Assembly: GCA_903835255.1 (NCBI GenBank)
Contig: CAILMI010000059.1
Coordinates: 1-38,496 of the forward strand
From: an uncultured Verrucomicrobia subdivision 3 bacterium
Lineage (GTDB): Bacteria; Verrucomicrobiota; Verrucomicrobiia; Limisphaerales; UBA11358
Direction: 5' to 3'
DNA: 38,496 nt
Below, one piece after another: positions 1-38,496 of the stretch. Below the pieces are notes generated by a model, which made no database searches, was not told the DNA's origin, and was given only the letters and a program-made list of their open reading frames with translations. The translations under genes were made by a program, and so were the position numbers. Positions within the stretch are counted from its first letter, which is position 1. The number at the start of each line of letters is the position of its first letter.

Positions 1-85
1 CCAGTCCAAGCTTGATCGCTTCATGCTTTTTATTCGCGGCTTGCTCCGCGCGAACTTCAGAGTTATTTAGTTTTTGTGAGTTCAT
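1..85 (-). CDS. Start of an unidentified protein, cut by the left window edge
   Basis: An open frame starts with ATG at 85 and runs off the left edge. The 28 visible residues begin MNSQKLNNSEVRAEQAANKK and continue with no stop. They are charged and helix-prone, with no signal peptide and no motif I recognise. A strong hairpin (88-124) ends two bases before the start codon, where a ribosome binding site would normally lie. That is odd if this is the true start. The call rests only on the uninterrupted frame with a plausible start, so no function is proposed. Confidence 0.4.
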   Translation of the reverse strand, partial: MNSQKLNNSEVRAEQAANKKHEAIKLGL

Positions 86-87
86 AC

Positions 88-124
88 GTTGGCAGGTGTA
101 GCGCTTCGGCGCTCACCTGCCAAC
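88..124. repeat. Long hairpin (REP-like palindrome)
   Basis: The arms GTTGGCAGGTG-AGCGC and GCGCT-CACCTGCCAAC pair over 16 bp around a TTCG tetraloop, with one bulged T. There is no T-run on either side, so this is not a standard intrinsic terminator. It resembles repetitive extragenic palindromes. The outward end of a family-A repeat lies about 15 bases to the right, so it may be the remaining interior of such an element. Confidence 0.6.
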
Positions 125-540
125 AACTCATGTCATCTACCTATTTTGGAGTTCGGGTTAAATGCCGAACGCTGAAATGGGCCTGGGAAGACGCGCGGCG
201 CCATGGACGGATGATTGAGTTCCTAATAAATAGAAGAATTCCGAAATTTATGAAGGGCAACCCGCCTTACCTCGCCCCTCCTTTTCACGGTCCAGCAACC
301 GCTTTTACTGACAAATCCACTGACCCTGGCAAGGAGATTTCGGGAGTCCCCTTTGCATTGGAATTGGGTGTGGGCCTTTTATTTGAAAACCCGGGTGACG
401 AGGAATTTTTGTGCGGTTGCAAGCAGCCGCGTCGGCCCATTTGCTCCACAGCAGTTTCTTGGGATTCAACTGAGGGAATGGTTTCGGGGCTAACAGATTT
501 GCACCGATGCGGCGCGGGAGGATGAACTGGTTTAAAATTG
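125..540. other. Intergenic stretch with one repeat end, no convincing gene
   Basis: Around 141-162 is a right-hand family-A end (TTTTGGAGTTCGGGTTAA), overlapping a small palindrome GTTCGG/CCGAAC at 151-156 and 165-170. The open frames here (76-525 plus, 285-551 minus) have no domain, no plausible start context and biased composition. I see no RNA gene or terminator. Confidence 0.5.
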
Positions 541-1176
541 TTAAATCTCAAACCCGGGAAGATTTTTAAAATGACCGTTAAGCTTTATTTTTTCCTTCAA
601 GGATTCCATCTCCGCCACCACGGGCAGTGACAGCTCCAGCTGCCGTTTTAAATAGTTCAGACGCTCCCCTTCGGTAAACAATCCGAGCAATTCATACTCC
701 TGTGCCAGCGACAGTCCGGCGTGATGCGCCACGTCATAGCTCGTCAGCTCGCCTTCCGGTTTGGAGAATTTCTTTTTCACCGCCAGCAGCGCGTGCAATT
801 TTTTGATGGCGGCCAGCACCTGCCGCATCACCTTGGCATCGCTCATTTCGTCATTGGCCGGGTAATCCACCCGGGCCCCGCTATAAAGTTTACCTGGATA
901 TAATTTCAGCAACTGCGTGATCCGAAAGATCCGGAGACCGCGAGTTCGGATATCCATCTGGCCGTCCGGCTGGACGTTGGCGACTTGCGTCAGTTCCACC
1001 AGCGTGCCCCAATCGCCGATTTTCCGGCTGACCACGGCGGGAATGCCAAAGGGCATTTTCTTTTTCGCACAATCATTGATCAGCTGCTGGTAGCGCGGTT
1101 CAAAGATGTGCAGGTTCAAACCGTCGCCGGGATAAACCACGGTTTCGAGCGGGAAGATGGGAATAAGTTGGTCCAT
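541..1176 (-). CDS. LON peptidase substrate-binding domain protein
   Basis: This 211-residue protein is a stand-alone version of the N-terminal substrate-recognition domain of Lon protease, with no ATPase or protease part. The family signature is clear at the N-terminus: IPIFPLETVVYPGDGLNLHIFEPRY, broken here as IPIFPLETVV / YPGDGLNLHIFEPRY, followed by the VELTQVANVQPDG and TRGLRIFRI strands. The C-terminal half is helical, as in other small LON-domain proteins. It probably binds unfolded or specific protein targets in the cytoplasm, but its partner is unknown. It is transcribed away from a repeat-filled gap and has no obvious operon partner. ATG start at 1176, TAA stop at 541-543. The domain call is sure; the role is not. 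Confidence 0.88.
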   Translation of the reverse strand: MDQLIPIFPLETVVYPGDGLNLHIFEPRYQQLINDCAKKKMPFGIPAVVSRKIGDWGTLVELTQVANVQPDGQMDIRTRGLRIFRITQLLKLYPGKLYSGARVDYPANDEMSDAKVMRQVLAAIKKLHALLAVKKKFSKPEGELTSYDVAHHAGLSLAQEYELLGLFTEGERLNYLKRQLELSLPVVAEMESLKEKIKLNGHFKNLPGFEI

Positions 1177-1349
1177 AAAATAAAGGGCGCCGGAGCGACA
1201 CCTTCAACTTGATGTTGGGATTCGGCAAGCACATTCTCGCGGTGGCATGCGCAGGCGGAAAATTGGGGAAAGGGCGATGCGTGATGGGGGAAAAGGTGGC
1301 AGCCGGGGCAAAGCCGGACTTAGCCGCCACATGGCAAACCCAGTTGGAT

Positions 1350-1493
1350 GCCGCTCGCCCGGGAGGGCTGAGCGCATGGGAATAAGACACGCGCCTTGTG
1401 ATTCGCTTTCCGTCGCCTGACGCTGCGCTCGGCGCCGGGGACGCCGCAGCGCGGCGATCCCTACCTGGGGCGTTGGGACGGCTAAGACGGTTG
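1350..1493. repeat. Family-A repeat, copy 1 (left end lost)
   Basis: Core bases GACGCTGCGCTCGGCG...CGCCGCAGCG and the closing CCCTACC match the other family-A copies. The left terminus is degraded. It shares a tail (TGGGGCGTTGGGA then GGCTAAGA) with copy 2, so these two are a local duplication or one subfamily. Confidence 0.7.
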
Positions 1494-1560
1494 CGGTGCG
1501 GTACCGTGGAAAATCTTTATGCGGGAAACGGGTTTCAAAATAAGATGCTGCCATCCAAGC

Positions 1561-1731
1561 AGGTAGAGGGCATCGCGCTGCGATGCCCCCGCCCGGGAGG
1601 GCGGAACGAACGGGAATAAGATGCTCGCCTTGCGACGCGCTTTCCGGCGCCTGACGCTGCGCTCGGCGCCGGGGGACGCCGCGGCGCGGCGATCCCTACC
1701 TGGGGCGTTGGGATGGCTAAGACTGTTGAAG
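1561..1731. repeat. Family-A repeat, copy 2
   Basis: It opens with GGTAGAGGGCATCGCGCTGC, contains the hairpin GCATCGC-gct-GCGATGC and the CGCCCGGGAGGGCGGAACGA block, then the GACGCTGCGCTCGGCG palindrome, and closes with CCCTACC plus the same tail as copy 1. The stretch 1177-1768 holds these two copies and nothing else I can support. Confidence 0.75.
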
Positions 1732-1768
1732 TGCGGCGCGATGCCGCTACCCGCTTTGGCGTTCAGAC

Positions 1769-2365
1769 TTAATGCGCGTAATGCACGGCGCAGCCGTAGG
1801 GTTTGGTCTGCGGCACGGTCACCGGTTTGCCCGCTATCAGTTCTTCCACGGCGGCGCTGACATAGTTCTTTGCGGCACGCGGATCCCCGAACGGTTTGGG
1901 ATTGTTGTCCATCGCCCCTTCGTAAGCGAGGACGCCGTCGGCGGCGATGACGAACAGGTGCGGCGTGGTCTTCATGTTGTACAGGTGCCCAAGGGTGCCG
2001 GCGCTGTCATCAATCCACGCGGTGGCCGCCATTTTCTGGTCCGCCCATTCCGCCCGGGCTTCGGCGGGCGTGCGGTGGTTGGAATTTTCCGGGCCGACCG
2101 AATTGACCAGCAGCCAGACCACGCCCTTGGCGGTCAGGTCCCGTTGCAATTCCTGCGCCGCGCCGGAGTGATAGTGGTTTTTACAGAAGGGACAGCTTCC
2201 ATTGTAGGATTCCAGCACCACAATCTTGCCTTTGTAATCACTGAGCTTGATTGTCTTGCCTTGAATATCGGTCCCGGTGAAATCCGGTGCAGGCTTTCCG
2301 ATTTCCAATCCGAACGCGGCGGCGGCGAAGGCGGTGACGATTCCGAGTGTGAGCAGTGTTTTCAT
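1769..2365 (-). CDS. Exported redoxin (thioredoxin-fold, AhpC/TSA-like)
   Basis: The protein (198 aa) has a signal peptide (MKTLLTLGIVTAFAAAAFGL), then the redoxin opening GKPAPDFTGTDIQGK and the active-site segment NGSCPFCKNHYH with C58 and C61 as a CPFC pair. A PHLFVI segment supplies the cis-proline region. It ends with YGCAVHYAH, a conserved tail cysteine (C192) of this exported family. It is probably a thiol-disulfide or peroxide-reducing protein in the periplasm. The next gene upstream on the same strand encodes a DsbD-like reductant carrier, a natural electron donor, about 106 bases away, so co-transcription is plausible. The fold is certain; the exact substrate is not. Confidence 0.85.
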   Translation of the reverse strand: MKTLLTLGIVTAFAAAAFGLEIGKPAPDFTGTDIQGKTIKLSDYKGKIVVLESYNGSCPFCKNHYHSGAAQELQRDLTAKGVVWLLVNSVGPENSNHRTPAEARAEWADQKMAATAWIDDSAGTLGHLYNMKTTPHLFVIAADGVLAYEGAMDNNPKPFGDPRAAKNYVSAAVEELIAGKPVTVPQTKPYGCAVHYAH

Positions 2366-2471
2366 GATGAATTAAATTTTAATTAGTTTTGCCTGTTTTA
2401 AAAGACGCCTCGGCCGGGTGCAAGGTTAAAAATGAATGCAAGAACGATCCGTTTCTCGGCGCGGTTTCCTG

Positions 2472-4610
2472 CTAATGACTGGCTTGATCCAGCGCGCTGA
2501 GGACGTGGCCCGGCGTCAGGACTTCCGGAAGCACAATAGCCGGGGCGGCGGGATTTTTCGGGTAAATTAAAACCAGCGGCACGCCGGCGCGGTGGAAGCG
2601 ATTTAGCTCGGATAGAATTGCGCCCGGGGTGCGGGTGTAATCTCCCAGCAGGGCGAGGGCGTTCAGCTCTTTTAATTTGGCGCGCACGGACGGGATCTCC
2701 AGGCTGGTTTTTTTGTTCACCTGGCAGGTGAGGCACCAGTCCGCCGTGAAATCCACCAGCACCGGACGACCTGCGCGGCGCGCCGTGTCCACGGCTTCCG
2801 GGCTCCACGGCTGCCAGTCGATGCCCTCCGGCGATTCCTGAAGCGAACCGGCGTTGGCGGAGGGGGCTATGGCGGAGCGCCAGTGCAGCTGACCTTCGAG
2901 GGCGGCGGCATAACCGCCGGCGAGCAAGAGCAGGGCAATGGCCAAGGCGCTCCCGCGGTGCCGTCGGCCGCGCTGAAAAAATGTGCCGAAAATCCAGGCC
3001 GCAAATGCCGTCACCACCAGGAAAAGGCCCAGCCAGAGGACATTTTTTCCGTAGCTGCCGGAGGCGAGGTTGAACAGCCATGCCGCCGTCGCGAGCATGG
3101 GGAAGCCCATGCCGACCTTGAAGTGTTCCATCCACACGCCGGGCTTGGGCAGAAATTTCAGCCAGGCCGGATGCCAGCTCAGCAGGACATATGGCGCTGC
3201 CAGCCCGGTGCCGACGGCGAGGAAAATCAGGAGGATAAACGGCGCGCTCTGGGCGAAGGCGAAGCCGAGCGCAATGCTGAGGAACGGCGCCGTGCAGGGC
3301 GTGGCCAGCGCGGTGGCCAGCACGCCGTTGAAAAAGGCTCCCGCCGCGCCGTGTTTCGACGCTAGGGACCCTGCGGCATCCAGCGCCCGCCCGCCGAGCG
3401 TCACTTCAAACACGCCGAACAGGTTTAATGCGACCAGCGTGACCAGCACCGTCAGGCAGACCAGGAAAACGGGGTTGCCGAACTGCAGCCCCCATCCCGC
3501 CTGGTGCCCGGCCGATTTCAGGCCGATGACGATCCCCGCCAGCACCAGAAACGACATCAGCACGCCTGCCGCGTACACCAGGCCCAGGGCGCGCACGCGC
3601 CCGGGTGCAGTTTGGGATTGCTGCACAAAACCGAGAATCTTCAGGGCAATGACCGGCAGCACGCACGGCATCAGGTTCAAAATGAGCCCTCCCACAAAAG
3701 CGTAAATCAACATCTTCCAGAGTGATTGCGTTTGCGATTGTCCCGGCGAGGCGCTCGCAACAATCGCGGCGGGAGTCCCATCGCGGATGGGCAGGGCGAC
3801 ATCGTATCCTTCCCGGTTTCCATTGCGTTCCAGGATCAACACCCCGCGGAGGGTAGCGGGCCAGTTGCCGGAGAATTTCTTTACCTGCTTTCGGATTACA
3901 AAGTGGGCGGATGAATCGAGGATTCGTTCCGCCGGAGCCTGGACTTCATATTCCTCGCTGGCGTCCGGGAAGAAATCGACGGCGTCAACCGGTAGCATGG
4001 GGGGGATTTGTCCGGCAGGAAATGTCAGGAGCAGCGTCCGGAGGTCGCCGACTGCCGGTTTTTCCCAGCGGGCTTGAAAGGGCAGGGGGTCGCCGGAGCG
4101 GGGCGTTTTAGCCTGCCAGGATTCCAGGATCGCAGCCGACGCAGACCGCCGTGCGGGGCTGCCAATCTCGAGCGCGGCTTCAATTGGGGCGCTGCCGGGG
4201 ACGCACTGATCCTGGCATTCGAGCCAGGAAACTTCCGCCCGCAAAACCAGCGGGCCGGGCTTGAGGTCGGCGGCTAGGGTGAGTGGCACTAGCAGGACGA
4301 CGTCCTCGTGGTAGCCGTAGGTGGTAACTTCGGCGGGCGGCAGCACCTGTGGCAGCGGCCACTGAATCTCGCCGGCGGTGACGCCGTGCGGGAGTTGCCA
4401 ATCGATCCGGGTGGCGATGCCGGACTCGCCGGGGTTTTTCCAATAGGTGTGCCAGCCGGGATCCATCTTCAGGTTCACGCCGACTAATAAGGTGGTGCCG
4501 GGTGCGGCGGGGTTGGCAGGCAGGAGCAGGCTCACCTGGGTATGAGCGGCTCGGGCGGCCGCGGTCGCCAGGCACAGAAATAATATCAGGACGTTGAAAA
4601 GATGTCTCAT
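2472..4610 (-). CDS. DsbD-like thiol:disulfide interchange protein
   Basis: The product carries electrons from cytoplasmic thioredoxin across the inner membrane to periplasmic thiol proteins. I chose the ATG at 4610 (712 aa) because MRHLFNVLILFLCLATAAARA is a good signal peptide. The frame stays open to 4712, but that adds 34 unconvincing residues. Order: a periplasmic DsbD-alpha/ScsB-like N-terminal domain (WHTYWKNPGESG, WLECQDQCVPG), a multi-helix membrane domain with the redox cysteines in LMPCVLPVIALKIL and TPCTAPFL, and a C-terminal thioredoxin-like domain with DFTADWCLTCQVNKK. All three redox pairs are present. The neighbouring exported redoxin is a likely client. Longer N-terminal domains of this kind are typical of the DsbD/ScsB group rather than the minimal CcdA. 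Confidence 0.9.
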   Translation of the reverse strand: MRHLFNVLILFLCLATAAARAAHTQVSLLLPANPAAPGTTLLVGVNLKMDPGWHTYWKNPGESGIATRIDWQLPHGVTAGEIQWPLPQVLPPAEVTTYGYHEDVVLLVPLTLAADLKPGPLVLRAEVSWLECQDQCVPGSAPIEAALEIGSPARRSASAAILESWQAKTPRSGDPLPFQARWEKPAVGDLRTLLLTFPAGQIPPMLPVDAVDFFPDASEEYEVQAPAERILDSSAHFVIRKQVKKFSGNWPATLRGVLILERNGNREGYDVALPIRDGTPAAIVASASPGQSQTQSLWKMLIYAFVGGLILNLMPCVLPVIALKILGFVQQSQTAPGRVRALGLVYAAGVLMSFLVLAGIVIGLKSAGHQAGWGLQFGNPVFLVCLTVLVTLVALNLFGVFEVTLGGRALDAAGSLASKHGAAGAFFNGVLATALATPCTAPFLSIALGFAFAQSAPFILLIFLAVGTGLAAPYVLLSWHPAWLKFLPKPGVWMEHFKVGMGFPMLATAAWLFNLASGSYGKNVLWLGLFLVVTAFAAWIFGTFFQRGRRHRGSALAIALLLLAGGYAAALEGQLHWRSAIAPSANAGSLQESPEGIDWQPWSPEAVDTARRAGRPVLVDFTADWCLTCQVNKKTSLEIPSVRAKLKELNALALLGDYTRTPGAILSELNRFHRAGVPLVLIYPKNPAAPAIVLPEVLTPGHVLSALDQASH

Positions 4611-4721
4611 CGGCTTTGGAGTGGATATCTTGAATCGGGTGGATATCGCTTTCAACAGCGTGATTTCACAATGTCTGCGCGTTGGTCGGGTGGAAGGTTG
4701 ATGGTTGTTCATGCGCCCTTT

Positions 4722-5711
4722 TTATTTAACGCTGAGTGGAGAATTCAGGAGCTCCATCACCGGTTTGCCGGAGACGTCGTTGCCGAGGGGAATGCCCAGG
4801 AAGAAGCACGCCGTGGCAAAGGTGTCTTCGGTTTGAATTACTTTCCGATCCGTCAGTGTCAGATCATAGCCCTGCCGCACGCCCGGGCCTGAGGCGATCC
4901 ACGGGATGAAGAGGCTGCGGGGGTCGTTGCTTTCGTGACTCGTTCCGGCCCCGCCGTGGTCGGCGGTCAGAAGGATCAGCGTCGACTTCGTGAGCTTCAG
5001 TTTTTTAAGTGTGTCGAGCACGCGCCCCACCGCCGCGTCCGCCTGCGCAATGGCGGTCATCTGTTCCGGGGAACCCCATCCGAATTGATGGCCAATGCTG
5101 TCCACGCCGGGCAGGTGGACGAACATCACCTGCGGCTGATGGTGGCGCAGGATCGATTCGGCCTGCGCGGCAACCTCGCGGTCCGACACCGGTTCATCGG
5201 GGGGGAGGTAGGAGAAGTCGACGATCTTGGGCTTTAGGAACACGATGAATTTCGTTTTGCCGGAAACCATGGCCGTTGAATACCCCGCCTGCTTGGCGAC
5301 TTGGAACAGCGTGGGGACATCCGGATAGGACTGCTCAATATATCCGTTCCAGGTGACGCCATGCTTTTCCGAAGGCGCACCGGTCAGCATGCTCACATGA
5401 CAGGGAAGGGTGTAGGCTTCGGGGGCGGTTTCAGCCCAGAACGAAAAGCTGCCCGCCTTGCAGAGGCCCCGGACTCGAGGCATCTCTCCCCGCAGCAGAA
5501 GGTCCGGCCTCAACCCGTCGATGCTGATGATCAGGACCCTGTCGATCGCCGGCACGGGCCGGGTTGTGGCGGGTTGCGTCGGCTGGTGCGCTGCCCCGGT
5601 GGATAGCGCGATCGGTGCTGCGCTCGCAGCCGTGGGCGCTGGCTTGGGGTTGTGCCACGAACAGCCTGCAGCCATAACCAACACCCAGACGAGCGGGAGA
5701 GATTTCAACAC
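4722..5711 (-). CDS. Lipoprotein phosphodiesterase/nucleotide pyrophosphatase (alkaline phosphatase superfamily)
   Basis: A GTG start at 5711 gives a lipoprotein signal with a lipobox ending MAAGC (C17). The metal-binding motifs of the type I phosphodiesterase family follow in order: VLIISIDGLRPDLL (first metal Asp), PEAYTLPCHVSMLTG (catalytic Thr region), MVFVHLPGVDSIGHQFGW, and LLTADHGGAGTSH. The protein is probably anchored in the envelope and hydrolyses phosphodiester or phosphomonoester bonds; the sequence does not reveal the substrate. It lies about 110 bases upstream of the DsbD-like start on the same strand, so an operon is possible. Length (329 aa) is normal for compact members. Confidence 0.87.
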   Translation of the reverse strand: MLKSLPLVWVLVMAAGCSWHNPKPAPTAASAAPIALSTGAAHQPTQPATTRPVPAIDRVLIISIDGLRPDLLLRGEMPRVRGLCKAGSFSFWAETAPEAYTLPCHVSMLTGAPSEKHGVTWNGYIEQSYPDVPTLFQVAKQAGYSTAMVSGKTKFIVFLKPKIVDFSYLPPDEPVSDREVAAQAESILRHHQPQVMFVHLPGVDSIGHQFGWGSPEQMTAIAQADAAVGRVLDTLKKLKLTKSTLILLTADHGGAGTSHESNDPRSLFIPWIASGPGVRQGYDLTLTDRKVIQTEDTFATACFFLGIPLGNDVSGKPVMELLNSPLSVK

Positions 5712-5781
5712 CGGGACCCTTTCCCTTGGAGGGAGCGGTTTGGGGGACGAGTCGTCCGCAGACAGTATGTTCCGGGCGTGT

Positions 5782-5970
5782 TCAACCCGAACGCCGCAGT
5801 CGGTAGGGGCATCGCGCTGAGATGCCCCCGCGCCATATTCGGCGCAGAACGGACGTGTGCGGGCGTCTGCTCCAGCATCCTTGATGACGCCCGATGAGCG
5901 CGGGCGCGCTCAGCGCAGCGCGCTGCCCCTACCATGCGGGGGCGAACTCCTATTTCAGAGTTCGGGTGAA
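5782..5970. repeat. Family-A repeat, copy 3 (variant interior)
   Basis: It is bounded by TCAA-CCCGAACGCC on the left and CTATTTCAGAGTTCGGG-TGAA on the right. Inside are GGTAGGGGCATCGCGCTGAG near the left end and CTGCCCCTACC near the right, but the centre differs from the standard copies (CGCCATATTCGGCGCAGAAC). The same variant left half recurs near 35965-36035, suggesting a subfamily. It fills most of the gap 5712-6035. Confidence 0.75.
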
Positions 5971-6035
5971 AGCGGCCGGGCAAAGAAGAGCGGGATGTTT
6001 GTTTCAAATTCAAAATTTATATGCCTGATGGCAGA

Positions 6036-8219
6036 TCAGGGTGCCAGTTTCATGCGGTAAAACCGGCAGGGCGCCGCATTCGTGTCCGTGGCCTGCCATT
6101 GCCCGTTTGCATCCGCGCTGTTCGTGCCAATGTTAGACCAGTCTGTGAGTTCGGACGTGGCTTGCAAGATATAAGTCGCTCCGGCAGCGCCGGTGCCGGT
6201 GAGCGTGACGCCGCTCACTCTATTGTAGTGAATCTCTGAAATGACCAGGGGCGCCGAGGGCGCCGTCAGGCTGGTCAGGGGCAAATGGACGGACATGGGC
6301 AGAGCGGCGCCCGGCAGGGTCAGGATGGCGTTGGCGCTCGTGGCGCTGCCCACAAGATTGGTGACGGTGACGGAATAAATCCCGGCATCGCCGACCGTCA
6401 GCGCGGAGATTTTGAGGGTAGTCAGGGTCGCCCCAGAAATGTTTCCGCCATCTGCCAGGGGGACGCTGTTCCGGAACCATTGATAGTGCAATGGCGCAGC
6501 CCCTTTGGCTTTGACCTTGAAGGTGGCGCTGCCGCCGATTTTGCCCGTGATGGACGCGGGTGATTTCACGATGAGCGGCGGCGCGAGCACGGACACGGTT
6601 GCGACGGCGCTGGTGGCTTTTCCGTATAGATTAGTCACGATCACGGAGTAGGAACCGCTGTTTTTCGTGGTGACATTGGACAGAGTGAGCGAGCTGAGGG
6701 TGGAGCCGGAAATCGTGGCGCTATTCACAATTTTTTTTCCTTTTTGAAGCCATTGATAGGCCAGCGGGCCGGTGCCGCTGGCGGTGACGGTGAGCACCAC
6801 CGTCGAATTCAGCGCCACGGTGCCGCTGGCGGGCGGGGTGGCAATGAGGGGCGGGGTGGCCGGATACTCCACGGTGATGAGGGCATTGGAGCTGGCCGTT
6901 CTGCCATACACATTGGTGACCACGACAGAATAGCCGCCCGCGTCGTTGGTTGTCAGCGCCGTGAGGGTGAGAATGTTTGAGACCGAGCCATAACGATTCC
7001 CTCCATCCGTCAGGGCATTGGTGCCTTTGTACCATTGATAGCCCAGAGGGCCGCTGCCGGTGGCGGCAACCGCCAAGGCCAGGCTGCTGCCCGGTGCCCC
7101 CGTCTGGTTGGTGGGCTGTGTGGTGATGGCCGGCGGACCCAGCACCGTCAGGGCGGCATTGGTGCTGGTGACGCTGCCGGCGAGATTGGTGATGATCACG
7201 GAATAATTCCCGGCATCCGCCGCTGTGAGGGAAGACACGGTGAGGAGACTGGAGTTGGCTCCGGAATATTTGATCCCGTTGGTGAGGCCGATGCCCCCCT
7301 TAAGCCAGCGATAAGTCAGCGGCGTGCCGCCGCTGGCGGTGACGGCGAATGGCGCGCTGCCGCCGTTGGTGACGCTCAAGCCTGCTGGCTGGCTCGTGAT
7401 GGCGGGCGGGATGATGACGGAGAGCGCGGCGGCCGCGCTGGTGGCGGTGCCGACAGAATTGCTGACGGTCACGGAATAATTACCCGCATTGGTCGCCGAC
7501 ACGGAGGTCAGCGTGAGCGTGGCGGAATTCGCGCCGGAGACGTTGCCCCCATTGGCGAGCGGCGAGCCGCCTTTCATCCAATAATATCCCAGAGGCGCGG
7601 TGCCGCTGGCGGTGACGGTGAAGATGGCCGTCTGTCCGGCGGCGACCGTCGCGGCGGCGGGTGAACTGGTGATGGCGGGGGCCGTGGGAGTGACCGAGCC
7701 GACGATGCTGATGGTGATGTTCTGGGAGAGTTGGGCGTTGCCGGGGCTGACCACGGTTACGGCGGTTGGAAAACTGCCCGCCGACGTGGGAGTGCCGTAA
7801 ATGACGCCGCCGATAGTCGACGCCCCGTTCACCCAGGAGGATTTGAAAGTCAGTCCGGGCGGTAGGGTCAAGGTCGTGGATTGTCCGTTGTAGAGCAGGG
7901 GTGAGGTCGTGGCGCCGCTGGATAAAATTAAATAATCATTGTTCGCCGCCTTACTGCCCCCGCTGATGGACACCGTCACGTTGTTGGAAAAAGGCGTTCC
8001 CACGGTCCCGTTGAAGGTGCTGGGCGTCGTGAATGCGGAGGTCGCCCCAGAGACGGCATCCACCGCCCCCAGCGCGGCGCTGGAGCCGATAGCCCACCGC
8101 AGAATCATGGCGAAGCTGGAGGTGGCCGCCGGCGCAGTGACAATAGTGCGCAGCAGCGGCAGGAGTTGCAGTCCGGCGGCCAGCAGCAGGGCGGGAGTTT
8201 GGAATCGGAATAATATCAT
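6036..8219 (-). CDS. Ig-repeat surface protein with a flavinylation-like motif
   Basis: I place the start at ATG 8219 (727 aa). The frame runs on to 8612, but that part overlaps the upstream gene and is low-complexity nonsense. Residues 8-28 and about 36-53 are hydrophobic. They are followed by D54-A-V-S-G-A-T60, which fits the D-x-x-[ST]-G-A-[ST] motif flavinylated by ApbE in FMN-bind proteins. Residues about 61-175 form a beta-rich putative-Ig domain. Five Ig-like repeats follow (about 180-270, 271-360, 361-451, 456-546, 547-636), each with a QW/RW core and a DAG-YSV strand and without disulfide cysteines. The C-terminus (about 640-727) is a beta domain ending RFYRMKLAP. It is the last gene of the ApbE cluster, eight bases after its paralogue. 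Surface location is inferred; the flavin link is a hypothesis. Confidence 0.8.
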   Translation of the reverse strand: MILFRFQTPALLLAAGLQLLPLLRTIVTAPAATSSFAMILRWAIGSSAALGAVDAVSGATSAFTTPSTFNGTVGTPFSNNVTVSISGGSKAANNDYLILSSGATTSPLLYNGQSTTLTLPPGLTFKSSWVNGASTIGGVIYGTPTSAGSFPTAVTVVSPGNAQLSQNITISIVGSVTPTAPAITSSPAAATVAAGQTAIFTVTASGTAPLGYYWMKGGSPLANGGNVSGANSATLTLTSVSATNAGNYSVTVSNSVGTATSAAAALSVIIPPAITSQPAGLSVTNGGSAPFAVTASGGTPLTYRWLKGGIGLTNGIKYSGANSSLLTVSSLTAADAGNYSVIITNLAGSVTSTNAALTVLGPPAITTQPTNQTGAPGSSLALAVAATGSGPLGYQWYKGTNALTDGGNRYGSVSNILTLTALTTNDAGGYSVVVTNVYGRTASSNALITVEYPATPPLIATPPASGTVALNSTVVLTVTASGTGPLAYQWLQKGKKIVNSATISGSTLSSLTLSNVTTKNSGSYSVIVTNLYGKATSAVATVSVLAPPLIVKSPASITGKIGGSATFKVKAKGAAPLHYQWFRNSVPLADGGNISGATLTTLKISALTVGDAGIYSVTVTNLVGSATSANAILTLPGAALPMSVHLPLTSLTAPSAPLVISEIHYNRVSGVTLTGTGAAGATYILQATSELTDWSNIGTNSADANGQWQATDTNAAPCRFYRMKLAP

Positions 8220-8227
8220 TTTAAAAG

Positions 8228-9223
8228 CTAAGGTTGGATTGCCACCCGGTAAAAACGGTTGGAGCTGCCCAGCGCATCGGTCACGGTCACCGGCGCGGCG
8301 GTAGCGGGCGGCGGCACATTGGTCAGGACCGCCCAGACGCCGCCGGTGAGGCCGCTGTTGGTCTGAACGGAATTCGTCAGGCCCATTGTGGGAATGAAGG
8401 TGAATCGGAACACACCGCCACTGTTGGTCGGGGTGGAGAGGGCGGTGGGCAGCGGGTTGGTGACCGTCAGGGTGGCGAAAGCGCTGGTGACAGAGCCGCT
8501 GCTGTTGGTGACGATCACGGAATACTTGCCTGCTTGACTGGCTCGGACGTTGGTCAGCGACAGGGAAGTGTTGGTGGCGTTCAGGAGGGAAGTGTTGGTG
8601 TTGAAGAACCATCGATAGCTCAAGGGCGCCGTCCCGGCGGTCACGGTGAAGGTGGCGTTTCCGCCGGCGACGTTGGTGAAGCTCGCCGGTTGGTTGGTGA
8701 TGACGGGAGGGGAAGCGACCGCGGCAGTGATTCGAATTGTAATGTTGGTTGTCACTGAAAGCTGATTAGGATAGCTGAGAGTGACAGTGAACGAGTTTGT
8801 CCCGATCGTTGTCGGTGTCCCATAGATAGAGTCGTAAATGGGGTTAACATCTATAAATTTCATGATTAATCCCGCCGGCATGGCGAAATTTGTGGTTTGT
8901 CCGTTGATGGTTAGAAAAGCGCTTATCCCATTGGTCGTAAGGGTTGTGACAGCGCCAGGATCAGCGCCGCTGGATTTGATAGTTAAGTTATTGGTAAATG
9001 GGACGCCTACTGTTCCTGTGAAGATATTTGTAGATGTGAAATAATTGGTGGCTGCCGAATAGGCGTCGTATGCCCCCAGCGCGGCGCTGGATCCAATGGT
9101 CCAGCGCAGGATAATGGCGAAGCTGGAGGTGGCCGCGGGGGCGGTGACGATGTTGCGCAGCAGCGGCAGGAGTTGCAGTCCGGCGGCCAGCAGTAAGGGC
9201 AATGCCCGGGTGAATCGTTTCAT
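8228..9223 (-). CDS. Ig-domain protein, paralogue of the downstream gene
   Basis: A 331-residue protein whose first 60 residues closely match the downstream protein: LLLAAGLQLLPLLR, then IVTAPAATSSFA, then ILRW-IGSSAALGA, ending in D53-A-Y-S-A-A-T59. This is like the flavinylation motif but with Ala in place of the central Gly. A beta-rich putative-Ig domain follows, then one Ig-like repeat (about 172-257) and a short C-terminal beta segment ending NRFYRVAIQP. It sits 30 bases downstream of the DUF4266 gene and 8 bases before its larger paralogue, so all three are probably co-transcribed. A tandem duplication followed by gain or loss of Ig repeats would explain the pair. Confidence 0.78.
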   Translation of the reverse strand: MKRFTRALPLLLAAGLQLLPLLRNIVTAPAATSSFAIILRWTIGSSAALGAYDAYSAATNYFTSTNIFTGTVGVPFTNNLTIKSSGADPGAVTTLTTNGISAFLTINGQTTNFAMPAGLIMKFIDVNPIYDSIYGTPTTIGTNSFTVTLSYPNQLSVTTNITIRITAAVASPPVITNQPASFTNVAGGNATFTVTAGTAPLSYRWFFNTNTSLLNATNTSLSLTNVRASQAGKYSVIVTNSSGSVTSAFATLTVTNPLPTALSTPTNSGGVFRFTFIPTMGLTNSVQTNSGLTGGVWAVLTNVPPPATAAPVTVTDALGSSNRFYRVAIQP

Positions 9224-9253
9224 AATGGATGAGTCCGAGTTTAGATTTTCAGT

Positions 9254-9472
9254 TTAGTTGCAGCCGCAGCCGCCGCCGCCCACGCCGCGTCCGCCGCTGG
9301 CTTCTTCGCGCGAGTACCAGATGTGTTCGAATTGCGCGGTCGCAATCGGGTCGCGCCCCGATTGCATGGTGTAATCCGTCAGGGTGCCCCGTTCCCAGGG
9401 CTTGACGTTGGCGCAGCCGCTGGTGAGCAGTAGCGTGGTGAGGCCGGCAGCAAGCAGGAGTTTTGATTTCAT
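9254..9472 (-). CDS. DUF4266 small lipoprotein with Gly/Cys-rich tail
   Basis: This 72-residue protein has a lipobox LTSGC (C20) and the DUF4266 hallmarks VKPWERGTLTDYTMQ and HIWYSREEASGG, ending in RGVGGGGCGCN. The family is known by sequence but not by function, and is usually found beside DUF3570 barrels and ApbE, as here. Its ATG overlaps the TGA of the thioredoxin gene (ATGA at 9469-9472), so translation is likely coupled. The tail has two cysteines in CGC and many glycines, suggesting a metal, redox or modification site. The EASGG stretch loosely resembles a flavinylation site, but it lacks the SGAT core. Confidence 0.88.
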   Translation of the reverse strand: MKSKLLLAAGLTTLLLTSGCANVKPWERGTLTDYTMQSGRDPIATAQFEHIWYSREEASGGRGVGGGGCGCN

Positions 9473-9987
9473 GGGGTGTTTTTTAAAAGGGATTCAATCT
9501 GGTCGACATATTCTTTCCGGGTGGCGGCGCCGTGGAAGCCGTTGTGCAAAAACCGCACCTTGCCCTCGCGATCAATAATATAGGAAGTGGGCATCGTCTG
9601 CGGTTCCGCCGCCGCAACCAGCTGGTGCCCGGCATCGCGCACCACTGTGAAGCTGACGGGATTCTTTTTTAAAAACGTTTCCATCTTGGCCGGCTTCTCG
9701 TCCACGCTGACCGCGAGGATGACGAGCCCCTGGTCCTGATATTTTTTCTGGAGCTCGTCCATGACCGGAAAAGATTCGGCGCAGGGGCCGCACCAGGAGG
9801 CCCAGAAATCCAGGATCACCACCTTGCCCTTGAGCGAGGCGGGCAGGGCGCCCTCAAGTTTCATGCCGGAAAAGTCGGGCGCCAAATCGCCAACTTTGAG
9901 CGCGGCGGAGGCGGTGAACAGGGTGCCGGAGGCCAGGGCGGCCACCGCAATTTTTTTGAGCAGGGATTTAAGCAGGGATGTAGTCAT
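9469..9987 (-). CDS. TlpA/ResA-like periplasmic thioredoxin
   Basis: I chose the ATG at 9987 (172 aa) because MTTSLLKSLLKKIAVAALAS is a good signal peptide. The frame upstream to 10116 is Pro/Ser-rich and lies inside apbE. The redoxin opening VGDLAPDFSG precedes the active site FWASWCGPC (C66, C69). TMPTSYIID supplies the cis-proline loop. The role is a membrane-proximal or periplasmic disulfide reductase. It overlaps the end of apbE by 20 bases and its stop overlaps the DUF4266 start, so it is a fixed part of the cluster. It may keep the DUF4266 cysteines reduced, which is inference from position. Confidence 0.9.
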   Translation of the reverse strand: MTTSLLKSLLKKIAVAALASGTLFTASAALKVGDLAPDFSGMKLEGALPASLKGKVVILDFWASWCGPCAESFPVMDELQKKYQDQGLVILAVSVDEKPAKMETFLKKNPVSFTVVRDAGHQLVAAAEPQTMPTSYIIDREGKVRFLHNGFHGAATRKEYVDQIESLLKNTP

Positions 9988-10966
9988 GGAATCGTTTGGT
10001 GTAGAACTGCGTGGTGTGGCTGGTGATGACGCCGGCGGCGCCGGGGTGGGTCTCGATGAGTTGGAGCCCTTCTTTTTCGCCCAGAATAAAGACGGTGGTG
10101 GAAAACAGCCCGGCAATGGTGCAGCTGGGCGCGATCACAGACACGGCGCGGCAGCCGTTATCGGCCGGATAGCCGGTGCGCGGGTCGAGGATGTGGCTGT
10201 AGCGTCGGCCATTGAGTTCGAAGAAGCGCTGGGTGTCGCCGGAGGTGGCGACGGCATGATCGGTCACCGCCACCCCGGTCCAGCATTGGCCGGCGGCGTG
10301 CGGGTTTTCCAGGCCGATCCACCAAAAATTCCTTTCCGGTGCATGGCCGCGGACCCGGACGTCTTGGCCGAAATCCACCATCACATTGGGAATGCCCCGC
10401 TGGATAGCCAGATTCATCACGCAGTCCACGGCGTATTCCTTGCCGATGCCGCCCAGGTCGATGCTCATGCCGGCGCGCGGCAGGAAAACCCCGCCCGGGC
10501 GCCGCTCCACCTTGTTCCAGCCCACCAGTTCCAAGGCCGCGCGGATGGCGTCGTGGGAGGGGATTGTGTGGGGCTGCTGTTTCCAGTTCCACAGTTGAAT
10601 CAGCGGCAGGGAGGTGGGATCGAAGGCGCGCCGGGTGAAGAAGAACAATTCCTGGCAGAGCGCGAAAATCCGTTCCATGTCCGGATCGATTTCCACCCAG
10701 TGCTCGCCCGCCGCCGCATTGATGCGGCTGATCAGGCTGTCGGGGATGAAGCGCGAATAGCGCGCCTCGAACTGCCCCGTCCAGGCGAGCGCGGCGCGCT
10801 GGAAATCCTGGGCCGCCTCGGCGGAAACCCCGTGGCAGTGGACCCGGCAGAGCGTGCCCATGGCCCGGAACTCGAGCTTATGCAGGCCCTTTTCCACCGT
10901 CCTCTGCGCGGAATACGCGACGCGGTCGATGGCTTCCTGGGCCGATTTGGGGCTGCTCATCACCAT
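9968..10966 (-). CDS. apbE: FAD:protein FMN transferase (ApbE family)
   Basis: ApbE enzymes move FMN from FAD to a Thr/Ser of a target protein. Family motifs are present: RAMGTLCRVH near the N-terminus, RYSRFIPDSLISRIN, SIDLGGIGKEYAVD (substrate/FAD site), VDFGQDVRVRG, RRYSHILDPRTGYP and VSVIAPSCTIAGLFST. The protein is 332 aa, normal for the core enzyme, but I see no signal peptide or lipobox, unlike many periplasmic ApbEs. The start is ATG 10966, or ATG 10960, which forms TGATG with the stop of the DUF3570 gene; translation is coupled either way. Candidate targets lie in the same cluster, above all the DAVSGAT-bearing Ig protein. Confidence 0.93.
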   Translation of the reverse strand: MVMSSPKSAQEAIDRVAYSAQRTVEKGLHKLEFRAMGTLCRVHCHGVSAEAAQDFQRAALAWTGQFEARYSRFIPDSLISRINAAAGEHWVEIDPDMERIFALCQELFFFTRRAFDPTSLPLIQLWNWKQQPHTIPSHDAIRAALELVGWNKVERRPGGVFLPRAGMSIDLGGIGKEYAVDCVMNLAIQRGIPNVMVDFGQDVRVRGHAPERNFWWIGLENPHAAGQCWTGVAVTDHAVATSGDTQRFFELNGRRYSHILDPRTGYPADNGCRAVSVIAPSCTIAGLFSTTVFILGEKEGLQLIETHPGAAGVITSHTTQFYTKRFHDYIPA

Positions 10967-12150
10967 AAAATTGCGAGACCGACTGTGTACACGTTGGCTT
11001 TGGGATACATGCCGGCATTGGTCGTGCCGTCCAGTCCGTGCATTTCGTAGCGGTGATAGCCGGCAATGATGTGCAGATGGTCGTTAATCACCCCCGTGAC
11101 CTGCAGACCCGAGTCCAGAGTATAGAGTTCTGAGAGCCGGTAGTCGGAGGAATGCATGCCGGGCGGTCCATTTGGGTCGATGGTGAAAGGCCCTGAGAAA
11201 GTGACGGCGTAAAAATCTGCCGCGGACTGTTCATAGAAGCGGAACATCGGTTCGACGAGCAGATGTTTACCGAGCCACTGATGCCAGGTGAGCCCCAGCG
11301 TGTTGGCATAGACCCCGTAGGAGTCGTGATAAAACCGGTAGGAACCTTCTAGGCTCGCGTTGAGCGGGTCGAAGTAGTGCAGCATCGAGGTGTAGAGGAT
11401 TTCCTTGTTCCGATGGCTGGGGCGCCGTTCAGGGACGCCGATGCTGAAGGGGAAACCGTCCGGGGTGAATCCCGCCAGCCGGTAAGGATCACTTAAATAG
11501 CCGGAATCATTGCCGAAGGTGAAGGCGGCATTGAATGTGGTCTTGGCCGAGAGCAGTTGGGAGATGCCAATCAGGGCGGTGGTGGAATATTTGGGGTTCC
11601 AGGTTTTTCCGTTCGCTTCCCGGACGGAATCAATATTCTCCGCAATCCCATATTGGAGGGTGGTGTTTTTATCGTTGAATTCCACCGCATCATTGAGCGA
11701 CATGCCATACGAGGTGTAATCGCTTTCCGCACTGTAGGAAAAACCGGGCGTGAGAGTGTGGTTCCCCAGCTTGGCATCGGCCTGGAGGCTGATCGCCCGT
11801 CGGATATCCTCGAGTTGGGTCATGTAGACTTTTCCCGAGGAGGAAACGGTTCCGGTCGGGGTGGAGCCGGAGATGCCGTCGTAGGTGTAATCCCCCTTGA
11901 TATCCAAATAATCCGTCAGTTTCTGTTCAAAATAGACCGAATGCGTCTCGATGGTCATCCGGTCGCCATCTTCCTTGTAATATTCAAAACCGTATTCCAC
12001 CTGGTTTTCGGCGTGGACCCGGCCGCCCCCGAACAATTGGGTCAGAAAAGCCAGGCCCAGCTGCCAGCGCAGCCTGCAAGTGGATTTTTTTTGGTCGGAG
12101 GATTTGGTTTTAGTCTTCACAGTATGAAAATGGGACAGTTTAATTCGCAT
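10960..12150 (-). CDS. DUF3570 outer-membrane beta-barrel protein
   Basis: A 396-residue protein with an N-terminal export region (LRWQLGLAFLTQLFGGGRVHA) followed by alternating amphipathic strands rich in Tyr/Phe/Trp, such as VEYGFEYYKEDGDR, GSYRFYHDSYGVYANTLGLTW and HIIAGYHRYEMHG. It ends in the aromatic residue of GLAILW, as outer-membrane barrels do. The pattern matches the DUF3570 family, which typically occurs with DUF4266 and ApbE. It is the first gene of the cluster and is divergent from the E2 gene across a 206-base gap that must hold both promoters. A transport or electron-conduit role is possible, but no function is established. Confidence 0.85.
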   Translation of the reverse strand: MRIKLSHFHTVKTKTKSSDQKKSTCRLRWQLGLAFLTQLFGGGRVHAENQVEYGFEYYKEDGDRMTIETHSVYFEQKLTDYLDIKGDYTYDGISGSTPTGTVSSSGKVYMTQLEDIRRAISLQADAKLGNHTLTPGFSYSAESDYTSYGMSLNDAVEFNDKNTTLQYGIAENIDSVREANGKTWNPKYSTTALIGISQLLSAKTTFNAAFTFGNDSGYLSDPYRLAGFTPDGFPFSIGVPERRPSHRNKEILYTSMLHYFDPLNASLEGSYRFYHDSYGVYANTLGLTWHQWLGKHLLVEPMFRFYEQSAADFYAVTFSGPFTIDPNGPPGMHSSDYRLSELYTLDSGLQVTGVINDHLHIIAGYHRYEMHGLDGTTNAGMYPKANVYTVGLAILW

Positions 12151-12356
12151 TGGCGATCAGTTCGTTTTTTGCACCCTACCAGAAATTCAGCATAGGTGGC
12201 TATTTGATTTTATGAGATCGGCCACTTTTTATTGATTCGTTTTCAGTAGCAATCGGCCTGCCAAGTTGTCGGAGACGGGAGGTGTTTGTGGATTTTGTTT
12301 GAAATTATTTCTGGAAAGCGGCGCCGGTTTCCGCCAAGCTAGGCGCTTGTTAATTT

Positions 12357-13643
12357 ATGGATGTTAAACTTCCCAAACTGGGTGAGGGCGCGGATTCAGG
12401 CATCGTGATCAATGTCTTCGTTAAAGAAGGTGACACGGTTGCAAAGGATCAGGCCATTCTTGAGCTGGAAAACGAAAAGGCCGTCGCCTCCATTCCCTCC
12501 ACCGGGGCGGGCGTGGTGACCGCGGTTCATGTAAAAGCCGGCGACCGCGTCAGCATCGGCCAGCGCCTGGTCACCTTGAGCGGCGGGGCCGAGGCCTCTC
12601 CCGCGCCGGCGTCCCCGGCCGCCGCCAAGCCCGCCGCAAAAAAAGCGGTTGCCAAGCCGGCGCCCGAGCCGGAGGAAGTCGCCGAGGAATCGGAAGAACT
12701 GGAGGAGGAAATTTCTGACGCGGCCGTCGCCGCGTCCCCATCCGTCCGCAAGCTGGCGCGCGAGTTGGGCATCAACCTGGGCAAAATCCGAGGCAGCGAG
12801 GCTGGCGGACGTATCGTTCTCGGCGATGTCCGCGCCTATATCCAGCGCCTGATGAAGGCCGCCGCCCGGCCCGCCCCGGTGGCCGCCGCCGCTGCGGCGC
12901 CGGCGAAACCGGTTGCGCCTTCGATTGATTTTTCCCAATGGGGGCCGGTTACCAAATCGCCCGTCACTCCGCTGCGCAAGGTCATCGCCCGGCGCATGTC
13001 CGAAAGCTGGAATGCCGTCGCCCGCGTCACGCAGTTCGACGACATTGATTTCACTCGGTTGGGCGAGTTGCGCAAGCAGTTTGCCCCTGCCTATGAGGCC
13101 AAGGGCGTCAAGCTCACCCTCACGCCGTTCGTGCTGAAGGCGGTGGCGGAGACTCTTAAAAAGCATCCGATTTTTAATTCCAGCCTGGACGAGGCGGCAA
13201 ATGAGATCGTGCTCAAAAGCTACATCCACCTCGGCATCGCGGTGGATACCGATCAAGGCCTGATGGTTCCTGTGATTCGCAACGTGGACCAGAAGTCCCT
13301 GCTCGAACTTGCCAAGGAATTGGAATCGCTCGCAGCCCGCGCGCGCGATCGGAAAATCACCGCCGATGAAATGAAGGGCGGGACCTTCACGATTTCCAAC
13401 CAGGGGGCGATCGGCGGCGGACATTTCACGCCGATTGTCAACCTGCCGGAAGTGGCCATCCTCGGGCTCGGGCGCGGCGCACTCAAGCCGGTGGTGCGCG
13501 AGGGCAAGGTGGAGGTTCGCCTGATGACGCCGATGGCCTTGAGCTACGATCACCGGGTGATCGATGGTGGCAGCGCGGCGCGGTTCACGGTGGACCTGCT
13601 CGCGGCGTTTCACGATTTCAAGGAAGCAACGGTTAAACTTTAA
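12357..13643 (+). CDS. 2-oxoacid dehydrogenase E2 (dihydrolipoamide acyltransferase)
   Basis: The acyltransferase core of a pyruvate-dehydrogenase-type complex, 428 aa. The lipoyl domain (about 1-77) carries the lipoyl-lysine candidate K41 in LELENEKAVASIPS, where the usual DKA is EKA. An Ala/Pro/Lys linker leads to the E1/E3-binding domain (about 125-162, VRKLARELGINLGKI then GSEAGGRIVLGDVRAYI). A second linker and the catalytic domain follow, with SYDHRVIDGG near the C-terminus (H399, D403). The E3 gene begins 15 bases downstream. No E1 gene is in the window: the upstream neighbour is divergent. PDH is more likely than OGDH because of the linker style, but substrate specificity cannot be fixed here. 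Confidence 0.92.
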   Translation: MDVKLPKLGEGADSGIVINVFVKEGDTVAKDQAILELENEKAVASIPSTGAGVVTAVHVKAGDRVSIGQRLVTLSGGAEASPAPASPAAAKPAAKKAVAKPAPEPEEVAEESEELEEEISDAAVAASPSVRKLARELGINLGKIRGSEAGGRIVLGDVRAYIQRLMKAAARPAPVAAAAAAPAKPVAPSIDFSQWGPVTKSPVTPLRKVIARRMSESWNAVARVTQFDDIDFTRLGELRKQFAPAYEAKGVKLTLTPFVLKAVAETLKKHPIFNSSLDEAANEIVLKSYIHLGIAVDTDQGLMVPVIRNVDQKSLLELAKELESLAARARDRKITADEMKGGTFTISNQGAIGGGHFTPIVNLPEVAILGLGRGALKPVVREGKVEVRLMTPMALSYDHRVIDGGSAARFTVDLLAAFHDFKEATVKL

Positions 13644-13658
13644 GCGCAAAGAAATTTC

Positions 13659-15077
13659 ATGGACTCGATTAAAACAGACGTGGTGGTCGTGGGCGCGGGC
13701 CCTGGCGGATATGCGGCGGCGTTTTACGCAGCCGATTTAGGCAAGAAGGTCGTCCTGATTGAAAGGGAGAAGCGGTTGGGCGGCGTGTGCCTCAATCGCG
13801 GCTGCATTCCCTCCAAGGCGCTCCTCTACGCCACCCATCAGATCCTCAACGCGCGCGAATCCGCCCATCGCGGCATCGTGTTTGCCGAACCCTCGGTGGA
13901 CCTCTCCAAGCTGCGTGACTGGAAGGAATCCATCGTTCAAAAACTCGGCGGCGGCGTGGCTTCCCTGGCGAAGATGCATCATGTGCAGGTCATTTCCGGG
14001 CGGGGCTATTTTGAAGGCTCCAATAAATTGCGGGTCGAGACTGAGTCAGGTCAGCAGTTCGTTGAATTCGAGCAGGCCATTTTGGCCGTCGGATCCGCCC
14101 CGGCCATGCCCAAGGCGTTTGACCTGGGCAATCCCCGCGTGATGACTTCCACCGAGGCGCTGGAGTTGGAAGATATCCCCGAAAATCTGCTCGTCGTGGG
14201 CGGCGGTTACATCGGCATGGAGATGGGCACGGTCTATGCCGCGCTCGGCAGCAAAATCACCTTGGTGGAGGCGATGGATAACATCCTGGCCGGCGCCGAT
14301 CCCGATCTGGCCCGCCCCGTCCTGACCCACGCCAAGAAAATGTTCAAGGAGATCCGGCTCAAGGCCCGCGTCACCAAAATGTCCACCGTCGGCAAGCAGA
14401 TCAAAGTGGATTCGGAATACAACGGCGAAAAACTCTCCGAACTTTATGACCGCGTCCTGGTCTCCGTCGGCCGCATCCCCAACAGCGCCGATCTCGGCCT
14501 GCAGAACACCCGGGTGACGCTCGATGAAAAAGGGTTTGTCAAAGTCAATTCCAAGCAGCAGACCAGCGACCCGAGCATTTACGCCATCGGCGACATCGCG
14601 GGCGGCATCCTGCTGGCGCACAAGGCGCACAAGGAGGCCCGCATCGCCGTGGAAGTCCTGACCGGTGCGGACAGCCTCTTTGAAAGCGTGATTCCTGCCG
14701 TCGTCTTCACCGACCCCGAAATCGCCTGGTGCGGCCTGACCGAAGCCGAGGCCCGGGAGAAGGGGATTAAATTCGATATCGCCAAATTCCCATGGTCCGC
14801 ATCGGGACGGGCGCTGTCCTTCGACCGCACGGACGGGCTGACCAAGATTCTGGTCTGCCCCGAAACAGACCGCGTTCTGGGCGTGGGCATCACCGGCGCC
14901 GGCGCCGGCGAACTGATCGCCGAGGCCGTCCTCGCTATCGAGATGGGCGCCACCGTTGAGGACATCGCACTCACCATCCATCCGCACCCGACCCTGTCCG
15001 AGACTCTCATGGAATGCGCTGAATCCTACTTCGGCCACGCGACCCACATTATTTCCAAGAAGAAATCGACGGAATAA
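13659..15077 (+). CDS. lpdA: Dihydrolipoamide dehydrogenase (E3)
   Basis: E3 reoxidises dihydrolipoyl groups with NAD+. The 472-residue flavoprotein has the FAD fingerprint VVVVGAGPGGYAAA at residues 7-20, the redox disulfide GGVCLNRGCIPSK (C44, C49), the NAD site VVGGGYIGMEMG, the second FAD motif IYAIGDIAGG, and the C-terminal catalytic pair in HPHPTLSE (H443, E448). It follows the E2 gene by 15 bases and is followed by a strong terminator at 15102-15130, so the two form a short operon. All catalytic residues are present. Confidence 0.96.
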   Translation: MDSIKTDVVVVGAGPGGYAAAFYAADLGKKVVLIEREKRLGGVCLNRGCIPSKALLYATHQILNARESAHRGIVFAEPSVDLSKLRDWKESIVQKLGGGVASLAKMHHVQVISGRGYFEGSNKLRVETESGQQFVEFEQAILAVGSAPAMPKAFDLGNPRVMTSTEALELEDIPENLLVVGGGYIGMEMGTVYAALGSKITLVEAMDNILAGADPDLARPVLTHAKKMFKEIRLKARVTKMSTVGKQIKVDSEYNGEKLSELYDRVLVSVGRIPNSADLGLQNTRVTLDEKGFVKVNSKQQTSDPSIYAIGDIAGGILLAHKAHKEARIAVEVLTGADSLFESVIPAVVFTDPEIAWCGLTEAEAREKGIKFDIAKFPWSASGRALSFDRTDGLTKILVCPETDRVLGVGITGAGAGELIAEAVLAIEMGATVEDIALTIHPHPTLSETLMECAESYFGHATHIISKKKSTE

Positions 15078-15101
15078 GAATTCCCCGATTGGGGCGACCC
15101 T

Positions 15102-15130
15102 AAAACCGGCCAATTGTGGCCGGTTTTTTT
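15102..15130 (+). terminator. Intrinsic terminator of the E2-E3 operon
   Basis: An 11-bp perfect stem, AAAACCGGCCA (15102-15112) with TGGCCGGTTTT (15117-15127), closes an ATTG loop and runs into seven Ts. It lies 25 bases after the E3 stop. Confidence 0.9.
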
Positions 15131-15195
15131 CTGCCCTCCTGTGGCAGCGCTCTCCTGAATGAATTGGATCCCGCAGATGGGAGTGATCGCTCTTC

Positions 15196-15367
15196 AGCCC
15201 GAACTCCGAAACAGGAGTTCGCGCCCGCGTGGGAGTGGCATCAGCGCTGCGATGCCCCCGCGCGGCAGGGCGAACGAATGGGAATAAGACACTCGTCATG
15301 CAACTCGTTTTCCGGCGCCTGACGCTGTGCTCGGCGACGGGGACGCCGCAGCGCGGCGGTCCCTACC
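15196..15367. repeat. Family-A repeat, copy 4
   Basis: The left end AGCCCGAACTCCGAAACAGG matches the family terminus. The interior has TCAGCGCTGCGATGCCCCCG, GCGGCAGGGCGAACGAATGG and the CTGACGCTGTGCTCGGCGAC palindrome, and it closes at CCCTACC. A truncated family-B piece follows at once, the same A-then-B order as at 19290-19632 and 35634-35946. Confidence 0.78.
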
Positions 15368-15376
15368 AGTCAAAAA

Positions 15377-15434
15377 CCGGCGCGCATGATCAACGCGCCC
15401 TATCTGTCCCACAGTTGCCAAGAACTACTCTAGG
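15377..15434. repeat. Family-B repeat, 3' portion only
   Basis: CGGCGCGCATGATCAACGCG then CCCTATCTGTCCCACAGTTG then CCAAGAACTACTCT matches the right-hand half of the full copy at 19486-19632. The left half, with the TTCAACTGAA palindrome, is missing. Confidence 0.7.
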
Positions 15435-15463
15435 CATTGGGGATTTCATGAAAACTGCGTTTG

Positions 15464-15749
15464 TTAAGCCCGAATTCTGGAGCAGGCCATGCTCTCGTAG
15501 CCCAAGCCTCCCCTCCCCGCCCTCTCCTCCATTTCATGGAAGAGAGGGAGTGCGGGCAGCGACGCCTTGCCGTTGCATTCCCCTCTTTATTTCAGAATGG
15601 AAATTTAAATTAAAACGTTCACCCGCCGAGTGAGGCGGGCCAAGCTCTCGCGCAGATTCTCCCCCTCGCGCCGCGAAGCAAGAGGGTCGGGGGGACCTTT
15701 TTTGGTCCCTGCTAGGATTGCCGAATCTCCGTTTCAGAATTCGGGTTAA
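15464..15749. repeat. Element with family-A ends but unrelated interior
   Basis: It is framed by TTAAGCCCGAATTC (15464-15477) and GAATTCGGGTTAA (15737-15749), with TTAA at both outer edges. Inside the 286 bases are CCCGCC-gagtga-GGCGGG and GGGACC-tttttt-GGTCCC hairpins and no family-A core. The rest of the gap (15750-15900) shows a short palindrome TGGCGC/GCGCCA at 15791-15809 and no gene. Confidence 0.6.
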
Positions 15750-15900
15750 GTAGACAAGCCGGGGCATTTTATATGGCGGGAGGGCTGGGATGGCGCTAGT
15801 CTTGCGCCAGACTCATTAGAGCGGAATTCGTCAAATTAATCCTAAAAAATCTGATGGGTCCTATGTCCAGCCAAGTAGGCGCGGCATTGAAAGCAATCCG

Positions 15901-16464
15901 ATGAATAAAAAATCCAATAAATATGTCGGTTGGGTCGTTTTGTTTCCTGTGGTCATGCTGACACTGACCGGATGTTGGACGCCGCCCAATCCCAATGTTC
16001 AACCTGCAGGTCAGCCCGGCTTGATCCAAGGCGGAATTCCAGTTGAGATTCTTCAGGACAAGGTCGCGGTCGAATCTGTGGATCTTGCTCGGCGCGGGAT
16101 CGTCCTCAAACATGCGGATGGGACGATCAAGTCATTCAATGTCACCCCTGCGGTTCAAAATCTGGATCAGCTGAAGGTGGGGGATGTTCTCACGGCCACG
16201 GTGAAGGCGGAACTCTCCGTTTACAGGTTGGAAAACGAACGGCGGAGCGATTCAACGGATCGATCACCCATTCAGAATGTCCCCTGTAACGCGAGGGTAT
16301 TAAAGGTGGATTCTAGTTATCGCCTATTGACCCTGCAATTTACCAATGGTCAAGACCTGACTTTAAAAGTCGGGCGGGGCATCCGGCTGGAAAAAATGGC
16401 TACTGGAGATGGTGTGGTTATGCAGTCTCATGAAGTGAGTAAAATCACCCTCCGTAAACCCTAG
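15901..16464 (+). CDS. Lipoprotein of unknown function
   Basis: A 187-residue protein with a lipobox LTGC (C25) after a hydrophobic stretch (WVVLFPVVMLTL). The body reads as two similar beta units: RGIVLKHADGTIKSFNVTPAVQNLDQLKVGD, seen in short as IVLKHADGTIKSFNV / LKVGDVLTA, and LLTLQFTNGQDLTLKVG / MATGDGVVM. This is the pattern of small OB- or barrel-like periplasmic proteins in which a polymer-like value is computed from a bound ligand; I cannot name the family. A Pro-rich segment links the lipid anchor to the body. No operon partner is visible. Exported lipoprotein is well supported; the function is not. Confidence 0.7.
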   Translation: MNKKSNKYVGWVVLFPVVMLTLTGCWTPPNPNVQPAGQPGLIQGGIPVEILQDKVAVESVDLARRGIVLKHADGTIKSFNVTPAVQNLDQLKVGDVLTATVKAELSVYRLENERRSDSTDRSPIQNVPCNARVLKVDSSYRLLTLQFTNGQDLTLKVGRGIRLEKMATGDGVVMQSHEVSKITLRKP

Positions 16465-17109
16465 TTAGAACCCGTCAGGGAAATCGAACCTAGGTCGCCG
16501 ATGCCAGGAGGATCAAATGGCGCCGTCTTTTTATTTTTAGAGCGCGGCCGACTTCGAAAGTCAGAGTCTCCTGACGTCAGGGTCTACTCCAAGTTCGAAC
16601 CCTGTGGTCCGAATGAACCACTAAGCCAGCGTATCGCTGCCCCCCCCCATTGTGACGGCAAAGACTGAGACGCGAATTAGTACGAAGGGACTCGAATTAA
16701 GGAAGGGAGCATTGAACCGCCAAGGGCGCACCGCCATCTCCGATTCCATCGAATGCTTTTATAATCCCAAGCGCCTTCATTGCTCACTTAATTTCCTATC
16801 CCCAGTTGACTTCGAAACCAAAAATAATTGACCAAATGAATCAATTTCACTGTCCGTTTTTTCGAAGCAAGCCCAAGCCCGGCAGGTGTAAGTGGGCAAA
16901 GACATCAGGTAGAGAGACAGTTCGGAGGACTCCTCGGAAATAGAGTCAGAGGATATGAGGGTATCCGGCTGACGCGCGTCCGCCTTTATAGAAACGGGTA
17001 TCCGGACCCTAACACGGGAATCGAATAGTTGATTAGGTATCAAGTCCTAATTCATATTCATTATATTAAATTTGACACTATCGGTCGGGTAGTGTTTGAC
17101 TATGCCCTT
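16465..17109. other. Long gene-poor gap with decayed tRNA-like pieces
   Basis: Two T-arm-like stretches stand out: AAGTTCGAACCCT (about 16592-16604, plus) and AGGTTCGATTTCC (minus, about 16477-16490). Neither has a paired T-stem, acceptor or anticodon arm, so they are at best remnants. A run of nine or more Cs lies near 16640. A minus-strand frame at 16777-17043 (88 aa) has no recognisable feature. Near 17071-17100 TTTGAC occurs twice, and ACACTA/TAGTGT forms an inverted repeat between them, just before the next gene; this may be its control region. Confidence 0.4.
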
Positions 17110-17460
17110 ATGAGTTCTATTGCTAATCTATCGGTTCAACAGCTGCGCCGCGCGGTCACGTTGAAGGAAAAAATCCAATCCCTCGAAAAAAAGCTCAGCC
17201 AGCTGCTGGGTTCGACTTCCTCCTTGGAGGCAGAAGTCCAGGCTCCCAAGAAAAAGAAGTTCACCATGAGTGCCGCCGCCAAGGCCAAGATTTCTGCGGC
17301 CGCCACGGCGCGCTGGGCCAGAGTCAAGGGCGCCGCCCCCGCCGTCAAGGCTGTGAAGGCAGTCAAAAAGGGGAAGCGCACGATGAGTGCCGCTGCCAAG
17401 GCCAAAATTTCCGCCAAATTAAAGAAGGCGTGGGCGCTCCGTAAAGCGGCTAAAAAGTAA
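17110..17460 (+). CDS. Small Lys/Ala-rich basic protein with repeated MSAAAKAKIS
   Basis: I chose ATG 17110 (116 aa), since the 27 codons upstream look non-coding. Residues 1-35 form a predicted coiled coil (LRRAVTLKEKIQSLEKKLSQLL). The rest is highly basic and holds two copies of MSAAAKAKISA followed by ATARWARVKG or KLKKAWALRK, separated by a Lys/Ala/Val linker. The composition is like histone-H1-type bacterial proteins, and the repeats are reminiscent of NUMOD3-like DNA-binding modules. Nucleic-acid binding is therefore likely but inferred. It is a single-gene unit with a strong terminator right after it. Confidence 0.75.
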   Translation: MSSIANLSVQQLRRAVTLKEKIQSLEKKLSQLLGSTSSLEAEVQAPKKKKFTMSAAAKAKISAAATARWARVKGAAPAVKAVKAVKKGKRTMSAAAKAKISAKLKKAWALRKAAKK

Positions 17461-17482
17461 TCCCGCCTTTCTTAGTTCTTTC

Positions 17483-17518
17483 AAAAACCGGAGTCCCCTC
17501 GGACTCCGGTTTTTTTTT
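17483..17518 (+). terminator. Intrinsic terminator after the basic-protein gene
   Basis: A perfect 14-bp stem, AAAAACCGGAGTCC with GGACTCCGGTTTTT, closes a CCTC loop and runs into nine Ts. It lies 22 bases after the stop. The A-tract on the left arm would also make it work, more weakly, on the other strand. Confidence 0.92.
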
Positions 17519-17640
17519 GGCGGTGGATCAAGTCTTCACCGCTCTCTTCTCCCCGGGGTATCAGTGTCAATCCGCCGTGCGAGGTGGGGGTCTGGCTTGT
17601 CGCTTGACTCTCTGGCCAGGACTTTGAACCATTCGCCCCG

Positions 17641-18381
17641 ATGTCTGAACTTTCATTGAAAGCGGATTCAATCATAAATCCATTGGTGCGGCTCGGTCAT
17701 TTCCGGTTTTCGGCGGCGCAGTTTCTTGCCGTGCTGGTTTTGATGCTTTTCCTGACGCCCCTTGTAGAAGGTCTAAAGCGCGGCGAAACGATCAATGTGG
17801 TCCTGATGACCCTGGTGTTGGTCTCGGGAGTGTTGGCGGTGGGTCGCTCGGGTTGGACGATCGTGCTGGCGTTGCTGCTGATGCTGCCGGCTGTTGTGGC
17901 CCGGTGGATCACTCTGTTGTGCCCGGATTTTTTGCCGCCGTTTTTGCATCACACCACCGCCCTTCTATTTATTGCCTTTGTTGAGTGGCAGCTGCTCCGT
18001 TTTATTTTCCGAGCGCCCCGGGTAGATGGCGAGGTCCTCTGCGCCGGCATTTCCGGCTACCTGCTGCTGGGCATCCTCTGGATGTCCGCCTACATGATGG
18101 TCTCGCAACCCGCCGTGGTGGATGCAATCCATCCGGGTGCATTTGCCTTCAGTCATGGTCCGATGGCCACGGGCTCATTGTGTTTTTTTGATGCCTACTA
18201 TTTTAGTTTCATCACGTTGAGCACGGTGGGTTATGGGGATATCACGCCGCTATCGCGCGGGGCGCGCACTCTGGCGATGATGGAGGCGATGGTGGGGACG
18301 CTCTACATGGCGGTGCTGATCTCCCGGTTGGTGGCTCTGTATTCAGCCCAAAGCCCCGCTGCACCGGAGCGGAAGAATTAA
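17641..18381 (+). CDS. Potassium channel family protein
   Basis: A 246-residue inner-membrane protein. Hydrophobic segments lie at about 24-42, 52-66, 71-90, 105-122 and 136-154. A pore loop follows with the potassium selectivity filter TVGYGD at 195-200 and a final helix at about 212-233. The fold is the two-helix pore (Ion_trans_2) preceded by extra N-terminal helices. There is no RCK/TrkA-N domain and no clear voltage-sensor arginine ladder. It stands alone, with a terminator upstream and a repeat fragment downstream. The filter makes the channel call firm; gating is unknown. Confidence 0.9.
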   Translation: MSELSLKADSIINPLVRLGHFRFSAAQFLAVLVLMLFLTPLVEGLKRGETINVVLMTLVLVSGVLAVGRSGWTIVLALLLMLPAVVARWITLLCPDFLPPFLHHTTALLFIAFVEWQLLRFIFRAPRVDGEVLCAGISGYLLLGILWMSAYMMVSQPAVVDAIHPGAFAFSHGPMATGSLCFFDAYYFSFITLSTVGYGDITPLSRGARTLAMMEAMVGTLYMAVLISRLVALYSAQSPAAPERKN

Positions 18382-18505
18382 TGCCGCCCACTTTGGTCAT
18401 GCCTTTGAATCAGCCGGCCTCAGAAACGATTGTGCGGCAGTGTCATCTCACCTAAATAATGATGACTTTAACTCAAATTTCGAAGCGAGCCTTTATAGAA
18501 AATAG

Positions 18506-18580
18506 CAGGGACAGCGCGCTGCGCTCGGCGATCGGGACGGCGCTGCACGCCAACTCTACCCCATTTCGGAATTCGGGTTT
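18506..18580. repeat. Family-A repeat, right-end fragment (copy 5)
   Basis: CAGGGACAGCGCGCTGCGCT, then CGGCGATCGGGACGGCGCTG, then the right terminus CATTTCGGAATTCGGGTTTA. It lies within the open frame that extends the next gene to 18459, so those codons are repeat-derived. Confidence 0.7.
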
Positions 18581-18587
18581 AAACCGA

Positions 18588-19235
18588 TTGAAACTGATTT
18601 TCAGGAATCTATCGCTGGCCGCTGCCCTGGGGTTGCTGGCCGGCTGCGTCTCTCCAAGCTATGACAAGGGCGCGGCCACATCCGCCGCTCTGACGTCCGC
18701 CGCCGGGGCTGTGTCCCGGACCTCGGCCAGTGTCAACGCCGTGCTGGGGGCGTTGAATGCTCTCACTTTCAAATCGGAAGGCGATCTGCGGCGGCAATAC
18801 GATGACCTGGTTGCCGCCACCCGGCGGCTGGCTCAATCCAACGAGAACCTGGCGGCAAAAGCGATGGCCCTGCGGGAGGCTGCCGCGGCCCATTCCGAAA
18901 GCTGGAGCAACCAGCTGGACACCCTCCAGAGCCCTGAACTGCGCCAGCGCGGCAGCGAGCGCATGAACGAGATTGTTTCTCGGCTCCGCGCCATGGATGC
19001 GAGTTATGCTCAGGTAAAAAACGCCTTGCGCCCTTTCATGGCGGATGTGAGGGACATCCAAACCTATCTGGGCGCGGATCTGACGGCGGGCGGGCTAGCC
19101 AGCCTGAAGGACATCGTTTCCAAAACCAAGGTAAAGGCCCTTCCCCTGCGCGATTCTCTCAAGCAGTTGAGATCCAGCCTCACCAGCCTGGGGGCAGCGC
19201 TCTCGCCGGTCCTGCCCGCAGCGGAAAAGAAATAG
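18588..19235 (+). CDS. DUF2959 family lipoprotein
   Basis: The frame is open from ATG 18459 (258 aa), but its first 43 codons are encoded by a family-A repeat fragment. The TTG at 18588 gives MKLIFRNLSLAAALGLLAGC, a textbook lipoprotein signal with C20 as the lipidated residue, and a 215-residue protein of normal DUF2959 length, so I use it. The mature part is helical and coiled-coil: NAVLGALNALTFKSEGDLRRQYDDL in pieces NAVLGALNALTF / DLRRQYDDL, VSRLRAMDASYAQVKNAL and LGADLTAGGLASLKDIV. The function of the family is unknown; location is the envelope. The repeat may have brought or replaced the promoter. Confidence 0.82.
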   Translation: MKLIFRNLSLAAALGLLAGCVSPSYDKGAATSAALTSAAGAVSRTSASVNAVLGALNALTFKSEGDLRRQYDDLVAATRRLAQSNENLAAKAMALREAAAAHSESWSNQLDTLQSPELRQRGSERMNEIVSRLRAMDASYAQVKNALRPFMADVRDIQTYLGADLTAGGLASLKDIVSKTKVKALPLRDSLKQLRSSLTSLGAALSPVLPAAEKK

Positions 19236-19289
19236 TCCGGTCATGGTCCGAACCGATGCCGCGTTTTCCCCGTCCGCTCTGAAGCCGCT

Positions 19290-19462
19290 TTGAGCCCGAA
19301 TTCCGAAATAGGTAGGGGCAATCGCGCTGCGATGCCCCCGCCCGGGAGGGCGGAACGAACGGGTAGGATATCCGCCTTGCCTCATTGCTTTCCGTCGCCT
19401 GGCGCTGCGCTCGGCGACCGGGACGGCGCAGCGCGCCATCCCTATTTCGTAATTCGGGTTGA
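19290..19462. repeat. Family-A repeat, best-preserved full copy
   Basis: The left end AGCCCGAATTCCGAAATAGG (19293-19312) and the right end CCTATTTCGTAATTCGGGTT (19441-19460) are inverted copies matching at 18 of 20 positions. TTGA lies in direct orientation at both outer edges (19290-19293 and 19459-19462). The interior holds the GGGGCAATCGC-gct-GCGATGCCCC hairpin, the CGCCCGGGAGGGCGGAACGA block and the CTGCGCTCGGCGACCGGGAC palindrome. No coding potential, about 170 bases: MITE-like. Confidence 0.85.
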
Positions 19463-19485
19463 AAGTGGAATCGCCCCATCTCTAG

Positions 19486-19632
19486 GGCAGTTCAACTGAA
19501 CCGTGGCACATCGGCGGGTAGGGCGGGCAGTCCTCTGCCCGCCGCGGTTGCCAACCCGCGTCACCTTATGCCCGGGGCGGCGCGCACGGAGTGACGCGCC
19601 CTACCTATCCCACAGTTACCAAGAACTACTCT
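19486..19632. repeat. Family-B palindromic repeat, full copy
   Basis: It starts GGCAGTTCAACTGAACCGTG, which contains the palindrome TTCAACTGAA. The hairpin GGCGGGCAG-tcct-CTGCCCGCC, then GGCGCGC-acggagtga-CGCGCC, and the end ACAGTTACCAAGAACTACTC follow. The full pattern recurs at 24750-24894 and 35803-35946. It starts 24 bases after a family-A copy. Confidence 0.85.
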
Positions 19633-19660
19633 GGGACGGCTCTGTCTGATGGAGTTCTTC

Positions 19661-22600
19661 CTAATGTTTGGGCTGTTCCGCCCCCGGCGTCGGGATCCCC
19701 GTTATGACGGCCGGGGTTGCGGTGCGGCGCTGGAACCAGGTCTGGAAGGATTCCAAGTAGAGGTAAATCACCGGGGTGATATAGAGCGTCAGCAGCTGCG
19801 AGACGGCCAGGCCGCCGGTGACGGTCAGGCCCAGCGCCCGCCGGGATTCCCCCCCGGCCCCGAGCCCCAGTGAGATGGGCAGCGACGCCATCAGCGCGCA
19901 CATGGTGGTCATCATGATGGGCCGGAACCGCAGCAGGCAGCCCTCAAAAATGGCGTCGTATGGTGTCTTCCCCCGGTGCCGCGCCTCGATGGCGAAATCA
20001 ATCATCAGGATGGCATTCTTCTTCACGATGCCCACCAGCATGATCAGCCCGACGAAGGCGTAGATGTTCAGGTCCACCCGGAAGAGGATCAGGGTCAGCA
20101 GCGCGCCGAAGCCCGCCGAGGGCAGTCCGGACAGGATGGTCAGCGGATGGATGAAGCTTTCATAGAGGATTCCCAGGATGATGTAGATCACTAGGATGGA
20201 TAGGATCAGCAGCAGGCCCAGCCCGGCCAGCGACGATTGGAACACCGCTGCCGCACCCTGGAAACTCGCCGTGAGGGTCGCTGGCAGATGCAATTCCTCC
20301 TGAAGTTCGCGGATCTTATTTACTGCCGTCCCGAGCGCCACCCCCGGTGCGAGATTGAAGGATACGGTGACGGACGGAAGCTGTCCGACGTGCGAAATCG
20401 TCATGGGACCCACGCCGCGCGATAGCCGCGCCACGGCGCCCAGGGGCACGAGTCGGGGCTGACGGTTGCTGTCGGTGAGCGAGCTGGAGATGTAAAGCCG
20501 TCCGAGCGCCCCGGGATCGCGCTGAAACTCCGGCAGCACCTCGAACACGACCCAGTACTGCGCAAGGTCGCCGTAGATGGTGGAGATCTGCCCCGACCCG
20601 AACGCGCGGTAGAGCCCGGTTTCAATCTGCTGCGCGGTGACTCCCAGAGAGGCGGCCTTGTCCCGGTCGATCTCCACGACGACCTGCGGGCTGGCGATCT
20701 GTAGGTCGCTCGTCACATCCTGGAAAATCTCCCGGCAAGCGGCGATCTTGGACATGAGCACCGGGGTCCATTGGAACAATTCCTGCGTGTCGGTGTCCTG
20801 CAGGCTGAATTGGTAGAGCGTCTTGGTGAGCGAGCCGCCGACGCGGATGAGCGGGGGATTTTGCGGGAACACGTTGAAGCCGGGGATCTGTGCGAACTGC
20901 CGGCGGAGGTCCTGGATGATTTCGCCGGCGCTCTGCTGGCGCTGGGAGCGGTCCTTGAGCCGCATGAAAATGCGGCCGTTGTTGCCGCTGAGGGTTGAGC
21001 CGCCAAGCCCGATGGACGACACGTAGGCAGCCACGTTGGTGTTGGCGGCGACGATAGCGGCCGCCTGAAGCTGATGCTCCCGCATGGCTTCGAAGGAGAT
21101 ATCCTGGGCCCCCTCAGTGATGCAAAAGATTTGGTTGGTGTCCTCGTCGGGAAAAAATCCCTTGGGGATTACGACGAACAGGACTGCTGTGGCAGCGGTG
21201 ATGGCCAGCGCAACACCGAGGGTGATGCGGCGGTGCTTGAGCGCCAGCTGCAGGCTGCGCTCATAGGCCACCAGCAGACTCACAAAAAAAGTCTCAAAGG
21301 CGTAAAAGAAGGCGCCGTGTTTTTGGGCCCGGACGGAGCGGATGAAGCGGCTGCACATCATGGGCGTGAGCGAGAGCGACACGAAGCCGGACACCAGCAC
21401 CGCGCAGATGATGGTCACCGCGAATTCATGCAGCAGCCGCCCGAGCAGTCCCCCCATGAATAGCACCGGGATGAACACCGCCGAGAGCGACAGCGTCATG
21501 GAGATGATGGTGAAGCCGATCTCTTTTGCGCCCCGCAGCGCGGCGGTCATCGGCGGCTCGCCGTTTTCCATGTGCCGCACGATGTTCTCGAGCATCACAA
21601 TGGCGTCGTCCACCACGAAGCCGACGGACAGCGTCAGGGCCATGAGAGAAAGGTTGTCGAGGCTGAAGCCGCCCAGTTTCATCGCCGCAAAAGTTCCAAT
21701 GATGGAGATCGGCAGCGCCAGGCTGGGGATAAGGGTGGCGGACAGGTTTCGCAGGAAGACGAAGATCACCATGACCACCAGGGCAACGGTGAGCAGCAGG
21801 GTGTGTTCCACGTCCCGGACGGACTGGCGGATGCCCTGAGAGCGATCGAAGATTTGGTCGATGCTCACGGCCGCTGGGATCTGGTTTCGCAGTGTGGGGA
21901 GCTGCTTTTTGATGGCGTCCACCACGGCCACCGTGTTTGCGCCCGGCTGGCGCTGCACCGCCAGAATGATGCCGCGAGTCCCGTTGAACCAGGCGGCCAC
22001 TTTTTCATTTTGGACGCTGTCGATGACCTTGGCCACCTCCTGCAGGCGCACCGGGTTGCCGTTGTGGTAGGCGACGATGAGCGGCCGGTAAGCCGCGGCG
22101 TTTTTTAGCTGGCCGTTGGCCTGGATGGTAAAGGACTGGTGCCGTCCATACAGCGCCCCGAGCGGCTGGTTCACATTGGCTGCCGCCACGGCCTGGGCCA
22201 CCTGGTCAATGCCCAGCTGACGGGCCGCCAGCTTGTCCGGATCCACCTGCACATGGACCGCGAACTGTTGCGGCCCCAGCACGCTCACCTGAGCCACGCC
22301 GTCCACCATCGAAATCCGCTGCGCGAAGAGATTCTCGGCAAAGTCGTCCACGGTCGAAAGCGGCAGGGTGGCGGAGGACATGGCCAGGTACAGAATGGGC
22401 GCGTCGGCAGGGTTGACCTTGTTGTAGGTGGGCGGGGACGGCATCTCCGGCGGCAGCTGGCGCGAGGCCTTGGTGATGGCCGCCTGAATGTCCTGCGCCG
22501 CGCCGTCAATGCTGCGGTCCAGCGAAAACTGGATGGTGATCTGGACGATGCCGAGGGCGCTGACGGACGTCATCGAATCCACGCCGGCGATGGTGGAGAA

Positions 22601-22810
22601 CTGTTTTTCCAGAGGCGTCGCCACGGAGGAAGCCATGGTGGACGGGCTCGCGCCGGGCAGGCTGGCGCTGACTTGAATGGTGGGAAAATCCACGCTCGGC
22701 AAATCGCTCATCGGCAGCTGTTGGAAGCTGAACACGCCAAAGAGGAGGATCGCCGCCATCAGCAGCGTGGTCATCACCGGACGGCGGATGAAAATTTCCG
22801 AGACGTTCAT
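19661..22810 (-). CDS. RND multidrug efflux pump, inner-membrane transporter
   Basis: A 1049-residue proton-driven exporter of the HAE1 family (AcrB/MdtB-like). It starts with the conserved MNVSEIFIRRPVMTTLLMAAILLFG and shows the porter-domain opening QLPMSDLPSVDFPTIQVSAS with PGASPSTM and PLEKQF. The proton-relay pair sits in TM4 (LSVGFVVDDAIVMLENIV), followed by GAKEIGFTIISMTLSL. The second half begins after KHRRITLGVALAIT and repeats the fold. It works as a trimer with the membrane-fusion protein encoded just upstream; no outer-membrane channel gene is here. Full length, no defects. The order tetR, fusion protein, pump on one strand points to a repressed operon. Substrates unknown. Confidence 0.95.
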   Translation of the reverse strand: MNVSEIFIRRPVMTTLLMAAILLFGVFSFQQLPMSDLPSVDFPTIQVSASLPGASPSTMASSVATPLEKQFSTIAGVDSMTSVSALGIVQITIQFSLDRSIDGAAQDIQAAITKASRQLPPEMPSPPTYNKVNPADAPILYLAMSSATLPLSTVDDFAENLFAQRISMVDGVAQVSVLGPQQFAVHVQVDPDKLAARQLGIDQVAQAVAAANVNQPLGALYGRHQSFTIQANGQLKNAAAYRPLIVAYHNGNPVRLQEVAKVIDSVQNEKVAAWFNGTRGIILAVQRQPGANTVAVVDAIKKQLPTLRNQIPAAVSIDQIFDRSQGIRQSVRDVEHTLLLTVALVVMVIFVFLRNLSATLIPSLALPISIIGTFAAMKLGGFSLDNLSLMALTLSVGFVVDDAIVMLENIVRHMENGEPPMTAALRGAKEIGFTIISMTLSLSAVFIPVLFMGGLLGRLLHEFAVTIICAVLVSGFVSLSLTPMMCSRFIRSVRAQKHGAFFYAFETFFVSLLVAYERSLQLALKHRRITLGVALAITAATAVLFVVIPKGFFPDEDTNQIFCITEGAQDISFEAMREHQLQAAAIVAANTNVAAYVSSIGLGGSTLSGNNGRIFMRLKDRSQRQQSAGEIIQDLRRQFAQIPGFNVFPQNPPLIRVGGSLTKTLYQFSLQDTDTQELFQWTPVLMSKIAACREIFQDVTSDLQIASPQVVVEIDRDKAASLGVTAQQIETGLYRAFGSGQISTIYGDLAQYWVVFEVLPEFQRDPGALGRLYISSSLTDSNRQPRLVPLGAVARLSRGVGPMTISHVGQLPSVTVSFNLAPGVALGTAVNKIRELQEELHLPATLTASFQGAAAVFQSSLAGLGLLLILSILVIYIILGILYESFIHPLTILSGLPSAGFGALLTLILFRVDLNIYAFVGLIMLVGIVKKNAILMIDFAIEARHRGKTPYDAIFEGCLLRFRPIMMTTMCALMASLPISLGLGAGGESRRALGLTVTGGLAVSQLLTLYITPVIYLYLESFQTWFQRRTATPAVITGIPTPGAEQPKH

Positions 22811-22838
22811 GGATAGGAAAACCGCAGGGCCGTCCGTT

Positions 22839-23972
22839 TCATGGCACCCGCCCCTTCATTGACGCGGGAGCGGCGGCGCCGCTTTTGGCGTTCACCTTCA
22901 TGCCGGGGGACAGACGCAACTGCCCGTCGGTCACCACCTGTTCGCCCGCCAGCAGCCCCCGCTCCACGACGATCAGATCCCCCTCGGCACTGCCGAGGGT
23001 CACCGGGCGCTGCTCCACCGTTTGGTCTGGCTTCACCACGTAGATGAACTGACCGCTCTGTCCGGTCTGCACTGCCTGCGAGGGAACAACCATCGCATTG
23101 GTGCGCTCGGAGAGCGTCAGCGTCACCTGCACGAATTGCCCCGGCCAAAGGGTATTGTCCTCGTTGTCGAAAGTTCCCTTGAGCTGGATCATGCCGGTGG
23201 CCATGTCCACGGCATTGTCTACGAACGTCAGTTTGCCCCGCGGCGGAGCCCCGTCCCTGTTCTCATAGGCCGCTGTCACGGTCAGCGATTGTTCCCGCAT
23301 CTGCCTTTGGATTTCCGGCAGGTACCGTTCCGCCACCGCAAACGCCACGGAGATGGGGTGGATCTGGTGCAGCGTCAGCAGGATGTCGTCCGGCGCCTTG
23401 ACCACATTGCCCTCATGAAAGAGCAGGGCGCCCGTCCGCCCGTCGAAGGGCGCGCGGATCTCGGTGTATTCGAGGTTCAGCTCCGCATTCGCCACCGCCG
23501 CGGCATCCGCGGCAACCGTTCCCCTCAGGGCCTCCCGCGCCGCCGTGCTGGTGTCGAATTCCTCCTGCGAAATCAGTTTCTGCCCGAGCAGGTTTTGCGC
23601 GCGCCGAAATTGGATCTCCGCGTTTTCCAGCTGCGCCGTGTCCCGCGCGCGCGCCGCCCGCGCCGCCCCCAGCGCGGCCTCCATGGACCGCGCATCGATG
23701 GTGAACAACCGATCCCCCTTTTTAACTTCCTGGCCCTCTTTAAAGTGCACCGAGCGGATGACGCCGCCCACCTGGGGGCGGAGGGTGACGGTCGAATAGG
23801 GCATCACATGCCCGACCGGCGGCGGGTCGATCCGCACCGGCACCCGGGTGCAAATAACCGTCGCCGTCAGCACCGGCGTGCCCGCCGCGCCGGGTTTGGT
23901 GTCGCCGCGGGAACAGCCGCCCATCAGCGCGGCCGCGGCAATCGTCAGGGTCATTAAAATGCTTTGATTCAT
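22839..23972 (-). CDS. RND efflux periplasmic adaptor (membrane-fusion lipoprotein)
   Basis: I use ATG 23972 (377 aa); a TTG two codons upstream would overlap the tetR stop. The lipobox MGGC (C20) anchors it to the inner membrane. The order is standard: lipoyl/barrel half STVTLRPQVGGVIRSVHFKEGQ, a coiled-coil hairpin (RAQNLLGQKLISQEEFDTSTAAR, split as QNLLGQKLISQEEFD and STAAREALRG), the second lipoyl half YTEIRAPFDGRTGALLFHEGN, then the beta-barrel and membrane-proximal domain with VPSQAVQTGQSGQFIYVV. It starts three bases after the tetR stop and precedes the pump gene by 28 bases. It links the pump to an outer-membrane channel encoded elsewhere. Confidence 0.94.
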   Translation of the reverse strand: MNQSILMTLTIAAAALMGGCSRGDTKPGAAGTPVLTATVICTRVPVRIDPPPVGHVMPYSTVTLRPQVGGVIRSVHFKEGQEVKKGDRLFTIDARSMEAALGAARAARARDTAQLENAEIQFRRAQNLLGQKLISQEEFDTSTAAREALRGTVAADAAAVANAELNLEYTEIRAPFDGRTGALLFHEGNVVKAPDDILLTLHQIHPISVAFAVAERYLPEIQRQMREQSLTVTAAYENRDGAPPRGKLTFVDNAVDMATGMIQLKGTFDNEDNTLWPGQFVQVTLTLSERTNAMVVPSQAVQTGQSGQFIYVVKPDQTVEQRPVTLGSAEGDLIVVERGLLAGEQVVTDGQLRLSPGMKVNAKSGAAAPASMKGRVP

Positions 23973-23974
23973 AT

Positions 23975-24625
23975 TCAAGTGGATTTGCTGCCGGGCGCCA
24001 GTTTGCGGCGCCTCTGCGCCGGCTCAAATGCCGCGGCGAATTTTTTCAAAAATGCTGCCTGCCGGCGCCGGAACGCCGGGGCGCTGGCGGCCCGGCCTAG
24101 GATCATCCGCGTCAGCTGCGGAAACGCCACCGGAAACATCGTCAGCGACACCATCGCCAGCAGCAGTTCCGGCGCGGCAAATTGGGTGGTCACCAGGCCG
24201 CGCTGCTGCTGGTTCCGGACCCGGTTTACGGCGCGGGCTGCCGCCGCGCACCGCTCGTCCTCATCGATCACTTTTTTGCCGGCGCTCTGCAGCGCCTCCC
24301 ATTCCAGCAGCCGAATCCAGTCCGCGTCCTTGCAGTTGGTTGCAAACCAATCCGGCAGGGTGTCCGCCGGCCCGTCGGAGGAGGCCTCAATCTGCGTCTG
24401 GCGCTCGGAGATTTTACGGCGCAGCACGGCGCGGAACAATCCCTCTTTGCCCCCGAAATAATGGTAGAGCATCCGCTTGTTAATGACCGCGCGGAGCGCG
24501 ATGGCGTCCACCCGCGCTCCCGCGAAGCCCCTCGCCGCAAATTCCTTGAGAGCAGCGCGGAGGATCCGTTCGCGCGTGCGCGCCGGGTCGCGCGTCGCGC
24601 TATCGATGTGAGCGGAGGAGGCCAT
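23975..24625 (-). CDS. TetR/AcrR-family repressor of the efflux operon
   Basis: This 216-residue regulator has the TetR DNA-binding domain at about 15-62: ARTRERILRAALKEFAARGF, then ALRAVINKRMLYHYFGGKEG with the recognition helix and the typical YHYF. The rest is the helical ligand-binding and dimer domain, with no recognisable ligand signature. It is the first gene of the tetR-adaptor-pump operon. A symmetric site, AAGTAAC-6-GTTACTT, lies 13-32 bases upstream of its start and is the likely autoregulatory operator. It should repress the pump until a drug-like ligand binds. Confidence 0.93.
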   Translation of the reverse strand: MASSAHIDSATRDPARTRERILRAALKEFAARGFAGARVDAIALRAVINKRMLYHYFGGKEGLFRAVLRRKISERQTQIEASSDGPADTLPDWFATNCKDADWIRLLEWEALQSAGKKVIDEDERCAAAARAVNRVRNQQQRGLVTTQFAAPELLLAMVSLTMFPVAFPQLTRMILGRAASAPAFRRRQAAFLKKFAAAFEPAQRRRKLAPGSKST

Positions 24626-24637
24626 GCTCTTGCTATC

Positions 24638-24657
24638 AAGTAACCATAAAGTTACTT
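24638..24657 (-). promoter_or_regulatory. Palindromic operator upstream of tetR
   Basis: AAGTAAC-cataaa-GTTACTT is a perfect 7+7 inverted repeat, of the size and style of TetR-family operators. It ends 13 bases before the tetR start codon, so a bound repressor would cover the promoter or early transcript. No other gene is close enough to be the target. Confidence 0.7.
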
Positions 24658-24749
24658 AAGAGGCAAGCCGGCGTTCGTTGGCTTTCTGAAGCGGGGTTGC
24701 GCCGTGCGCTGCGCCGTTCGGGGTGTCCGCTCGCAAGAACCGTTTTCAT

Positions 24750-24894
24750 GGCAGTTCAACTGAACCGTGGCACATCGGCAGGTAGGGCGGGCAGTCCCCT
24801 GCCCGCCGCGATTGCCAACCCGTGCGTCCTGGTTTACCACGCCGGCGCGCACGGAGTGACGCGCCCTACCTGTCGCAAAGTTGCTAGGAACGGC
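24750..24894. repeat. Family-B palindromic repeat, full copy
   Basis: GGCAGTTCAACTGAACCGTG is identical over its first 20 bases to the copy at 19486. The GGCGGGCAG-tccc-CTGCCCGCC and GGCGCGC...GCGCC hairpins follow. No family-A partner is present. It occupies most of the gap 24658-24922 between two minus-strand operons. Confidence 0.85.
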
Positions 24895-24922
24895 TATATC
24901 TGGCCCGGGTCCGGGGGCGCGG

Positions 24923-24952
24923 AAATAAAAAACCCGCGGCGCGAGCCGCGGG
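24923..24952 (-). terminator. Intrinsic terminator of the sdh operon
   Basis: On the minus strand CCCGCGGC-tcgc-GCCGCGGG is followed by TTTTTTATTT. It lies 19 bases after the sdhB stop and is a strong rho-independent terminator. Confidence 0.9.
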
Positions 24953-24971
24953 CTGTAGGTAGAAAAGGGGG

Positions 24972-25721
24972 TCAGCCTTTGGGGCGGATTTTTTTCCAGA
25001 TCCAGGCGAGGGGGTCATAGAACTCATCCACGACCCGTTCCTTGAGCGGGATGATGGCGTTGTCGGTGATGGCGATATGCTCCGGGCAGACGTTGGTGCA
25101 GCACTTGCCGATGTTGCAGAGACCGATGCCCTGCGCCTGCTTCAGCTCGGGCAGGCGGTCTTCGGTATCCAGCGGGTGCATCTCCAGCGCGGCGGTGTAG
25201 GCGAGGAAGCGCGGGCCGATAAACTCGTCATGCTTATGATGGTCGCGCAGGACGTGGCAGACGTCCTGGCAGAGGAAGCATTCGATGCACTTGCGGAATT
25301 CCTGGACGCGGTCCACGTCCTCCTGCTGCATCCGCCAGGTGCCGTCGGGGGCGTCCGCCGGGCGGGGCTTGAATTTCTTGATCTTGGTTTTGACGCGGAA
25401 ATTCCACGAGACATCAGTCACGAGATCGCGGATGAGCGGAAACGCACGCATCGGCTCGACGGTGATGACTTTATCCGTGTTCAACGTGTCCATGCGCGTC
25501 ATGCACATGAGTTTGGGGACGCCGTTGACCTCCGCCGAGCAGGAGCCGCATTTGCCGGCTTTGCAATTCCAGCGGCACGCGATGTCGTTCGCCTGCGTCG
25601 CCTGAATTTTGTGAACGACGTCGAGCACCACCAAGCCTTCGGTGATCTCCGTGGTGTAATTCACGAATTCGCCGCCCTGCGAGTTGCCACGCCAGATTCG
25701 GAAAGTAACGGTCTTATTCAT
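24972..25721 (-). CDS. sdhB: Succinate dehydrogenase iron-sulfur subunit
   Basis: SdhB passes electrons from the flavoprotein to the membrane subunit. In 249 residues the plant-type 2Fe-2S ligands are C53, C58, C61 and C73 (RWNCKAGKCGSC...LMC). The C-terminal half binds the 4Fe-4S cluster through CIECFLCQDVC (C145, C148, C151, C155) and the 3Fe-4S cluster through the CNIGKCCTNVCPEHI region (C202, C207 or C208, C212). Length and the RIWRGN start resemble the mycobacterial Sdh1 type (Rv0247c, about 248 aa). Its ATG overlaps the sdhA stop (25718-25721), so translation is coupled. Confidence 0.95.
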   Translation of the reverse strand: MNKTVTFRIWRGNSQGGEFVNYTTEITEGLVVLDVVHKIQATQANDIACRWNCKAGKCGSCSAEVNGVPKLMCMTRMDTLNTDKVITVEPMRAFPLIRDLVTDVSWNFRVKTKIKKFKPRPADAPDGTWRMQQEDVDRVQEFRKCIECFLCQDVCHVLRDHHKHDEFIGPRFLAYTAALEMHPLDTEDRLPELKQAQGIGLCNIGKCCTNVCPEHIAITDNAIIPLKERVVDEFYDPLAWIWKKIRPKG

Positions 25722-27541
25722 TTCATCTCCTCAATGACTTGTTTCAAATCTTCCCGCATCGCCGGAATCGCTTCGCGGCGTAATTTCATGGAGCCGTCTG
25801 TCGACTTGGAAATCACATTGTTATATTTTCCGCCGTCGGGATGTTTTTCGGGAAAATCTTCGCGGAAATGGCCGCCGCGACTCTCTTTGCGATCCAGCGA
25901 CGCCATCGTGATGGCTTCTGCAACGGTCAGCAAATGTTTGAGATCAATCGCCGTGTGCCAACCGGGATTATATTCGCGATGGCCTTGGACAGAAACTTTT
26001 GCGGCGCGCGCCTTGAGCTTGCCGATGACATCGAGCGCCAGCTCCATTTCATTTTGCAAACGCACGATGCCGACATTGGCCTGCATCATGTTTTGCAAAT
26101 CGTATTGCACCTGATACGGACCTTCGTTTTGCGCGCCAGCGGGGCGCTCGAACGGTTCGACGGCTTCGCGGTAAGCGGCTTCGATTTCGGCCTCGCTCGG
26201 AGCCACCAGAGAATTTTCCTTGGCAAATTTTGCCGCATATTCGCCAGCGCGTTTGCCGAAGACGAGCAAATCGGAAAGCGAATTGCCGCCGAGACGATTC
26301 GCGCCGTGTAAACCCGCGGCGCATTCGCCCGCCGCAAACAAGCCGGGAACATTCGTCGCCTGCGTATCGCCATCCACGCGGATGCCGCCCATCGCGTAAT
26401 GCGTGGTCGGGCCGATTTCCATCGGCTCTTTGGTGATGTCGAGGTTCGCCAGTTGCATGAACTGATGATACATCGAAGGAATTTTCTTTTTGATGTGCTC
26501 GGCGTGGTTGGGGATTTTTTCTTTGATCCACGAAATATCTAGGAACACGCCGCCGTGCGGGCTGCCGCGTCCGGCTTTCACTTCGCGCATAATGCAGCGG
26601 GCGACGTGATCGCGCGTCAACAGCTCCGGCGGGCGCTTCGCCTCCTTGTCGTTCTGCGTGTAGCGCCAGCCTTCTTCGGGATCGGTCGAGGTCTGCGATT
26701 TGTAATTGTCGGGAATATCGTCATACATGAAGCGCTTGCCGTCCTTATTGCGCAACACGCCGCCTTCACCACGCACGCTTTCCGTGACTAAAATACCCTT
26801 CACGCTCGGCGGCCAGATCATGCCGGTCGGATGAAACTGGATGAATTCCATGTCGAGCAGTTCCGCGCCCGCATGATACGCGAGGGAAACACCGTCGCCC
26901 GTGCCTTCCCAGGAATTGCTGGTCACGGCATACGCCCGGCCAAGTCCGCCGGTGCAAACGACCACGGCCTTCGCTTTGAAAACGCGGAAACGCGCCCGCT
27001 CACGGTCGTAACCAAAGGCCCCAACGACGCGCCCCGATTCTTTAAGCAAGGAAACTACCGTGTATTCCATGTGGACGGTGATGCCCTGGTGAATGCCGTG
27101 ATCTTGAAGGGTGCGGATGAGTTCGAGGCCGGTGCGGTCGCCCACGTGGGCCAGGCGGGGATAGCGATGGCCGCCAAAATTGCGCTGGGAAATTTTTCCC
27201 TCCTTGGTGCGGTCGAACACCGCGCCCCACGCTTCCAGTTCGTGGACCCGGGCTGGCGCTTCCTTTGCGTGGAGTTCAGCCATGCGCCAGTTGTTGACGT
27301 ACTGCCCGCCGCGCATCGTGTCGGCGAAGTGAACTTTCCAGCTGTCGCGGTCGTCCACGTTGCCCATCGCCGCCGCCATGCCGCCCTCGGCCATGACGGT
27401 GTGGGCTTTGCCGAGGAGTGATTTGCAAATCAAACCGACTTTGACGCCCGCCGCACTGGCTTCAATCGCCGCGCGCAAGCCAGCTCCGCCCGCGCCGATG
27501 ACCAGCACGTCGTATTCGTGAGTTTCGTAATTAGTAGCCAC
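25718..27541 (-). CDS. sdhA: Succinate dehydrogenase flavoprotein subunit
   Basis: SdhA oxidises succinate to fumarate with covalently bound FAD. The 607-residue protein shows the dinucleotide fold DVLVIGAGGAGLRAAIEA, the FAD-linking histidine H47 in GKAHTVMAEGGMAAAMGN, the HPTGMIWPPS segment, the catalytic arginine region (VTESVRGEGGVLRN) and THYAMGGIRVDGDTQ. It is the second gene of sdhCAB, 12 bases after sdhC and overlapping sdhB by four. All landmarks of an active enzyme are there. Fumarate reductase activity cannot be excluded from sequence alone. Confidence 0.96.
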   Translation of the reverse strand: MATNYETHEYDVLVIGAGGAGLRAAIEASAAGVKVGLICKSLLGKAHTVMAEGGMAAAMGNVDDRDSWKVHFADTMRGGQYVNNWRMAELHAKEAPARVHELEAWGAVFDRTKEGKISQRNFGGHRYPRLAHVGDRTGLELIRTLQDHGIHQGITVHMEYTVVSLLKESGRVVGAFGYDRERARFRVFKAKAVVVCTGGLGRAYAVTSNSWEGTGDGVSLAYHAGAELLDMEFIQFHPTGMIWPPSVKGILVTESVRGEGGVLRNKDGKRFMYDDIPDNYKSQTSTDPEEGWRYTQNDKEAKRPPELLTRDHVARCIMREVKAGRGSPHGGVFLDISWIKEKIPNHAEHIKKKIPSMYHQFMQLANLDITKEPMEIGPTTHYAMGGIRVDGDTQATNVPGLFAAGECAAGLHGANRLGGNSLSDLLVFGKRAGEYAAKFAKENSLVAPSEAEIEAAYREAVEPFERPAGAQNEGPYQVQYDLQNMMQANVGIVRLQNEMELALDVIGKLKARAAKVSVQGHREYNPGWHTAIDLKHLLTVAEAITMASLDRKESRGGHFREDFPEKHPDGGKYNNVISKSTDGSMKLRREAIPAMREDLKQVIEEMK

Positions 27542-27553
27542 AAATTTATTAAG

Positions 27554-28369
27554 TTAAAAAATTCTTACGTCATGCCAAATGCCCATGGAGCACAGGCGAA
27601 TGTAGAGATCGGTGAATCCCACGGAGAACAGGCTAAACCACGCCCACATCATGTGGCGGCTGTTCAGGCAGCTCACGCAGTTATAAGTCTTGGCACACGA
27701 AGGGGATTTAGTTTTGGAATCGAGGAAACCACCCACCAGATGACGCAGCGAATGGCAGCCCAGCGTGTAGCTGCTCAGCAGAAAGACATTCAGCAACATC
27801 ACCAGCGTGCCGACCCCGATGCCGAAATGGCTTGCCCCGGTGACAGGATCTGTGAACCACATTGCCTTGAGCGCGTCATAAGCCAGCAGGATGACGAAGG
27901 CGACGGCGATGTAGAGGAAGTAGCGGTGGATATTCTGGATCAGGAGCGGGAAGGAGCGTTCGCCCAGATAAGTTTTGCGGGGCTCGCCCACGGCGCAGTT
28001 GATGGGGTCGGCCCAGAACGCTTTATAATAAGCGCCCCGGTAATAATAGCAGGTGAAACGAAATCCGCCGGGCACCCAGAGAATGAGCAGAGCGGGTGAG
28101 AACGGAAGCCACGCAGGCCAGAAGCCCGGCTTTCCATGGAAAATCGCATGAGGCGAATCCCCGAAAATTTCCGGCGAATAGAACGGCGAGACATAATTCG
28201 CCCCCCCCGCCGCAAGCCAGTAGTGGTTGCCTTGGAAGGCCGCCCACGTGGAATAGATAATAAAGGCCGAAAAGCCGAGGAAAATAAAGATGGGCTTGAC
28301 CCACCACGCGTCAGGGCGGGTGGTTTGCCCGAAGGAACGTTGTTTGGGAAGGGTGTCTGCGTAAGCCAT
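27554..28369 (-). CDS. sdhC: Succinate dehydrogenase membrane anchor, Sdh1 type
   Basis: I chose ATG 28369 (271 aa, MAYADTLPKQRSF). The frame upstream runs into folC. It is one large anchor with about five membrane helices, not the usual small SdhC/SdhD pair. Landmarks are FRFTCYYYRGAYYKAFW (104-119), NCAVGEPRKTYLGER, QNIHRYFLYIAV, SSYTLGCHSLRHLVGG (C205, H206, H210) and LNSRHMMWAW (H239), ending GIWHDVRIF. Size and motifs resemble mycobacterial Rv0249c, whose complex is reported to hold a membrane-embedded Rieske-type 2Fe-2S cluster. The Cys/His residues here could serve the same role, which is inference. First gene of sdhCAB. Confidence 0.88.
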   Translation of the reverse strand: MAYADTLPKQRSFGQTTRPDAWWVKPIFIFLGFSAFIIYSTWAAFQGNHYWLAAGGANYVSPFYSPEIFGDSPHAIFHGKPGFWPAWLPFSPALLILWVPGGFRFTCYYYRGAYYKAFWADPINCAVGEPRKTYLGERSFPLLIQNIHRYFLYIAVAFVILLAYDALKAMWFTDPVTGASHFGIGVGTLVMLLNVFLLSSYTLGCHSLRHLVGGFLDSKTKSPSCAKTYNCVSCLNSRHMMWAWFSLFSVGFTDLYIRLCSMGIWHDVRIF

Positions 28370-28379
28370 AAGCAAAAGT

Positions 28380-28408
28380 ACTTTAATAACCCCAGCGCCC
28401 GGGGTCAA
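28380..28408 (-). promoter_or_regulatory. Possible sdh promoter
   Basis: On the minus strand TTGACC (28403-28408) and TAAAGT (28380-28385) are spaced by 17 bases. The predicted start of transcription is only about four bases before the sdhC ATG, so the message would be nearly leaderless. No strong ribosome binding site is visible, which fits. It lies between the folC terminator and sdhC. Confidence 0.4.
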
Positions 28409-28414
28409 CGCGGG

Positions 28415-28459
28415 AAAAAAGTTATAAGCTGCGCTTCGGCTTTGATGGTCGCAGCTTAT
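28415..28459 (-). terminator. Terminator overlapping the folC stop codon
   Basis: On the minus strand ATAAGCTGCG and CGCAGCTTAT pair over 10 bp around a 16-base loop, then AACTTTTTT follows. The folC TAA (28456-28458) lies inside the upstream arm. It separates the kdsB-pyrG-folC unit from sdhCAB. Confidence 0.7.
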
Positions 28460-29751
28460 CGTCGCGCCGACCATTCATTCAGGGCGCGCTCGCCCGTTTC
28501 CGCCGGGGACAGCCCGAGCTGTTCCAGCGCTTCCCCCACCAGATAGAGCGAACCTGTGATCACCAGGAAAGGCTCGCCCCGGGCGGCGGCGAGCGCTTCT
28601 GCCAGAGTCGAGCAGGCCACGACTTCCGCCCCGGGGTGGGCCGCCTGAAAGGCCGCCGCAAGGTCGCCGGCCGCCGCTGTCCGCTCGCTGGCCACCGGCA
28701 CGGTGAACACCTTCGCCGCCAGCGGCGCCAGAATCCCGCACATCGACTGCCATTCCTTGTCGCCCAAAAAACCGACGATGAACGCCGCGGGAACAATCAT
28801 CTCAGGGTCGCTGGGGTGAAGTTCGCTCCGGTCCGTCAGCGCCGCGCGCAGGGCTTCTGCGCCCGCCACATTGTGAGCCCCGTCCAGCAGGATTCTTTGT
28901 CCTTGGGGCCCTTGCACCCGCTGCAGCCGGCCCGGCCAGCGGACCGTTGCCAGCCCGGTGCGGATCTGTTCCTGGGTCACAGGGATCTGGGGCTGCAGCG
29001 CCTCCACGGTCGCCCGCGCGAGGGCCGCATTCTGGCGCTGATGTTTCCCCCCAAGCGCCGGTCGCATGGACTCATCCTCATCGGGATCCGGGCGGACGCG
29101 GGTGAGCGGCGCGCCGATTTTCCGGGCCGTGGCTTCAATCACTCGCAATGCCTCGGGCGCGTCCGTGCCGGTGATTCCGGGGATGCCCGGCTTGAGGATG
29201 CCCGCCTTTTCGGCCGCGATTTTCCCGAGCGTGTCGCCCAGCCAGGACTGGTGGTCGAGGGCGATATTCGTAATGACGCTCGCGAGGGGGGTGACGATGT
29301 TGGTGGCGTCCAGCCGCCCACCCAGACCTGTTTCCCAGATCACCAGATCACAGCCTTCTGCCGCGAAATGCTGGAGCGCCAGCACTGTGGTGACCTCGAA
29401 CAGGGTGGGGTGGGCATTGTCAGGAAACTGCCGGAGCCGTGTTTGGATTTCCTCCACTCGCCGGACCAATTCGCTCTCGGGAATGAACTGGCGGTTCACC
29501 TGGATTCGTTCGCGGAAGGAGACCAGGTGGGGCGAGGTGAAGAGCCCGACCCGCAGCCCGGCCGTGCGGTAGATGCTTTCGAGCAGGGCGCAGGTGGAGC
29601 CTTTGCCGTTGGTGCCGGCCACGTGGAGGAAGCGGAGTTTTTCCTGGGGGTTGCCGGCGAGCGCGGCGAGACGGCGCGTGTTCTCCAGACCCAACTGCGC
29701 GCCAAACACCTGCAGGCCGTGCAGAAACTCAATGGCTTGGGCGTAGTTCAT
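28456..29751 (-). CDS. folC: Bifunctional dihydrofolate/folylpolyglutamate synthase
   Basis: FolC adds glutamate to dihydropteroate and to folates. The 431-residue Mur-ligase-family enzyme begins MNYAQAIEFLHGLQVFG and has the P-loop HVAGTNGKGSTCALLESI, the omega-loop region FTSPHLVSFRERIQVN, FEVTTVLALQHF, the ATP/Mg segment WETGLGGRLDATN and NIALDHQSWLGDT, and the C-terminal domain opening WPGRLQRV with LLDGAHN. All are standard FolC landmarks. It follows pyrG by 97 bases on the same strand, and its stop codon is inside the terminator hairpin. Confidence 0.94.
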   Translation of the reverse strand: MNYAQAIEFLHGLQVFGAQLGLENTRRLAALAGNPQEKLRFLHVAGTNGKGSTCALLESIYRTAGLRVGLFTSPHLVSFRERIQVNRQFIPESELVRRVEEIQTRLRQFPDNAHPTLFEVTTVLALQHFAAEGCDLVIWETGLGGRLDATNIVTPLASVITNIALDHQSWLGDTLGKIAAEKAGILKPGIPGITGTDAPEALRVIEATARKIGAPLTRVRPDPDEDESMRPALGGKHQRQNAALARATVEALQPQIPVTQEQIRTGLATVRWPGRLQRVQGPQGQRILLDGAHNVAGAEALRAALTDRSELHPSDPEMIVPAAFIVGFLGDKEWQSMCGILAPLAAKVFTVPVASERTAAAGDLAAAFQAAHPGAEVVACSTLAEALAAARGEPFLVITGSLYLVGEALEQLGLSPAETGERALNEWSARR

Positions 29752-29848
29752 GCGGGATGGGTCCCGGGTTCAATGGCCAACCCGGGCGCGCACCGCCCTC
29801 CGCCGGCGGGCCCCGGGGCAAGGACGGATTACAGCCTCGGCCATGCGG

Positions 29849-31462
29849 TCACAGCGGCTTGCTGTGGTGATGCGCGTGCGCTGCGGCGATGAAGCCTTTG
29901 AACAGCGGATGCGGCTGGTGCGGCTTGCTCAGGAATTCTGGGTGGAACTGGCTGGCCAGATAGAACGGGTGGTTCTTGAGTTCGATGATTTCCACCAGCT
30001 TGCCGTCGGGCGACAGGCCGCTGAACACAAAGCCGGACTTCTCGAACCTCTCGCGGTAGGCGTTATTGAATTCGTAGCGGTGGCGGTGGCGTTCGCTGAT
30101 GACGAAGGCGCCGTAAAACTCCGCCGCCTTGGTGCCCAGGGCCAGCTGGCAGGGCTGCGCGCCCAGGCGCATCGTGCCGCCCTTCTTGGTGACCTTGCGC
30201 TGCGCGTCCAGCAGAGCGATGACGGGATGCGGGGTGTCGGGGTTGAACTCGGTGGAGTCCGCCTTGTCGAGCTTGAGGATGTTCCGGGCGTATTCAATGG
30301 TGGCGATCTGCATGCCGAGGCAGAGGCCGAAATAGGGAATCTTGTTCTCCCGGGCGTAGCGCGCGGCGATGATTTTGCCCTCGATGCCGCGCTCGCCGAA
30401 GCCGCCGGGCACGAGGATGCCGCCCAGGCCCTTCAGGATTTTCGCCGGGCCATTCTTCTCAATCTCCTCGGCGTCCACCTGCACGATCTCCACCCCGCAG
30501 TCGTTCGCCACGCCCCCGTGGATGATGGCCTCATAGACGGATTTGTAGGCGTCCTGCAGGCCGATGTATTTGCCGACGACGCCGATGCGCACGCGGTGTT
30601 GGGGCGCGATGAGTTTGCGGATGATTTCCTGCCAATGCGCCATGTTCGGCGCCGGCGTGGTGAGATGCAAAATGCGGCAAACCAGATCGTCCATGCGCTC
30701 GCGCTGCAGCATCAGCGGCATTTCGTAAATGGAATGGTCCACGTCCTTCGCCTCGATGACGGCTTCGAGCGAGACATTGCAGAACATGGAAATCTTCTGG
30801 CGCAGCTCTTTGTCGAGCGGCTTTTCGCAGCGGCAGGCGATGATGTTGGGCGTGATGCCGATTTCACGAAGTTTGGCGACGGATTGCTGCGTGGGTTTGG
30901 TTTTGAGTTCGCCCGCCGCCTTGATGAAGGGGACGTAGGTGACGTGGATGAAGCAGGTGTTGCCAATGCCGGCTTCCAGCGCAAATTCGCGGATGGCTTC
31001 CAGAAACGGCAGGCCTTCAATGTCGCCGGTGGTGCCGCCGATTTCGGTGATGATGACATCCGCCTTGCTCTGTTCGGCGAGGTTATGGATGCGGCGTTTG
31101 ATTTCGTCCGTGACATGCGGGATGACCTGCACGGTATTGCCGAGGTATTTGCCCTCGCGCTCATTGTTGAGCACGGTCTGGTACACCTGGCCGCTGGTGA
31201 GGTTGTTCATCCGCGTGAGCTTCACATTGGTGAACCGCTCGTAATGGCCCAGGTCCAGATCGGTCTCGGCGCCGTCGTCGAGCACATACACCTCGCCGTG
31301 CTGGTACGGCGACATCGTTCCCGGATCCACGTTGAGGTAGGGGTCGAACTTCTGCAGCGTGACCTTGAGGCCGCGGTTCTCGAGCAGCGTGGCGAGCGCG
31401 GCCGCGGTCAATCCCTTGCCGAGCGAACTCACCACCCCGCCTGTCACAAATATGTATTTCAT
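29849..31462 (-). CDS. pyrG: CTP synthase
   Basis: PyrG aminates UTP to CTP using glutamine. I chose ATG 31462 (537 aa) because [18 protein letters not shown] is the invariant start; the frame upstream is not conserved. The synthetase domain shows [29 protein letters not shown] and [11 protein letters not shown]. The glutaminase domain has GGFGERG, the nucleophile cysteine in YFGLCLGMQ and the His/Glu pair in FHPEF. It lies between kdsB (55 bases upstream) and folC. CTP is a substrate of KdsB, so the adjacency makes metabolic sense and is seen in many Gram-negatives. Confidence 0.97.
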
Positions 31463-31517
31463 TTTTAAAAATTGTTCCAATCCGGAGTCAAAATCCGCAG
31501 CCCTGCCCGGCGGGGCC

Positions 31518-32276
31518 TCAACCGCGGCGGCCCGCCCGCAGCTGGGATTCCACCCGTGCCACGTCTTCCGGCAGGTCCACGCCAATGCTGTCGTAATCGA
31601 CCGTCACCACGGCGATGCCGATGCCGTTTTCCAGAGCGCGCAACTGCTCCAGCTTCTCCGCGTTCTCCAGCGGGGACACCGGGAATTTCACCAGTTGCAA
31701 CAGCGTTTCGCGCCGGTAACCGTAGATGCCCAGATGCTTCAAAAAGGGAAATGCCGCCAGCTGCTCGTTCCCCGGACGGCTGGCGGCCTCGCGCAGATAC
31801 GGAATCGTGCGCCGGGAAAAATATAGCGCGCGGCCGGCGGCGTTGACAACGACTTTTACCACGTTGGGATTGTCCAGATCGGACAGCGTGCGGATGTGCG
31901 TGGCGGCGGTGGACATCTCGTTCTGCGCCAGGGCGCCTGCCACCGCGTCGATCACCGCCGGATCTATCAGGGGTTCGTCGCCCTGGATATTCACCACCGC
32001 GTCGCCGCCGCAGCGTTCCGCGACTTCGGCGATGCGGTCGGAGCCGCTCGGGTGTTCCGGGCGGGTCATCTCCACGCGGCAGAACTGCTGGGCCGCCTCC
32101 CAGATGCGCGTGTCATCCGTGGCCACGATGATTTCGGAGAGGGATTTTGCCCGCTGACACTGTTCGACGACATGCTGGAGGAGCGGTTTGCCGGCGATGA
32201 GCGCGAGCGGTTTGCCCGGGAACCGTGTGGAACCGAAGCGCGCAGGGATGATGCCAACAATGTTCACGCGCCCCAT
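31518..32276 (-). CDS. kdsB: 3-deoxy-manno-octulosonate cytidylyltransferase
   Basis: KdsB activates KDO with CTP for lipopolysaccharide core synthesis. The 252-residue protein has the nucleotide-binding start [56 protein letters not shown] and the later [15 protein letters not shown] and [17 protein letters not shown]. All are standard for the family. It implies an outer membrane with LPS. It heads the kdsB-pyrG-folC unit; the start is the ATG at 32276. Confidence 0.96.
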
Positions 32277-32348
32277 TTAGCCATAGTCCGCGCCGCCGCG
32301 TCACGCCCAAACGCAGGGCAATGGTGCGCCCCGCCCACTCTGACTCTG

Positions 32349-32475
32349 TCAGCCGTTGACTCTCTTGGAAAAATCGCTGACCCCCCCCGTCCGCTCCCAG
32401 CGCCCGCAGTGCGGCGATCTCCTGGGGTCGTTGACCGTGTAGGTCAGCAGCCGCAGGCCCTGCCGATACGCCACG
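32349..32475 (-). pseudogene. C-terminal remnant of a glycerophosphodiester phosphodiesterase
   Basis: Reading the minus strand from about 32475, the frame gives YRQGLRLLTYTVND, then after a one-base shift QEIAALRALGADG, then after a second shift in a run of eight Gs VSDFSKRVNG and a TGA. This matches the last strand-helix-strand of GDPD enzymes (VYTVNDP, LRALGVDGIFTD). Everything upstream of that is missing and replaced by a family-B fragment at 32461-32491. It is therefore a truncated, frameshifted relic; the G-run shift could also be a sequencing error. Confidence 0.65.
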
Positions 32476-32491
32476 GTTCAGTTGAACTGCC
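32461..32491 (-). repeat. Family-B repeat, left-end fragment, inverted
   Basis: The 21 bases at 32471-32491 are the exact reverse complement of the left end of the copies at 19486 and 24750, and similarity continues imperfectly for about ten bases. It abuts the GDPD remnant. The rest of the gap 32277-32595 shows no gene or RNA. Confidence 0.75.
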
Positions 32492-32595
32492 ATAGACCGC
32501 GCTTCGCCTGATTTCTTGATTTCTGTTTGGGAACCAAATTCCGAGGTTGCGTCGGGTATTCCGGTTGTTAATCTTATTCGCTGAATTACCTTCAC

Positions 32596-33987
32596 ATGAA
32601 TCCACATCGGAAAGCGCATCTGCTCCGTCGTTGTCACTTGGTAAGCCTGGCTTTGCTGGCATTTCTCGTGCTGGGGGCGACGGGCTGTTCTATGGCGCGC
32701 CTGTCTCCGGCGCAGCCCAAGGCCAAGGTGAATCCCGGCCAGTTGAGCGGCAGCCCGACCGGGCCGGTCACCCCCGTGGTTTTGCAGGCGCAGGTCATGC
32801 GCTTCGCCGACACCTATGCGGCCACCGTCGCCCAGGCCTGCGATGATCTCACGGCAAAGACGAATCACTCCGCCGTCCGCCTCGCTGCCTTGCGTTGGAA
32901 GCTGGGGCAGGCCACGGCCATCTTCACAGACGCCACTGGGCCCAATGCCTCGGTGAACGCGTTGGACATGCTGGTGCTGGTCAGCATGGCCCGGATGGTG
33001 ATGGAGGATTACGGCGTGGAAAATTACGGCGATGTCGCCCGGGAATTGCTGGAGGCTCATCGCGGCCTTGAGGCCAAGGCGTGGCAGCTGGCGGGGGGCA
33101 TTCTCAAGCCCTCCCAACAGCAGGAGCTGCGCGATTTGATTCAGGAATGGCGCTCTAAAAACCCCCATCAGCGCTACATCGGGCCCGTCCGCTTTCAGGA
33201 GTTTGTGACCGCTTTGGGCAAGGCTCCGACCAAGTCGTCCTCGCCCGGGAGCATTTTCAGCCTGCTCTACCTCGACCCGCTGGCGGGCCTGGATCCGACT
33301 GCGGCCGCCATCCAGGAAATCCATGATCTGGGGGATCGCGCGATGTATTACAGCCAGCGGATGCCCATGCTGCTGAGCTGGCAGGTGGAGGTGCTGGCCT
33401 ATCAACTGGCGGTCCAGCCGGAATCCGAGGGGCTGCTCACGGACGTCGACCGCCTGGCGGATGCGGCTGAGGTGTTCGCCTCAACGGCCCGGCAGCTGCC
33501 CCAGCTTGTCAACGATCAGCGGCAGGCGGCCATCCAGCAAGTCCTGGATGGACTCACTGCCCAGGGCGACAAGTCGCGCGAGCTTCTGGGCGGCACCCGG
33601 TCCACGCTGGACGCGGTCGGCACTGCTGCCGTCCACCTCAACACCACGATCCAGTCGCTGACAGAATTTGTCCGCTACGTTTCTTCTACGAATGACGGTC
33701 CGGCGTCTGCTCTTCCGGAGGAGCCGTTTCGTGTGGCGGATTACGGGGCGGCGGCGGCACAAATCGGGGTTGCGGCCAGCAACCTTAATGCGCTGTTGGC
33801 CTCGGCTCATCAAACCGCTCCGGAGATGGCGGAGTGGAGTCGGCAGACCACGGCGGAGGCGGAGCGCGTGCTGGACCGCGTGTTCTGGCGGGGGGCCGCG
33901 CTGATCCTGATTTTATTGGTGGGATCGGTGCTGGCCGCACTCGCCTATCGCGCGCTGGCCAACCAGATGAACCGGCCCGGCCGCTGA
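32596..33987 (+). CDS. Coiled-coil lipoprotein with C-terminal membrane anchor, unknown function
   Basis: A 463-residue protein with a lipobox GATGC (C31) after the hydrophobic stretch LVSLALLAFLVL. The body is almost all helical. Segments such as FADTYAATVAQACDDLTAKT, LLSWQVEVLAYQLAVQPES and LNTTIQSLTEFVRYVSS suggest long coiled coils. Residues about 434-454 (AALILILLVGSVLAALAYRAL) form a membrane helix with a basic tail, NQMNRPGR. Lipid at one end and a helix at the other is unusual and would hold both ends at a membrane. I do not recognise the family; the helical pattern recalls chemoreceptor-like or t-SNARE-like stalks. Its last 24 codons are duplicated at 35496-35567. Confidence 0.72.
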   Translation: MNPHRKAHLLRRCHLVSLALLAFLVLGATGCSMARLSPAQPKAKVNPGQLSGSPTGPVTPVVLQAQVMRFADTYAATVAQACDDLTAKTNHSAVRLAALRWKLGQATAIFTDATGPNASVNALDMLVLVSMARMVMEDYGVENYGDVARELLEAHRGLEAKAWQLAGGILKPSQQQELRDLIQEWRSKNPHQRYIGPVRFQEFVTALGKAPTKSSSPGSIFSLLYLDPLAGLDPTAAAIQEIHDLGDRAMYYSQRMPMLLSWQVEVLAYQLAVQPESEGLLTDVDRLADAAEVFASTARQLPQLVNDQRQAAIQQVLDGLTAQGDKSRELLGGTRSTLDAVGTAAVHLNTTIQSLTEFVRYVSSTNDGPASALPEEPFRVADYGAAAAQIGVAASNLNALLASAHQTAPEMAEWSRQTTAEAERVLDRVFWRGAALILILLVGSVLAALAYRALANQMNRPGR

Positions 33988-34022
33988 TGCATTAACCCGA
34001 ACGCCTGTTTCGGAGTTCCGGT
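33916..34022. repeat. 107-bp direct repeat, copy 1
   Basis: It covers the last codons of the coiled-coil lipoprotein gene and the following TTAA-flanked palindrome. It matches 35496-35602 at all but one position (GGCC versus GGTC), at an offset of 1580 bases. Confidence 0.92.
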
Positions 34023-34025
34023 TAA
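33992..34025. repeat. Minimal family-A end-to-end palindrome
   Basis: TTAA-CCCGAACGCC-tgttt-CGGAGTTCCGG-TTAA is a left and right family-A terminus with nothing between them, flanked by TTAA. Further units are at 35121-35154 and 35572-35605. After it, 34026-34184 has a frame reading QKRQWIHVVVAGQTVIAVTV and IILKFLDKADG, perhaps the hydrophobic tail of a lost gene, but I cannot identify it. Confidence 0.6.
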
Positions 34026-34184
34026 AAACAGTTGGACGGCGAACGCAACGGCTCATCCGCCATTTTCAGGAACCGCAGAAACGGCAATGGATCCATGTCG
34101 TCGTCGCAGGACAAACCGTCATCGCGGTAACTGTTGCAATCATTTTAAAGTTTCTGGACAAGGCGGATGGGATTGCTCGATTGC

Positions 34185-34589
34185 TCATTTGCGGGAACGT
34201 AAAAGTTTTCGAAGCCGGGTGGTCGTCTGCTCTCGGTCAAGTCGGCTGGTCGCGACACCCAGCGTTAATGCCTCCCACGCCTCCCTGTCCAACTTTTCAT
34301 TCGGCAGCAACTCGTTTTCGCTTAAAAAAACCAGACACGTCGCCAGCGCCGTCCGCTTGTTGCCGTCCGCGAACGGATGATTGTGGCACAGATAAAATAA
34401 ATACGCCGCCGCAATTTCCACCGGATCGGTGAACAGCGGTTCGCCCATCATCGTCGCCTGCGGCGCGGCCACCGCCGATTCCAGCAACGCTGCTTCCCGC
34501 AGTCCCGCGCCGCCGCCGTGCGCCGCCAGCACTTCGGTGTGAATGGCCTTCACCGCTTCCACTGTGGGATGCGAGAGCGGACGCTTCAT
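34185..34589 (-). CDS. doc: Doc-type toxin (Fic/DOC family)
   Basis: Doc toxins phosphorylate elongation factor Tu and stop translation. The 134-residue protein has the Fic/Doc motif H71-P-F-A-D-G-N-K-R-T80, in the Doc form with lysine in place of the second glycine of classical Fic (HPFx[DE]GNGR), so kinase rather than AMP transferase activity is expected. The start HPTVEAVKAIHTEVLAAHGG and ALLESAVAAPQ are typical of death-on-curing proteins. Its ATG overlaps the antitoxin stop (ATGA, 34586-34589). All key residues are intact. Unlike the classical phd-doc pair, the antitoxin is of AbrB type. Confidence 0.9.
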   Translation of the reverse strand: MKRPLSHPTVEAVKAIHTEVLAAHGGGAGLREAALLESAVAAPQATMMGEPLFTDPVEIAAAYLFYLCHNHPFADGNKRTALATCLVFLSENELLPNEKLDREAWEALTLGVATSRLDREQTTTRLRKLLRSRK

Positions 34590-34813
34590 GACAGCCGCTG
34601 GAACAGCTCCGCATTCTTCTTGATTAAACGCTTCGCGGTGGCGGCCGCTTTCTCAGCGTTGATAACCGGGCGCACGGGCGTGAGCACAATCGAGCCGCCT
34701 TCGTGCAGACTGATGTTCACCTGGTCGCCCACCTTGATGCGCGCCAGATCCATCAGCGCCGAATCAAACATCAGTCCCTGGGAGTTGCCGATTTTCGTGA
34801 TCGTCTTGGTCAT
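34586..34813 (-). CDS. AbrB/MazE-type antitoxin
   Basis: A 75-residue protein with an N-terminal swapped-hairpin (SpoVT/AbrB) DNA-binding domain: TKTITKIGNSQGLMFDSALM, then ARIKVGDQVNISLHEGGSIVL. The basic, helical tail (NAEKAAATAKRLIKKNAEL) probably wraps the toxin. It neutralises the Doc toxin encoded downstream and represses the pair. A promoter and an inverted repeat over its -10 region lie just upstream. Confidence 0.88.
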   Translation of the reverse strand: MTKTITKIGNSQGLMFDSALMDLARIKVGDQVNISLHEGGSIVLTPVRPVINAEKAAATAKRLIKKNAELFQRLS

Positions 34814-34816
34814 TGT

Positions 34817-34848
34817 GTTAAACTATGTTTTACGTGCGAGACTGTCAA
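34817..34848 (-). promoter_or_regulatory. Promoter and operator of the antitoxin-doc pair
   Basis: On the minus strand TTGACA (34843-34848) and TAGTTT (34820-34825) are 17 bases apart. An inverted repeat, GTTAAAC-tat-GTTTTAC (34817-34833, six of seven pairs), covers the -10 box. It ends four bases before the start codon and fits autorepression by the AbrB-type antitoxin. The gap to the right (34849-35107) shows nothing I can support. Confidence 0.6.
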
Positions 34849-35120
34849 GCCCGTGGGCCGGTCAAAGCTTTTTGCGGAATAAGCGGGGGGAGGCGGGTGG
34901 CGCGCTGGAGGTGGGCGGTCGCCGCTGATTCCAACTCCGCCACCCTCAGCGTCCGTTCGGTCAGCGGTGGAATGGGCAATGGGGAATGGTAACTCAACGA
35001 ATGCGTTACGAAAAAATGAATCCTTGTGCGAAGCCGGATCCCAGAAAGCTAATCTCCGACCGCGGGTCAATTAGGGTGGCCGAGTTGACAAGCTCAAATC
35101 TGTTCCTTTGATAAATTCCA

Positions 35121-35154
35121 TTAAGCCCGAACACTTAATTGGGTTTTGGGTTAA
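35121..35154. repeat. Minimal family-A palindrome, diverged
   Basis: TTAA-GCCCGAACACTTAATTGG then GTTTTGGG-TTAA, followed by AAACAGTTGG as after the unit at 33992-34025. The centre is more diverged. Confidence 0.5.
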
Positions 35155-35179
35155 AAACAGTTGGCACGGAGGATGCCGA

Positions 35180-35442
35180 TCATCCTATTTCGAGAAAAAC
35201 TTGTTTGGTTTAATATCGCCGAAAAGCCGGTTGACCCTTCGGGGACTGGTTGACGGGGAACAATATCTCGTGCGCGAACAGTCTGGTGGCTGGTTTATCG
35301 CCCCTGAAAAAACGCATCGGGTAAAAAAAGCGGCAGGACTGCGGAAACTTTCGCCAGCCTCTATCGGGCGCGTCAGCCTTTGGACGCCGAAACCGCTGCC
35401 AAAATCGCCCGCAACCTGGCCGCCATTGACAATGCCAAATGA
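35180..35442 (+). pseudogene. Broken antitoxin gene
   Basis: One frame gives SPKSRLTLRGLVDGEQYLV and REQSGGWFIAPEKTHRVKK, like an AbrB/SpoVT-type DNA-binding hairpin. After a frame change within about 35320-35345 another frame gives TAETFASLYRARQPLDAETA and AKIARNLAAIDNAK, ending in a TGA that overlaps the next ATG (35439-35442). That is the usual layout of an antitoxin just before a VapC toxin. No intact start or single frame joins the halves, so I call it decayed. Confidence 0.5.
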
Positions 35443-35567
35443 GAATCCTGATAGACACCGCACTGCGGGTGGAAGGCGAACGCCGGAATTTTGATTTGGT
35501 GGGATCGGTGCTGGCCGCACTCGCCTATCGCGCGCTGGTCAACCAGATGAACCGGCCCGGCCGCTGA
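35439..35567 (+). pseudogene. Truncated VapC-like toxin start fused to a duplicated gene tail
   Basis: The 42-codon frame begins MRILIDT, the usual opening of PIN-domain VapC toxins with the first catalytic aspartate (D6). By about codon 20 it runs into the 107-bp repeat and continues in frame as VGSVLAALAYRALVNQMNRP, the tail of the lipoprotein at 32596-33987. The rest of the PIN domain is gone, so no RNase activity is expected. The fusion is a by-product of the duplication. Confidence 0.55.
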
Positions 35568-35602
35568 TGCATTAACCCGAACGCCTGTTTCGGAGTTCCG
35601 GT
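35496..35602. repeat. 107-bp direct repeat, copy 2
   Basis: It matches 33916-34022 with one mismatch. The two copies bracket the intact Doc pair and the decayed antitoxin. It carries the second TTAA-CCCGAACGCC palindrome (35572-35605), whose right flank here is TGAA. Confidence 0.92.
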
Positions 35603-35633
35603 GAAAGGCGGCCATACCATTTTCACCAAGGCA

Positions 35634-35772
35634 GGTAGATGACAGCGCGCTGCGATGCCTCCGCCCGGCAGGGCGGAACGAACGGAGCAAGACGCCCCGC
35701 CTTGACTGATTGCTTTCCGTCGCCTGACGCTGCGCTCGGCGACGGGGACGCCGCAGCGCGGCGGTCCTTACC
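35634..35772. repeat. Family-A repeat core, copy 7
   Basis: GGTAGATGACAGCGCGCTGC, the CGCCCGGCAGGGCGGAACGA block, the CTGACGCTGCGCTCGGCGAC palindrome and CCTTACC at the end. A right-terminus relic (GTCGGAGTTTGGGTTCAA) follows at about 35793-35810, running into family B. Confidence 0.75.
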
Positions 35773-35802
35773 ACCCTGGCGCAAACATGTAAGTCGGAGT
35801 TT

Positions 35803-35946
35803 GGGTTCAACTTAACCGCGGCACATTGCCGTGCAGGGCAGGCAGTCCTCTGCCTGCCGCCGTTGTCAATCCCCGCGTGCGGGCTTACCACGACGGCGCA
35901 CGGAGTAACGCGCCTTCCCTGTCCCACAGTTGCCAAGAACTGCTAG
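35803..35946. repeat. Family-B repeat, diverged full copy
   Basis: GGTTCAACTTAACCGCGGCA, then GGGCAGGCAG-tcct-CTGCCTGCC, then GGCGCACGGAGTAACGCGCC and CACAGTTGCCAAGAACTGCT. It is about as long as the other full copies. The hairpin arms carry compensating changes (GGCAGGCAG/CTGCCTGCC versus GGCGGGCAG/CTGCCCGCC), so pairing has been kept. Confidence 0.8.
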
Positions 35947-35964
35947 AGAGGCCCTGGACTGTCT

Positions 35965-36035
35965 TCAATCCGACCGCCGAAGTGGGTAGAGGCATCGCGC
36001 AACGATGCCCCCGCCGTATCCGGCTCAGAAGGGAC
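35965..36035. repeat. Family-A variant, left half
   Basis: TCAATCCGACCGCCGAAGTG, then GGTAGAGGCATCGCGCAACG, then ATGCCCCCGCCGTATCCGGC. It matches the variant copy at 5782-5970 rather than the standard form. No right end is seen. Confidence 0.6.
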
Positions 36036-36036
36036 T

Positions 36037-36378
36037 TTAGTGGGCTTCCTTCAATGAGACGGTGTGAATCTGGCTCAGGTCTTGACCCTTGGCGTTTTGG
36101 TACTTCATTTGGACGGCATGGTTCCGGATCATTGCTCTCCGATTCCGGCGGGTGACGCCGGGAAAAGATGCAATTGGGATGCGGATTGAGAAGGGCGTAT
36201 TCCAGATTTCCCGTTCGCTGATGATATTTTTTTGATTTGGCATTAAAACTGCAGTACTTCCGACAACTTTGAGTTCGCATATTGTCGGTTGGCGCGGGTT
36301 GTTCCCTAGGCATGATTCAGTTGGAATGACTTTGACCTGCGGTCGCGGTGATGCTCCGGCTGTCCACGGTTGGGGCAT
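36037..36378 (-). CDS. Possible small protein, unidentified
   Basis: An open frame of 113 codons. The middle and C-terminal part (ELKVVGSTAVLMPNQKNIIS, EREIWNTPFSIRIPIASFPG, MIRNHAVQMKYQNAKG) has protein-like composition, but the first 30 residues look untranslated. I see no domain, signal peptide or partner. It may be a gene fragment left by the repeat activity next to it. Low confidence; it could be spurious. From 36379 to 36556 there is a weak hairpin (GTGTCC/GGACAC, 36379-36397) followed by a T-rich stretch on the plus strand, then AT-rich sequence that must hold the promoter of the PKD gene. Confidence 0.3.
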   Translation of the reverse strand: MPQPWTAGASPRPQVKVIPTESCLGNNPRQPTICELKVVGSTAVLMPNQKNIISEREIWNTPFSIRIPIASFPGVTRRNRRAMIRNHAVQMKYQNAKGQDLSQIHTVSLKEAH

Positions 36379-36556
36379 GTGTCCTGTTTTGGGACACGCT
36401 TTTGTTTTTAGTTGGCAGATTGCGCGTGTTTGATTCCAATGAGTTTGTTAATAGTAGTACGATTCATCGTGATACATCGTTATTGAGTTAAAAATTTGAA
36501 GTTCGAAGCAAGTGATGTAGTTCCTCCAATTTCAGAGTATTGAAAATATCACATAA

Positions 36557-38496
36557 ATGGATATGAAAAAAAAACTGGCTAGTCTTTTGGTTTTGGGTTT
36601 TAGCACAACTCTATTTGCTCAGGGAACGATTAACTGGTCGGCTCCTGTAACTGCTTTTATTGGTCAGACCAATTCCGCAGTCTATTCCTCGTTTGTGGCC
36701 TCATCGGGATCTCCTTCGGGGGGCGGTGCGGGGAATACAGCGGGAGGGGGGACAACTCTTTATTATTATGCATTGCTCACCAGTGCAGGCCTTTCAAGTG
36801 CGCCAACCAGCCTGACTTCATTCTCAGGCACCCTTGCCAACGCCTGGTTGGACACGGGATTGTTGATGACCAACGGGCCGGTCGCAAACGGCCGCGTATC
36901 CCCTGTTGGAGGGGCGAATACTGCCGCCGTGGCTTCTAATTGGGCAGACCAATCCACTCAGAATATTATTATGGTGGGATGGTCGGCTAATTTAGGTTCC
37001 ACTTGGTCAGAGGCATTGAATAAACTAAATAACTGGGCGGTTGTCGGCTCAGGGGTTGTCGGTAAAGCTTGCTTTGGTGTATGTAATTCAGTTGGCACTC
37101 AAACGCTTGGATTAGCAAATCCTGGGACGGTAGTGATTGGGGCAAATGCGGGTCAAATAAATGGTTCTGTCACCGGAGGCAGTCCCCTCGTGATGAATTT
37201 GCTCTATGTCACTTCGGGATTGGGGTCCGCTCCAATCGTGGATTTTATGGGCATGCCCACCACTGGGTTTGCCCCCCTGACGGTGTCCTTCACTAACACG
37301 ACTTCCGGGGCGACCAGTTACAACTGGGCTTTTGGCGACGGCAACACCAGCAGTGCGACGAATGCGGTGAATGTTTACACCAACGCCGGCGTTTATTCCG
37401 TGAGGTTGACCGCGTTTGGGCCGGGCGGAAGCAATGCTTTGACCCTGACGAATTACATCACGGTGGCCAGTTCGTCACCGCCGCTGGTGAGCTTTTCGGG
37501 CACGCCCACCAACGGGTTTGCACCTCTGGCGGTGTCCTTCACCAACTCCAGTGTCGATGCCACAAGCTATATCTGGGATTTCGGCGATGGGAATATCAGC
37601 ACCGCCATCCATGGATCTAATATTTACACCAACGCGGGAACGTACACGGTGACCTTGACCGCCAGCGGGCCGGGAGGCACCCGCGTGCTGGCTCTGACCA
37701 ATTACATTGCCGCCGCTATTCCGCCGCCGCTGGTAGCCTTTGCGGGCTCGCCCACCATGGCCTTGGCTCCCTTGCTGGTCTCCTTTACTAATTCAACCGT
37801 TGGCGCGACAAGTTGCAACTGGAATTTTGGCGATGGCAACTCGAGCATTGCAACCAATGCAGTCAATATTTATACGAACCCCGGGGTTTACACCGTCACC
37901 CTGACCGCTTTTGGGCCCGGCGGGAGCAATGTGCTGACTCTTACGAATTACATCACCGCCGTCGCGCCGCCGCCGCCGTTGATGGCCTTCACGGGATCCC
38001 CCACCAACGGCCTGGTGCCGTTGACGGTGAATTTCACCAACACGACGACGGGAGCGACGAATTACATTTGGACCTTTGGCGACGGCAAAACAGGTATTAC
38101 CACGAATGCATCGAACGTGTACACGAATGCGGGGACGTACACGGTGACATTGACGGCGTATGGGCCTGGCGGCAGCAATGTGCTGACTAAGACGAGTTAT
38201 ATCCGGGTGACGAATCTGCCGCCGCCGGTGGTAGCCTTTGTGGGATTCCCCACCAACGGTCTGGTGCCGTTGACGGTGAATTTCACGAATACAACGACGG
38301 GAGCGACGAATTACAGCTGGGTGTTTTGGGACGGCAAAACAGGTATTACCACGAATGCATCGAACGTGTACACGAATGCGGGGACGTACACAGTGACGTT
38401 AACGGCGTATGGGCCTGGCGGCAGCAATGCGCTGACTAAGACGAGTTATATCCGGGTGACGAATCTGCCGCCGCCGGTGGTGGCCTTTGTGGGATC
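36557..38496 (+). CDS. Multi-PKD-domain surface protein, open at the right edge
   Basis: Starting at ATG 36557 (or 36563, MKKKLASLLVLGFSTTLFAQ), the frame is open for at least 646 codons to the end of the window. The N-terminus is a signal peptide cleaved near FAQG. Residues about 20-220 are a Gly/Ser/Asn-rich beta domain that I do not recognise. From about 37224 come five PKD repeats of 82-83 residues, each beginning PP-VxF-GxPTNG and containing W-FGDG, NxYTNAGxYTVTLTA and GPGGSN, with a sixth just starting. PKD domains are beta-sandwich modules for surface adhesion or for spacing enzyme domains. The catalytic or anchoring part, if any, lies beyond the window. Confidence 0.88.
   Translation, partial: MDMKKKLASLLVLGFSTTLFAQGTINWSAPVTAFIGQTNSAVYSSFVASSGSPSGGGAGNTAGGGTTLYYYALLTSAGLSSAPTSLTSFSGTLANAWLDTGLLMTNGPVANGRVSPVGGANTAAVASNWADQSTQNIIMVGWSANLGSTWSEALNKLNNWAVVGSGVVGKACFGVCNSVGTQTLGLANPGTVVIGANAGQINGSVTGGSPLVMNLLYVTSGLGSAPIVDFMGMPTTGFAPLTVSFTNTTSGATSYNWAFGDGNTSSATNAVNVYTNAGVYSVRLTAFGPGGSNALTLTNYITVASSSPPLVSFSGTPTNGFAPLAVSFTNSSVDATSYIWDFGDGNISTAIHGSNIYTNAGTYTVTLTASGPGGTRVLALTNYIAAAIPPPLVAFAGSPTMALAPLLVSFTNSTVGATSCNWNFGDGNSSIATNAVNIYTNPGVYTVTLTAFGPGGSNVLTLTNYITAVAPPPPLMAFTGSPTNGLVPLTVNFTNTTTGATNYIWTFGDGKTGITTNASNVYTNAGTYTVTLTAYGPGGSNVLTKTSYIRVTNLPPPVVAFVGFPTNGLVPLTVNFTNTTTGATNYSWVFWDGKTGITTNASNVYTNAGTYTVTLTAYGPGGSNALTKTSYIRVTNLPPPVVAFVG
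37238..38496 (+). repeat. Tandem 249/246-bp repeats within the PKD gene
   Basis: Equivalent points fall at 37238, 37487, 37733, 37982 and 38231, giving periods of 249, 246, 249 and 249 bases. Units 4 and 5 are nearly identical at the nucleotide level over long stretches, while units 1-3 are diverged. Unit 6 begins at about 38468. These are coding repeats, not a CRISPR array. Confidence 0.9.

Follow-up and report, generated by a model that had tools for sequence, protein, structure and literature searches.

An Ig-domain protein of an uncultured Verrucomicrobia subdivision 3 bacterium, here called Ig protein B, is probably a member of an undescribed family of substrates of the flavin transferase ApbE, to judge from its sequence and those of its relatives. 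Its N-terminal module is conserved among homologues, is encoded behind a DUF3570-ApbE operon, co-occurs with DUF3570 across genomes, and ends in a motif whose candidate acceptor position is almost always Ser or Thr. The window, the whole stretch of DNA that was analyzed, is 38,496 nucleotides long (assembly GCA_903835255.1, contig CAILMI010000059.1).

A candidate flavin acceptor motif in Ig protein B

6036..8219, minus strand: Ig protein B, 727 aa, with the module, a first beta domain and five I-set stretches (Pfam and AlphaFold)
8067..8198, minus strand: two predicted helices in the conserved N-terminus of Ig protein B, spanning residues 8-28 and 35-51 (AlphaFold and alignments)
8040..8060, minus strand: DAVSGAT, residues 54-60 of Ig protein B, with Thr60 as candidate FMN acceptor (motif scan and homologue conservation)

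Coordinates and translation bear out the earlier note in reading residues 54-60 as an exact fit to D-x-x-[ST]-G-A-[ST], and DAVSGAT is the single match to that pattern in the 727 residues. The protein was also said to have no FMN_bind domain, and Pfam (E ≤ 0.01) indeed gave Ig families only; no FMN_bind (PF04205) match was found in the source genome at E ≤ 1e-5. Taken alone, DAVSGAT is weak evidence, since Ser, Thr, Ala and Gly abound in the protein and 1.0% of its composition shuffles contain the pattern. SGAT strings also occur at residues 101 and 595, as would suit a chance match to a loose pattern. Chance is nevertheless a very improbable explanation, being contradicted by the aligned conservation of the motif in 142 non-redundant homologues, which raises DAVSGAT above the level of the shuffles.

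The window has a second match to the pattern, DPVTGAS (about 27830-27850, minus strand), in a 306-codon open frame that by reading resembles a respiratory-complex membrane subunit; this match is probably due to chance.

The gene cluster is of a described DsbD type

The genes around Ig protein B follow one another on the minus strand in the order DUF3570, ApbE, TlpA, DUF4266-type lipoprotein, Ig protein A, Ig protein B, phosphodiesterase, DsbD and AhpC-type protein.

10960..12150, minus strand: DUF3570 protein with an N-terminal signal-like segment (Pfam)
11860..11880, minus strand: DGISGST in the DUF3570 protein, where the operon's ApbE is expected to act (sequence)
9968..10966, minus strand: ApbE flavin transferase, 256.6 bits (Pfam)
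9469..9987, minus strand: TlpA/redoxin-like thioredoxin, with a putative start inside the listed open frame 9469-10116 (Pfam)
9254..9472, minus strand: DUF4266-type lipoprotein, 72 aa, C-terminal end GGGGCGCN (CxC pattern and gene place, not Pfam)
8228..9223, minus strand: Ig protein A, 331 aa, module and one Ig domain, tandem paralogue (Pfam and alignment)
9047..9067, minus strand: DAYSAAT in Ig protein A, with Ala at position 5 and Tyr at position 3 (alignment)
4722..5711, minus strand: type I phosphodiesterase (Pfam)
2472..4712, minus strand: DsbD transmembrane electron transporter (Pfam)
1769..2365, minus strand: AhpC/TSA-redoxin protein (Pfam)

Pfam and gene order place ApbE in the same cluster as Ig protein B, as had been claimed, and the start of the ApbE gene overlaps the DUF3570 stop codon. 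With ApbE, DUF3570, a thioredoxin-like protein, DUF4266 (assigned by pattern) and DsbD, the cluster corresponds to the DsbD-type cluster described by Meheust 2021 (PMC8238504). The 72-residue lipoprotein agrees with the account of DUF4266 given there. According to the available text of that paper, DUF3570 is the established ApbE substrate type of such an operon, and flavinylation of the Chlorobium luteolum DUF3570 protein was demonstrated. Adjacency of ApbE to the Ig proteins consequently proves little, DUF3570 being already its expected substrate. DUF3570, which carries DGISGST, could by itself explain the ApbE of the operon, and because it is the expected substrate we rejected the idea that ApbE is present for the Ig protein alone. 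The AlphaFold model of the DUF3570 protein is all-beta (mean pLDDT 89.5, 19 strands of at least 3 residues), with its motif in strand 82-102, and may represent an outer-membrane barrel. A seed search with the phosphodiesterase returned the window's own protein as the sole match.

Neither Verrucomicrobi nor immunoglobulin nor Ig domain occurs as a term in the main text of PMC8238504, as available. Our literature searches found no paper joining ApbE, immunoglobulin and flavinylation. DUF3570 and DUF4266 led only to PMC8238504, and flavinylation with Verrucomicrobi only to PMC11323493, whose available text concerns another phylum.

The motif closes a conserved two-helix module

By alignments and AlphaFold, two helices of the module lead into the motif loop, and Ig-like domains follow; the earlier note had placed the motif between a hydrophobic N-terminal region and Ig modules. 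In the model of Ig protein B residues 1-183, the helices (8-28 and 35-51) have a block pLDDT of about 68-82, a moderate confidence that decides neither topology nor cleavage. The loop that follows helix 2 and holds the motif has low confidence (block pLDDT 55), and the beta domain that begins a few residues past it is mostly above 90.

No Pfam family was found for the module in the two window Ig proteins scanned. NCBIfam gave only sub-cut-off matches for five module proteins, none of them within the leader, and a fold search with the module model gave low TM-scores, chiefly against Ig-like and antibody domains, with no usable match for the helices.

We aligned 142 non-redundant modules (<90% identity). 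Several helix columns are conserved among them: Arg or Lys at -17 in 124, Trp at -16 in 78, Gly at -13 in 78, Ala at -10 in 113 and Gly at -2 in 137. Such conservation would also be expected if the motif were a structural helix end or membrane anchor, uncleaved and unflavinylated, by which the module anchors the Ig array beside DUF3570. That explanation predicts neither the restriction of position 7 to Ser or Thr nor the cytochrome-headed replacement described below, and we consider it improbable.

The 84-aa N-terminus of Ig protein A is 76% identical to that of Ig protein B over query residues 9-82, and the motif of Ig protein A departs from the acceptor pattern in having Ala instead of Gly at position 5. 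The window thus carries two module genes in tandem whose motifs have diverged (SAAT in one, SGAT in the other). Tandem copies occur at same-genus loci as well, with three in L160.

The candidate acceptor position is constrained to Ser or Thr

The composition of the seven motif positions in the 142 modules was as follows.

Position 1: H 69, D 56, N 9, Q 5, and A, E and V one each
Position 2: A 83, S 28, T 19, G 11, C 1
Position 3: V 98, L 24, and others
Position 4: S 103, A 32, V 4, and T, G and H one each (Ser or Thr in 104)
Position 5: G 121, A 14, S 3, Q 2, K 1, R 1
Position 6: A 136, G 3, S 2, V 1
Position 7, the candidate acceptor: T 87, S 54, A 1

Homologues lacking the acceptor hydroxyl, which the earlier note had named as evidence against its proposal, amount to this single Ala row. 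On a FastTree phylogeny built without the motif columns and the Ala row, from which L071 was dropped, at least 16 changes fall at position 7, every one of them a Ser/Thr exchange, against 45 changes at position 8. As a family-wide rule, D-x-x-[ST]-G-A-[ST] survives at its candidate acceptor, with 141 of 142 modules having Ser or Thr there, and fails at Asp, which is less common than His, and at Gly, which is replaced in 21 of 142. Any Gly-Ala-[ST] copy is missing from nine of 51 genomes of the order, a figure that comes from a tally of 40 with and 11 without after G101 and G193 were taken as mis-parsed (their N-termini, at L062 and L020, read DTVSGAS and HTVSGAS). Two of these nine genomes, G042 and G092, have Arg or Lys at position 5.

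We compared these sites with those of established substrate types. Among FMN_bind proteins of the same order, Asp stands at position 1 in 9 of 25 scored sites. Thirty loci were opened for these 25: L302 and L330 showed no motif, and L323 (ANIAGAT), L326 and L327 (EGVAGST) fell under the score cut. The spread at position 1 of the FMN_bind sites is not forced by the method, whereas their uniform core partly is: the scan needs a GA-like core, and its score favors D, S/T, G, A and T. DUF3570 sites at named loci (67 frames, of which 65 were read and one is the window's own; the pattern demands a following Pro) have Asp at position 1 in 62 and Ser or Asn in 3, with Ala at position 4 in 6. The available text of PMC12052999 calls the motif Asp strictly conserved and reports that changing Asp to Ala had a minor effect, that changing Gly to Ala left about half, and that changing Thr to Ala abolished flavinylation. 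We therefore rejected a requirement for Asp, given its presence in 56 of 142 modules and 9 of 25 FMN_bind sites and the minor effect of its loss in PMC12052999.

Signal peptides and compartment

Signal peptidase requires small residues at -3 and -1. Motif positions 4 (S/A/V/T/G) and 6 (A/G/S) are small in 141 of 142 modules each, and at position 5, which would be the unconstrained -2 residue, A, S, Q, K and R occur. The conserved N-terminus might then be a long signal peptide cut by signal peptidase I at SGA/T, with no flavin and the Ig protein acting as a structural partner. Gly at alignment column -2 (137 of 142) is a plausible helix end, the Ig-like domain begins only a few residues after the motif, and a conserved +1 residue may stem from the mature protein, as DUF3570 keeps AED after its likely signal. 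Cleavage at this site nevertheless leaves unexplained why +1 is Ser or Thr in 141 of 142 modules through at least 16 switches, and why units of ApbE and module occur (see below). Gly-Ala-Thr is also found in all 31 divergent rows (E < 1e-3, window copies excluded, some rows duplicating places), and helix 1 may itself direct export, with the cut falling between the two helices. We regard signal peptidase cleavage at the motif as rather unlikely, yet as the one strong competitor of the flavin reading, with more in its favor than the structural anchor.

An export role for helix 1 is hinted at by the DUF3570 signal consensus, LAxxLxL....R..AED, which resembles it; on this likeness, helix 1 may be an export signal that is cleaved off between the helices. 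The signal-like segment of one DUF3570 protein (L151:7637-8917), LGLAAALQLLPICR, is a close likeness of module helix 1.

By inspection and hydropathy, neither the operon ApbE nor the second ApbE (L214) of the source genome shows a signal peptide. Among 37 ApbE N-termini compared, a clear hydrophobic stretch was seen only in the second ApbE of L079, which lies outside the operon; the ApbEs of L257 and L258, from other classes, also appear to have one. Nearly all DUF3570-linked ApbEs inspected likewise show none, although DUF3570 looks exported. ApbE thus looks cytosolic and its expected and candidate substrates look exported, a difficulty shared by DUF3570 and the module and one that touches the compartment objection named in the earlier note. 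In the available text of PMC12052999, periplasmic placement of ApbE is described as essential in one early study.

Modules occur in genomes that encode DUF3570

In a draw of 196 genomes of the order, searched with the 84-residue query, the module was found in 51. DUF3570 was present in 53 genomes, including all 51 with the module; the other two were G020 (a partial DUF3570 match) and G135. None of the module genomes was among the six without ApbE. Genomes without ApbE, another finding that would have told against the earlier proposal, thus did not turn up among module carriers; this is a weak test, since ApbE is present in 190 of 196 genomes and does not discriminate.

In a draw across the phylum, scoring at most 15 candidates per genome so that counts are lower bounds, 23 of 387 genomes had the module, and all 23 had DUF3570; the ApbE comparison was confined to the order draw. 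DUF3570 was found in 41 genomes of the phylum draw, 25 in the class of the window and 16 in other classes. No module match was obtained in these 16, and none was seen in the 11 that were opened. The two DUF3570 genomes of the window's class without a module match were G385, in which a motif scan of downstream open frames found the module missed by the search (L246), and G429, which has a haem-type protein instead. Fisher P values for this co-occurrence ignore relatedness and were not taken as probabilities.

A search of 68 genomes of the family gave module matches in 23, seven of them without DUF3570 (G598, G604, G611, G615, G620, G624 and G625). These seven matches were rejected as artefacts: they are weak and partial, and each lies on the strand opposite a single longer open frame (525-759 codons).

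The module lies behind the operon in relatives

The usual place of the module gene is behind DUF3570-ApbE-TlpA-DUF4266(-DsbD). Across the 51 order genomes, the module shares the fetched stretch with DUF3570 in 48 and with ApbE in 47 (a further module-ApbE pair of G095, in L058, was left out of the latter tally). That the module is conserved with the ApbE operon, as the earlier note proposed to check, is in line with these counts; the strict form of its motif is not, as Asp and Gly vary.

We also scanned named genomes from the ApbE side, which gave 80 loci, 69 of them with DUF3570. Where at least 2.5 kb followed ApbE at a named DUF3570 locus, the module was found in 47 of 57, counts that overlap the draw genomes and are not independent of the order draw. 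The module model used here was retrained on those loci; with the order-only model at E ≤ 1e-3, 57 of the 80 are marked as well. Among the 10 loci without a module, L150 is a short contig and L188 is a haem case. At four of the 47 positive loci (L149, L175, L178 and L193), a gap of 3-5 kb separates the module from the genes of the operon. Labels of the named loci include Verrucomicrobia subdivision 3, Limisphaerales, Pedosphaera, Opitutaceae and others; a few (Proteobacteria, Akkermansia muciniphila) appear to be mislabelled.

Some stretches carry ApbE and the module without DUF3570. Three were found in the order draw (L129, L130 and L047), and in L047 DUF3570 lies on the same contig just beyond the fetched stretch. 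ApbE and module also form a unit in L176 and in L182 (the contig of L130), where the neighboring genes look unrelated, by reading only. In G006, G095 and G155, the DUF3570 operon has no ApbE match and ApbE adjoins the module elsewhere in the genome. L114, L099 and L100 are DUF3570 operons of this kind, without an ApbE match and with the same genomes' ApbE beside the module elsewhere.

A cytochrome-type head takes the place of the module in two genomes

Two operons have a different large protein encoded directly behind DUF4266: 1,541 residues in L247 of G429 (9897-14519) and 1,614 residues in L188, on a contig of G583 (10218-15059). Both proteins open with a signal-like segment followed by CITCH. 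Pfam assigned cadherin-like, Ig and TIG domains to the L247 protein, with cytochrome c matches below the curated cut-offs; the Ig-like array of L188 was judged from sequence rather than Pfam. No TlpA match was found in the L247 and L188 operons.

A search with the haem protein in the 68 family genomes gave some match in 62, of which two were strong (9.0e-79, the protein itself, and 4.3e-47; the next was 1.3e-7). Both strong matches lie beside DUF3570 in genomes without a module match. Among the 25 DUF3570 genomes of the family, 16 have the module on the same contig, G622 adds one more, two have the haem protein, and in six neither was found, some of these six being cut by contig ends. A cytochrome-headed Ig array thus occupies the gene position of the module in two genomes; two cases are few, and such an array may not be equivalent to the module in function.

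Relation to known ApbE substrates

The evidence overall likely favors a new class of ApbE substrate, on account of the co-occurrence with DUF3570, the Ser/Thr switches, the DUF3570-free units of ApbE and module, and the haem replacement. Under this new-substrate reading, the first ~60 residues would form a pair of short helices that run into [DH]-x-V-[SA]-G-A-[ST], and ApbE would attach FMN to Thr60. The Ig domains would hold the flavin head in the envelope, within an electron path of DsbD, TlpA, DUF4266 and DUF3570.

The module shares with DUF3570 (PF12094; PMC8238504, as available) its operon, a D-x-[ILV]-[STA]-G-[AS]-[ST] type of site and the lack of an FMN_bind fold. DUF3570 differs in being an all-beta protein of ~400 residues with its site in a strand and Asp in 62 of 65, whereas the module combines two helices with a loop, is mounted on Ig domains and has D or H at the first motif position. 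With FMN_bind proteins (PF04205; NqrC, RnfG) it has in common the core [ST]GA[ST] and, in the order, a variable position 1; unlike them, it has no FMN_bind match and carries its motif near the N-terminus by hydrophobic helices. The Flavin-tag (PMC12052999) is likewise a short motif that suffices without a flavin-binding fold, and the available text describes a seven-residue tag as sufficient for ApbE and best at a terminus; that tag is engineered, whereas the module would be natural. Flavodoxin_4 and FMN_red substrates (PMC11334425) are also not FMN_bind proteins and, in the available text, were found through apbE co-location. They have a flavin-binding fold, whereas none was detected in the module. 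The cytochrome-headed arrays of L247 and L188 resemble the module proteins in their place behind DUF4266, their operon and their Ig-like array, and differ in that a CITCH haem site replaces the two helices and GA[ST].

We tentatively suggest, as a plausible reading toward which we do not quite lean, that a fold-free flavin-acceptor head on Ig arrays serves the DUF3570 system as an interchangeable redox cap, with FMN in most lineages and cytochrome c in a few. If the new-substrate reading is correct, the module would represent a new class of ApbE substrate without a detected flavin-binding fold and would supply a missing component of the redox operon. The exchange of flavin and haem at one gene position would then extend the flavin-cytochrome redundancy proposed in the available text of PMC8238504.
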